Source: Deltaproteobacteria bacterium (lineage in GTDB: Bacteria; Desulfobacterota; DSM-4660; Desulfatiglandales; Desulfatiglandaceae). Taken from it: 48,122 nucleotides of DNA. The position numbers and the translations under genes were made by a program. The notes beneath the pieces were generated by a model. That model searched no databases. It was not told where the DNA came from and saw only the letters and a list, made by a program, of their open reading frames with translations. Of this stretch, positions 1-48,122 are shown piece after piece. Position 1 is the first letter of the stretch, and each line of letters starts with the position of its first letter. Where the stretch lies: assembly GCA_019307945.1 (NCBI GenBank), contig JAFDIS010000021.1, positions 1-48,122 of the forward strand, written 5' to 3'.

Positions 1-300
1 CACGACCCACCAACCAAAGGGAATGCGTCCCTGGGAGGTTCCGGCAACGTTCATGGGGTCACCCTGACCTGCCTCAGGATGGGCATTGCTTGGATGTCCA
101 CGATCAGTGCTCCTGGAAAACAGCCTGGGCGTTCGGGTTCAAGGAGTCGCCTTATCCTAGGGCCTGGGATCTTCCTGTCAAGAGCAGAGCGCTATGGATT
201 CCCTCGTGGCGATCACCCCTTTGGTTTGACTCCGGCTCCGTTTCCCCCTAGAATCCAACCGTGGTTCGCCAAAAACCTGGTCCCCGAAGGAGGAATGCTC
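1..300. other. Upstream region without a recognised gene
   Basis: No convincing coding signal is seen. The frame of the first gene stays open back to about position 79, but that extension reads as low-complexity, non-conserved sequence and the ribosome binding site lies just before position 301. No clear promoter was found. Confidence 0.5.
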
Positions 301-2238
301 ATGTCTGCCCTAAAACATCTATTTTCACCCATTACCATCCGTTCGATGACACTGGCCAACCGGGCCGTGATGCCCCCCATGGGTACCAGCCTGGCCAGGG
401 ATTCCATGGTGACCGAGGCTAACCTGGCCTACATGAGACGGCAGGCGTCAAGCGGTGTGGGGCTCGTAATCACGGAGATCGCCGCCGTACACCCTACGGG
501 ATGTTATGGGTCTGATCAGATAGCGGTGTACGATGACCGGTTCATGCCCGGGCTTGAGAAGCTGGCCCGGGTGGTGCACGAGGCGGGGGGCAAGGTGGCA
601 CTCCAACTTCACCACACGGGACGGGAAAACTTTTTCCTTTTACAAGAGGGCAAGGCCATAGGTCCCTCGGCCGTGCGGAGCCTGGTCTACGGCATGGCGC
701 CCCAGGAGATGAGTCTCGACATGATCCGGGAGGTGGTGGCATCCTTTGGAACCGCCGCCGCCAGGGCGCAGGCGGCGGGCTTTGACGCCGTGGAGGTTCA
801 CGGGGCTCATGGCTATCTCCTGACCCAATTCCTATCGGCCATATCCAACCGGCGCAAGGACGAATACGGAGGATCCTTCAGGAACCGGGCCCGCTTCATG
901 ATCGAAGTCCTGGAGGCGGTCCGCGGGGCGGTTGGTGAGGATTTTCCCGTACTCCTTCGGGTTTCCGCCGAGGAATTCATCAAGACTGGTTACACCGTGG
1001 AGGAGATGCAGGGCATTCTGCCCGACCTGGTGAGAGCGGGCGCGGACGTGATTCACGCCTCCATAGGGACCCACGGAAGCCCGGGCGGTATAACGAGCGC
1101 GCCGCCGGAGTATGAACCCGGCTTCAACGCCTGGCGCGCCCGCAGGCTCAAGGAAGCCGCGGAGGTACCGGTGATCGCCGTGGGCCGTTTTACGGACCCG
1201 GCCGAGGCGGATCAAGTCATCGCGCGGGGGGACGCCGACATGGTGGCCTTCGGCAGGCAGCAACTGGCAGATCCGGATTACCTGAAGAAGGCCCGGGAAG
1301 GCCGACCGGAAGAGATCCGCAAGTGCATCGCTTGCAACCAGGGGTGCATTGAGCGCGTGATGTTTGAGCCCGGAAAATCGATCCGCTGCGCCATCAATCC
1401 GGAAACGGGACAGGAGTTGATTTATCCCCGGGGACCCTCCAAGAAACCCAGGGACGTCTGCGTGGTAGGCTCGGGACCCGCCGGGCTCACAACCGCCTAC
1501 GAGGGCGCCAGGCTGGGGCACCGGGTGAGCCTGTTTGAAAAGGAGCCGCGGCTGGGGGGCAACCTCTTTTATGCAAGCAGGGCCCCGCATAAGGATCTTT
1601 TCGCCGGGTGGCTCGAATGGTTGATCAAGCAGGTGCGGAGTATGGGCGTTGAGATCCACACGGGCGTGCATGTCACCGGGACGCTACTGAAAGAGGGAGA
1701 CTGGGATTTCGTCGTCTTGGCGACAGGGTCTGAGAAGATCATACCGGAGGTCCCCGGCGGGCAAATGAATCACGTGCACGATGCCTGGCAGATCCTGGAC
1801 GAATCCGTGGCCGTTGGAAAGGATGTGGTGGTGGTGGGCGGTGGCCTCGTGGGCATGGAAACGGCGGACTTCTGCGCGGAACGGGGTGCGAGGGTGACCG
1901 TGATCGAAAAACTCGATCAATCCCCGGTGCCCAAGATTACATCACACGGGTACATGCTCCATCGGCGATTGAAGGAGAAGGGGTGCGCCCTGCTCCTGGG
2001 GACGAGCCTGGCGGAGATACGATCCGAATCCGTGGTGGTCGTCAAGGGCGGGGAAGAGCAGGTCCTCACGCCCACGGATCAGGTTATCATGGCCGTGGGC
2101 ATGAAACCATGCGACGATCTGAGTCGGGCCCTGGATACGGGGGGTATCCCATACCGGGTGGTGGGAGATGCTGTCGCGGTGCGCCGCATCATCGAAGCCA
2201 CCGAGGAAGGGGCCAGGGCTATCTGGGACTTGGGCTGA
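301..2238 (+). CDS. Fe-S/FMN/FAD NADH:flavin oxidoreductase, 2,4-dienoyl-CoA reductase family
   Basis: This 645-residue protein has the full old-yellow-enzyme/FadH layout. An FMN TIM barrel covers about residues 1-340 and contains HGAHGYL followed by NRRKDEYGGS. A 4Fe-4S motif CIACNQGC starts near residue 342 with a fourth Cys downstream. An FAD Rossmann motif VGSGPAG lies near 388 and an NAD(P) motif VVGGGLVGME near 510. Such enzymes reduce activated C=C bonds of enoyl-CoA or enoate substrates with NAD(P)H in the cytoplasm. I chose ATG 301 because GAAGGAGG ends seven bases before it; ATG 295 would be too close and the upstream extension is not conserved-looking. The HGAHGYL signature is closer to enoate-reductase-like members than to E. 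coli FadH. Family assignment is firm, substrate unknown. Confidence 0.9.
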   Translation: MSALKHLFSPITIRSMTLANRAVMPPMGTSLARDSMVTEANLAYMRRQASSGVGLVITEIAAVHPTGCYGSDQIAVYDDRFMPGLEKLARVVHEAGGKVALQLHHTGRENFFLLQEGKAIGPSAVRSLVYGMAPQEMSLDMIREVVASFGTAAARAQAAGFDAVEVHGAHGYLLTQFLSAISNRRKDEYGGSFRNRARFMIEVLEAVRGAVGEDFPVLLRVSAEEFIKTGYTVEEMQGILPDLVRAGADVIHASIGTHGSPGGITSAPPEYEPGFNAWRARRLKEAAEVPVIAVGRFTDPAEADQVIARGDADMVAFGRQQLADPDYLKKAREGRPEEIRKCIACNQGCIERVMFEPGKSIRCAINPETGQELIYPRGPSKKPRDVCVVGSGPAGLTTAYEGARLGHRVSLFEKEPRLGGNLFYASRAPHKDLFAGWLEWLIKQVRSMGVEIHTGVHVTGTLLKEGDWDFVVLATGSEKIIPEVPGGQMNHVHDAWQILDESVAVGKDVVVVGGGLVGMETADFCAERGARVTVIEKLDQSPVPKITSHGYMLHRRLKEKGCALLLGTSLAEIRSESVVVVKGGEEQVLTPTDQVIMAVGMKPCDDLSRALDTGGIPYRVVGDAVAVRRIIEATEEGARAIWDLG

Positions 2239-2287
2239 TGGTGTGAGCGTTCCCATGAAACCGTGGGACAACCCCGGGAGGTGATGT

Positions 2288-2847
2288 ATGAAGGCGGTCT
2301 GTTACAAGCGTCCTGGTAAAGTGGCCTGTGAGGAGGTGGAACGGCCCTCCTGCCGGGAGACGGGCATCATCGTCCGCGTCGCGGCCTGCGGCATCTGCGG
2401 GTCTGACCTTCATCTTTACCGGCACGGGCTTTTGACGGAGATGATCACCCGTTCCTCTGAACAGGGCCCGATCCCGGGCCACGAGTTCAGTTGAGAAGTG
2501 GTGGAGGTGGGCGGGAAGGTCAAGGACATTCGGGTGGGCGATCGGGTGGCCGCGCTGGGCCTGGGTGCCATGGCTCATTACGTCTCGATCCCCAAAGCTT
2601 CCCTGGGCGCAACCGTATTCAAACTCCCCGAAGGCCTTTCCTACGAGGAGGCCGCCACCATCGAGCCTCTGGCCACCTCTTTTCATGCCTGCTCCCTGGC
2701 AGGTACTGCGCAGGAGGAGCACGTGGTGGTCTTCGGGGCCGGGATCATCGGGCTGGGCATAGTCCAGTGCCTTGTGGCCCAATCGAAGAGGCCTTCGATA
2801 CCCAGGCCCGGTCCGACGCGTCCGTGAAAGTCCTTCTGAAACCATGA
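2288..2847 (+). pseudogene. Zinc-dependent alcohol dehydrogenase (MDR family) remnant
   Basis: The first 68 codons read as a zinc MDR dehydrogenase, with CGICGSDLH and PGHEFS. An in-frame TGA at 2492-2494 then replaces the Gly of the family motif GHExSGxVxxVG, and the same frame continues correctly with EVVEVGGKVKDIRVGDRV. After the nucleotide-binding motif VFGAGIIGLG the frame derails into a basic tail. In the next frame the typical family C-terminus appears, EEAFDTQARSDASVKVLLKP, ending at 2847. About 170-190 codons of the cofactor domain are therefore missing. Its place beside acoX suggests a former acetoin/2,3-butanediol-type dehydrogenase, but that is inference from context. Confidence 0.88.
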
Positions 2848-2878
2848 CACCGGGCCCCCCTGGACGAAGGAGCGATTA

Positions 2879-3880
2879 TTGAAACCAGTCGGAATCATCG
2901 CAAATCCCGCATCGGGAAAGGATATCAGGAGACTCGTGGCCTACGGCTCGGTCTTTGACAACAATGAAAAGACCAATATCGTCAAGCGCCTGCTTATGGC
3001 CCTGGACTCTCTGGGTGTTCGCGAGGTCCTCTACATGCCGGATTACTTTCATATCGTGCCCCGTGCCCTGGAGGACGTGGACCTGGGCCTGGGGGCGAGG
3101 GCCCTTGAGATGCCGGTGACGGGCTCCCAGGAAGACACCACCGCGGCGGCGGGTATGATGGCGGAGGCGGGCGCCGCCTGTATCGTCACCCTCGGGGGGG
3201 ACGGAACGAATCGTGTCGCGGCAAAGGCCTGCGGCGAAACGCCCCTTCTTCCCATATCCACCGGGACGAATAACGTCTTCGGGTACATGGTGGAGGGTAC
3301 GTTGGCGGGTCTGGCCGCAGGCCTCGTGGCACGGGGCGATGTGCCGACCGGGCAGGCCACTTTCCGGGCACCCCGCCTTGAGCTCTGGAGCGGAGATCGT
3401 TTCCTGGACATGGCCCTTGTGGACGTAGTGGTCTCCCAGGAAGGTTTTACGGCCTCCAGGGCGGTCTGGGATGTCTCCACGATCCAGGAAATCTTCCTGA
3501 CCCGTGCGGAACCCTGGAACATCGGGTTTTCCTCCGTGGGCGGCCGCGTATGCCCCATGCCTCAAGGTTCCGGCCGTGGTCTTCACATCAGGTTGGGGCC
3601 GGGCGGGAAAAAGGTTCAAAGCCCCATCGCACCGGGGCTGATCCGTTGGCTGGAGGTGGCTTCCCACGAGGTCTTTGAGCCCGGCAGGGACATCAGCCTT
3701 GCCCGAACACCCGCGATGATCGCCCTGGACGGAGAGCGGGAGTTTTCCGCGGAACCGGAAGACCGGGTCAGTGTGAGGATCAACCTCCAGGGCCCCCTGG
3801 TGGTCCAGGTGGACCGGGTGCTGGAGGCAGCCTGCGACCGATTCCTGTTTACTCAGGAGGTCGGGCAGCAAGGCGGATAG
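2879..3880 (+). CDS. acoX: AcoX-like ATP-NAD kinase family protein
   Basis: This 333-residue protein begins MKPVGIIANPASGKDIRRL and carries LGGDGTNR near residue 105 and PISTGTNNVF near 124. These are the nucleotide-binding motifs of the NAD kinase/diacylglycerol kinase fold, and the whole pattern is that of AcoX, encoded in acetoin catabolic operons; its exact reaction is not settled. The start is TTG at 2879, supported by GAAGGAG about seven bases upstream. It is followed by a damaged E1 gene of an acetoin-dehydrogenase-like complex and preceded by a broken alcohol dehydrogenase, so it is the only complete survivor of a probable acetoin locus. Confidence 0.85.
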   Translation: MKPVGIIANPASGKDIRRLVAYGSVFDNNEKTNIVKRLLMALDSLGVREVLYMPDYFHIVPRALEDVDLGLGARALEMPVTGSQEDTTAAAGMMAEAGAACIVTLGGDGTNRVAAKACGETPLLPISTGTNNVFGYMVEGTLAGLAAGLVARGDVPTGQATFRAPRLELWSGDRFLDMALVDVVVSQEGFTASRAVWDVSTIQEIFLTRAEPWNIGFSSVGGRVCPMPQGSGRGLHIRLGPGGKKVQSPIAPGLIRWLEVASHEVFEPGRDISLARTPAMIALDGEREFSAEPEDRVSVRINLQGPLVVQVDRVLEAACDRFLFTQEVGQQGG

Positions 3881-3995
3881 ACAGTATTGAACCGAAGGCG
3901 CGTTTCTTGGTGGCAACCGGGTGGCAACCCAAACCCAGGGCTCGGGCGGGCCTGCTATGAAGGCCGGAGGAACCCGGGGGGAAAGGAGGAAGGCC

Positions 3996-4718
3996 ATGGA
4001 ATTGGACGCTGAACTGATGAAGGACATGCTGGCCACCATGGTGAAGATCCGCATGTTCGGGGGAAAGGCCCGTATTCCCATGGTGGTGCGGGCCGCTTGC
4101 GGCGCGGGCCTGGGGGCCGCGGCGCAGCATTCCCAGTGCCTGGAGGCGCTCTTCATGCACCTTCCAGGGTTGAAAGTCGTAATGCCCAGCACCCCATACG
4201 ACGCCAAGGGCCTGCTGATCTCCTCCATCCGGGACGACAATCCCGTGGTGTTCCTGGAGCACAAGATGCTCTATAGCCTGGAGGGTGAGGTCCCTGAGGA
4301 GCCCTACACCGTTCCATTGGGGCGGGCGGAAGTCAAGCGCGAGGGAACGGACGTGACCGTGGTGGCCACGGCCCGCATGGTGCATGTGGCCCTGGCCGCC
4401 GCAGAGCGGTTGGCCGAAGAAGGCGTCAGCCTCGAAGTGGTGGACCCCCGCACCCTGTCTCCACTGGACGAAGAGGCGATCCTCGCCTCGGTGTCCAAGA
4501 CCCACCGGCTCGTGATCCTGCACGAGGAAGTGAAGTTTGCAGGCTCGGGCGCAGAGATCGCCGCCATGGTGGCGGAGAAGGGCTTCGATGAACTGGACGC
4601 CCCCATAGTCAGGGTGGGGGCCCCTTTTACACCCGTTCCTTTTTCACTTGTACTGGAGAACGCCTTTATCCCCGACGAGGAGAAATTGGTGGAGGCCGTA
4701 AGGACGGTCATGGGTTGA
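3996..4718 (+). pseudogene. Deletion fusion of acetoin/2-oxoacid dehydrogenase E1 alpha (start) to E1 beta (C-terminal part)
   Basis: The 240-residue reading frame starts with MELDAELMKDMLATMVKIR, which matches the first ~20 residues of a TPP-dependent E1 alpha subunit (AcoA type). At MF it jumps into GGKARIP..GAAAQHSQ..PGLKVVMPSTPYDAKGLL, which is E1 beta (AcoB type) from about residue 110 to its normal end. The TPP-binding body of E1 alpha and the first third of E1 beta are absent. The join falls where both families carry a similar R-x(0,1)-MF stretch, so a deletion at short homology is likely. ATG 3996 has AAAGGAGGA upstream, so the original acoA start seems preserved. A working E1 is not expected. 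No E2 or E3 gene follows. Confidence 0.85.
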
Positions 4719-4772
4719 AAGGCCGGAGAGGACCTCTTCATAATCCGGTGAAGGCGGCGTAGGAGAATCGTT

Positions 4773-5342
4773 TTGGAGATCGAGCATCGGACCCCCCTAG
4801 CCACGGGGGCGGGGATTTGCGGGACGGCAGAGGAGTCCCCGACCTCCTCCAAGCATCAACAGCCTCGGCCGGGGGCCGCAAGCACCGCAGGCGATCGGGT
4901 CCTCACGGCCACGGAAGCGGACTACGAGGCGGTTCGGACCACCAACTCGCTGCTTAGACTCCCGGACGTGCCCGGATTCTACTGGGACACTGAGTCCTAT
5001 ATTCGGGAGGCGATTCGAGAAGAGCGTTGCATGGTGGTCAAGAACCAAACCGTCCTGAAAGGGGCGATGGTCCTGGAGCGCCGTGGGCCTGAGGCAGGCT
5101 ACGCCCGTGAATCCCTGGCCGTGGGCTCCCTGGCGGTGCGGCCTGAATATCGGAAGACCGGCGTGGGGATGATGCTCGTGCGCTACGCCGTCCAAAGGGC
5201 CAGACAAGAAGGGCTCAGGCTTTACGCCGAGTCCTTTTTCCCCTACCGTAAAGTGGATTTTTACCTGGGCCTGGGTTTTCGGAGAGGGCCTCAGCGGTAT
5301 TTTCACGGCGTGCCCTACCATGTTTTCTTTCTGGACCCATGA
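4773..5342 (+). CDS. GNAT-family N-acetyltransferase
   Basis: The C-terminal ~130 residues form a GNAT domain. The acetyl-CoA-binding motif is visible as VGSLAVRPEYRKTGVGMML near residues 115-135, followed by a helix and the YLGLGFRRG motif typical of the last strands. The acceptor substrate cannot be told. The reading frame starts with TTG at 4773, seven bases after AGGAGAA. The first ~40 residues are low-complexity and the true start could lie further in. It sits between two damaged genes and no operon role is evident. Confidence 0.75.
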   Translation: MEIEHRTPLATGAGICGTAEESPTSSKHQQPRPGAASTAGDRVLTATEADYEAVRTTNSLLRLPDVPGFYWDTESYIREAIREERCMVVKNQTVLKGAMVLERRGPEAGYARESLAVGSLAVRPEYRKTGVGMMLVRYAVQRARQEGLRLYAESFFPYRKVDFYLGLGFRRGPQRYFHGVPYHVFFLDP

Positions 5343-5450
5343 GCCCAGGGCCCTACTCCCCGAGTCACAAGAAGTGCCGCTGAGTCGCTGAACCCCGGCT
5401 CACCTGCCGCAGGGACGGGGGTAGAGGATTGACCCCGGGGACAAAGAGGC

Positions 5451-6635
5451 TTGACAAAAAAGGATATGCACCGGCCCACGGATCCCTCCGAGGGTGTTCA
5501 CGATTTCCTGGATCTCCTGGGCCGCTATCCCGACGATCCGATTCGTACGGACATCGCCTTAGACGACCTGGCTGCCCTTCTCTACACGGGCGGCACCACG
5601 GGCCTGTCCAAGGGCGTCATGCTGAGTCACGCGAACCTGAGCATCAACGTGCAGCAGCTCATGGCCTGGGTCTTCGATGCCGGGGACGGCAGGGATAGTA
5701 TCATGGGTATTTTCCCCTTTTTTCACAGCGCCGGGTTCACGGCTGTCATGAACCAGTCCATCGTCAGGGCCCTCAAGGTGATCCTGGTGCCCCGCCCGGA
5801 GCCCGACATAGTCCTCAAGATGACCCGCAAATACCGCCCCGAGTGGTTCCCGTGCGTACCCACCATCTATGTGGGACTGCTCAATCACCCCGATTTTCCC
5901 AAGGCCGATTTCAGCTTCATACGGGGTTGCGTGTCCGGTGCCGCCCCGCTGGCCGTGGAGACTATCCGTGAGTGGGAACAAAGGGTGGGGGCCACGATCA
6001 TCGAGGTGTACGGCCTCACCGAGACCTCGCCCCTGTCCCATGCAAACCCCTGGAGGGGCAAGACCAAGGTGGGCAGCGTGGGCGTGCCGGTCCCGGACAC
6101 GGATTGTCGCATAGTGGATCTGGAGACCGGCGAGAAGGATCTTCCCCAGGGAGAATCGGGCGAGATCATCCTCAAGGGGCCACAGGTGAGCCGCGGGTAT
6201 TACAACCGACCCCAAGAGACCGCCCAATCCTTCCGGGACGGGTGGTTCTACACGGGCGATATCGGGTACATGGATGAGGAAGGGTACCTTTTCATCGTTG
6301 ATCGCAAGAAGGACATGATCATCGCGGGCGGATATAATATTTACCCGCGGGAGATAGACGAGGTGCTCTACGAGCATCCCAAGATCCAGGAGGCCTGCGC
6401 CGTAGGTATCCCTGATCCATACCGCGGCGAGACGGTCAAGGCCTTCATCGTGCTCAAGCCCGGGGAGAGCCTGGACGAACAGGAGATAGCCGCCTATTGC
6501 AAGGAGAAGCTCGCTGCCTACAAGGTACCCAAGGTCTATGAGTTCGTGGATGATCTGCCCAAGAGCGCCATCGGCAAGGTGCTGAGGAGAGAACTCCGGG
6601 AGATGGAAATGAGGAAAGCGGCGGAGCGGGAATAG
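5451..6635 (+). pseudogene. Acyl-CoA synthetase (AMP-forming), N-terminally truncated
   Basis: The 394-residue frame has every motif of a fatty-acyl-CoA ligase from the phosphate loop onward: YTGGTTGLSKG near residue 46, YGLTETSP near 195, YTGDIGYMDEEG near 268, and the catalytic Lys in PKSAIGKVLR near 376. It begins only about 45 residues before the phosphate loop, whereas homologues of ~550 residues have about 170-200 residues there. The upstream DNA (5343-5450) holds no missing piece in any frame I can read and then runs into the GNAT gene. Possible starts are TTG 5451 and ATG 5466, neither with a strong ribosome binding site. The missing part includes much of the N-terminal subdomain, so activity is doubtful. 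Confidence 0.75.
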
Positions 6636-6744
6636 ATCGCCCATTGGAAGTTCCAGCGGCGGAAACTCCGCGATACGACCGCCCCTCCGCCGGGCGGTCC
6701 GGTGATGACCGGGGGGTGGGACGCCGTGGATGCGGGAGGAGAAC

Positions 6745-8247
6745 ATGGAACGATTCGACGCCATTGTAGTGGGCGCGGGAAACGGCGGGCTCACCGCCGC
6801 CGCGGGCCTGGCCCAGAAGGGTCTCAAGGTGTTGCTCCTGGAGCGGCACAACATCCCCGGCGGGTGCGCTACGAGCTTTTGCCGGGGCCGGTTCGAGTTT
6901 GAGGTGGCCCTTCACCAGTTGAGCGGCATGGGTTCCCCTGAAAAGCCGGGGCCCCTGCGCATGGCTCTGGAAAGCCTCGGTGTCCTGGATCACGTGGAGC
7001 CCATCGAGATGACGGATCTTTACAGCGTCCTGATGCCCGACGGGTTCAGGCTGGCGCTCAAGGCCGAAAAGGAGGCCACCGTCTTGCTCCTCCAGGAGCG
7101 GTTCCCCGCCGAAAGAGACGCTGTCGAGAAGTTTTTTGATCTTTGTTACCGGTTCGCCAACGAACTGATTTCGGCCTTCTATTTCAAGGACCCGGACACC
7201 TCCAGGGACAAATATCCGGTGCTTTATGAGTACGCGTTCAAGCCGGCCTGCGAGGTCCTGGAAGGCTTTTTCAAAGATCGCCTCCTGAAGGCCGTGCTCT
7301 CCGTCTATTGGGGCTATATCGGGCTGCCCCCCACCCGCATGTCCTTTGCCTACCTGGCGCTTCTCTTTTTCACATACATGGAGTTCAAGCCCTACCACTT
7401 CAAGGGAGGGTCACAGGCCCTGTCCAACGCCCTGATTCACAGGTTCCTCTCCAATGGGGGGACGGTTCGCTTCAACTGCGGCGTGGAAAAGATACTGGTG
7501 CAAGAAGGCAGGGTGCGCGGCGTGCTCACGGAGCACGGGGATCGGTATGAGGCCGACCACGTGGTCTCCAACGTGTCCCAGATCCTCACCTACGTGGAAC
7601 TCATGGAACCGGAACATGTCCCCGGCGGGGTTTTCAGGGAAATGCGCGGAAGGAGTCTGAGTCCATCCGCGTTCACCCTGTTCATAGGGCTCGATTGCGA
7701 GCCCGGGGCCGTGGGGATCACGGAGACCACTAATTTCCTCCTGGACAATCTGGATTTTTCCGACCGGGTGCTCAACCAGATGCAGGCGCTGGACATCGAG
7801 GATCAGCTACTGGTGCTGAGCTGCTATGATGTGGCGGACCCCGAGTTCTCACCCTCCGGTGCGTGCCAGCTCAATTTGGTGACCCTCAAGTACGGAGAGG
7901 CGTGGCTCAGGGTACCCCCCACTCGATACTTCGAGACCAAGTACAGGGTGGCCGAGTCCATGATGCGGAGAGTGGAGGACATCTTCCCCGGCGTCAGGGC
8001 CCATGTGGAGGAACTGGATGTGGCCACTCCCATGACGCATATGCGCTATCTGGGCCACCCCTTCGGGGCCATCTACGGCTGGGAGATGTATCCCAAGGAC
8101 ACCATGTTTTTCCAGCCCGGCCGTCTTTCGCCCATAGAGGGCCTCTACTTTGCGAGCGGCTGGAGCGGTGACTGCGGTTTTCAGCCCACACTGGAGGCGG
8201 GCATGTCTGCGGCCAACGCCATTTATCAAAAGATCAGCGGTGAATAA
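6745..8247 (+). CDS. FAD-dependent phytoene desaturase/carotenoid isomerase-like oxidoreductase
   Basis: This 500-residue flavoprotein opens with a dinucleotide-binding motif, VVGAGNGGLTAAAGLA, and RHNIPGGCATSF, as in the CrtI/CrtISO/retinol saturase group. It closes with LYFASGWSGDCGFQPTLEAG, the usual C-terminal FAD-contact region. The family carries out desaturation, saturation or isomerisation of polyenes and other hydrophobic substrates; no other carotenoid gene is nearby, so the substrate is open. ATG 6745 is preferred over ATG 6730 because GGAGGA lies four bases before it. The next gene, a ferredoxin-tailed reductase, follows after 13 bases and is a likely electron-transfer partner in the same operon. 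Confidence 0.8.
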   Translation: MERFDAIVVGAGNGGLTAAAGLAQKGLKVLLLERHNIPGGCATSFCRGRFEFEVALHQLSGMGSPEKPGPLRMALESLGVLDHVEPIEMTDLYSVLMPDGFRLALKAEKEATVLLLQERFPAERDAVEKFFDLCYRFANELISAFYFKDPDTSRDKYPVLYEYAFKPACEVLEGFFKDRLLKAVLSVYWGYIGLPPTRMSFAYLALLFFTYMEFKPYHFKGGSQALSNALIHRFLSNGGTVRFNCGVEKILVQEGRVRGVLTEHGDRYEADHVVSNVSQILTYVELMEPEHVPGGVFREMRGRSLSPSAFTLFIGLDCEPGAVGITETTNFLLDNLDFSDRVLNQMQALDIEDQLLVLSCYDVADPEFSPSGACQLNLVTLKYGEAWLRVPPTRYFETKYRVAESMMRRVEDIFPGVRAHVEELDVATPMTHMRYLGHPFGAIYGWEMYPKDTMFFQPGRLSPIEGLYFASGWSGDCGFQPTLEAGMSAANAIYQKISGE

Positions 8248-8260
8248 GGGGAGGCTCCCG

Positions 8261-9418
8261 ATGGAAAAGCGCGTATATGAAGACTTCGACGGTTACGATG
8301 AAATGGTGAAAGAGATCGAGGTGAGCCGGAAGTACGGGGTGAATCACAGCGCGGCGACGCACGAGGCGGATCAGTACATCCGCCTGCTTCACCCCGCACG
8401 GCTCAAGCTCGAAGTGGCGGACATCCGGGACATATCGCCGACCACCAAGCTCTTCAGACTGGTCTCCAGGGATCGCTATCTTCCCCCCTTTCAGCCGGGC
8501 CAGTACATAGCACTGCACGTGGAGGCGGAAGGCATCCGGACCGCGAGGCCTTACAGCATTTGTTCGTCCCCCAACCAGACAGCCTTTTATGAGATCGCGG
8601 TGCGAAGGGTCCCGGGGGGGCTGGTTTCGAACCACCTCCTGGACCGGGTTGAACGGGGAACGCAACTGGAAGCCTCAGGGCCTGCGGGAAACTTTTACTT
8701 CAACCCCCTGTTTCATGACCCGACGATGGTCCTGGTGGCGGGAGGCAGCGGGGTGACGCCCTTTAGAAGCATGGTCCTGGAGACCCTGGAGTCGGCACTG
8801 GATCGCACCATCCACCTTTTTTACGGCAGCAAGACGGCCGAAGAACTCCTGTTCCATGACGAATTCCTGGATCTCTCAGACAAGTACGAGAGGTTCCATT
8901 ATATCCCGGTCCTGGAGGAACCCCCCGCCGGTTCGACCGGGGCCGAAGGCTTCATAAAGGGGACTACGGTCCTGGATGCGGTGGGCGACGTGGAAGGCCG
9001 CACTTTTTATCTTTGCGGGCCCCGGGCCATGTACGATTTCTGCATTCCGGAACTGGAGGCCCTGGGCGTGCGTCGGCGAAAAATACGCACCGAGGTCTAC
9101 GGGGCGCCCCTCAAGGTGTGGGAGACCCCTGGTTGGCCTGCCTCGGTGAAACCCGGCGATACCTTCCGGGTGAGCTTGGAAGGAGGCGGTGCATTCGAGA
9201 CGCGGGCCGCCGAACCGCTCCTTTCAGCCATGGAGCGGGCGGGAATACTGGTGCCGTCCTTGTGCCGGTCAGGCGAATGTAGTATGTGCAGGATCAGGGT
9301 GGTGGACGGCCGCGTCTTCCAGCCCCCGGGCGTACCTGTTCGGAAATCGGACAGGCGCTTCGGGTATGTGCATTCCTGCGTGACTTACGCCCTGGAGGAC
9401 CTGCGCATCGCTTTTTGA
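8261..9418 (+). CDS. Ferredoxin-NAD(P) reductase with C-terminal 2Fe-2S domain
   Basis: The 385-residue protein has an N-terminal extension of ~50 residues, then an FAD domain with RPYSICSSP and an NAD(P)-binding motif VAGGSGVTPFRSM. A plant-type 2Fe-2S ferredoxin domain lies at the C-terminus with CRSGECSMC and a last Cys in HSC. The layout resembles PaaE/KshB/phenol-hydroxylase reductases, which pass electrons from NAD(P)H to a partner enzyme. ATG 8261 is chosen because GGGGAGG sits upstream, in the short gap after the flavoprotein gene. Close spacing suggests co-transcription with the CrtI-like gene. In an anaerobe the partner need not be an oxygenase; the real acceptor is not visible. Confidence 0.85.
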   Translation: MEKRVYEDFDGYDEMVKEIEVSRKYGVNHSAATHEADQYIRLLHPARLKLEVADIRDISPTTKLFRLVSRDRYLPPFQPGQYIALHVEAEGIRTARPYSICSSPNQTAFYEIAVRRVPGGLVSNHLLDRVERGTQLEASGPAGNFYFNPLFHDPTMVLVAGGSGVTPFRSMVLETLESALDRTIHLFYGSKTAEELLFHDEFLDLSDKYERFHYIPVLEEPPAGSTGAEGFIKGTTVLDAVGDVEGRTFYLCGPRAMYDFCIPELEALGVRRRKIRTEVYGAPLKVWETPGWPASVKPGDTFRVSLEGGGAFETRAAEPLLSAMERAGILVPSLCRSGECSMCRIRVVDGRVFQPPGVPVRKSDRRFGYVHSCVTYALEDLRIAF

Positions 9419-9452
9419 GATCAGCATAGAACAGAAAGGGGATGAGACGGAA

Positions 9453-9650
9453 TTGATCCCCCTGATGTCCGGGGAGCGGATCAAGAAGGCCTGGGAGACC
9501 GGAGATGTGGACCACGCGCCCCTCATGGTGGGCCAGTCCATCGGCCTCATCAAGGACATCCCCACCTGCCGGGAGCTGTTGCAGAGCATGGCCCGCGACT
9601 GCGTGGAAACCCTGCGCAAGGCGGCGCTCAAGGCGGGCGAGGGTGTCTGA
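9453..9650 (+). pseudogene. C-terminal fragment of an NAD(P)H-dependent flavin oxidoreductase/nitronate monooxygenase-like gene
   Basis: The 65 codons carry TGDVDHAPLMVGQSIGLIKD, the typical last portion of 2-nitropropane-dioxygenase-like flavoproteins, which are usually ~320 residues long. The frame is open back to about 9411, where it meets the end of the reductase gene, but no FMN-binding barrel precedes it. This looks like the tail left after a deletion that removed the body of the gene. The TTG at 9453 may allow a short product but no flavin binding is expected. Confidence 0.7.
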
Positions 9651-9776
9651 ACGGTCGGAGGGGGCGCGGGCAGGGTGAAAGAGACCAGGGCGGCCCGCTT
9701 CATAAAAAGGTGTGCGGCACTACATCTTGAAATCCCTGGTCGTTGCGTTGCGGGAGGAAAGGAGCAGGAGAATTTC

Positions 9777-10595
9777 ATGGAAAAGAAGGCATACGTCACT
9801 TATCATCGAGAGGGGCACGTGGGCTTTATCACTCTGACCCGCCCCGAGAAACGAAACGCCCTCAACCCCGCGGTCTGGCAGGCCCTGGAAGATGCGGTCC
9901 GTGAGGCGGAGACGGACGCCGAGGCCAGGGTGATCCTGGTGCAGGGGGAGGGCAAGAGCTTTTGCGCGGGGCTCGATTTGAGCCCCGAGAACGAGATGTT
10001 CACCGCCATCCAGGAGGGGCCTTCAGCGGCCCAGAAGACGTTCTTCTTCAGGGAAATCCGGAAGACCCAGGCCATTCACACGCGACTGGAGCGGTTGTCG
10101 AAACCCACCATCGCGGCCATACAGGGCCATTGCCTCGGCGCGGGCCTGGAACTGGCCCTTTGCTGCGACATCAGGCTCTGCTCAGAGGGGACTCTTTTCG
10201 CCATGCCGGAGGCGAAGCTCGGGTTCATCACGGACGTGGGGGGGCTTCAGAGGATCTCAAGGGTGGTGGGCCGGGGGCACGCCCGGGAGATCTCCTTTCG
10301 GGGGCATCGGTTTGATGCCCGGAAGGCCCTGGCCATAGGCCTGGTCAACGAGGTCTACCAGGACCCCGAGTCCCTGCGAAAGGGGGCCCTGGAAATGGCC
10401 GAGGAGATCGGGTCCAATCCGCCCCTGGCGGTTCAAGGGGCCAAAGAGGTCTTCCTCTTCGATGAGGATGCAACTCTCGAGAAGTCACTCGAATACAATG
10501 CGGCCCGTTCCTCCATGATCGTGCCCTCGGAGGACCTGGGCGAAGCCGTGGCCTCTTACCTGGAAAAGCGCAAAGGCGATTTCAAGGGGGCATGA
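9777..10595 (+). CDS. Enoyl-CoA hydratase/isomerase family protein
   Basis: The 272-residue protein is a crotonase. The substrate-binding stretch FCAGLDLS is near residue 62, the oxyanion-hole segment IQGHCLGAGLELALCCDIR near 115, and MPEAKLGFITDVGG near 142. Hydratases of this fold usually have Glu at two catalytic sites; here the region after PEAKLGF reads ITDVGG, with an Asp that is typical of the isomerase (ECI/dienoyl-CoA isomerase) side of the family. ATG 9777 follows a rich Shine-Dalgarno run (GGAGGAAAGGAG). It acts on CoA thioesters in the cytoplasm; the exact reaction is not fixed by sequence. Confidence 0.85.
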   Translation: MEKKAYVTYHREGHVGFITLTRPEKRNALNPAVWQALEDAVREAETDAEARVILVQGEGKSFCAGLDLSPENEMFTAIQEGPSAAQKTFFFREIRKTQAIHTRLERLSKPTIAAIQGHCLGAGLELALCCDIRLCSEGTLFAMPEAKLGFITDVGGLQRISRVVGRGHAREISFRGHRFDARKALAIGLVNEVYQDPESLRKGALEMAEEIGSNPPLAVQGAKEVFLFDEDATLEKSLEYNAARSSMIVPSEDLGEAVASYLEKRKGDFKGA

Positions 10596-10620
10596 GGCCT
10601 TGCCGGGGGCGCGGTCGTAT

Positions 10621-10893
10621 CTACCTGTCTACCGCGTCCTTGAGGGCCTTTCCGGGGCTGAATTTGGGTACGTTTTTGGCCCTGACCGTGATCTCTTCGC
10701 CGGTCTGGGGGTTTCGCGCCTTTCGGGCTTCACGTTTCATGACCTTGAAAGTACCAAAGCCCGCGATCGAGACCGTGTCCTTGTTCTCCAGTGCCGCCGT
10801 AATGGTTGAAAAGACGCAGTCCACGGCCGCCTGGGCCTTCTTTTTCGCGCCCAGGACCTTCGCCACTTCGCCCACCAGTTCCGTCTTGTTCAT
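10621..10893 (-). CDS. HU-family DNA-binding protein
   Basis: This 90-residue protein is a canonical HU/IHF-fold histone-like protein: MNKTELVGEVA at the start, the beta-arm signature GFGTFKVMKREARKARNPQTG in the middle, and a short C-terminal helix. It bends and compacts DNA as a dimer. The start has AGGAGGGGG on the minus strand just upstream. It is convergent with the crotonase gene, with only 25 bases between the two stops. Upstream is an unusually long ~1 kb gap that should carry its promoter; I could not pick one with confidence. Confidence 0.93.
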   Translation of the reverse strand: MNKTELVGEVAKVLGAKKKAQAAVDCVFSTITAALENKDTVSIAGFGTFKVMKREARKARNPQTGEEITVRAKNVPKFSPGKALKDAVDR

Positions 10894-11886
10894 TGTTCCC
10901 CCTCCTGAAGAAAAAGTCTGCCGAGGGGGCCACCAATAAAGGAAAGTTCAAAAACTTGCAAGGAAAAAAAGAGACAAACTGGAAAATATTTTAAGGAAGG
11001 TCCCGTGGCTTTGAAGGACGGGGGAGGTACACATCCGTTCGTTTGAATGCGTGAGCAGGGCCTTGTCCTGGGCGCGAGGCGGAGGACGGCATGAGTTGGA
11101 AAGGGTGTTCGAGCGGTGTTGCGGTCAGAGAGGGGTAAAAGGTCGAGGGATGAAGCACGGGTTTTCCACACGGCGGTATCCGGGACATCGCTCGTAATGG
11201 GCGGTGGGCGGAACTGAGGCCGGGGATCCCGGGCTTGTTCCCGGCATATTCCCCGTTTAGGGTTCACCCTTCAAATACTTAGTGAATCCGATTGGTTGTG
11301 CCGGAGGCGTGACGGATTTTTCTTGCGGCGTCCAACCAGATGATGGTATTGTATCAACTGCATTTCTCAACAGGGCACTCAGTGAATATTAGACGCCCCG
11401 CAGCTCAGGGTGGACTCTTGCGGAGAGCGTTGCCGCCGTGGGGTCGGTTGTCGAAAGTGTGGATGCTGAAGACACGCACCGGGCTGAATCAGGGATATGA
11501 CAAGCAATGCTGAAATCTGCTCCAGCAGGCCGTTGAAAAGCTACCGCGCTTGTCCATGCTCGGGTTAAGATTCAGCTCGAAACACTCATTTACCATCATG
11601 TAAACTGTATTCTATAGCCTCATTTTGCCTTCTCTCGCCTGCGCTTACTAGGTTTTTCAACACTTCGCCGAAGCAGAGGTGGGCCGGGACGAGGTGAAAA
11701 GGCATCCCCATGCCGGTGCGGGAATGTTACAGGCATGGGGCTACGACGTGAAAGTCCGACCCTGACGGAGGCGCAGGAGTCGGCCATAAAGTGCGTCAGG
11801 TCGAAACGTCAAAAGGGACCTCGAGGACCAGGAGGGGGAGCGCTACGGTGCAGGGACCTTCGAGGTTTCCAAACAGGGGGTGCCCG
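10894..11886. other. Long intergenic region between HU and the histidine kinase
   Basis: About 990 bases lie between divergent genes and contain no frame that looks like a real protein. The part next to HU is AT-rich and should hold its promoter. A small palindrome (GATCCCGGG..CCCGG) lies near 11224-11240. A 130-bp stretch with GTTGAAAA inverted ends lies at 11532-11661 and is listed separately. No RNA family was recognised by eye. Confidence 0.5.
11532..11661. repeat. Candidate small inverted-repeat (MITE-like) element
   Basis: The stretch begins GTTGAAAAGCTA and ends TAGGTTTTTCAAC, so its ends are inverted copies of about 8-12 bases with short-range similarity continuing inward (GCGCTT near both ends). 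It is 130 bp, noncoding and locally AT-rich, like small non-autonomous elements. No clear target-site duplication was found and there is no second copy in the window, so the call is tentative. Confidence 0.35.
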
Positions 11887-14391
11887 ATGAACCGAAGACC
11901 GTCATGGAACCAGCCCATGGATCCTGAAAAGGGGTCCACGGGTCAGGTCCGCCCTGTCTCGGACACCGGAGAACTCTTCCGGCTTCTCTATGATCACCTG
12001 CCCGTGATGATACACTCGGCAAACCGGCAGGGCATCCTGGTCCATGTGAACGAGCGCTGGCTTTCGGAGCTGGGCTATTCGCGGGAGGAGGTGAGGGGCA
12101 GGCCTCTTTCCAACTTTCTCACCGAGTCCTCCGCAGAGGATTGAGAACAGAACAGGGATACCCTCTGGTCAGGGGGAAGGGTCAGCGGCGCGGACGTCCT
12201 CTTCGTCAGGAAGGATGGATCCGTGGTGCGCACATTGGTGGACGCCATCCTCATCGAGACCGTGGAATGGGGCGTGGTGAATCTCACCGTGAGCCGCAAT
12301 GTGACCTCACTTCAGCAGGCGCGCGAAGAGGCGTACATGGCCCGCGACCATCTGGAACGGGTGGTGGCCGAACGCACCGCTGAACTGGAAGAAGCCAATC
12401 GGGCACTCCGGGAAACCGTCGAGAAAAGGGAAGAGGCCCTTCAGCGGTACCGCTCCCTGTACACCATGCTGCGGAGCATGTGCGACAACGTGCCGGACAT
12501 GATCTGGGCCAAGGACCTGGACAAGCGCTACCTTTTTGCGAACCGATCTTTGTGCGAAAATCTCCTGAATGCCCAAGATACGAAAGAACCAGAGGGCCGG
12601 ACCGACCTCTTCTTTGCAGAGCGTGAAAGAAAGGCCCACCCGGAAGACCCCCACTGGCACGATTTCGGCGAGATCTGCACTGACTCCGACGCCGCGGTCG
12701 TGAAGGAGAAGCGGGCGATGCGCTTCGATGAGTACGGCAATGTCAAGGGCCGCTTCCTGTTCCTCGATGTTCACAAGGCCCCGTTCTACGACGAGTCGGG
12801 CCGTATCATAGGCATCGTGGGCTGCGGTCGGGACGTGACACAGGAAAAGCGGCTGGAGCAGGAGCGGGAAAAGGCCGTGGCCGCCCTCCGGGAGAGCGAA
12901 GCTCGGTTTCGGAGCATCTTCGAGCTGAGCCCCGAGCCCGTGAGCCTGTCCGAACCCGAAAGCGGCGTCTTGGTGGACGTCAACCGCAAGCTTTGCGAGG
13001 TAACGGGCATGAGCCGCGAGGACCTGGTGGGGCGATCCGCCGTGGAACTCGGGCTTTTTACGGACCAGGACCGGGCGCGGTTCGTGAAGGCCCTGAAGGA
13101 ATCGGGTGAAATCCGGGGAATGGAGATGGGGTTCAAGAACCGAGACGGGGGACTCCTGACGGGTCATATGTATTCAAGGATCATCGAGGTCTCGGGCAGA
13201 CCCCTTATCCTGACCCTCTTCTTGGACCTCACCGAAAGGAAGCGGCTGGAGACGAGTCTCCGGCGCCTTAACAAGATGGAGGCTGTGGGTACCCTGGCGG
13301 GCGGCGTGGCCCATGAGTTCAACAACATCCTGGGGGTCATTCTTGGGAACGCGGAACTTGCCCGGGATGACCTTCCGGCCGACAGCCCCTCGCGATCCAA
13401 CCTCAAAGAGATTATCTACGCCTGCCTTCGGGCCAGGGAGGTGGTGGAGCGATTGCTGTGCGCGTCACGAAAGGTCGAGGTGAAAAGGGTGCCGACAAAG
13501 CTCCATGGGGTGATCTGCGAGGCCCTGCCCCTCCTCCGGGCTTCCTTGCCGCCACGCATCATAATCAGGGACGAGATCCGCACCGACACGCACACGGTCC
13601 TGGCCGATGCTGGCCAGGTCAAAGAAATCCTCGTCAACCTTGCCATGAATGCGGCCGATGCCATGGGCAAAAAGGGAGGGGTTGTAGGGATATGCCTGGA
13701 AAACGTGCGTCTGAAAGAGGAACGCCGGGCCGGACCGCCTCCGGGAGAATATGTCAAACTCACGGTCAGTGACACGGGTTGCGGGATTCCCCGGGAAAAC
13801 CTGGAACGGATTTTTGATCCCTATTTTACCACCAAGAATTTGGCCGTGGCCAGGGGCATGGGCCTGTCGGTGGTCCGCGGAATCGTGGAAGGGCACGAAG
13901 GGCAGATCAGGGTTCGGAGTAAGCCAGGCCAAGGCGCGACCTTTGAGATACTGTTTCCGGTTGCGCAGGGACAACCCGCCGGCCGGGAGGATCCGGTCGA
14001 GCCACGGCCGGAGCCTCCCATGGGCACGGAGAGGGTCCTCCTGGTGGAGGATGAAGAACTCCTGCTCAACCTGAATCTCCGGCGGCTCGAAAGGCTGGGA
14101 TACCGCGCACGGGGCTTCCTTGACCCCCGCGCCGCCCTGGACGCATTCCGGAAGGATCCTTCGGCCTGGGACCTCGTGGTGACCGATATGAGCATGCCCG
14201 GGATGAACGGAGATCGGCTGGCCCGAAAGATTCTAGAGATACGGCCCGACATGAAGATCATCCTTTGCAGCGGGTACGTGGAGGGGATCAGCCGCGAAGT
14301 CGTGGTTGGCATGGGCATCAGGGGGTATCTCGAAAAACCCTTCGATCTTCATGCCCTGGCGGAGGAACTCCGAACCGTGCTAGAGGGTTGA
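11887..14391 (+). pseudogene. PAS-domain hybrid sensor histidine kinase interrupted by an in-frame TGA
   Basis: The frame runs from ATG 11887 to 14391 with a single stop, TGA at 12142-12144 (codon 86), inside the first PAS domain. The frame is conserved on both sides: NERWLSELGYSREEVRGRPL before it and VLFVRKDGSVVRTL after it. Then follow a coiled-coil linker, two more PAS domains (starting near 12470 and 12890), a HisKA motif GVAHEFNNILG near 13306, an HATPase domain (DTGCGIP, RGMGLSVV), and a C-terminal receiver domain (VEDEE, VVTDMSMPG, GYLEKPF) from about 14030. No transmembrane helix is seen, so it would be a cytoplasmic sensor. Re-initiation at GTG 12223 could still give a 722-residue kinase lacking PAS1. 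The mutation may be recent, because nothing else is damaged. Confidence 0.82.
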
Positions 14392-15378
14392 AGGAGGTTG
14401 GGCCTCAAACCCCCTCGCGTTTTTTCTTGAATGCTTGAGCGTTTCGATGCGCCGGAGCATACGCCTGGCCTTTGAGATCAGGTTCCCCACTCCCCGGTAG
14501 TCCGGGTCGAGGGCCCGGACACGCTCCCATTCGCGCACCGCCTCAGCGAGGCGTTCCTGCCGATACAAGAGAAATCCCCTGCGGTAATGGTAGTCCTTGA
14601 AGCGGGCCTCGCTAAGGGCGATCCCCCGACGGCAAGGATGAAAATCGCTTTTCAAGGCGACACATGCCCTGAATCGGTCCCGGGCCTCCATGTACCTGCC
14701 CGCTCGCAAGGAATCTTGCGCCTCCCGGTAGCGGGTCTGATAGAGATCATGTGCTTCGGCAAGGGCCGGGGCCGTCACCGGAGGAGGTTCCACCATGAGC
14801 GGCCGGCAGGCGAAAGGAATGTTCGCCTCCATAATCCGGGGCGGCTCCGGGTCCGGCGTGGGTCGGTTCCCGGAGAGGATCGGTCCGCCCCGTACGCAGG
14901 GCTTTCGTTGTGGGGATTTGGCCGGCGGTGTTTCCCGGGGGACCGGCGGAAGTCTTCGCGGGTCTTGCGGGAGGCGGATAATTCTGCCCACTGATAGACG
15001 ATCCGGATCATCCAGGGCGTTGTAAGCCGCCAGGGCCCGGTAAAAACCGTAAGTTCCGTAATAGTGTTGTGAGATGCCCGACAGTGTTTCTCCGCGTTTC
15101 ACTTCGTGGCGGATCTCCTGCTCCTCCCACGGGTCCCGGGCAGCCGCCGCGGGGGGATCACGCCGCGCCGTGTGTGAAGGGGCCTGGACGTTCTTCGTGG
15201 GTCTGTCATGAAGTTGCTGTTCTTCCACGACCTCCAGGTCCAGGCGCGGCGTCTGGTATACGGGTTCACCCAGGGTCAGAAGACCATTTCCGCAACCGCC
15301 GACCAGGAGAGCTTGTAAGAAGGCCGCCGCCATGACCCCATATCTACACATCACGACACGTGCGCGCACTGGTTTCAC
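14380..15378 (-). CDS. LysM- and TPR-containing lipoprotein
   Basis: The N-terminus is a lipoprotein signal: a short basic stretch, a hydrophobic run and the lipobox LVGGC near residues 25-29. A LysM peptidoglycan-binding domain follows (HEVKRGETLSGISQHYYG, about 90-135), then a Pro-rich linker, then helical repeats of TPR type (about 215-310, including AREAQDSLRAGRYMEARDRF-like pairs). It should sit in the envelope, anchored to membrane and cell wall. The GTG start at 15378 overlaps the stop of the upstream adenylate cyclase gene (GTGA), so the two are translationally coupled. The 3' end overlaps the convergent kinase gene by 12 bases. Confidence 0.82.
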   Translation of the reverse strand: MKPVRARVVMCRYGVMAAAFLQALLVGGCGNGLLTLGEPVYQTPRLDLEVVEEQQLHDRPTKNVQAPSHTARRDPPAAAARDPWEEQEIRHEVKRGETLSGISQHYYGTYGFYRALAAYNALDDPDRLSVGRIIRLPQDPRRLPPVPRETPPAKSPQRKPCVRGGPILSGNRPTPDPEPPRIMEANIPFACRPLMVEPPPVTAPALAEAHDLYQTRYREAQDSLRAGRYMEARDRFRACVALKSDFHPCRRGIALSEARFKDYHYRRGFLLYRQERLAEAVREWERVRALDPDYRGVGNLISKARRMLRRIETLKHSRKNARGFEAQPPSTL

Positions 15379-16928
15379 CCTCCCTCGCGTAGTGCAAGAG
15401 ATTGCATACCGACGGCATCCGGAGATGGATTTGATTTAGTCCGGTTAGTCCGGCCGAGAACCCGGAATACCTGGATTCCATGCCTTTTTCCTCGTATTTG
15501 GACGACACCCCGGTCTTCCATCTCATACAAGTCGGGATTCCTGAGCCGGAGCATGGTGGAGCGGCTTACAAGTATCTCGCCCGCACCTGCCAGGGACGTA
15601 AGCCTTGAGGCCACGTTCACCGGGTCCCCGATGATGGTGTACTCCATCCTCTTGGGAGATCCCAGGTTTCCGGCCACCACGACACCTGAGTTTACCCCGA
15701 TCCCAACACGAAAAAGGAAATCCGGATCCTCTGAATTCTTGTTTCCGGCCAGCTCTTCTTGAAGTTCCAAGGCGGTGCGGATCGCCTCGTCCGCATGGCC
15801 CGCGTCGGGCCGGGGCACGCCGAACACGGCCATGGCTTCATCTCCGATGAATTTGTTGAGATGACCCCCGTTTCTGAGTACGATGTCCGTTACCCTGGTG
15901 AAATGGGCATTTAGCTTTTCCACCACCAGCTCAGGCTCCATGTTTTCGGCCATTCGCGTGAACCCCCGGATGTCCACGAAGAGCACGGAGGCCTGAACGC
16001 CGGCTGGTTTCATCCATTCCTCCTCAGGATCCTCCAGGACCAGATCCACCACTTCAGGGGCTACGTACCGGCCGAAAGAGTCCTTGATCTTCTCCTTCAG
16101 GGACAGGTCCATGGCCATTTTGTTGAAGGCCTCGCCCAGATCTCCCAGAGTGTCGTTTCGATTGATCTCCACCCTTCGGTCGAATATGCCGTCGCCTACT
16201 GCCTTTGCACTTTCCTGGAGGGCCTTGATGGGCCTGGAGAAGTAGACGCTGAATGCCAGATTCAGAGGTATGCTCAAGAGTACGATCACGCAGGTGATGA
16301 GAAGGATATAGACCCTGGCATCGCGGATGGCGCGGAGGATTGAATCTTCGGAAAAGACCAGGTATGCGTATCCCACCGGTACCTTCTGGAAGGTGATCGC
16401 CTTTTCGAACAGGATGCGGTTTTCTTTTCCATGAGAAAAGGAACGAATGGTTACTCCGCGATCCTCCCCCACGAATCGGGCCCCGGGCGGGGGCGTGAAC
16501 GGAATCTGGATATCACGAACCAGGCTGTCCGCTCTCACGACACGCTCCCGGTCCGTGATCACCGCCCGGAGGATCTGATCGTCCTCTGCGGCGTCGAAAA
16601 CGAGCTGGAAGAGGCTCAATTGCTCTTCATTGAGGATCTTGTCCGCGGCGTTTCCCGCAAGGATACGCGCCATGCGGGCGCCTGAGGCAAGGAGTTGCTC
16701 TCTCACTTGTTCCCTCTGGTTCTCGAGAACCGGGAAGCTGATTCCCCAGGCCACCAGGAAGATGAGCAGAGTGGACAGAGAAGAGAACTTGATGAATATG
16801 GGAATCCGCAGGACCCCGCCTTCCCCGGGGCCGAAAGGCGCCCTCAGTAGATGCAGGAGCGCGCCGGTGTTTCTTGCCGCACGCCTGGCGATTGCCTCCA
16901 CGGAAATTCCCGTCGAAACTCGGATCAT
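15375..16928 (-). CDS. Membrane-bound class III adenylate/guanylate cyclase with HAMP domain
   Basis: The 517-residue protein has a transmembrane segment near residues 45-65, an extracytoplasmic sensor region, a second transmembrane segment (VYILLITCVIVLLSIPL) near 225, a HAMP domain, and a C-terminal catalytic domain. That domain shows the metal-binding Asp in LFVDIRGFTRM, the second Asp in FIGDEAMAVFG, and the transition-state residues in GDPVNVASRL. It makes a cyclic nucleotide, probably cAMP, in response to an envelope or external signal. ATG 16928 is preferred to TTG 16940 because TTGAGGA precedes it by six bases. It is coupled to the LysM lipoprotein, which may feed it an envelope signal. 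Confidence 0.88.
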   Translation of the reverse strand: MIRVSTGISVEAIARRAARNTGALLHLLRAPFGPGEGGVLRIPIFIKFSSLSTLLIFLVAWGISFPVLENQREQVREQLLASGARMARILAGNAADKILNEEQLSLFQLVFDAAEDDQILRAVITDRERVVRADSLVRDIQIPFTPPPGARFVGEDRGVTIRSFSHGKENRILFEKAITFQKVPVGYAYLVFSEDSILRAIRDARVYILLITCVIVLLSIPLNLAFSVYFSRPIKALQESAKAVGDGIFDRRVEINRNDTLGDLGEAFNKMAMDLSLKEKIKDSFGRYVAPEVVDLVLEDPEEEWMKPAGVQASVLFVDIRGFTRMAENMEPELVVEKLNAHFTRVTDIVLRNGGHLNKFIGDEAMAVFGVPRPDAGHADEAIRTALELQEELAGNKNSEDPDFLFRVGIGVNSGVVVAGNLGSPKRMEYTIIGDPVNVASRLTSLAGAGEILVSRSTMLRLRNPDLYEMEDRGVVQIRGKRHGIQVFRVLGRTNRTKSNPSPDAVGMQSLALREGG

Positions 16929-17261
16929 AAAAATCCTCAATAAAAGTAGGGCTACAATGCTTCTATTCGGCCAAAAAAAGAAAATCTTGAATCAAGCATC
17001 CTGGCCCTTACTTGGAAACCCTACCGAACCGGCCCATTATGCGATCTCTCATTTTTTGGAGAAAGGAGCGATTTGTACTTGCTTAGGGAATGAAGATACC
17101 AGGCCTGTCAGGCCGTCAAGAAATCAGGGATTTGGAAGAGAGTCATCCCGAGGCATTTGAAGAAGAACCGCTAAGCCCACTCCAGCCCCTGAAAGGAAAT
17201 CGGGCTGACAAGAGTGAGTTCGTCTTTTTTCGCAAAGGTGACGGCCGTCACCAAGCCCCGT
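16929..17261. other. Intergenic region between the cyclase and the MBL hydrolase gene
   Basis: This 333-base gap, AT-rich on the cyclase side, should hold the cyclase promoter on the minus strand, but no box is convincing. A perfect 16-base palindrome lies close to the stop of the hydrolase gene (separate entry). Short open frames here have no recognisable content. Confidence 0.5.
17237..17252. other. Perfect 16-base palindrome downstream of the MBL gene
   Basis: GGTGACGGCCGTCACC lies nine bases after the stop of the minus-strand hydrolase gene. Read on that strand it can form a six-pair stem with a GGCC loop, but only three T follow, so it is at best a weak terminator; a protein-binding site is equally possible. 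Confidence 0.4.
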
Positions 17262-18098
17262 TCAGCGGGTAAAGGTGATCCTGGTTCCTCCCGAAAAAGG
17301 GATGCATTTTCTCCCAAAGGAAGCGTGGAGCCTGAATACGGCGCTTCTGCCTGTGCAATGGGCGGGCCCCAGGAGATCCGGATCGAGTCTGTAAAAATGA
17401 TCCATTGTTCGATTCATGCGCTCCTCGTCGGCAGACAACAGGTGCATCCCTCCCATTACGGCATGTATGGATTTTCCCCCGGTCAGCTCGTGAACGTAGA
17501 CAAGGGTGTTGATCACGCCTGCATGGGCACACCCGAGCAGGACGACCGTTCCCTGAGAGGTATTGAAAAACAGGGCCTGATCGTCAAACATGAGGTCGGG
17601 TTGCGTGCAGGCGGCGTCGAGGAAGAAAGGACCTCCCGTATCCTCGAATGGTGTGACGCGTGGAATCTGGCCCGTGACGAAAATCCCTTCGATGATTTCG
17701 GTGGGCTGCGTCGTGGAGACGCTCAGTTTTTCAATGTTCGGGAGCAGGCCTCCATCGGCCCCGGGCAGGCCGATGGAACGCCCCACGCCGTTCTCATTGC
17801 ATGCAAACTTGGGTTTGAAAGCAGAAGGATGGGCGTATATCTTGAGGTCCCCGCACGACTTGAGGACGTGTTTCAGACCGCCCGTATGATCATAATGTCC
17901 ATGACTGAGTACCACGGCGTCGAGTCGATCCAGCCTGTGGCCCAGCACTTTTGCATTATGGAGCACGATTCCGCTCTGACCCGTATCAAAAAGTATTTTT
18001 TGCTCACCGGCTTCGATGTACACACTCAAACCATGCTCGGCCAATAATCCTTTCTTCAAAGCCGTATTTTCCACCAGCACCGACACTGAAATATGCAT
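17262..18098 (-). CDS. Metallo-beta-lactamase-fold hydrolase, MptA/RFA-P-synthase-like group
   Basis: The 278-residue protein has the MBL metal motif as LSHGHYDHTGG near residue 68, the ILFDTGQSG motif before it, and later metal-binding residues in LGCAHAGVIN and GGMHL. This arrangement is typical of the COG1237 group (beta-ribofuranosylaminobenzene-phosphate-synthase-related and stand-alone MBL proteins found in many anaerobes). The biological substrate is unknown. ATG 18098 is chosen over the upstream start because AAGGAT lies ten bases before it and the protein then begins with the conserved MHISVSVLVEN. It stands alone on the minus strand. Confidence 0.8.
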   Translation of the reverse strand: MHISVSVLVENTALKKGLLAEHGLSVYIEAGEQKILFDTGQSGIVLHNAKVLGHRLDRLDAVVLSHGHYDHTGGLKHVLKSCGDLKIYAHPSAFKPKFACNENGVGRSIGLPGADGGLLPNIEKLSVSTTQPTEIIEGIFVTGQIPRVTPFEDTGGPFFLDAACTQPDLMFDDQALFFNTSQGTVVLLGCAHAGVINTLVYVHELTGGKSIHAVMGGMHLLSADEERMNRTMDHFYRLDPDLLGPAHCTGRSAVFRLHASFGRKCIPFSGGTRITFTR

Positions 18099-18347
18099 TT
18101 TAGAAGTATCCTTATCCCGGGTGATGAAGCGTCGCAACCCGGCCTGCCATGGAAATTTCCATCACTATATCATTTCCTTCCAAGTCGAAAAGTCACACAT
18201 TATTACAACGAATTACGCCGACGAATCAATTTTATTCGCCTTTTTCCACCGGAAAGCGATGGTACTCTTGGCTCTCCCAGACGCAAACGGCACACACGGG
18301 GGGCGCCAAGACTGTACCGGAGAGATGTTTTACAAAGGTCTTGTATC

Positions 18348-19304
18348 TCAATTGGTCCGGAACACCCTCTTGCCCTTGCGTGCTTCGGAGCGTCCATGGA
18401 GATCCAGGGCAAGGCCTTCCATGTATTGTCGGTTTTCGAGCCTATCGAGCCATGCACGAGGCAGGGCCTCCACCCCGAGGTAAGCCCCTGACACTGCACA
18501 GGCCATGGCACCAAGCGTGTCACGGTCCCCGCCATGAAGCACCGCGCAGAGCAGGCACTCTTCGAAGGCGTCCGGATGCTTCAGGAAGGCGTAAAGGGCA
18601 AAGGGCAGGGATTCATGGACGGCCACGGTGCGCCCGAGAAGGGGGGCGGCTTCCTGCGGGGGGGCGTTGGTACTCAAGAGTTCTTTCAAGAGATGCAATT
18701 TTTCCCTGATGGGCGTGGTGGAGGAGATTCCCTGAAGCACTGTAACGAACTTTTCAATATCCAAGGGCTCTCCGGGATTAAGGTGGAGCGCCAGGCCCAC
18801 GGCCGTTGCCTGAACGGCCGCCCCGTCCATGCCCACCGGGTGGGCGTGGGTGATCTCGGCCGAGGCCCGCGCCTTCTTATGAAGGTCAGGCTCCCCGTGG
18901 AAAAAGAGTCCCAGGGGAGCCACCCGCATGGCCGCCCCGTTTCCCAGGGAACCCTCGCCCCGGAAAATGCGCCGGGCGGCCTCCACGTAGGTGCATCCCG
19001 TTGATTTGACCCTGGAAAAAATGGTGGGCGGCCCCTGAGCATAGCCCCGCCAGGGTTCCTGCTCGAAGTCCCGGCGGAAACGTTTGCCCAACTGCTCCTG
19101 GTCCAGGTCGCCCACCTCGGCCAGCGACCGGGCAAGGCCAAGGGCCATTGCCGTGTCATCGGTGTAGATGAGCGTGCGGGATCGGCCCACCTCATCCAGC
19201 AGCGCACCCTTGTCAGGGAAGCGAAAGGCCAGTTCTCCAACGGCATCCCCGAGGGCGCTGCCCAGCATGGACCCCATGAAACCGGATTTCAAAGACTTTT
19301 CCAT
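18348..19304 (-). CDS. ADP-ribosylglycohydrolase family protein
   Basis: The 318-residue protein has the GSALGDAVGE motif near residue 13, the metal-binding YTDDTAMALG near 49 and a C-terminal HGGDRDTLGAMACAVSGAYLG near 267, which together hold the Asp/Thr di-magnesium ligands of DraG/ARH enzymes. It should remove ADP-ribose from proteins or small molecules. No ADP-ribosyltransferase or nitrogenase gene is nearby, so the target is open. ATG 19304 has TAGGAG nine bases upstream and the protein then starts at the family N-terminus; an in-frame extension to 19481 looks noncoding. It is divergent from the 19672 gene. Confidence 0.88.
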   Translation of the reverse strand: MEKSLKSGFMGSMLGSALGDAVGELAFRFPDKGALLDEVGRSRTLIYTDDTAMALGLARSLAEVGDLDQEQLGKRFRRDFEQEPWRGYAQGPPTIFSRVKSTGCTYVEAARRIFRGEGSLGNGAAMRVAPLGLFFHGEPDLHKKARASAEITHAHPVGMDGAAVQATAVGLALHLNPGEPLDIEKFVTVLQGISSTTPIREKLHLLKELLSTNAPPQEAAPLLGRTVAVHESLPFALYAFLKHPDAFEECLLCAVLHGGDRDTLGAMACAVSGAYLGVEALPRAWLDRLENRQYMEGLALDLHGRSEARKGKRVFRTN

Positions 19305-19671
19305 GCTTGCCACACTCCTACGACGCCTCTTGGCACGGCCGGCGCAAGGGCCCTTCGGCTTGGCGTCCCATTCGAGGAATGGGAGGGGAATCCAAGCCTC
19401 TGGGCAGATGCATTTCATTCGACCACTCGATCCACACGAAGGCACGAAGATCCTCACGCATAAGGGTTCGGAAAGGCACACAAAGAAAAGAACCTTGTGC
19501 CTTTGGTCGCTCTCGGTTGGTCGACTTCAGCCGATCGTGATCGGTTCTTATGGATAGCATCTCACCGCACCTGCGCGCAACATTTCCCTTTGACAGGTGG
19601 GTTTGCTTTCGGTTTAATCCAGGGCGGCCACATTGAGACAACCGTAACACGTCCTGCAAGGAGGTGCGCGC
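19305..19671. other. Divergent intergenic region
   Basis: This 367-base region separates the ADP-ribosylglycohydrolase gene and the 19672 operon. A good sigma-70-type promoter for the + strand lies at 19590-19618. Several short direct and inverted motifs (CCTTCG/CGAAGG, CCGATCGTGATCGG near 19533-19546) occur and could be operators; none is recognised. Confidence 0.5.
19590..19618 (+). promoter_or_regulatory. Sigma-70-type promoter for the 19672 operon
   Basis: TTGACA at 19590-19595 is followed after 17 bases by TTTAAT at 19613-19618. Transcription would begin near 19625, giving a leader of about 47 bases with AAGGAGG before ATG 19672. Confidence 0.6.
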
Positions 19672-20544
19672 ATGTTCTACGAAACAGCGATCCCGGAGCC
19701 GGAGGGGAAGGAGATCTCCGCCCTGGCGGTCCTTAATCCGGCCGAATCCCGCAGGTTGCTTGCCCGGGCCACGGCCCACTGCCCGGAGGTCCGCAAGGCG
19801 TGGTCCGAAGGCATGATCATCATCGGGAGGGGGATCACCAACGCCTTTGTTTCTGAAGAACTCTTCGATATCAGGATTGAGTCAAAGGCCGACCAGACCC
19901 TGGGGATCGTGGCGGACGGCATCACGAACGCCAATGTTGGACCGCCCCCATGCACCTGGCACGTGGTCCGTAAAGGCCGGGTGGTTGAGGATGCGGACTC
20001 CAATGTGGAGATCCTCGATTTCGGCCCCGGGGACGTTTTCATCAAGGGAGCCAACGCCGTGGACCCGGAGGGCACACCAGGCATCTACGTGGCCTCCAGA
20101 AAGGGAGGCACCATCGGCATGTCCTGGCCCATCGTCACGCCCAGGGGTGCTCACTTGATTATTCCCGTGAGCCTGGAGAAACTGGTTCCTTCGGTCCTCG
20201 AGGCCTCCAAGCACACCGGGATCTACCATTTCACCTACAGCACGGGCATCCCGGTCAAACTCGTACCCGTGCCCACGGCCCTCGTGATCACAGAGATCCA
20301 GGCGTTCGCCCTCCTGACAGGGGTCAGGGCCTACCATATGGGTTCGGGCGGCGTGGCCGGCAGCGAGGGTTCCGTGCACCTGAGCCTCACCGGGGACGAA
20401 GCGCACGTGGAAAAGGCCTTCGATCTGGTGAAGGAGATCAAAGGAGAACCTCCCGTGGGCCTGCCCGAGCACTTGATTCTCTCCTCAGCCGAAGAGCACG
20501 GGTATGATGCCGCCGCCCAGTTGGAGACTCTCGGGGGCGTATAG
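19672..20544 (+). CDS. Conserved-looking protein of unknown function
   Basis: I do not recognise this 290-residue protein. It is soluble, without signal peptide or membrane segment, and well expressed by its codon pattern and its strong Shine-Dalgarno AAGGAGG. It has Gly-rich stretches (GITNAFVSEELFDIRIES, GMSWPIVTPRGAH, GSGGVAGSEGS) that could line a nucleotide or cofactor site. It ends two bases before the next gene, an NDP-forming acyl-CoA synthetase alpha subunit, and shares its promoter. A function linked to acyl-CoA or organic-acid activation is an inference from this pairing only. Confidence 0.7.
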   Translation: MFYETAIPEPEGKEISALAVLNPAESRRLLARATAHCPEVRKAWSEGMIIIGRGITNAFVSEELFDIRIESKADQTLGIVADGITNANVGPPPCTWHVVRKGRVVEDADSNVEILDFGPGDVFIKGANAVDPEGTPGIYVASRKGGTIGMSWPIVTPRGAHLIIPVSLEKLVPSVLEASKHTGIYHFTYSTGIPVKLVPVPTALVITEIQAFALLTGVRAYHMGSGGVAGSEGSVHLSLTGDEAHVEKAFDLVKEIKGEPPVGLPEHLILSSAEEHGYDAAAQLETLGGV

Positions 20545-20546
20545 CC

Positions 20547-21974
20547 TTGCCTCGAGAGCACGCAGACATGCGGGCCTTCTTTTACCCGGCTGCGGTGGCG
20601 GTGTTCGGCGTGAGCGAGGAGCCTCGGAACCTTGCCCGTAACATCATACACAACTGCCGTAGCATGGGCTTTGAAGGTGACCTCTACCCGGTGGGCAAGA
20701 AACCGGGAGAGGTCCAGGGCATGCCCATCCTCACGGACCCCGAGGATCTGCCGCGGGGGGTCGATCTTGCCGTGGTGCTGGTGCCTGCTCCCCGGGTGCC
20801 CGAGGTGTTCGATGCCTGCGGGAGGAAAGGCATCCGCCACGCCGTGGTGTCCACAGGCGGGTTCCGTGAATACGAGGGAGCGGAAAGCCGTGTGGAACGA
20901 GAGGTCCTTTCCGTTGCCTCCCGCCACGGGATCCGCTTCATCGGGCCCAACTGCATCGGGGTCATCTCTACGGGCTCGGGGCTCTGCACCCCTTTCAACC
21001 CGCTGGATACAGGTCGTTTCCAGAAGGGCCCGGTGGGCGTCATCAGCCAGAGCGGCGGGGTGACCACCCAGGCCGCTTACACGTTTTCAGACGAGCACGT
21101 GGGTTTTTCCAATATCATCTCCGCCGGGAACAAGCTGGACATAGACGAAATCGACCTCCTGTCCTTTCTCCTGCAAGACGAGGAGACCGAACAGGTCCAT
21201 CTCTATCTGGAGAGCATCGAACGGGGCAGGGACTTTCTTCGCCTGGTGCGGGAAGCCCCTAAGCCCGTCGTGCTCTTGAAGGCCAACGTGGGCAGGACCG
21301 CTTCGGCTGTGGCCCGGTCCCACACCGCGGCCCTTTTCAACGACGACCGTGTGGTGCAAGCCGCGGTCCGGCAGGTCGGGGTGGTGCGGGTGGAGACCAT
21401 CCACGACATGACCGTTGCCGCCAAGGCCTTGACTCTTCCGGCCCTGCGGGGGAACCGGTTGGCTGCGGTCTCCTTTTCCGGGGGGTTCTCGGTGATCCTG
21501 GCCGATGCCTGCGAACGGGAGGGGTTCGTGTGCCCGCCCCTGCCGCGAGACCTGGTGCGGAAGATAGAGGGCTACCGCCGCGGCGGCGTCATCCGCATGT
21601 CCAACCCCATGGACCTGGGCGATGTGCACGACCCCATGGGAGTGGTCTTTGCCCTGGAGGCCTGCCTGGGGTTGGATAGCATCGACGGCATGGCCCTGTC
21701 CATGATCTATGATGAGCAGATGAGCCGGCTCTTCGGCGGCAGGGGGGCGTCCAAGGAGCAGATACTTTCCTTTGCGGCCGGGCTTTCGGAGCGGTTCGAA
21801 AAGCCCGTGGCCCTGAGTTTCTTCACAGAAAAGCGGCACGTGGAGGACTTCAAGGCCCTGGGGAAATACCCGGTGTTCAATGATGCGGTGGAGAGTGTGA
21901 GGGCCTTGAGGATGCTCAGGGACTATTGGGTTCGGAGGGGTGAGGGGAGTGCAGGAGCACAAGGCGGTATGTGA
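20547..21974 (+). CDS. NDP-forming acyl-CoA synthetase alpha subunit, orphan
   Basis: The protein (475 residues from TTG 20547, 468 from ATG 20568) has a CoA-binding Rossmann domain beginning FYPAAVAVFGVSEEP, then two succinyl-CoA-ligase-like domains. The phosphorylated His is visible in VARSHTAAL near residue 257, and the GPNCIGV and SQSGGVTTQ motifs are present. This is the alpha part of ADP-forming acetyl/acyl-CoA synthetases, which conserve thioester energy as ATP. The beta (ATP-grasp) part is neither fused nor encoded nearby, so it would need a partner elsewhere. Start choice is uncertain: the conserved part begins right after ATG 20568. It follows the unknown 19672 gene by two bases, so they form an operon. 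Confidence 0.85.
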   Translation: MPREHADMRAFFYPAAVAVFGVSEEPRNLARNIIHNCRSMGFEGDLYPVGKKPGEVQGMPILTDPEDLPRGVDLAVVLVPAPRVPEVFDACGRKGIRHAVVSTGGFREYEGAESRVEREVLSVASRHGIRFIGPNCIGVISTGSGLCTPFNPLDTGRFQKGPVGVISQSGGVTTQAAYTFSDEHVGFSNIISAGNKLDIDEIDLLSFLLQDEETEQVHLYLESIERGRDFLRLVREAPKPVVLLKANVGRTASAVARSHTAALFNDDRVVQAAVRQVGVVRVETIHDMTVAAKALTLPALRGNRLAAVSFSGGFSVILADACEREGFVCPPLPRDLVRKIEGYRRGGVIRMSNPMDLGDVHDPMGVVFALEACLGLDSIDGMALSMIYDEQMSRLFGGRGASKEQILSFAAGLSERFEKPVALSFFTEKRHVEDFKALGKYPVFNDAVESVRALRMLRDYWVRRGEGSAGAQGGM

Positions 21975-22138
21975 GAGGTTCTGCGTGGGAGAGACGTTGA
22001 TGCGGGATATTTTCCTCCGCTTCGCTCGCTCCGACATCGTGTCTCCACGAGCTGCCGTTTTTTGCCCTCCGGCCTCCGTGCCTTCGAGCAAAAAAAATGG
22101 CGGCTCCCGGGAAACACCCCGCCCCAACGTGTCTGTGA
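21966..22138. repeat. Direct repeat copy 1 of a ~172-bp noncoding unit
   Basis: This copy begins GGTATGTGAGAGGTTCTGCG and ends near CTGTGA; it is about 90 percent identical by eye to 22204-22375. It starts at the stop codon of the acyl-CoA synthetase gene. Its reverse strand stays open in a frame (MSERAKRR.. like), but this looks accidental, since both copies differ freely and no start signal is present. Confidence 0.8.
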
Positions 22139-22203
22139 GGTGGAATAGGAGAGCCGTTGGCTGGAGGGTAGGCGCGGGATCTCCGGCAGGCGCAAGGAGA
22201 TGT

Positions 22204-22375
22204 GGTATGTGAGAGGTTCTGCGTGGGAGAGACGTTGATGCGGGATATTTCCCTCCGCTTCGCTCGCTCCGACATCGTGTCTCCGCGAGCTGCCGTTTTT
22301 TGCCCTCCGGCCTCCGTGCCTTCGGGCAAAGAAATGGCGGCTCCCGGGAAGCATCCCGCCTCAGCGCCTCTGTGA
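22204..22375. repeat. Direct repeat copy 2 of the ~172-bp noncoding unit
   Basis: The second copy has the same order of sequence as copy 1 with scattered substitutions and a one-base length difference; the two are separated by about 65 unrelated bases. Each copy contains GCTTCGCTCGCTCCGACAT and a C/G-rich tail with CGGCTCCCGGGAA. The arrangement suggests duplication of an interspersed noncoding repeat. Confidence 0.8.
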
Positions 22376-22391
22376 TGTGAGGCAGGCGATG

Positions 22392-22436
22392 CGCTGATGG
22401 CGAGGGCCGCAGGATGAGTCGCTGCGGGAATCAGCG
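22392..22436. other. Two-part stem-loop after the repeats
   Basis: CGCTGAT (22392-22398) pairs with ATCAGCG (22430-22436), with an inner stem CCGCA/TGCGG. A run of six T follows 14 bases later at 22451. The gap is long for an intrinsic terminator, but it may still end transcription from the 19672 operon. Confidence 0.35.
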
Positions 22437-22530
22437 AGAGCAGGTGATGATTTTTTGGGTCAGGTATGCAGGAGTCTTTAAGCCCTTTTGGGGGCTGTGC
22501 GGGCACGACGGAATTTGAGGGGAGGTGTGG

Positions 22531-23436
22531 ATGGGAGGCAAAGCGCTGGTGGAAAGAAGATTCGGTCCGGTGTGGTTCATCCCGGGCCAAAACAAGGGGA
22601 AATATCCCCATTGCCATTCGATTTACCTGGAGGGGCCGGGCATCCTCATCGATCCTGCGTCCGACCGGGAAAGGCTCAAGCAATTACGGGAAAGCCCGGG
22701 GGTCAGGGAGGTGTGGCTCAGCCACTGGCACGAGGACCACATCAAGGACCTGGACCTGTTTGACGACTTACCCTTCCGCGTGGCGGAGAGGGACGCCCCG
22801 CCCCTGGCGGACCTGGACGTGTTCATCGAATCCTATGGAGAGATGAATGAGCAGGAGCGCGTCTACTGGCGAAAGTTCCTGAGCGAAGAATTTCATTTCA
22901 GGCCAAGGCGGCCCGCCGCTTTCCTGAGGGGGGGCGAAACCCTTACGCTGGGCGGAGTGACCGTGGATGTGATCGCTGCGCCCGGACACACGCCGGGCCA
23001 TACGGCTTTCCTGTTCCGCGAAGAAGGGGTGCTTTTCCTGGCGGACTATGATCTTACCCCCTTCGGTCCGTGGTACGGTGACGTGGAATCGAGCATCGAG
23101 GACACGGTGAGATCGGTTCAGCGGCTGAAAGAGATACATGCCCGGATCTGGCTCACCGGGCATGAGCAGGGAGTGTTCGAGGAAGAGCCCGGTGTCCTGT
23201 GGGATCACTACGTGGGCGTCATTTACAGCAGAGAGGCCAGGCTCCTCGATTTTCTGGCCAGGCCCCGCACGTTTCAGGAGATCACCGGGGCGTGGATCCT
23301 GTACGGAAAACCACGGGAGCCCAAGGATTTTTTCGAGTTGGGTGAGCGGCTTCACATGAAGAAACACCTGGAAAAACTCATGGCCGAAGGCCGCGTTTCG
23401 TTTGACGGTGAACGTTACCATAGAGAATCGGCGTGA
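22531..23436 (+). CDS. Metallo-beta-lactamase-fold hydrolase
   Basis: The 301-residue protein has the MBL motif as LSHWHEDHIKD near residue 66, a second metal His in APGHTPGHTAFL near 155, the bridging Asp in LADYDL near 171 and a late His in WLTGHEQG near 206. It resembles the glyoxalase II/ribonuclease-Z-like broad group with a winged-helix-like C-terminal part, which in related proteins acts on thioesters or lactones. ATG 22531 is preferred to GTG 22525 because GAGGGGAGG ends six bases before it. It precedes an acyl-CoA dehydrogenase by 33 bases and probably opens the catabolic operon, where a CoA-thioester or lactone hydrolase would fit. Confidence 0.82.
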   Translation: MGGKALVERRFGPVWFIPGQNKGKYPHCHSIYLEGPGILIDPASDRERLKQLRESPGVREVWLSHWHEDHIKDLDLFDDLPFRVAERDAPPLADLDVFIESYGEMNEQERVYWRKFLSEEFHFRPRRPAAFLRGGETLTLGGVTVDVIAAPGHTPGHTAFLFREEGVLFLADYDLTPFGPWYGDVESSIEDTVRSVQRLKEIHARIWLTGHEQGVFEEEPGVLWDHYVGVIYSREARLLDFLARPRTFQEITGAWILYGKPREPKDFFELGERLHMKKHLEKLMAEGRVSFDGERYHRESA

Positions 23437-23469
23437 CCTTATTTTCATTGGGAAGGAGGGGCGCAGGAA

Positions 23470-24603
23470 ATGGAAATCCCCGAAGAGCATCGAATGATCG
23501 TGGAGACCGTCCGGAAGTTTACGGAAAAAGAGATCGTTCCCCTGGCCGATAAAATGGACCGGGAAAATTACTGGCCCGGGGACCTCTTCCCGCGTTTGGG
23601 CGAACTCGGCGTCCTGGGTCCCACGGTCCCCGAGCAATACGGCGGGATCGGCAGCGATCCCCTGGCCCAGGTCCTGATCACCGAGGAACTGGCCAAGGGC
23701 AGCGCGGGGGTGGCCCTGAGCCACGGGGCCCACTCCAACCTTTGCACCCACAACCTGCACGCAAACGCCAATGAGAGGCAGCGGGAGCGTTACCTGCCCT
23801 CGCTCTGCAGCGGCGAAAAGGTGGGAGCCCTTGGTCTCACCGAGCCAGGCGCCGGCTCGGACGCCGTGGGGATTCGTACGACGGCGGTACACAAGGGAGA
23901 CGTCTACGTACTCAACGGCAGCAAGATGTTTATTACGAACGCCCCCATCGCGGATGTAATGATAATCTACGCCAAGACGGATCCTGGGGCGGGCTCCCGG
24001 GGGATTACGGCGTTCATCGTGGAGAGCGGTTTCCCGGGATATTCCGTTTCCGGAAAGATGGACAAGCTGGGCCACCGCTGCTCCCCCACGGGCGAAGTGA
24101 TCCTGGAAGATTGCGTGGTTCCGGCGGAAAACGTTCTCGGCAAGGTAAACAAAGGCGTGGCGGTGATGATGGCGGGTCTAGATATCGAACGGGTAATGGT
24201 GGCCGGCCTGGCGCTGGGTATTGCGGAGGCTGCATTTGACGCCTCCCTGCGCTACGCCCGGGAGCGGGAGCAGTTTGGAAAGCCCATCGCCCATTTCCAG
24301 CTCATCCAGGCCAAGCTGGCGGACATGTACACGAACATCGAGGCGGCACGCCTGCTGACCTATGATGTGGCCGTTCGCACAGCCCGCGAGAGCCGGCTGC
24401 GCAAGGAGTCCGCGGCCTCGGTGCTTTTTGCGGCGGAAATGGGCACCAGGGTCTGCCTGGAGGCGGTGCAGATCCACGGAGGATACGGGTACATGCTCGA
24501 GTTCCCCGTAAACCGCTACCTGCGGGATGCGAAACTCCTGGAGATCGGGGCCGGCACTTCCGAGATCAGGCGGCTGCTGATCGCGAGAGAACTGCTGAAA
24601 TAG
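23470..24603 (+). CDS. Acyl-CoA dehydrogenase, isovaleryl-CoA dehydrogenase-like
   Basis: The 377-residue flavoprotein has the acyl-CoA dehydrogenase motifs LTEPGAGSD near residue 120, KMFITNAPIAD near 151, and IHGGYGYMLEFPVNRYLRDAK near 340. The catalytic base is at the isovaleryl-CoA-dehydrogenase position (Glu240 in GLDIERV), while the medium-chain position reads IGAGTSE with Gly in place of Glu. That pairing is the hallmark of the IVD group, which takes branched acyl-CoAs such as isovaleryl-CoA. It passes electrons to ETF in the cytoplasm. ATG 23470 has GGAGGGGCGCAGG upstream. Confidence 0.88.
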   Translation: MEIPEEHRMIVETVRKFTEKEIVPLADKMDRENYWPGDLFPRLGELGVLGPTVPEQYGGIGSDPLAQVLITEELAKGSAGVALSHGAHSNLCTHNLHANANERQRERYLPSLCSGEKVGALGLTEPGAGSDAVGIRTTAVHKGDVYVLNGSKMFITNAPIADVMIIYAKTDPGAGSRGITAFIVESGFPGYSVSGKMDKLGHRCSPTGEVILEDCVVPAENVLGKVNKGVAVMMAGLDIERVMVAGLALGIAEAAFDASLRYAREREQFGKPIAHFQLIQAKLADMYTNIEAARLLTYDVAVRTARESRLRKESAASVLFAAEMGTRVCLEAVQIHGGYGYMLEFPVNRYLRDAKLLEIGAGTSEIRRLLIARELLK

Positions 24604-24698
24604 GAGGAACACGAGATCTTCCTTGAGTCGCGAGGCCCGGCCGCACGGTCGGACGCGGCGATGCCAGGCGGTTCGGCCGACCGGCAGCCACAAAATTC

Positions 24699-24727
24699 TT
24701 GACACGCGCAAAGGGGCGGGGTATGGA
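24699..24727 (+). promoter_or_regulatory. Candidate promoter ahead of the TetR gene
   Basis: TTGACA at 24699-24704 and TATGGA at 24722-24727 are 17 bases apart. A start near 24734 would give a leader of about 150 bases before the TetR gene. The surrounding gap (24604-24886) is otherwise empty. Confidence 0.45.
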
Positions 24728-24886
24728 GAACGGACATTCGTTCGAAGGCCCTGGATGCGGACCATGAGCCGGGCCATCCCCGTGGTGCGGTCCCACCGGG
24801 GCCTTGCTTCCCGGCAAGGCCCCTTGGAAGCGCCCGGACCGTGATCCGTCGCTCACCTGCAAACCCCCGGAGGGAGCCATCCCCCC

Positions 24887-25489
24887 ATGATCAAGACCAA
24901 CATCAAGGATCCCGAGCGCGTCCGGAAAAGACAGGAACAGATCTGTCGCGGGGCCATGAAGGTTTTCAGGAGGAAAGGCTTTCATGCCACCTCCATGCGG
25001 GAGATCGCCGCGGCCACCGGCATCAGCCTGGGCAACATCTACGACTACATCGAAAAGAAGGAAGACATACTCTTCCTGGTCCATAACTATATTTTGAGCC
25101 GCATCTACCGTCAGTTCGAGGAGGGTGTCAAGGCTTCCGACAACCCTGTTGAACAGCTCAGGAGCGTGATGCGCGGCAATCTCCAACTCACCATTCAGCT
25201 CCGCGAGGAGATTCTATTCATCTATACTGAAACCAAGTCCCTGGAAAAACGATTTCTTACGGAGGTCCTGAAAAAGGAAGCGGAGTTCGTGGCGCGGTTC
25301 GAGACCTTGATCCGGCAGGGTGTGGATCGGGGTGTGTTCCGGTGCGACAGACCGGGGCTCTTCGCCAATATCATCGTTTATCTACTCACCATCTTTCCGT
25401 TGCGGGGCTGGAACATCCTCAGGACCCACACGGAAGAAGAACTGATCGAGGAAGTGACCCGACTCATCCTGGCGGGGCTGGGAGTATAG
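24887..25489 (+). CDS. TetR-family transcriptional regulator
   Basis: The 200-residue protein has a TetR N-terminal helix-turn-helix, AMKVFRRKGFHATSMREIAAATGISLGNIY split over residues 24-52, and an all-helical ligand-binding domain. Regulators of this kind in catabolic clusters usually bind acyl-CoA intermediates and repress the neighbouring genes. It lies in the middle of the + strand cluster with its own candidate promoter upstream and the crotonase gene 73 bases downstream. ATG 24887 follows GGAGGGAGCC. The likely targets are the genes downstream, and perhaps its own promoter; no clear operator palindrome was identified. Confidence 0.85.
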   Translation: MIKTNIKDPERVRKRQEQICRGAMKVFRRKGFHATSMREIAAATGISLGNIYDYIEKKEDILFLVHNYILSRIYRQFEEGVKASDNPVEQLRSVMRGNLQLTIQLREEILFIYTETKSLEKRFLTEVLKKEAEFVARFETLIRQGVDRGVFRCDRPGLFANIIVYLLTIFPLRGWNILRTHTEEELIEEVTRLILAGLGV

Positions 25490-25562
25490 ATACAGGTGCG
25501 CCGGGGAGCGGAAAGTTCCCCCCCGGATCGGCGCGGGGGCTTTGAATGAAGGGAGGTGGGCC

Positions 25563-26333
25563 ATGGCCGTCGATTATGAAAAAACGGGGCGGATCGTGGT
25601 GGTTACCATGAACCGGCCGGAGGCCATGAACTGTCTGAACGAGGCGGACCTGGAGGCCCTGGCCGAGGCGTGGGCCGAATTCGGCAGGGATGACGGGGCG
25701 TGGGTCGCCATTCTTACGGGTGCGGGCAACAAGGCCTTCAGCGCCGGTGCGGACCTTGCCGAGTTGATCCCCAAGCTCAATTCGGGCGAGATGCCCATCT
25801 CCCCAACGATTCCCGCCTTCCTCAAGAACGTGGACTGCTACAAACCGATCGTGGCGGCGGTGAACGGCTTCTGCCTGGCGGGGGGGACCGAGATCCTCCA
25901 GGCCACGGACATCCGTATAGCGGTGGAAGAGGCCACCTTCGCCCTGACCGAAGTGAAACTGGGCCTTTTCCCCGTGGCCGGCTCCACGGTGCGCCTCCCC
26001 AGGCAGATTCCCTATTGCCGGGCCATGGAGATCCTGCTCCTGGGCGAGCCCGTGACCGCCGTTGAGGCGCTTGCCATGGGCCTAATCAACCGCGTGGTCC
26101 CGAGGGAGAAACTCATGGAGACGGCCATGGGGGTGGCCGAACGCCTTTGCGCCAACGGTCCTCTGGCGCTCCGCGCCATCAAGGAGTCCGTGCTTGCGGC
26201 CTATGACGTTCCGCCCCGCCAGGCCTATTACCTGGAGGCCTTCCTGGCGAGCCGCGTGTTCGGGTCCCGGGACGCGGCCGAAGGGCCCAGGGCGTTCCTG
26301 GAAAAGAGAAAACCCGTCTTCGAAGGCCGATGA
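25563..26333 (+). CDS. Enoyl-CoA hydratase/isomerase family protein
   Basis: The 256-residue crotonase has FSAGADLAEL near residue 60, the oxyanion-hole region VNGFCLAGGTEILQATDIRI near 100, and TEVKLGLFPVAGSTVRLPR near 128. The two Glu residues of classical hydratases sit near TEIL and in the loop after GLFP; here the second loop reads PVAGSTV, so the acid/base pair may be incomplete and isomerase or other crotonase chemistry is possible. ATG 25563 is chosen because GGGAGGTGG lies four bases before it. It is followed by the thiolase/DUF35 block and should act on an enoyl-CoA in the same pathway. Confidence 0.85.
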   Translation: MAVDYEKTGRIVVVTMNRPEAMNCLNEADLEALAEAWAEFGRDDGAWVAILTGAGNKAFSAGADLAELIPKLNSGEMPISPTIPAFLKNVDCYKPIVAAVNGFCLAGGTEILQATDIRIAVEEATFALTEVKLGLFPVAGSTVRLPRQIPYCRAMEILLLGEPVTAVEALAMGLINRVVPREKLMETAMGVAERLCANGPLALRAIKESVLAAYDVPPRQAYYLEAFLASRVFGSRDAAEGPRAFLEKRKPVFEGR

Positions 26334-26359
26334 ACAGGTGACGAAAGAGGGAGGTTGAC

Positions 26360-27502
26360 ATGATGCGGCGCGTGGCGATCGTGGAGGTGGCCCTGAGCCC
26401 CGCAGGGGAGTCGGCAGACAACTACCTGGACCAGGTCTACCGAGTGTGCCGGGAGGTCCTTGACAAGGCGGGAATCACCCGGGAGGATGTGGGCACGGTG
26501 GTGAGCGCTTCTTCGGACGTTTTTCACGGGGGGGTGTCCTGCGCCAATGCCTATTACTGGGACTCGGGTGCTGCGTTTCTCAAGAACGGCACCCGCCAGG
26601 ACGGGGAATCCCTTCTGGCCTTCAGTTACGCCGTGATGCGGATCCTCACGGGCCATTACGACACGGCCCTCGTTCTGGGGCTGTGCAAGGGATCGGAAAA
26701 CCCCGACAACGACATGATCACCCATTTTTTTACCGATCCCTTCTACCAGCGCCCCCTGGGCCTTAACGAGACCGTGGCGGCGGGGCTACAGATGCGGGCT
26801 TACCTGGAACACTCCGGGACCACCGAGGAGCAGTGCGCCCGGGTGGTGGTGAAAAATCTGGGAAACGCCCTGCGCAACCCCAACGCCCACCGGAAGGGGC
26901 GCCTGGACGTGGACACGGTCCTGCGTTCCCCCAAGGTAATGGATCCCCTCAAAGAACTCGAATGCGCCCCCAAGTCCGAAGGTTTCGTGGCCCTGCTCCT
27001 GGCCTCCGAGGATAAGGCAAAGAAACTCACCAAAAGGCCTGTGTGGTTCCGGGGTTTCGGCTCTTCCATGGATTTCTTTTACCTGGGAGATCGGGACATG
27101 GGGAGCGGCGTCCTCGCCCAGGCGGCAAAACGGGCCTATGACATGGCGGGCATACGGGATCCCGTCAAGGAAATCCACGTGGCCGAAGTGACCGAACCTT
27201 ACGCCTTCCAGGAACTGCTCTGGTACGAGGGGCTCGGGTTTTGCGGCCCCGGAGAGGGAGGAAAATTCCTGGACACCGGGGCCACTGCTCCGGAAGGCTC
27301 GCTGCCGGTCAACCCTTCAGGAGGCGTGCTGGCCGCCAATCCCTACGTAAGCCGCGGCCTTTGCAGACTGGCCGAAGTGACCCTCCAGATCAGGGGACAG
27401 GCGGGCGAGAGGCAGGTGGACCGGGAGGTGGAAACGGGCCTGGCCCACGGGACCCACGGTTTTGCGGGTCAGTTTCACGCAGTGGCCGTGGTAGGCGCCT
27501 GA
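26360..27502 (+). CDS. Thiolase-fold protein lacking the nucleophilic Cys (SCP-x/Ltp2-like)
   Basis: The 380-residue protein aligns along its length with the second thiolase of this cluster and with SCP-x-type thiolases: RGQAGERQV and VNPSGGVLAANP near the C-terminus are diagnostic. Where the partner has TETCGTTG, this protein has GTRQDGES, so the acylated Cys is replaced by Gln80. The His of the GHP motif is Asn327. Known thiolase-fold enzymes without this Cys include the Ltp2-type steroid retro-aldolases, which need a DUF35 partner. Two DUF35 genes follow at once. It may therefore be a retro-aldolase or a non-catalytic subunit of a heteromeric thiolase; sequence alone cannot decide. Confidence 0.82.
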   Translation: MMRRVAIVEVALSPAGESADNYLDQVYRVCREVLDKAGITREDVGTVVSASSDVFHGGVSCANAYYWDSGAAFLKNGTRQDGESLLAFSYAVMRILTGHYDTALVLGLCKGSENPDNDMITHFFTDPFYQRPLGLNETVAAGLQMRAYLEHSGTTEEQCARVVVKNLGNALRNPNAHRKGRLDVDTVLRSPKVMDPLKELECAPKSEGFVALLLASEDKAKKLTKRPVWFRGFGSSMDFFYLGDRDMGSGVLAQAAKRAYDMAGIRDPVKEIHVAEVTEPYAFQELLWYEGLGFCGPGEGGKFLDTGATAPEGSLPVNPSGGVLAANPYVSRGLCRLAEVTLQIRGQAGERQVDREVETGLAHGTHGFAGQFHAVAVVGA

Positions 27503-27539
27503 AGCGCGGGCTGCTGCCGTATGAAAGGAGGGGCAAGGG

Positions 27540-28007
27540 ATGCCCGACAAGCACTTTCACACGAAAAAGCACGATGTATGGTTGCCTTACCGGTTCTCGG
27601 CGGGCCCGGTCTTCGAGCGCTTCTTCGAGGGCTTGAAAGCGGGGAAAATCCTGGGCAATCGTTGTCCCCGGTGCGAGAGAGTGCTCGTACCCGCCCGCAC
27701 TTTCTGCCCCCGGTGTTACGTGGATATGGGACAGTGGGTGGAAGTATCGCAGGAAGGACGGCTTGTCACCTGGACCATGAGCACCGAGCCCTTCTTCGGC
27801 ATGAGGACTGATCTGCCCTACGTCGCCGGGCTGATTCACCTCGACGGGACCAATTGCAATTTTATGCACCTGCTGGGCGGATTCGAGACCATGGACATCG
27901 AGGCGGTGCGCGAAAGGCTGAAGGGTTCGGTGCGGGTCAGAGCGGTGTGGAGGGAAGAACGGGAAGGGGACATGCTGGACATCAAGTATTTCGAAGCTGC
28001 CGACTGA
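27540..28007 (+). CDS. DUF35 (Zn-ribbon/OB-fold) thiolase partner, copy 1
   Basis: The 155-residue protein has an N-terminal helical part, a zinc ribbon with paired CPRC motifs (CPRCERVLVP and FCPRCYVD, about residues 42-62), and an OB fold (EVSQEGRLVTWTM). Proteins of this family bind thiolase-fold enzymes and are thought to bring in acyl-CoA through the OB fold. It lies 37 bases after the Cys-less thiolase and is 40-50 percent identical by eye to the next DUF35 gene, so the two are duplicates. ATG 27540 has AAAGGAGGGG upstream. Confidence 0.87.
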   Translation: MPDKHFHTKKHDVWLPYRFSAGPVFERFFEGLKAGKILGNRCPRCERVLVPARTFCPRCYVDMGQWVEVSQEGRLVTWTMSTEPFFGMRTDLPYVAGLIHLDGTNCNFMHLLGGFETMDIEAVRERLKGSVRVRAVWREEREGDMLDIKYFEAAD

Positions 28008-28097
28008 GGAGACGGCAAAGAACGGAGCAGGTCGGCCCAGAGGGCTGGATCCGGGAGGAGAGATCTTCCCCCCGGAGCGCCAGGGAGGAGAGACGAC

Positions 28098-28574
28098 ATG
28101 ATCACGCGGGACAAGAAAGGGAACCCCATCCTGGAGGCGGAAGCGAGGATTCCGTATGAACTTGCCCTGGGACCCACCGTGCATCGGTTTTTCGAGGGGT
28201 TCAAGCAGAGAAAGATTCTTGGGACTCGATGCCATGCGTGCGGCCGCGTGTTGGTGCCCGCCAGGAGTTTTTGTCCCCGCTGTTTCGTGGATATGAACGA
28301 ATGGGTGGAGGTGTCCCAGGAGGGCAGGGTTCTCTCCTGGGCGGTCACCAATTACGAGTATTTCGGGATGCCCACCAAGCCCCCGTTCATCCAGTCGCTG
28401 ATACTGCTGGGGGGTACCGACTGCGGGTTCATGCACTTGATCGGGGGTGTTGACTTGAGTGACGTGGATCGGGTTGGACGGATCGTGAAGACCGGCATGA
28501 CGGTCAGGGCTGTCTGGCGGGAATCTCGAACCGGGTGCATCATGGATATCCAGCATTTTGCGCCCGTGGACTGA
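28098..28574 (+). CDS. DUF35 (Zn-ribbon/OB-fold) thiolase partner, copy 2
   Basis: This 158-residue paralogue of the preceding gene keeps the four zinc cysteines (RCHACGRVLVP and FCPRCFVD, about residues 45-65) and the OB-fold core EVSQEGRVLSW. It has a longer N-terminal lead (MITRDKKGNPILEAEARIPY). Two DUF35 copies for two thiolase-fold proteins suggests either matched pairs or one larger complex. ATG 28098 follows AGGGAGGAGAG. The BKACE gene begins 63 bases later. Confidence 0.87.
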   Translation: MITRDKKGNPILEAEARIPYELALGPTVHRFFEGFKQRKILGTRCHACGRVLVPARSFCPRCFVDMNEWVEVSQEGRVLSWAVTNYEYFGMPTKPPFIQSLILLGGTDCGFMHLIGGVDLSDVDRVGRIVKTGMTVRAVWRESRTGCIMDIQHFAPVD

Positions 28575-28637
28575 ACCGTACCGATCATGAACTCAAGGGA
28601 CGGAACCTAAATTCCAAACAAATTAGGGAGGTATATC

Positions 28638-29558
28638 ATGCCCAAAGCAATCGTAACTGCAGCCATTACCGGAAGTATTCACACGCCCACCATGTCCGAA
28701 TACCTGCCCGTCACCCCGGAGCGGATCATCGAGGAAATCCTGGCGGTGCATGAGGCGGGAGGCGCCGTGTGTCACCTCCATGTGAGGGATCCTGAAAACG
28801 GGCGGCCCGTGACGGACCTGGACCTTTACCGGAAAATCGCGGAAACGGTGAAAAGCCGTTGCGACGTGGTGCTGTGCCCCACCACCGGCGGGGGCCTCGG
28901 CATGACGGCCGAAGAGCGGGTCCAGACGGTCAAGAGCCTCAGGCCCGAGATCGCCTCTTTCAACGCCGGTTCGGTCAATTTCTGTCTGTCCCCTGCCATG
29001 GGAAAGTACAAGGAGTGGAAGTACGACTGGGAGCCCGAGTATCTGGCCATGACGGAGGATTTCGTGTTCACCAACACCTTCAAGACCCTCAAGGAATTCG
29101 CGCGCTATTTCGCCGAGTACGGGACCAAACCGGAACTGGAGGTTTATGACGCGGGCATGATCAACAACATAGCCCACCTGATCGCCATGGGTCACCTGCA
29201 AAAGCCCGTATATATCCAGTTCGTGATGGGGGTGCTGGGCGGGATAACGCCGAGCCCCCAGAACCTCATGTTCCTAGTGGATTACGCCAGGAGGCTCATA
29301 GGCGACTTTGAGTTCTCCGTGTGCGTGGCGGGCCGCGCCCAGTTTCCCATCTGCACGCAGGCCCTGCTCCTGGGGGGACACGTCCGCGTGGGCCTGGAGG
29401 ACAACCTGTATCTTGAAAAGGGCGTCAAGGCCAGGAGCAATGCGGAACAAGTGGCCAAGATCATCCGTATCGCCCGGGAACTGGGCATCGAACCGGCCAC
29501 GCCGGACGAGGCCCGGACAATCCTGGGTCTCAAGGGTCTGGACAAGGTGGGTTTCTGA
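28638..29558 (+). CDS. BKACE (DUF849) beta-keto acid cleavage enzyme
   Basis: The 306-residue TIM-barrel protein has the metal site of 3-keto-5-aminohexanoate cleavage enzyme (Kce) relatives: His46 and His48 in CHLHVRDP and a later conserved GGHVRVGLEDN (His248). The family uses zinc to condense a beta-keto acid with acetyl-CoA, giving acetoacetate and a shortened acyl-CoA. The substrate differs between subgroups and depends on residues I cannot classify by eye. ATG 28638 has TAGGGAGG upstream. Placed between thiolase genes, it offers a second way to cleave a beta-keto intermediate of the pathway. Confidence 0.9.
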   Translation: MPKAIVTAAITGSIHTPTMSEYLPVTPERIIEEILAVHEAGGAVCHLHVRDPENGRPVTDLDLYRKIAETVKSRCDVVLCPTTGGGLGMTAEERVQTVKSLRPEIASFNAGSVNFCLSPAMGKYKEWKYDWEPEYLAMTEDFVFTNTFKTLKEFARYFAEYGTKPELEVYDAGMINNIAHLIAMGHLQKPVYIQFVMGVLGGITPSPQNLMFLVDYARRLIGDFEFSVCVAGRAQFPICTQALLLGGHVRVGLEDNLYLEKGVKARSNAEQVAKIIRIARELGIEPATPDEARTILGLKGLDKVGF

Positions 29559-29644
29559 TTAGGAGGCGTCAGGGACGGATCCCGGGGCGCTTCATGTTTT
29601 CGCAAGGACGGCAAACACCTGCCGGTTCAGGGAGGAAAGGAATC

Positions 29645-30811
29645 ATGGCAAGAGCGGTGGCGGTGGTAGGCGTCGGCCAGACACGGTACGGCAACCGATC
29701 GGAAATGACCTACCCGGACCTCGTTAGGGAGGGCGTCCAGGCGGCGTTCGCCGACGCAGGGCTGGGACCCGAAGACGTGGACGGGGTGGTGTTCGGCACC
29801 ATGCCTTCCATGATGGAGGGAGTGGCCATGACCCATTTCTACTTCGCCGACGCCCTGCGCGCCGTGGGAAAGCCCCTCATGAAGACGGAGACCTGTGGGA
29901 CCACGGGGATGTCCCTGGCCATCACCGGATATTACTGGGTGGCCTCGGGTATGGCGGACGTGGTCCTGGTGGTGGGTTCCGAGAAGATGCACGAGGGTGA
30001 CAGCCAGGCCACCATGTCCACGGTGGCCGAGCCCTTTTTCTTCCGCCCCTTCACCTCCGGGGCGCCGGGCATCTTTTCCATGCTGGCGCAGATGTGGATG
30101 GACCGGCACGGCATCCCGGAGGACAAGGCACGGGATGCGGCCGCCCGCGTCTCCGTGGATCATCACCGGGACGCCCTGGACAATCCTTACGCCCACATCA
30201 AGAAGGCTGTGACCATGGAGGAGGTGAAAGGGGCCCCGGTCATCGTCTATCCTTCCAGGCTGTGGGACATCTGTCCCAACTCGGACGGAGCCTGTGCAGT
30301 GATCTTCGCCTGCGAGGAAAAGGTCAAGAAGATGTCCGGAAAGCCCGCCTGGGTTAAGGGTATCGGATTCTGCGGTGACGAATACTGGTTCGGGGACAGC
30401 GACAAGGTCTCTTGGGATGGCGCCCGGGAGACGGCCCGGCAGGCCTACGAGATGGCGGGAATCCGGGATCCCCTGAAGGAGCTGGACGTGGCCGAAATCT
30501 ACAACCCATTCACCTACGTGGAACTCCAGCACTACGAATGCTTCGGGTTCTGCGAGGCGGGTACGGCCCCGGACAGGGTGCTGGACGGGACCTTTTCCAG
30601 GGGTGGGGAGTTGCCCTGCGACCCATCGGGCGGTGTCCTGTGTTCCAATCCCATAGGCGCAACCGCCCTGGTGAGGGTGGCCGAAGCGGCCCTCCAGGTG
30701 ACGGGCCGCGCCGGGGAGCGCCAGGTGGAAGGCGCGAGACTGGCCTTGTCCCACGGCCTCGGCGGCGTGGCCCAGTTCAACGGAATCATGATCCTGGGGG
30801 CGGAACAGTGA
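29645..30811 (+). CDS. SCP-x-like thiolase with catalytic Cys
   Basis: The 388-residue protein has the acyl-accepting Cys84 in TETCGTTGMSL, EIYNPFTYVELQHYE in the middle, and CDPSGGVLCSNPIGATALVRV followed by GRAGERQV near the end. The His of the classical GHP motif is Asn335, as in its Cys-less paralogue. It should cleave a 3-oxoacyl-CoA with CoA, or run the reverse. ATG 29645 is preferred to the upstream in-frame start because AGGAAAGG precedes it by five bases. Together with the Cys-less protein and the two DUF35 proteins it may form one heteromeric enzyme. Confidence 0.88.
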   Translation: MARAVAVVGVGQTRYGNRSEMTYPDLVREGVQAAFADAGLGPEDVDGVVFGTMPSMMEGVAMTHFYFADALRAVGKPLMKTETCGTTGMSLAITGYYWVASGMADVVLVVGSEKMHEGDSQATMSTVAEPFFFRPFTSGAPGIFSMLAQMWMDRHGIPEDKARDAAARVSVDHHRDALDNPYAHIKKAVTMEEVKGAPVIVYPSRLWDICPNSDGACAVIFACEEKVKKMSGKPAWVKGIGFCGDEYWFGDSDKVSWDGARETARQAYEMAGIRDPLKELDVAEIYNPFTYVELQHYECFGFCEAGTAPDRVLDGTFSRGGELPCDPSGGVLCSNPIGATALVRVAEAALQVTGRAGERQVEGARLALSHGLGGVAQFNGIMILGAEQ

Positions 30812-30824
30812 AAGGGGGCAGGCC

Positions 30825-31292
30825 GTGAAACTAACCCGGATCACGGAAGTAGGGGTGGCGGTCCCGGACCTGGAAAAGGCCACGCGGCTCTTCGTGGAGC
30901 GCCTGGGGGCAAGGCCCGGGGAAATCGTCACAGTGAAACGTTACGGGATGCGCTACAGGATGTGCCGCGTGGGAAACGTGGATTTCGAACTAATGGAGCC
31001 CCTGAGCGACGATAGTGTCATCGCCTCGTTTCTCAGATCCAGGGGACCGGGCCTTCATCACGTGGCCTTTGCCGTGGACGACCTGGGGGCCGTGCTGGAT
31101 ATTCTCGCCGCGAAAGGCTCCAAGCTCATCGACCGGGAGCCCCGGAGCCTTCACGGCGGAAGGTACGCCTTTGTGCACCCCTCTTCCTTTGAAGGGGTGA
31201 TGCTGGAATTGATCGAGTATCCCGAAGGGGCTGTCCTGCCCGGTTCGCCAGGCGGCAGTCCAAGTAGCAAGCTTGAAAACCAGGAGGATTGA
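30825..31292 (+). CDS. VOC-fold protein, methylmalonyl-CoA epimerase-like
   Basis: The 155-residue protein follows the methylmalonyl-CoA epimerase pattern: VGVAVPDLEKATRLFVE at the start, FELMEPLSDDSVIASFL near residue 52, GPGLHHVAFAVDD near 73, and GVMLELIEY near 125. The second metal His and the last Glu are in place, but the first metal ligand, His in HIGIAV of classical epimerases, is Glu here (TEVGVAV). It starts with GTG 30825 after AAAGGGGG. It could epimerise a branched malonyl- or succinyl-CoA made by the mutase downstream; that link is inference. Confidence 0.75.
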   Translation: MKLTRITEVGVAVPDLEKATRLFVERLGARPGEIVTVKRYGMRYRMCRVGNVDFELMEPLSDDSVIASFLRSRGPGLHHVAFAVDDLGAVLDILAAKGSKLIDREPRSLHGGRYAFVHPSSFEGVMLELIEYPEGAVLPGSPGGSPSSKLENQED

Positions 31293-31294
31293 AA

Positions 31295-32479
31295 ATGAAT
31301 TTCGATTTTTCACCGGAAGAACAGAAGGTCCTGGAAGAGGTCCGGGCCTTCATTGCGGCCGAAAAGACCCCGGAACTGGAGGAGGAAAGCCTCCGGATCG
31401 GGCATGTCTACGGCGGCCCGGAAGGCCGGAAGTTCATCAAGAAGTTTGCAGCCAATGGGTGGCTTACGCCCAACTGGCCCGAAGAGTACGGGGGCCTTGG
31501 GGCATCTGCCATGCTCACCTTCGCCATTCGGGAGACCATGGCCTACGCAGGGGGAATCCCTCTTATTTTCGTGGCCGCCCACATGGCGGGTCCCACCATC
31601 ATGCACTTTGCAGACGAGGAGATGAAAAAGAAGTGGCTCCTGCCCATTGCTCGCGGGGAATACGAGTTCGCCCTGGGGTACACGGAGCCCCAGGCGGGCT
31701 CGGACCTCTCGGCGCTTCAGCTCCGGGCCGTTGATGTCGTGGCCGAGGACAAGGGGGACCACTTTCTCCTCAACGGCCAGAAGACTTTCAACACCCACAC
31801 CCACGTGGCCGACTACCACTGGCTGGCGGTCAGGACCGACCCGGAGGCGGCAAGGCACCGGGGGGTATCCATGCTCATAGTGGACCTCAAGAGCCCGGGG
31901 ATAACGATTCGGCCGATGATTACGCTGGCTGGATGGCAGACCAACGAGGTCTATTACGACGACGTGGTGGTGCCCAAGGAGAACCTGGTTGGAAAGAAGA
32001 ACCGGGGATTTTATTACCTTATGGCGGCCCTGGATTTTGAGCGCATGTTCCCCATCGGGGTCTACCGAAAGCTCTTCGAGGACATCGTGGACTACGCCAG
32101 GGAGACGGTGAAAGGGGGAAAGCCCCTGAGCAAGGATCCCCTGGTCCGTCAGAAACTGGCCCAGGTGGCCACGGAGCTGGAAGTCTGCGACCTTCTTTTC
32201 TACCGCCTGGCCCACATGCTGGACAAGGGGGAAATCCCCAATTACCAATCGTCCATGCAGAAACTGTTCGCCACGGAAACCGCCCAGCACATCACCCAGG
32301 CCGGGATGGAGGTTCTGGGGCCTTACGGCCCATTGAAGAAGGGGTCCAAGCGGGCGGTCCTTGCGGGGCGGGTGGAGCACTTTCACCGGTGGAGCATTGT
32401 GGAGACCATCTACGCGGGCACGTCCGAGATCCAACGAAACATCATGGCCCACAGGGGCCTGGGCCTTCCGGCCAAGTGA
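31295..32479 (+). CDS. Acyl-CoA dehydrogenase, probable catalytic subunit of a heteromeric pair
   Basis: The 394-residue flavoprotein has YTEPQAGSDLS near residue 130, the FAD-contact NGQKTFNTHTHVADYHW near 160, and ETIYAGTSEIQRNIMA near 370. The medium-chain catalytic Glu position reads YAGTS, while Glu249 in LDFERM lies at the isovaleryl-type position. This fits the active subunit of alpha2beta2 acyl-CoA dehydrogenases known from steroid side-chain catabolism (FadE28/FadE29 type). ATG 31295 has AGGAGG seven bases upstream. The next gene, 16 bases away, is its likely partner. Confidence 0.87.
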   Translation: MNFDFSPEEQKVLEEVRAFIAAEKTPELEEESLRIGHVYGGPEGRKFIKKFAANGWLTPNWPEEYGGLGASAMLTFAIRETMAYAGGIPLIFVAAHMAGPTIMHFADEEMKKKWLLPIARGEYEFALGYTEPQAGSDLSALQLRAVDVVAEDKGDHFLLNGQKTFNTHTHVADYHWLAVRTDPEAARHRGVSMLIVDLKSPGITIRPMITLAGWQTNEVYYDDVVVPKENLVGKKNRGFYYLMAALDFERMFPIGVYRKLFEDIVDYARETVKGGKPLSKDPLVRQKLAQVATELEVCDLLFYRLAHMLDKGEIPNYQSSMQKLFATETAQHITQAGMEVLGPYGPLKKGSKRAVLAGRVEHFHRWSIVETIYAGTSEIQRNIMAHRGLGLPAK

Positions 32480-32495
32480 CGGGGAGGGATGAAAG

Positions 32496-33620
32496 ATGGA
32501 TTACGACCTGAACGAACAGCAGCATATGATCCAGGAGGCGGCGCACAAATTCCTGTCAAAGGAATGCCCCAGTGAATTTGTTCGAAAGATGGCGGAAGAC
32601 GAAAGGGGATTTACGGACGAACTCTGGAAGGGGATGACGGACCTGGGTTGGATGAGTCTCCTGGTCCCGGAAGAATACGGTGGTTTCGGAGGCGATTTCC
32701 TGGATCTGGCGGTCCTGCTCTCAGAGATGGGGTACTTTGCCCTTCCGGGGCCCTACTTTTCCACGGTCGTTCTGGGGGGGCTGACTCTGCTGGAGGCCGG
32801 AAATGAGGAGCAGAAACGGGAAATGCTCCCGGAGCTTTCCCAGGGGAAGCGGTTCCTCACCCTGGCCTGGGTGGAAAAGGAAGGGACGTTTTCGCCCGAT
32901 GGGATCCAGACGAAGGCAGATGCCGCCGGGAATGGATATGTGCTCAGCGGAACCAAGCTCTTTGTTCCGGACGCACACGTGGCCGACCCCATCATCTGTG
33001 CTGCCCGAACGGGGAAGGACCCCGAACAGGTCACGCTTTTCCTGGTGGATCCCAAAACCCAAGGCGTGACGATCTCGCCCCTGGAGACGATGGCGGGAGA
33101 CAAACAGTTTGAAGTGGTCCTGGAAAACGCGGAAATACCGGCGGAAGGCGTGCTGGGCGAGGTCGACGGGGCGTGGCCCGTGCTGCGGAAGGTGCAGATG
33201 CTCGCGGCCGTGGCCAAGTGTGCGGAGATGGCAGGGGGCGCACGCAAGGCCATGGATCTGGTCCTTCCCTGGACCAAGGAGCGGATACAGTTCGGGCGGC
33301 CCATCGGGTCCTTTCAGGCGGTGCAGCACCACTGCGCCAATATGCTTACGTACCTTGATACCCTTACGCTCATGACCTACAAGGCCGCCTGGCGGATCTC
33401 GGCGGGCCGGCCTTACGAGGCGCAGGCCTCCATGTGCAAGGCCTGGGTGAGCGATTCATATCGCAAACTGGTGGCCCTGGCCCACCAGGTGCTGGGAGGC
33501 CTGGGATTCATGGAAGAGCACGACCTTGGTCTTTATTTCAAGAGGGCCAAGGAGGCGGAGATCTTTTTCGGGGACGCTGATTTTCACAGAGAGGAGACGG
33601 CTCGAAGGATGGGCCTGTGA
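32496..33620 (+). CDS. Acyl-CoA dehydrogenase-fold protein without catalytic Glu, probable partner subunit
   Basis: The 374-residue protein has the fold (LLVPEEYGGFGG near residue 53, GRPIGSFQAVQHHCANM near 270, GGLGFMEEHDL near 335) but lacks the usual base at both known places: the C-terminal site reads IFFGDADFHRE and the isovaleryl-type site reads QMLAAVAK. The central active-site segment LAWVEKEGTFSP also departs from the TEPxAGSD motif. Such non-catalytic paralogues pair with an active subunit in heteromeric acyl-CoA dehydrogenases. It follows the active paralogue by 16 bases with its own GGGGAGGG site. Confidence 0.85.
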   Translation: MDYDLNEQQHMIQEAAHKFLSKECPSEFVRKMAEDERGFTDELWKGMTDLGWMSLLVPEEYGGFGGDFLDLAVLLSEMGYFALPGPYFSTVVLGGLTLLEAGNEEQKREMLPELSQGKRFLTLAWVEKEGTFSPDGIQTKADAAGNGYVLSGTKLFVPDAHVADPIICAARTGKDPEQVTLFLVDPKTQGVTISPLETMAGDKQFEVVLENAEIPAEGVLGEVDGAWPVLRKVQMLAAVAKCAEMAGGARKAMDLVLPWTKERIQFGRPIGSFQAVQHHCANMLTYLDTLTLMTYKAAWRISAGRPYEAQASMCKAWVSDSYRKLVALAHQVLGGLGFMEEHDLGLYFKRAKEAEIFFGDADFHREETARRMGL

Positions 33621-33841
33621 GGGAGCGGGTAAGAGTCCCCCCCCAGGCCTTCCCCGTCGTGATGTTCAGCGGGGAGCCCTCCCGGGATCTCGGCTTTTGC
33701 GTCGGTCTGCAGGCGGGCGCGCCTCCTTGCCGCTGTTCGTATGGCCCGAGCAAGAGGGCCCAGGAGTTTTCGGCCCATGGGTATGAGGGGTGGCGTTGGA
33801 ATGATCCCGGCTCCCCGGCATAATACCATCAGGAGAAACGC

Positions 33842-35848
33842 ATGGAACTCGTCAAACTCTTCGAACCCATTACCATTCGAAACATGGTGGTCAAAAACCG
33901 CATCGTCATGCCCGCCATGGGCCTTGCCTACACTGGGGATTACACTTTCAACGAGCGCTTCGAGGCGTTCTACCGGGAAAGGGCCGAAGGCGGTGTGGGC
34001 CTCATGACCATAGGACCCCTGGCCATCGACCGGGTGGGAAGCGCACCATTCATGCCGGGCCTCTTCCTGGACGAGAACGTGGAGCGTATCGGGTCCTTTG
34101 TGGACGCCCTACACCGGGAAACCGACGTGAAGCTGGCCACCCAGCTTTTTCACATGGGCCGCTATGCCTTTTCGGCCGTTACCGGGATGACTCCCATCGC
34201 CCCTTCCCCGGTTCGAAGCAAGCTCACCGGAGAGACACCCAGGGAGATGACCCTCGAAGACATCCGGGAGGTCCAGGATGCCTTTGCCGAAGGGGCGCGC
34301 AGGGCCAGGGAGGCAGGGTTCGATTTTATCGAAATCCTGGCCTGCACCGGGTATCTCATCAGCCAGTTTCTCTCTCCCGTCACGAACCGGCGCGAGGACG
34401 AATACGGGGGGTCCCTGGAAAACCGGATGCGTTTCGGCCTCGAAGTGATTCAAAGGGTCCGGCGGGCCGTAGGCCCTGAGACGGCGGTGGGTATCCGCAT
34501 TGCGGGGCACGACTTCATGGAAGGGGGGAACACGAACGTGGAGGCCGCCCGCTTTGCCGCCGAAGCGGAAAAAGCGGGCGTGGATGCGGTGAACGTCACG
34601 GGCGGCTGGCATGAAACCCAGGTGCCCCAGTTGACCACGAACGTTCCGCCCGGAAACTTCGTCTACCTGGCCCGCGGTGTCAAGCGGGCGGTTAGTGTCC
34701 CCGTCTTTGCCTCCAATCGCCTGGGGGATCCTTTCCTGGCGGAGCGGGCTCTCCGGGCGGGCAACTGCGACATGATCTGCTGGGCAAGACCGCTCATCGC
34801 CGACCCCATGCTCCCTGAAAAAGCGCGCACCGGGAGGTTCGAGGAGATCGTTCCCTGCATCGCCTGTAACCAGGAGTGCTTTGACGCCATCTTCTCGGGA
34901 GGGTCGGTCTCCTGCGTCATGAACCCCCGGGCGGGCAGGGAGGCCGCTCTACGGGTGGAGCCCGCTCCCAGGCCCAAGAAGATTCTGGTGGCGGGTGGAG
35001 GCCCGGGGGGCATGGAGTTTGCCGTGACCGCAGCCCGGCGTGGACATCGGGTCATCCTCTGCGAAAAGGAGAAAGCCCTGGGAGGGCAGGTGAACCTGGC
35101 CCGGGTGCCGCCGGGCAAAGCGGACTTTGGAAACGTGGTGCGGAGCCTTGCAGGCCGAATGAAGGCCTCGGGCGTGGAGGTGCGGCTGGGGACCCCCGTG
35201 ACCCTGGAGACGGTGCGATCGGAGTCGCCGGACCTGGTGGTGGTGGCCACGGGTGCCGTGCCTGCGGCTCTCCCGGTGCCCGGCGTGGACCTGCCTCACG
35301 TGGTCCAGGCCTGGGACGTGCTCGCAGACCGGGTGGTACACATCGGGGACCACGTGGTGGTGGTGGGGGGAAGTGCAACGGGGTGTGAGACGGCCCACAC
35401 CATCGCGGCCATGGGTGCGCCCGATCCTTCCACCCTGGCCTTTCTCATGGCCCACGGTGCGGAGACCCCCCAATTCATGACCCAGATGATCCATGAATCC
35501 GGCAGGGACATCACGGTGATCGACATGGTACCCCGGTTTGCGGACAACGTGGGCAAAACCTTCCGGTGGTCCCTCCTCAAGAGCCTGAAACTGGCCGGGG
35601 TGAAACTCAAGCCCAGGCACAGGCTCGTGGAAATCAGGCCAGGGGAGGTGTTGGCGGAAAAGGACGGAGAGAGGATCACTTTGAAGGCCGATACGGTGGT
35701 GCTGGCCACCGGATCCCTTCCCGAGGACAGGCTGGTCCAGGAACTTGAAGGATCGGGCGTTCCTTTGATCCTCCTAGGGGACGCCAAGGCGCCTCGCAAA
35801 CTGACCGATGCTGTCCGGGAAGGATTCGAGGAGGCCCTGAAGATCTGA
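33842..35848 (+). CDS. Fe-S/FMN/FAD 2,4-dienoyl-CoA reductase-like oxidoreductase
   Basis: The 668-residue protein has the same layout as the 301 gene: an FMN barrel (about 1-340) with NRREDEYGGS, the Fe-S motif CIACNQEC near residue 340, an FAD motif VAGGGPGGME near 382 and an NAD motif VVVGGSATGCE near 508. The active-site segment is LACTGYLISQFL, closer to the SEGYL of E. coli FadH than to the HGAHGYL of the other copy, so it is the better candidate for a dienoyl-CoA reductase. There is an insertion of about 25 residues after the NAD motif (about residues 525-550). It acts in the cytoplasm and removes double bonds that block beta-oxidation. Confidence 0.88.
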   Translation: MELVKLFEPITIRNMVVKNRIVMPAMGLAYTGDYTFNERFEAFYRERAEGGVGLMTIGPLAIDRVGSAPFMPGLFLDENVERIGSFVDALHRETDVKLATQLFHMGRYAFSAVTGMTPIAPSPVRSKLTGETPREMTLEDIREVQDAFAEGARRAREAGFDFIEILACTGYLISQFLSPVTNRREDEYGGSLENRMRFGLEVIQRVRRAVGPETAVGIRIAGHDFMEGGNTNVEAARFAAEAEKAGVDAVNVTGGWHETQVPQLTTNVPPGNFVYLARGVKRAVSVPVFASNRLGDPFLAERALRAGNCDMICWARPLIADPMLPEKARTGRFEEIVPCIACNQECFDAIFSGGSVSCVMNPRAGREAALRVEPAPRPKKILVAGGGPGGMEFAVTAARRGHRVILCEKEKALGGQVNLARVPPGKADFGNVVRSLAGRMKASGVEVRLGTPVTLETVRSESPDLVVVATGAVPAALPVPGVDLPHVVQAWDVLADRVVHIGDHVVVVGGSATGCETAHTIAAMGAPDPSTLAFLMAHGAETPQFMTQMIHESGRDITVIDMVPRFADNVGKTFRWSLLKSLKLAGVKLKPRHRLVEIRPGEVLAEKDGERITLKADTVVLATGSLPEDRLVQELEGSGVPLILLGDAKAPRKLTDAVREGFEEALKI

Positions 35849-35879
35849 TGCCCATGGGCGTTGGTGAAAGGAGAGTGTC

Positions 35880-36314
35880 ATGAAGTATTTCGAAGATTTT
35901 GAGCCCGGCCAGAAATTTGTGACAAGGGCCCGGACCATCACGGAGGCTGATATCGTCATGTTTGCGGCCTTCAGCGGCGACTGGTATCCCCTGCACACGG
36001 ACGCCGAATACGCGAAAAAGAGCCCCTTCGGCGAGCGCATTGCGCACGGCATGCTGGTCCTTTCGGCCACTTCGGGGCTCCTGCCCCTTTACGAGTGGGC
36101 CATCGTGGCCTTTTACGGCATGGACAAGGTACGGTTCAGCCTGCCCACAAAGATAGGGGACACGCTCCACGTGGAAATCGAGGTCCTGGAGAAGGAAGAC
36201 AAGGGGGATCCGGGCGGCGTGGTGACATACAGGAACGTCGTTAAAAACCAGCGGGGCGAGGACGTGGGATTTTCCATCGTCAAGATCTTCATCGCCAAGA
36301 AACCGCAGGAGTAA
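35880..36314 (+). CDS. MaoC-like enoyl-CoA hydratase
   Basis: The 144-residue protein is a single hot-dog domain with the hydratase-2 motif: Asp and His in SGDWYPLHTD near residues 36-45, then FGERIAHGMLVLS. It should hydrate an enoyl-CoA to the (R)-3-hydroxyacyl-CoA. It begins 31 bases after the reductase gene with AAAGGAGAG before ATG 35880, and ends 13 bases before the next acyl-CoA dehydrogenase, so these form a tight operon. It is a complete one-domain enzyme, unlike the split MaoC/DUF35 proteins of actinobacterial steroid degradation. Confidence 0.88.
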   Translation: MKYFEDFEPGQKFVTRARTITEADIVMFAAFSGDWYPLHTDAEYAKKSPFGERIAHGMLVLSATSGLLPLYEWAIVAFYGMDKVRFSLPTKIGDTLHVEIEVLEKEDKGDPGGVVTYRNVVKNQRGEDVGFSIVKIFIAKKPQE

Positions 36315-36327
36315 AGGGAAGGTGGCA

Positions 36328-37476
36328 ATGAAAAAAGAGTGGCTCTTCGAGGAAGAGCATGAAATGTTTCGCGACTCCCTGAGGCGCTGGGTTGCCGAGG
36401 AACTGGCCCCCTTTGCTGATGAATGGGAAGAGCAGGGCGAATTCCCCATGGAATTGTACAGGAGAGCCGGGGAACTGGGGTTTTTCGGCGGGGCCATGCC
36501 CGAGACGTATGGCGGCGTGGGCGGCGACTTTCGGTATCATACCGTATTTTCAGAGGAACTGGCCCATAGCCGGTCCGGGGGGGTGTCCGCAGGCCTGGGA
36601 CTTCACGGCTTCGTTGCGCTTCCTGCAGTGGCGGCTTTCGGAAACGACGAGCAGAAGCGCCGGTTCCTGGAGCCCGGCATCAGGGGCGAGAAGATCGGAG
36701 CCCTGGCCGTGACGGAACCTGACACCGGTTCCGACGTGGGGGGTATTCGCACCAAAGCGGTTAGGGACGGGGATGAATATGTGATCAACGGATCCAAGAT
36801 GTTCATCACCAACGGCGCCCGAGCGGACTTCTACATCGTGGCCTGCAAGACTGACCTGGAAAGAGGTTACAAGGGAGTGAGCCAGATCCTTGTGGAGAAG
36901 GGAACCCCCGGCTTCAGCGTGAGCCGCAAGCTGGACAAGCTGGGATGGCGGGCTTCCGACACGGCGGAGCTGGCCTTTGATGACGTGAGGGTTCCCGTGG
37001 GAAACCTCCTTGGAGAGGAAAACAGAGGCTTTTACCAGATCATGCACGGTTTTCAGACCGAACGGCTTGTCATGGCCGTGGGGTCCGTGGCCGCGGCCCA
37101 GCGCTGCTTCGACATCACGATGAAGTATGCAAAGGAAAGAAAGGCCTTTGGAAGACCTATCGGGACGTTTCAGGTGAACCGGCACAAGTTCGCCGACATG
37201 CTCACCTGGATCGAGGCGGCGCGCAGGCTTACCTACCACACCATATGGCTTTTCATCAACGGGCTGGACTGCGCCAAAGAGATCGCCATGTGTAAGGTGT
37301 ATGCATGCGAGACGGCCGTGAAGGTGGCCGACATGTGCATCCAGATCCACGGCGGCTACGGCTACATGATGGAATACGAGGTGCAGCGTATCTGGCGGGA
37401 TCAGAGGATTCAGCCCATAGGCGGGGGCACTTCGGAGGTGCAAAAAGAGATCATAGGAAGGCTCCTGGGGCTGTAA
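36328..37476 (+). CDS. Acyl-CoA dehydrogenase
   Basis: The 382-residue flavoprotein has VTEPDTGSDVGG near residue 129, KMFITNGARADF near 157 and IHGGYGYMMEYEVQRIWRD near 340. The C-terminal site reads IGGGTSEVQ with Gly instead of Glu, while Glu245 in FQTERLV occupies the isovaleryl-type position, so it belongs with the first acyl-CoA dehydrogenase of the cluster in active-site type. ATG 36328 is preferred to GTG 36322 because AAGGGAAGG lies five bases before it. It is cotranscribed with the MaoC gene and likely performs an alpha,beta-oxidation in the same route. Confidence 0.88.
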   Translation: MKKEWLFEEEHEMFRDSLRRWVAEELAPFADEWEEQGEFPMELYRRAGELGFFGGAMPETYGGVGGDFRYHTVFSEELAHSRSGGVSAGLGLHGFVALPAVAAFGNDEQKRRFLEPGIRGEKIGALAVTEPDTGSDVGGIRTKAVRDGDEYVINGSKMFITNGARADFYIVACKTDLERGYKGVSQILVEKGTPGFSVSRKLDKLGWRASDTAELAFDDVRVPVGNLLGEENRGFYQIMHGFQTERLVMAVGSVAAAQRCFDITMKYAKERKAFGRPIGTFQVNRHKFADMLTWIEAARRLTYHTIWLFINGLDCAKEIAMCKVYACETAVKVADMCIQIHGGYGYMMEYEVQRIWRDQRIQPIGGGTSEVQKEIIGRLLGL

Positions 37477-37620
37477 CAGAAAAGATCGGTATATCGAACG
37501 CCTGGGCGGCCTAAGATACCGAGCGTCCCCAAAGGATGCCCGGGGCTGGCGCGCCACGGCATCCGAAAGAGGTTTGTCCGGTCGGGACCGGAGACGGTCT
37601 CCCGGAATGGAGCGTATTGA

Positions 37621-38229
37621 ATGAGCAGACTGAAAGAGATGATGCCGCAGGAGGCGGTCCACCAGCGCAGTGTGACCATGAGGACCCATCCCCTGGACGA
37701 TGAGCGGGTGATCGTGGAGGGGTGGCTCAGGGATGATCGCCTGGTGGACGCCTTTTACTGGGACGGCAGGGATCGGCCCGCCGGCGTGGTGCACTGGATG
37801 TGTGTGCGCCTGCTTGTGGGGGATTGGCCGCTGAAGATTCTTGACGCCGAGGCGGAGATGCCCGGAATTCCCCACGAACTCTGTGAGACCACAAAGGAAT
37901 CGGTCAAGAAGATAATTGGGCTGCCCATTGTAGCGGGTTTTACGGAAAGGGTCCGCGGTCTTTTGGGAGGGGTGGAGGGCTGCGCCCACCTCACCTATCT
38001 CATCGTGGCCATGGGCCCTGCGGCCCTTCACGGATACTGGGCCCAGAGGTCCAGAAAAAGAAGGCCCCTGCCCCGATCGATGGAAGAATTCCAGGGGCTC
38101 CAATACCTTCTTAACAGTTGCGCCCTGTGGAGGGAGGAAGGCCCCATGGTGCAGGAGGTGCGCAGGGTCATTGAAGAGAGAAAGGAGGGCGGTCAGTCTC
38201 CGGTTGTTCGGAGCGTTGATTCACCATAA
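37621..38229 (+). CDS. DUF2889-family protein
   Basis: The 202-residue protein shows the DUF2889 pattern: HQRSVTMRTHPLDDERVIVEG split near residue 14, a HWMCVRLLV strand near 58, a PHELCETT motif near 83, and GLLGGVEGCAHLTYLI near 112 with a conserved Cys-Ala-His. The function of this family is not known; members often sit in lipid, sterol or aromatic catabolic operons. The ribosome binding site before ATG 37621 is weak (GGAG). Gaps of 144 and 263 bases on either side leave its operon membership open. Confidence 0.78.
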   Translation: MSRLKEMMPQEAVHQRSVTMRTHPLDDERVIVEGWLRDDRLVDAFYWDGRDRPAGVVHWMCVRLLVGDWPLKILDAEAEMPGIPHELCETTKESVKKIIGLPIVAGFTERVRGLLGGVEGCAHLTYLIVAMGPAALHGYWAQRSRKRRPLPRSMEEFQGLQYLLNSCALWREEGPMVQEVRRVIEERKEGGQSPVVRSVDSP

Positions 38230-38492
38230 AGGAACTCGTGGTGCGCCGGCGGCACGCCATGGGTAGGCTCCCCTTTCAAGGAGTACCCCGGGCATCTCTG
38301 GGCCTGTTTTGCAAGGGCCTTCCAAAATCGGTGCCCCGGGCCTCGAATCACGGCACGTACACCGCGTGGAATTGGGCGGAGCATTGCATTTCCTCAGGGC
38401 GTTCCGGTTGCCTGGCGGACATGCGATTCTTGCGAATTCAACGCAAGGCGGCCGGCCCGGTTGGAGACCCATTTCACAGGAGGTGAGGGGGC

Positions 38493-40175
38493 ATGAACAA
38501 GTCGCAGGTAATGGAAGAACTCAAAGAGATTCAGGCCCGTTACGAGGATGAGGTGACGCGGCTCCTGCAAAAATTGCCTGAAGGCGATCGGGAATACTTC
38601 ACACCTTCGGGCCTTCCCGTGAAACCCCTTTACTCGCCGGCGGATGTGCCTGATTTCGAATACACCGCCGACCTTTCATTCCCGGGCCGTTTCCCCTACA
38701 CCCGGGGCGTGTTCCCCGCGGGCTACCGCACCCGGGGGCTTCACATCCGGCAGGTCACGGGCTTCGGCACCGCCGAAGAGACGAACAAGCGGTGGCGTTT
38801 CCTTCTCTCTCACGGGGCCAACGCCCTTTCCGTGGTACCTGATGACGGCTCCGGACACCGAGCGGATAGCGACGATCCCAGGGTCCGGGGCCTCGTGGGC
38901 AAGGGGGGCGTGGCCCTGGATACCCTTTACGATTACGAGACCCTGTTCGACGGGATCGACATTCGTAAGTACTCGGTTCATCTCATCACCACCAATGCCT
39001 ACGGGCTTGCCTGCTATCTCGCCCTGGCCGAACAACGCGGGATCGCTCCGTCCGAGCTTCGGGGGAGCATGTCCAACTGGATGCGGCCCGACACGGAATG
39101 CCTGGACATCCTGGAATACTGTGCCAGGAACGTGCCCCTGTTCAACGCGGGGTACCTGGACATGCGCAATGTCCGGGAGGGGGGCTGCACTGCAGCCCAG
39201 GAGATCGGATTCGGTGTGGCCGTGGCCATGGCGGGGTGCGACGCCTTGCTGGAGCGGGGGCTGGAGGTGGACGATTTCCTCCACCGCCTTACCTGGTTCA
39301 TCAACGCGGGGCCGGAGTTTTTTGAGGAGGTGGCAAAATTCCGTGCACTTCGCAAGGTGTGGGCCTCGGTGTTCCGGGACCGATACGGCGCCAAGGACCC
39401 GAGGTCCCTCATGTGCCGCATGCACTGTCAGACCTATGCGCCCACGCTGACCATCCAGCAGCCCTTCAACAACCTGATTCGCAGCACGGTTTATGCCATG
39501 GCCGCGGTCATGGGCGGGGTCCAGTCCCTTCACGTCAATTCCTTTGATGAGGCCCTGTCCATCCCCACGGAGTTTTCGGCCCTGCTATCCGTGAGAACCC
39601 AGCAGATCCTGGACCTGGAAACAGGTATCACCAAGGTGGTGGACCCCCTGGGCGGCTCCTATTACGTGGAATGGCTCACCAGGGAGCTCGAGCGCGAAGC
39701 CCTGGATATCGTGGAGCAAGTCCAGAAACGGGGAGGAGGGTTCAAGGCCTGGGATTGGATGTGTCGGGAGATCCGGGCCGCTGCCGTCAAGGCCCAGGCT
39801 GCGTTCGACCGGGGGGACCGGAAACTGGTGGGCGTCAATACCCTGGTGGAGGAAGAAGACATCCAGATGAAGGCTTTGAGGGTCCTTGAAAAGCATGCGG
39901 AGTTCGAGGCCCTGTTCGAGTACTCAACGGAATTCGCGGAAAAACAGATCAGGCGCGTGGAGAAGGTGAAACGGGAAAGGGACGAGGAAGCAGTCGTCCG
40001 GGCCCGTGAGGAACTGGCCGGCGCCATGCGGGAGGGGCGAAACATGGTTCCCCCCCTGGTGGAGGCGGTGAAGCAGGGGCTGACGCGCGGGGAATTCGCC
40101 CGGGTCAAGGCGGAAGTCTACAATTCGCCCGGAGAAGGGCCTTACGTGTGCGCGCCCCCTGCCGTTCTTGCCTGA
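38493..40175 (+). CDS. Divergent B12-dependent acyl-CoA mutase, large subunit
   Basis: The 560-residue protein is the TIM-barrel subunit of the methylmalonyl-CoA mutase family: FPYTRGVFPAGY near residue 69, FFEEVAKFRALRKVWA near 273, QPFNNLIRSTVYA near 325, and TKVVDPLGGSYYVEWLT near 371. The substrate site is unusual. The segment that reads AFDLxTxRGYDSD in methylmalonyl mutases is VPDDGSGHRADSD here, and the catalytic His of the GYHxxEAG motif is Asn226 (MRNVREGG). The first substitutions are unlike isobutyryl- and hydroxyisobutyryl-CoA mutases too. A new acyl-CoA substrate is likely. The B12 subunit follows after 13 bases. Confidence 0.87.
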   Translation: MNKSQVMEELKEIQARYEDEVTRLLQKLPEGDREYFTPSGLPVKPLYSPADVPDFEYTADLSFPGRFPYTRGVFPAGYRTRGLHIRQVTGFGTAEETNKRWRFLLSHGANALSVVPDDGSGHRADSDDPRVRGLVGKGGVALDTLYDYETLFDGIDIRKYSVHLITTNAYGLACYLALAEQRGIAPSELRGSMSNWMRPDTECLDILEYCARNVPLFNAGYLDMRNVREGGCTAAQEIGFGVAVAMAGCDALLERGLEVDDFLHRLTWFINAGPEFFEEVAKFRALRKVWASVFRDRYGAKDPRSLMCRMHCQTYAPTLTIQQPFNNLIRSTVYAMAAVMGGVQSLHVNSFDEALSIPTEFSALLSVRTQQILDLETGITKVVDPLGGSYYVEWLTRELEREALDIVEQVQKRGGGFKAWDWMCREIRAAAVKAQAAFDRGDRKLVGVNTLVEEEDIQMKALRVLEKHAEFEALFEYSTEFAEKQIRRVEKVKRERDEEAVVRAREELAGAMREGRNMVPPLVEAVKQGLTRGEFARVKAEVYNSPGEGPYVCAPPAVLA

Positions 40176-40188
40176 GAGGAGGTGCGAA

Positions 40189-40623
40189 ATGCCGGACGAG
40201 CGAAAGATGAGGGTCCTCTTAAGTCGGGACGACTGGTACCACCAGCGGGGCTACTGGGTGATTGCAAGCGCCCTGAAGGACGCGGGCTTCGAGGTGGTCC
40301 TGGGAGGCATCCAGACGCCTGTGGATATCGTCCAGACGGCCCTGGAAGAGGACGTGGACGTGGTGGGCTACCGCATCATGGATGGTGCCCCCAAGGTCCT
40401 GCTCCCCATTCTTTTTGAGGAAATGGAAAAGCGGGGGGGGCGCGATATTCCCGTGGTGGTGGGGGGGATCGTGCCGGAAAAGGAAGAAACCGTGTTGCGG
40501 GAACTGGGCGTGCGGGATGTCTTTCATCCTTACAGCCCCTTGCAGGAGATAACGGAGCGTATTCGGCGAATCGCCATGGAACGGCGCCGTTCCCGAAGCG
40601 ATTCTGAAGATGAGAAGCCGTGA
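40189..40623 (+). CDS. Cobalamin-binding small subunit of the acyl-CoA mutase
   Basis: The 144-residue protein is a B12-binding Rossmann domain. The cobalt-ligating His is present (His18 in WYHQRG), but the Asp of the DxHxxG motif is Trp16 by position, with an Asp pair just before it. The Ser of the SxL motif is missing (VVGYRIMDG), while the late VVVGGIVPEKE motif is intact. ATG 40189 has GAGAGGAGG upstream; the earlier TTG 40168 lies inside the large-subunit gene. With the large subunit it should form an adenosylcobalamin mutase of altered active site. It overlaps the next gene by four bases. Confidence 0.85.
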   Translation: MPDERKMRVLLSRDDWYHQRGYWVIASALKDAGFEVVLGGIQTPVDIVQTALEEDVDVVGYRIMDGAPKVLLPILFEEMEKRGGRDIPVVVGGIVPEKEETVLRELGVRDVFHPYSPLQEITERIRRIAMERRRSRSDSEDEKP

Positions 40624-41027
40624 CCGAGAGACCTGAGAATCCTTCCAAGGCCCTCAACCCCTTCGGCGCACTGGTGGGCCTTGCGTTCGCGTCGTGCGAA
40701 AAGGGATTCAGCCGTTTCGTCCTGGAGGTCCGGGACGCGCTCATGAATCCCCACCGGGTGCTCCACGGCGGCGCCTTCTATGCCATGGCGGATACGGGCA
40801 TGGGCCACGCCCTGTACACCCTCCTTGGAGAAGGGGAGATGTGCGCCACGGTGGAGGTGAAGATCAACTACTTCGGACCCGTGAGATCGGGGACGCTCAC
40901 CTGCGATACGCGTGTGGTTCATAAAGGACGCAAACTGGCCACCTTGGAATCGGAGGTGAGAAACGGGGAGCGGTTGGTGGCCAAGGCCCTTGGCACCTAC
41001 TACATCTTCACGCCGCAGATATCATAA
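40620..41027 (+). CDS. PaaI-family acyl-CoA thioesterase
   Basis: The 135-residue hot-dog protein has the PaaI/4HBT-II pattern HRVLHGGAFYAMADTGMGHAL, split over residues 44-64, with the active-site HGG and the catalytic Asp. The start GTG 40620 overlaps the stop of the B12-subunit gene (GTGA), so the two are translationally coupled. It would release CoA from stalled intermediates or end products of the pathway. It is the last gene of this run. Confidence 0.87.
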   Translation: MTERPENPSKALNPFGALVGLAFASCEKGFSRFVLEVRDALMNPHRVLHGGAFYAMADTGMGHALYTLLGEGEMCATVEVKINYFGPVRSGTLTCDTRVVHKGRKLATLESEVRNGERLVAKALGTYYIFTPQIS

Positions 41028-41379
41028 ACCGATCCCATTCCTACGCACACTTTTCGGCAGGGCCGGGATTCGCGGGAAAAAGCGCCACTATTTCCAATCC
41101 TTAACCCGCGTGGCCCGAATCACTTGAAAGGGCAGGGGAACCGGGCTTCAAAAGAGGCCTTGTGCGGTTGACAGGTGCGGAAGGGCTGGTCTATAAGCGG
41201 GGTATTAGGCCTTGTGCCTGGGGACGTCCAAGACTTTGCGCTGACCCCAGGGGGGGCGGCAACGCAAGAATAGCGAGAGGCCTTGTCAAGGGTCTGCATC
41301 AACCCAATTGCCACCGGAATCGTGAGAGGCACCGCGGGTGTTCCTTCAACAACCCACAACATAAAGGAGGGAAGACAAG
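41028..41379. other. Intergenic region with promoter and long leader
   Basis: The 352 bases contain an imperfect hairpin between 41061 and 41116 (GGGCC/GGCCC with CGCGGG/CCCGCG) after the thioesterase gene, then a promoter at 41168-41197 and a leader of about 175 bases before the ligase-like gene. I looked for a cobalamin riboswitch and found no B12-box. No small gene is evident. Confidence 0.5.
41168..41197 (+). promoter_or_regulatory. Sigma-70-type promoter for the 41380 gene
   Basis: TTGACA at 41168-41173 and TATAAG at 41192-41197 are separated by 18 bases. Transcription would begin near 41204, leaving a leader of about 175 bases that ends in AAAGGAGGG. Confidence 0.6.
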
Positions 41380-42903
41380 ATGGGCGTACACGACTACACG
41401 ATCTACGACTACATCTGCAGGAATGCGACCCTGTACCCGAACGATGACTGTATTGTTTTCGGGGACAAACGACTCACCCACAAGCAGTACAAGGAGAAGT
41501 GCGACCACCTGGCTGCCGGTTTGATCAAGGCGGGGGCGGAAAAGGGAGACCGTTTGGGAGTCGTGGCGCACAATTGTGACGAGTTCATGATCCTCTATGG
41601 CGCGGCGGCCAAGATCGGGGCCATCGTTCTGCCCGTAAACTGGCGTTTTCAGCAGGACGAGGTGGAATACGTGCTCAACGACTGCACGCCGAAGTTTCTA
41701 TTCGCGGGGCCCGACTACCGCGAGACCGTGGCCAAGGCGGCGCCCAACGTGCCCTCCGCGCAAAAGTGCTTCACTATCGGGGGCGGCGATGCGGGCGACG
41801 GGTTTGAGCTCTTCAGTTCCCTGTACACCGAGGAGGACGCGGACCAGGAATACGACATCCCGGCTGACTCCGGCTTTGTCATCATTCACACGGCCGCAGT
41901 GGAAGGCAAACCCAGGGGGGCACTCCTGAGCCAGCAGAACGTGGTGGTGTGCAACATGGGGATGATGATCGAGTGGGGTTTCACCAAAACGGATTGTCAC
42001 ATCTGCATCCTGCCCCTGTTCCACATTGCAGGTCTGGCCCTGGCCATGGCGGTGATGCACGCGGGCGGTAAAAACGTGATTCTTGAGCGGTTCGACCCGG
42101 AACTGACGCTCCGGCTCATCGAGAAGGAGAAGGGTACCGCCTTTTTCAACTTTGCACCCATCCTGAAGATGCTCATGGACAAGTACGAGGAAGGCTCGTA
42201 CGATATTTCCAGCCTCAGGGCCGTCTCCGGCCTGGATCATCCCGACAACGTGAAGCGTTTCCTGGAGCTTGCGCCCAACGCCCAGTACATGACGGGCTTC
42301 GGACAGACGGAAGTCATGGGAGTGACCGGCGGTCTTGCTTCCGAAAGACCAGGCAGCGCAGGCAGGCCCTCACCCTTTGTCCGGGTCGCCCTTTTCGATG
42401 ACTACGACAACGAGGTGCCCGTGGGAGAACCCGGCGAGATCTGCGCCAGGGGTCCCGCCGTGTTTCTGGGTTACTGGGGAAGGGATGAGGACAACGCATA
42501 CACCTTCCGCAACGGCTGGCATCACACGGGTGACATAGGCCGTTTCGACGAGGACGGCTACCTCTACTACGTGAAGCGAAAGGCCCAGAAGGAACTCATC
42601 AAGCCGGGCGGCGAGAACGTCTACCCGGCCGAGGTGGAAAAGGTGATCCTGGAGCACGAGGCCGTGGCCGAGACCAGCGTGATCGGCGTGCCTGACAAAG
42701 AATGGGGCGAGGCCATCAAGGCCATCTGCGTGCTCAAGCCGGGAAAGACACTTGAGGCACAGGAACTGATCGATTTCGTGGCCTCCAAGATCGCCCGGTA
42801 CAAGAAGCCCAAACACGTGGTTTTCGTGGACAGCCTGCCCAAAACGGATGACGGTGAAATCGACCGGGATCAGTTGAAGAAAGATCACGGCGGAAAATAC
42901 TGA
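41380..42903 (+). CDS. AMP-dependent ligase-fold protein with degenerate catalytic motifs
   Basis: The 507-residue protein has the full length and fold of acyl-CoA synthetases, with HHTGDIGRFDEDGYLYY near residue 384 and KPGGENVYPAEVE near 407. Two key motifs are altered. The phosphate loop YTSGTTGxPKG reads HTAAVEGKPRG (from residue 170), and the catalytic Lys near the C-terminus is Glu493 (PKTDDGEIDR). Either the protein uses different chemistry, such as thioester hydrolysis or transfer, or it is a non-catalytic acyl-binding protein. It has its own promoter and is followed by a good terminator, so it is a single-gene unit kept intact by selection. ATG 41380 follows AAAGGAGGG. Confidence 0.85.
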   Translation: MGVHDYTIYDYICRNATLYPNDDCIVFGDKRLTHKQYKEKCDHLAAGLIKAGAEKGDRLGVVAHNCDEFMILYGAAAKIGAIVLPVNWRFQQDEVEYVLNDCTPKFLFAGPDYRETVAKAAPNVPSAQKCFTIGGGDAGDGFELFSSLYTEEDADQEYDIPADSGFVIIHTAAVEGKPRGALLSQQNVVVCNMGMMIEWGFTKTDCHICILPLFHIAGLALAMAVMHAGGKNVILERFDPELTLRLIEKEKGTAFFNFAPILKMLMDKYEEGSYDISSLRAVSGLDHPDNVKRFLELAPNAQYMTGFGQTEVMGVTGGLASERPGSAGRPSPFVRVALFDDYDNEVPVGEPGEICARGPAVFLGYWGRDEDNAYTFRNGWHHTGDIGRFDEDGYLYYVKRKAQKELIKPGGENVYPAEVEKVILEHEAVAETSVIGVPDKEWGEAIKAICVLKPGKTLEAQELIDFVASKIARYKKPKHVVFVDSLPKTDDGEIDRDQLKKDHGGKY

Positions 42904-42911
42904 TTGGAAAA

Positions 42912-42959
42912 AGTCTGCGCCGGCATATGTTGAAGAGCCGGCGTGGACTTTCCCTTTTT
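42912..42959 (+). terminator. Intrinsic terminator after the ligase-like gene
   Basis: A 13-pair stem (42912-42924 with 42937-42949, two G-T pairs) closes a 12-base loop and is followed by TTCCCTTTTT. It lies eight bases after the stop codon and fits a rho-independent terminator. Confidence 0.75.
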
Positions 42960-42984
42960 GTGGAAGGCTGAAAATGAGGGGATC

Positions 42985-43030
42985 GCAACGAAGACCCCGC
43001 GGCTCGCAACGAGCGCGGGGTCTTCGTTGC
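42985..43030. repeat. Perfect 17-bp inverted repeat
   Basis: GCAACGAAGACCCCGCG (42985-43001) is exactly inverted at 43014-43030, with a 12-base loop that itself contains GCAACGA, a copy of the arm start. No T run follows on either strand, so it is not a simple terminator. It lies between the terminator of the ligase-like gene and the promoter of the SDR gene. Confidence 0.75.
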
Positions 43031-43182
43031 GGGGTGCGCCGGGGCATGTCCGCTCCCTTTTCCGTGCTTCCTGCATGATCGAGCCTCATCCAAACCGCTG
43101 CATGATCCGCTCCCTCCCATATCAGCGTCCGAACTTGTCGAAAACCCCCGTCCCGCCCAAACATGATGACGTCCGCGTTTGC

Positions 43183-43212
43183 TTGACATGCCGGACAGGA
43201 CCTCGCTATGCT
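43183..43212 (+). promoter_or_regulatory. Sigma-70-type promoter for the SDR gene
   Basis: TTGACA at 43183-43188 and TATGCT at 43207-43212 are 18 bases apart. Transcription would start near 43219, with a leader of about 74 bases to ATG 43293. Confidence 0.6.
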
Positions 43213-43292
43213 TGCTTATTGAGATTTTGCGTGAATTCTCATTCGAGAATAGATTGGAAAATGCAGGAACAGATAAAGGGAGGAGGAAGACA

Positions 43293-44189
43293 ATGGGACT
43301 GTTGGATGGAAAGGTGGCGATTGTCACGGGTGCCGGCCGAGGTGTCGGTCGGGCGGAGGCCTTGGCTCTGGTCAACGAGGGTGCCAAGGTCGTCATCAAT
43401 GATCTGGGAGGGTCCGTGGACGGGACCGGGGGCAGGAGTCGGGTCGCCGACGAGGTTGTGGCGGAAATTAACGACATGGGCGGACAGGCCGTGGCGGATT
43501 ACTCGGACGTGGGTACGTTGGAAGGTGTGGACACCATGATCTGGCGGGCCCTGAGCAAGTTCGGGAGGCTGGATATCATGGTGCACAATGCCGGCATCCT
43601 GCGTGACAAGACCCTGTTGAACATGGACGAGACGGATTGGGATCTTGTCCAAAAAGTCCATGCGAGAGGAACCTTCCTGTGCACACGGGCCGCGGGACGG
43701 GTTATGAAGACCCAGGGGCAGGGCGGTGTGATCATGAATACGACGTCCATGTCAGGGCTCATGGGAAATTTCGGCCAGGCCAACTACAGCTTTGCCAAGG
43801 CTGGTGTGTATGGTTTTACCAAGACCGTGGCCGCGGAACTGGGCCGTTTCGGGATCAGGGTCCACGCCATCTGTCCGAACGCCTATACGCGGATGACCGC
43901 GGACCTCCCCGCCTTGAAAGACTTCAAGGAAGAGATGCTGGATCCGGCAACGCTGGCACAACTGGTGGTGTTTCTGGCCTCGGATCTATCCAGGGAACTC
44001 ACTGGACGTGTGATCATGGCACACGGGGGCACCATCGGCGTGAAGGTGACGGAGTTCAAGATGGCAATGGCAAAGGGTTTCAACACAAAGGACGGCATCC
44101 CCACGGCCCGCGATATCGCCGAGAACATCGATAAGGTTCTGATTCCCGATCCGGATCTGGAGATTATGGGGGCCTTCAACTTCGACTAG
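43293..44189 (+). CDS. Short-chain dehydrogenase, MFE-2 type 3-hydroxyacyl-CoA dehydrogenase-like
   Basis: The 298-residue SDR has TGAGRGVGRAEA near residue 12, the long NDLGGSVDGTGG insert after the second strand, HNAGILRD near 95, and the catalytic Tyr/Lys in NYSFAKAG near 165. The NDLGG insert and overall pattern match the dehydrogenase domain of peroxisomal multifunctional enzyme 2 (HSD17B4), which oxidises (R)-3-hydroxyacyl-CoA with NAD. That stereochemistry matches the product of the MaoC hydratase upstream. ATG 43293 follows GGAGGAGGA. It has its own promoter. Confidence 0.88.
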   Translation: MGLLDGKVAIVTGAGRGVGRAEALALVNEGAKVVINDLGGSVDGTGGRSRVADEVVAEINDMGGQAVADYSDVGTLEGVDTMIWRALSKFGRLDIMVHNAGILRDKTLLNMDETDWDLVQKVHARGTFLCTRAAGRVMKTQGQGGVIMNTTSMSGLMGNFGQANYSFAKAGVYGFTKTVAAELGRFGIRVHAICPNAYTRMTADLPALKDFKEEMLDPATLAQLVVFLASDLSRELTGRVIMAHGGTIGVKVTEFKMAMAKGFNTKDGIPTARDIAENIDKVLIPDPDLEIMGAFNFD

Positions 44190-44474
44190 GAGGCTCTCGA
44201 AAAACAGTCATCCGGGCTGTGACGTGCGATGGGGTCATTGATTTGTGAATTCCTCGGCCGACTTTAGCCCGGGTGCCTGTTCAAATCTCCTCTGCTTGTT
44301 CGTGATTAGCGTACGCTGCAAGGGTCTTGAGTTCGGGCTTGACATGAGGGCGTTCATGGGTGCGAGCGGCCTCATGTACAGCGGCCGTCGCAAATTCTTG
44401 GGCTGAATCGGGGGGCTGAAGTCAGTATCACATCTGGCCGAGGATTCCATGGTCACGCTGAAGGAACAGCCGCC

Positions 44475-44774
44475 TTATCTCCAAACACTCCCTCCCGGGG
44501 GTTCCCCGGAACGCCTTGTCACCACCTCCCAACCCCTTGTATCGGCTTCCACTTGATTTGCAGGAGGCGCAGGATTCGTTTTCAAGATCCCGTCTTTGGC
44601 GCGAACAAACACTGAGTCTTCACGCGACGACTTCAGGCTCAGGACCACCCGCGTACTGAGCGACGGCCTGCCTACCCTGGTGGTATATGCCCCCACCACG
44701 ATTTTCCGCGCCCGGGAGTTGAGCATGGTTCGTATGATCTTCCCTTGCCTCGTGATTTGCTCCCCGCGGGCCAT
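44475..44774 (-). pseudogene. Remnant of a WYL-domain/HTH transcriptional regulator
   Basis: On the minus strand a good Shine-Dalgarno (GGGAGGAAAAA) precedes ATG 44774, and the first ~22 codons read MARGEQITRQGKIIRTMLNS, the typical N-terminus of YafY/WYL-type regulators. The following sequence no longer matches the winged helix (no RTxYRDLxAL motif in any frame), and no WYL domain follows. The start region is preserved while the body is lost or scrambled. The 99-codon frame is thus a pseudogene; identification rests on a short match. Confidence 0.5.
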
Positions 44775-44909
44775 TTTTTCCTCCCGTTTCTTGAGCCTCT
44801 ACCTACAAATCGGCATTTTTCCGAAAAAAGGATTGGGCTACGATCGGATTTGGCAAGGTGGCCGGTTACAATGTGAAACAGAAAAAAACAGGGGCTCTCA
44901 AAATGGGGC

Positions 44910-44938
44910 TTGACATAATGACAGTTAACTGTTATATT
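44910..44938 (+). promoter_or_regulatory. Promoter of the MerR gene, apparently giving a leaderless mRNA
   Basis: TTGACA at 44910-44915 and TATATT at 44933-44938 are 17 bases apart, a near-consensus sigma-70 promoter. Transcription would begin at 44944-44946, at the ATG itself (44945). No Shine-Dalgarno lies before that ATG. Confidence 0.7.
44921..44932. promoter_or_regulatory. Palindromic operator candidate between -35 and -10
   Basis: ACAGTTAACTGT is a perfect 12-base palindrome that fills the spacer between the -35 and -10 boxes, extended by partial symmetry (ATGACAG..CTGTTAT). This is the usual place for a MerR-family operator, so the MerR protein encoded just downstream probably binds here. 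Confidence 0.65.
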
Positions 44939-44944
44939 TTTGTC

Positions 44945-45337
44945 ATGGAAGAAAAAAAATACACGATTCAAGACCTCTGTGATCTTTCTGGATATACAAG
45001 AAGAACAATTAGATACTATGTCCAGGAAGGCCTTTTGGAGCCACCGGCGGGAAGGGGGCGTGGAGGCTTTTATTATGACAGTCATTTGAAAAGACTTCTT
45101 CAAATAAAGGCCTTGCAGGACAAGGGACTGAAACTTGCCGCAATCCAGGAACTGGTAAAAGGAAGGGAGAGGCCCGAACTCCAACCCTCCAGGGAGTTGT
45201 GGGTGAAGTACCTTATCGATCGTGGGATTGAAATCCACATCACCCGGGAACTGGAGGAGAAAGAGAGGAAGAAAATTGCAGAAATCATCCGGGTTGCCAG
45301 ATCAATTATTGAATCAGGAGGAAAAGGGCATGACTGA
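44945..45337 (+). CDS. MerR-family transcriptional regulator
   Basis: The 130-residue protein has a MerR winged helix at the very N-terminus (YTIQDLCDLSGYTRRTIRYYVQEGLL split over residues 6-31), with RGGFYYDSHLKRLLQIKALQ as second wing, then a coiled dimerisation helix. There is no cysteine-rich metal site, and the C-terminal part is short, so the signal is unknown. ATG 44945 begins at the predicted transcription start. The gene is AT-rich compared with the catabolic cluster. Its end overlaps the start of the VIT/VWA gene by eight bases, so the two form a coupled operon under MerR control. Confidence 0.87.
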   Translation: MEEKKYTIQDLCDLSGYTRRTIRYYVQEGLLEPPAGRGRGGFYYDSHLKRLLQIKALQDKGLKLAAIQELVKGRERPELQPSRELWVKYLIDRGIEIHITRELEEKERKKIAEIIRVARSIIESGGKGHD

Positions 45338-47666
45338 AACCAATGGCCTTGTTCCCTTGCTGGGTGTGAAAGTCGAGGCGGATATCCTGGGCTGGGGGGC
45401 AAGGGTCAAGGTATCGCAGAGGTTCAGGAACCTGGAAGCGAGGGCAATAGAAGCCGTGTACAAATTCCCGCTGCCGGAAGGTGCGGCCATATGCGGTTTC
45501 AAGGCGATTGCGGATGGGAAAGTGATCCGGGGGGAGGTGGAAGAGCGCGAAAAGGCCTTCGAGATTTATGATGATTCCCTCGCAAGGGGTGATGGCGGTT
45601 ATCTTCTGGACGAAGAACGGCCAAATATTTTCACCCTTTCCGTCGGGAATCTGAATCCGAATGCCGACGTCACGGTGGAGATCGATTATCTCACGCTTCT
45701 GGATACGGAAGGCCCAAAGACGAGATTTTTTCTGCCCACCACTATTTCCCCACGGTACCTCCCGGAAGATATGGAAGAGGACGACGGCATACCCCCTGAG
45801 AGTAAGCTCCATCCCCCCTATGCCTCAAATGTCCCCTATGGGCTGTCCATTTCTCTCCGTATTCACAAGGGGAATCTCTTGGAAGGTGTGGAATCTCCAA
45901 GTCATCAAATACGCGTTGAAAACATGAAAGATGACCCGGTGAACGTAACCTTGTCCACAGAATCTGTGAAGATGGACAGAGATTTTGTCCTCTACATGGA
46001 ATACCAGGATGCCTACGTGAACAGGGCCTACCGCTACCGGGAGGACGGGGAAGTCTTTTTCCAGGTGGATTTTTATCCGGAGAGGGATCCGCAGGACTCC
46101 CTGAGTAAAGACAAACAATCGCTTCAAGGACACGGTGAAATAGTCTTTGTGGTGGATTGTTCGGGTTCCATGGCAGGAGATTCTATCCATGAAGCGAAGA
46201 GGGCCCTGGAGATCTGCCTCAGGGCCCTAGACCAGGGCACCTCGTTTAATATCTACCGGTTTGGATCGACGTTCGACCGCCTCTTTCCCGCTTCCCGGGA
46301 TTACTCAGAAAAAAGTCTGGAGACGGCCCTCGACTATTTAGAGAAAATGGACGCCGACCTTGGAGGCACGGAAATCCTGGGGCCCTTTGAGGAGGTCTAT
46401 TCTACTGAATCTCCGAAAATGAAAGGCAGGCGTTCCATCATCCTGATCACGGATGGGGAGGTTGGGAACGAGGCTGAAATCATTGCAAAAGCGAAGAGCA
46501 GCCAGGACACTTCAAGGCTTTTCTCAATAGGCATTGGAGCCGGGTGCAACGAGTATTTCATCAAAGGCATCGCCAGGGCGGGCGGAGGCGCGTCTTCGTT
46601 TATTTACCCCGGGGAGAGAATTGAACCCAAGGTCCTGGAGGTCTTCGGCAAGACACTGCAAGAAGGGCTCGTGAATCCGGCGATCCAGTGGGGCGTGGAT
46701 TCTGCGGAACAGGCACCCATAGCGCCCGCCATTTTCCTTGAGAGTCCTGTGACAATATTTGCGAGATGCAGCACAGATCAGCCGTTGGGTGACAAAGTCA
46801 TTGTAAAGGGCGAAGTGAGCGGCCGGGAAAAAATATGGGAAATCGATGTCCAGGACTCGGATCAACCCGGGCCCCCGCTTCCGATCCTTTGGGCAAGAGA
46901 GAGGATAAGAGACCTGGAGGAATCCGGGGCCGACTCTTACCGGTCAGGATCACGGCAAAAGGATAGGAAGCTGGAACGGGTGAAAGATACGGTTATCCAG
47001 CTTTCAAAACGATATGGAATTCTCTCCCAGTCCACCAGTTACGTGGCCATAGAAGAGCGTCAAGAGAAGGACAAGACCACGGGTGAGGTGGCTCTCAGAA
47101 AGATACCCGTTCCCATCACCATCGGCTGGCACGGACTTGGCGGCATTCTTGGCGCGGGTGGGACCGGAAGATTTTGGCATTCTTGGCGCGGGTGGGACCG
47201 GAAGATTTTTGGATATAATGCCCTCCATGCATGTTGGCGATGTGAGTGCGCAACTGATGTCCGAGCATGAGATGGCGTGGGATGCGCAACCGGAAACGCG
47301 CTTCTGCGTTGCACCGGCCCGCGAGGTTAGGAAGGACCTGCTTCTTTCCATCCTTGCGAGTCAGAAGGCAAACGGCGGGATGGAGATCGACGAAGAGATC
47401 GCCTTTGCTCTGGGCATTGAGAGATCGCGGAGGCAATAGAACTTGACGGCTCTTTTGACAAATTCCTTCTACTTTCAACCGCCATGCTCCTCCAGGTTTT
47501 GGAGCTCCATTTTGCCCAGGAGGTGAAGACCTGGAAAAATACCGTGAAGAAGAGCATACGCTGGATGAAAAACGTGTTGGCCAAGGGACATCCTCGTATT
47601 CATCGGGAAGACATGATGGTTTGGGTAGGGGATTTCGTACAAGAAAGTGTACGGGTGAATTCCTAG
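45330..47666 (+). pseudogene. VIT- and VWA-domain protein with a frameshifted C-terminus
   Basis: The first ~605 residues are intact: a VIT (inter-alpha-trypsin) domain (about 10-135, with FPLPEGAAICGF), then a VWA domain with a full metal-ion site: DCSGSM near 273, GGTEI near 351, and LITDGE near 375. At 47142 a 34-bp tandem duplication shifts the frame, and the current protein ends at 47270 with a ~25-residue aberrant tail. The original continuation is readable in the next frame (GRFLDIMPSMHVGDVSAQ to GIE near 47418). A 2-nt GA gain at 47419-47424 then moves it to a third frame (LDGSFDKFLLLSTAML..), ending at 47666. Without both changes the protein would have 766 residues. The front could still fold. 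No signal peptide is seen. Confidence 0.83.
47142..47209 (+). repeat. 34-bp perfect tandem duplication
   Basis: The unit at 47142-47175 (GGCATTCTTGGCGCGGGTGG...) is repeated exactly at 47176-47209. Because 34 is not a multiple of three, it breaks the VIT/VWA reading frame; removing one copy restores it. Perfect identity suggests a recent event or an assembly artefact. Confidence 0.95.
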
Positions 47667-47709
47667 TGGCGGTAAGGATCGTTAGCTTAAAGCAGAATAA
47701 GGAGGATCA

Positions 47710-48122
47710 TTGAGCAAAAACCAAGGTGCTGCGATGGATGCCATTTTGCAAGTTGGCAAGTGCGCCGATCCCGTTATTCTGCTGGAAGGAACCCGGAATC
47801 TCTCTGATGAAGACAGGCTGGAAGTTGTGTGGTTCACGGAGAGGCTCGCATGAATGTTCCCGCGTGCTAAATTTAGGACAGGGAACGCAATTGGGACCGA
47901 CGAGGCATTTGCCGGGGGAGTCAAGAATGTCGATCCCTGTAGGCTGGAGTTCGTCGTGCCGTACGGGACGCTCAGGAAAAGTAAGGTCCCTCCGGAATCA
48001 GCGGTTTTTTCCCTCCAAGATATCTGTGGGAATGTTTGGGCGGAGATTTGCCGTCAAACGAAAGAGGCCAGCCCTCGGATTGCGCCCCCGATTGACCTCT
48101 TCAGGAAAGTGGGCGGAAAAAA
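47710..48122 (+). pseudogene. Hypothetical protein interrupted by in-frame TGA, runs off the window
   Basis: From TTG 47710 (AAGGAGG upstream) the frame reads a 47-residue start with PVILLEGTRNLSDEDRLEVV, meets TGA at 47851-47853, and continues in the same frame with MFPRAKFRTGNAIGTDEAFA, split by nothing else, to the window end. The ILLEGTR...FRTGNAxGxDEAF...VDPxRLE pattern belongs to a small conserved family of unknown function in many proteobacteria, in which the two halves are continuous. The ATG right after the TGA could restart translation. Only the part inside the window is visible. Confidence 0.65.

What the first reader, a model, noticed from the sequence alone, without database searches (positions are those of the whole stretch)
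44910..47666. Leaderless MerR gene, palindromic operator and coupled VIT/VWA gene
TTGACA and TATATT put the transcription start at the ATG of the MerR gene, and there is no Shine-Dalgarno. A perfect ACAGTTAACTGT palindrome fills the spacer. The VIT/VWA gene overlaps the MerR gene by eight bases. A self-regulated one-signal module controlling a VIT/VWA protein is not a system I know, and the region is more AT-rich than the rest, which suggests transfer.
Basis: partly seen in the sequence, partly recalled or inferred. Interest (0 to 1): 0.65.

Follow-up and report, generated by a model that had tools for sequence, protein, structure and literature searches.

The report
MerR–VIT/VWA module with leaderless promoter
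A small DNA-binding protein and a large vault-PARP-like VIT/VWA protein travel together as a two-gene unit in many unrelated bacteria, with few exceptions under the same start signal, in which the regulator's apparent binding site sits inside the promoter and the message begins at the start codon itself; the pair appears undescribed and its job is unknown.

Summary
TTGACA (44910) and TATATT (44933) are 17 nt apart, the ACAGTTAACTGT palindrome lies in that spacer, the MerR ATG is 6 nt after the -10, there is no Shine-Dalgarno, and the VIT/VWA gene overlaps MerR by 8 nt. In the window alone this is not beyond chance. Comparison makes it strong. All 13 close MerR homologues from a scan of 84,980 genomes (several phyla) are followed directly by a VIT/VWA gene and carry the same promoter and operator. 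In 17 aligned loci the -35 to -10 block, operator included, is conserved while the flanks are near random. MerR-linked VIT proteins form one clade, lack a secretion signal, and differ from the known sortase-target VIT proteins. The genome has one exact operator and no excess of near matches. Best reading: MerR represses its own leaderless bicistron, which encodes a cytoplasmic VIT/VWA protein; the module is patchy and probably mobile (two cases on plasmids). In three phyla the next gene is a TmtA-type defence ATPase, which hints at a stress or defence role. Repression, signal and function are inferred. The window's own VIT gene is broken by two frameshifts. I found no paper describing the pair.

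The parts
44910..44915 (+). -35 hexamer TTGACA
   Evidence: conserved in nearly all homologous loci
44919..44934 (+). predicted MerR operator TGACAGTTAACTGTTA; core palindrome ACAGTTAACTGT 44921-44932
   Evidence: family consensus TGACAGT-N4-TGTTA inside the spacer, core columns 1.7-2.0 bits
44933..44938 (+). -10 hexamer TATATT
   Evidence: conserved
44941..44945 (+). possible third half-site TGTCA overlapping the start codon
   Evidence: TGTY directly before the start codon in 7 of 26 loci against 0.23 in shuffles, 0 of 20000
44945..44945 (+). predicted transcription start = A of ATG (leaderless)
   Evidence: 6 nt after the -10; no Shine-Dalgarno; same geometry in homologues
44945..45337 (+). 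MerR-family regulator, 130 aa, invariant wing motif PPAGRGRGGFY.DSH in the close subfamily, short beta-hairpin plus helix C-terminus
   Evidence: PF13411 E 1.5e-19; alignments; model
45316..45321 (+). Shine-Dalgarno AGGAGG of the VIT/VWA gene
45330..45337 (+). 8-nt overlap of MerR end and VIT/VWA start
45330..47270 (+). VIT/VWA gene, reading frame as sequenced (646 aa; VIT 12-120, VWA about 270-424)
   Evidence: PF08487 E 3.6e-33, PF13768 E 1.9e-23
47142..47209 (+). 34-bp tandem duplication that shifts the VIT/VWA frame
47210..47666 (+). remainder of the VIT/VWA gene (C-terminal helical domain) in two other frames
   Evidence: tblastn with the intact L005 and L006 proteins

Best explanation
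This is an autoregulated two-gene module. The MerR-family protein binds as a dimer to the inverted repeat TGACAGT-N-ACTGTTA between the -35 and -10 of its own promoter and keeps it off. When an unknown cue releases it, RNA polymerase uses the near-consensus promoter with its optimal 17-nt spacer, and the transcript starts at the A of the MerR ATG, so MerR is translated from a leaderless mRNA. The VIT/VWA cistron has a strong Shine-Dalgarno and overlaps MerR, so its synthesis is coupled to MerR's. Its product is a cytoplasmic relative of the VIT-VWA part of vault PARP (PARP4), with an intact metal-ion (MIDAS) motif and an extra C-terminal helical domain, and is probably the effector. Since MerR lacks conserved cysteines or a ligand domain, the cue most likely reaches it through protein contact, possibly with the VIT/VWA protein itself, as HspR does with DnaK or GlnR with glutamine synthetase. 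The module moves between phyla. Shown computationally: pairing, promoter-operator conservation, single genomic site, clade structure, absence of secretion signal. Inferred: binding, direction of regulation, leaderless start, cue, function.
For: All 13 close MerR homologues are followed by VIT/VWA, as are all 11 MerR matches at E<=1e-20 in 297 phylum genomes (some VIT copies broken). In the promoter alignment of 17 loci, columns from -35 to -10 are mostly 1.2-2.0 bits while the upstream flank is near 0.1, and the -10 to ATG distance is mostly 6-9 nt. Shine-Dalgarno of 4 or more bases: 5 of 32 MerR starts against 31 of 32 VIT starts. The operator-promoter pattern with up to 1 mismatch has 7 hits in 297 genomes, 4 of them at these pairs. 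One exact site in its own genome, near matches at control level. In the VIT tree 25 MerR-linked proteins form one clade (SH-aLRT 100); 2 label changes against 15.8 in shuffles. MerR and VIT distances correlate, r 0.88, 0 of 2000 permutations. PARP4 VIT-VWA match E 8e-94. CvkR is a MerR repressor translated from a leaderless mRNA (PMC9938897).
Against: No expression, 5'-end or binding data. A few loci break the pattern: L081 and the Massilia plasmid keep inverted repeats upstream but have a long leader with a Shine-Dalgarno; L026 and the distant Chloroflexota pairs lack the operator. MerR proteins are often activators; repression rests on the 17-nt spacer and consensus hexamers. The distance correlation can come from shared descent alone. 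The window's VIT gene is frameshifted and may be inactive here.
Confidence: 0.68

Rival explanations
1. MerR is a signal-dependent activator of its own promoter, in the way of MerR, CueR or SoxR, twisting the spacer when a ligand binds.
For: The operator lies between -35 and -10, the position used by MerR activators; the N-terminal fold matches CueR, CadR and PbrR.
Against: The spacer is 17 nt in most close loci with near-consensus hexamers, whereas activated MerR promoters have 19-20 nt (general knowledge, not tested here). No conserved cysteines and no long coiled-coil or sensor domain in the model.
Confidence: 0.2
2. The palindrome is a site for another global regulator, and MerR acts elsewhere.
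For: No binding has been shown.
Against: The operator goes with this MerR family across phyla and is nearly absent elsewhere in the genome.
Confidence: 0.07
3. The MerR gene starts at an upstream codon (GTG 44858 or ATG 44903), so it is not leaderless and the promoter-like block is coding.
For: The frame is open upstream in the window.
Against: In L006, L007, L009, L015, L023 and others an in-frame stop leaves only the ATG that aligns with 44945; protein alignment begins there; the block is conserved as promoter and operator DNA.
Confidence: 0.05
4. The VIT/VWA gene belongs to the sortase-target VIT/VWA proteins and acts at the cell surface.
For: TIGR03788 is its best NCBIfam match, E 8.5e-101.
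Against: 338 bits against a cut-off of 551.65; no N-terminal hydrophobic segment, median peak 1.03 against 2.5 in unlinked VIT proteins; no sortase gene noticed beside it, unlike Rhizobium; separate clade.
Confidence: 0.05
5. The module is part of an anti-phage or stress-defence system, with the VIT/VWA protein acting with a TmtA-type ATPase where present.
For: In three phyla the next same-strand gene is TmtA-like, with gaps of about 17, 55 and 23 nt; the profile used finds TmtA in only 6 of 297 genomes; 0 TmtA among 10 genes near unlinked VITs. A plasmid copy sits near an AbiEii-family gene and a DNA methyltransferase.
Against: Most pairs have no such neighbour. PADLOC has no model for the VIT protein. 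Co-location in islands does not show co-function. This is compatible with, not exclusive of, the best explanation.
Confidence: 0.3

Closest known systems
CvkR (Alr3614), MerR-type repressor of type V-K CAST (PMC9938897, PDB 7xn2)
   Same: Short MerR-family protein without a classical sensor, translated from a leaderless mRNA, with a short inverted repeat containing ACA...TGT, regulating a horizontally moving system; among the top fold matches of the MerR model.
   Different: CvkR controls cas12k and tnsB, has motif AnnACATnATGTnnT, and is not paired with VIT/VWA; the sequence match is confined to the DNA-binding part.
HspR and GlnR (MerR-type regulators with a protein co-effector)
   Same: MerR-family regulators controlling an operon with their protein partner (general knowledge).
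   Different: Only sub-cut-off similarity to HspR (30.8 against 105 bits); the partner here is VIT/VWA and any contact is untested.
PARP4 VIT-VWA region and inter-alpha-trypsin inhibitor heavy chains
   Same: Same VIT then VWA architecture; PARP4 E 8e-94, ITIH1 best fold match E 5e-35.
   Different: No PARP catalytic domain; bacterial; extra C-terminal helical domain after a flexible linker.
Marine proteobacterial sortase target proteins (TIGR03788)
   Same: VIT and VWA domains.
   Different: Next to a sortase in Rhizobium; no MerR; different clade.
Archaeal ArnB (VWA protein regulating archaellum genes)
   Same: Cytoplasmic VWA-containing regulatory protein; fold match E 1e-14.
   Different: Partial match only (TM-score 0.25 on the query); partner ArnA is an FHA protein, not MerR (general knowledge).

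Membership tests
MerR family of transcription regulators | MerR winged helix-turn-helix above Pfam gathering score | tested here: met
   PF13411 70.3 bits against 21.6
MerR family of transcription regulators | Binding to an inverted repeat between -35 and -10 | not testable with these tools
   Site present and conserved; binding not measured
Classical MerR activators (MerR, CueR, ZntR, SoxR) | Curated equivalog score | tested here: not met
   All at most about 32 bits against cut-offs above 100
Classical MerR activators (MerR, CueR, ZntR, SoxR) | 19-20 nt spacer | tested here: not met
   17 nt in the window and in most close loci
Classical MerR activators (MerR, CueR, ZntR, SoxR) | Conserved metal- or redox-binding cysteines | tested here: not met
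   No conserved cysteine in 26 pairs
Leaderless mRNA | 5' end at the start codon | not testable with these tools
   Predicted from -10 to ATG distance and lack of Shine-Dalgarno
VIT/VWA proteins | VIT and VWA domains above gathering score | tested here: met
   PF08487 and PF13768
VIT/VWA proteins | MIDAS residues D-x-S-x-S, T, D | tested here: met
   DCSGS, GGT and TDG invariant in 13 proteins and present in the window protein
TIGR03788 sortase target | Equivalog score | tested here: not met
   338.3 against 551.65
TIGR03788 sortase target | Signal peptide and neighbouring sortase | tested here: not met
   No hydrophobic N-terminus; no sortase noticed among neighbours, though neighbours were not scanned for sortase specifically
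Known anti-phage defence systems (PADLOC 2.0) | Model match for the VIT effector | tested here: not met
   0 families for L006 VIT; MerR matches mad1 over the HTH only

The most novel reading that the evidence does not exclude
A previously undescribed, horizontally spread control module in which a MerR repressor, made from a leaderless message and sensing its own VIT/VWA partner, switches on a bacterial vault-PARP-like protein that works in stress or phage defence, in some lineages together with a TmtA-type (sacsin-like) ATPase in the same operon.
Probability: 0.25. Interest if true: 0.82.

Novelty: new variant of a known kind. Interest (0 to 1): 0.62.

Why it matters
Leaderless genes with a promoter layout conserved across phyla are unusual in Gram-negative-type bacteria, and this set gives about 26 natural replicates, with leadered exceptions, to ask why leaderless translation is kept. 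It also separates a cytoplasmic, regulated branch of VIT/VWA proteins from the secreted ones. Human PARP4 and ITIH proteins share the VIT-VWA part, and PARP4's function in vaults is still unclear (PMC4245714), so a two-gene bacterial system would be a simple place to study it. The TmtA association gives a direct test of a defence role.

Tried and rejected
Window-only statistics: not beyond chance. A regulon of operator sites in the genome: none above control. Phage carriage: no match. Conserved third gene across all pairs: none; TmtA in three only. PADLOC mad1 match to MerR: rejected as a generic HTH match. Selective decay of VIT with MerR kept: seen in several loci, but VIT is about six times longer, so not significant. 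Distant Chloroflexota MerRs (L060-L063, L065, L068, L070, L071) and L073 were not followed by a detectable VIT and were treated as outgroup. Literature searches on MerR with VIT or VWA found no description of the pair. The identification of TmtA with the Tiamat system is from memory; the one paper checked does not name TmtA.

Full report
WHAT IS THERE. The window is a whole contig (C165) of a 4.16-Mb genome assembly. TTGACA (44910-44915), a 17-nt spacer and TATATT (44933-44938) precede the ATG at 44945 by 6 nt. ACAGTTAACTGT sits in the spacer at 44921-44932 and extends imperfectly to TGACAGTTAACTGTTA. MerR (130 aa) ends at 45337. The VIT/VWA gene starts at 45330 with AGGAGG 8 nt before it; MerR has no Shine-Dalgarno. 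On shuffled sequence neither the promoter nor the palindrome would stand out. The VIT/VWA frame stops at 47270 because of a 34-bp tandem duplication; a second shift follows, and the remaining C-terminal domain reads to 47666 in two other frames.

THE PAIR IS CONSERVED. One scan of 84,980 bacterial and archaeal species genomes with the MerR protein returned 13 close homologues, in records named Desulfobacterales, Syntrophaceae, other Deltaproteobacteria or Proteobacteria, Nitrospirae, Chloroflexi, Acidobacteriota and TA06. All 13 are followed directly by a VIT/VWA gene at 45-60% identity to the window's. In 297 genomes of the window's phylum, all 11 MerR matches at E<=1e-20, down to about 35% identity, are also followed by VIT, broken in some. 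Two Burkholderiales plasmids, Aquabacterium olei pTB101 and one of Massilia sp. H6, carry the pair with the second gene annotated 'VIT and VWA domain-containing protein'.

THE PROMOTER-OPERATOR IS CONSERVED. For 17 close pairs, alignment of the upstream DNA gives mostly 1.2-2.0 bits per column from -35 to -10, with ACA and TG of the two half-sites at 2.0. Columns further upstream are near 0.1, and those between -10 and ATG are mostly low. The distance from -10 to the start codon is mostly 6-9 nt. Of 32 pairs, 5 have a Shine-Dalgarno of 4 or more bases before MerR and 31 before VIT. The strict pattern has 7 hits in 297 whole genomes, 4 of them at these pairs. The more distant subfamily keeps the layout too, with spacers of 15-18 nt. 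A further TGTY half-site directly before the start codon occurs in 7 of 26 loci against 0.23 expected. Exceptions are L081 and Massilia (long leader with Shine-Dalgarno), and L026 and distant Chloroflexota pairs (no such operator). An upstream start is excluded in several homologues by in-frame stops.

REGULATION. In the home genome there is one exact operator, and 2-mismatch counts (69 and 70) match those of the reversed pattern (68 and 66). This fits a regulator dedicated to its own operon. MerR lacks conserved cysteines. The model shows a winged helix followed by a short linker, a beta-hairpin and two helices in place of a long coiled coil (mean pLDDT 81). Fold matches are general MerR proteins, including CvkR. 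With near-consensus hexamers 17 nt apart the promoter should not need activation, so I infer repression; this rests on general knowledge of MerR activators, which use 19-20 nt spacers. CvkR shows that a short MerR protein can be a repressor translated from a leaderless mRNA (PMC9938897).

THE VIT/VWA PROTEIN. Intact relatives are about 750-813 aa: VIT, VWA with invariant MIDAS residues, a flexible linker and a helical C-terminal domain. The closest solved relatives are PARP4 by sequence (E 8e-94) and ITIH1 by fold (E 5e-35). MerR-linked VIT proteins form one clade of 25 apart from 21 unlinked ones, the exception being two distant Chloroflexota pairs; the label needs 2 changes against 15.8 in shuffles. 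Linked proteins lack an N-terminal hydrophobic segment (median peak 1.03) while unlinked ones have it (2.5). The known sortase-target family is therefore not the right home (338 against 551.65 bits). MerR and VIT distances correlate at r 0.88, which also follows from shared descent.

MOBILITY AND CONTEXT. Distribution is patchy: the close type is in 4 of 297 phylum genomes, and four of the seven same-family genomes examined (the window's own included) lack any match. The VIT tree mixes phyla, GC is lower than the contig, and two pairs are on plasmids. No third gene is shared by all. In three loci from Nitrospirota, Chloroflexota and the window's phylum, however, the next same-strand gene is TmtA-like by PADLOC, with best E-values from 2.5e-268 to 1e-86 and gaps of about 17, 55 and 23 nt. 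The one TmtA profile used for a census finds only 6 of 297 genomes, and 10 genes near unlinked VITs gave none. This is a lead towards stress or phage defence, not proof; most pairs lack it. TmtA as the Tiamat protein is from memory.

VERDICT. How the module is switched and what the VIT/VWA protein does are open.

Noticed in passing
window 47142-47209: 34-bp perfect tandem duplication inside the VIT/VWA gene causes a frameshift; a second frameshift lies near 47421-47437. Real decay or assembly error not decided.
   Followed up: partly
L125:5905-7092 (genome G132, same family as the window): VIT gene cut to about 205 aa, with a small gene pair resembling YefM/YoeB (by eye) just downstream, while MerR and its promoter are intact.
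   Followed up: no
L118:9246-14999 (genome G044): Downstream of the MerR-VIT pair lie a TmtA-like sacsin-domain ATPase and a Cas3-like gene.
   Followed up: partly
L010:8707-11814 and L013:8765-11944: TmtA-like genes directly downstream of VIT in Nitrospirae and Dehalococcoidia, possible three-gene operons.
   Followed up: partly
G000:C93:2639-4342: A second VIT/VWA gene of the home genome matching at the level of the unlinked class (E 1e-94); its upstream region was not read.
   Followed up: no
L064 (Chloroflexota): A MerR relative with a TTGACA...TGTCATG-like upstream region followed by a VWA protein whose VIT match is weak.
   Followed up: no
L009:3636-6062: An Hsp70-like protein with TPR repeats directly downstream of a VIT gene.
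   Followed up: no
L015:6384-8789 and L016:6415-8781: VIT genes of two other phyla are also split by frameshifts or stops while MerR is intact.
   Followed up: no
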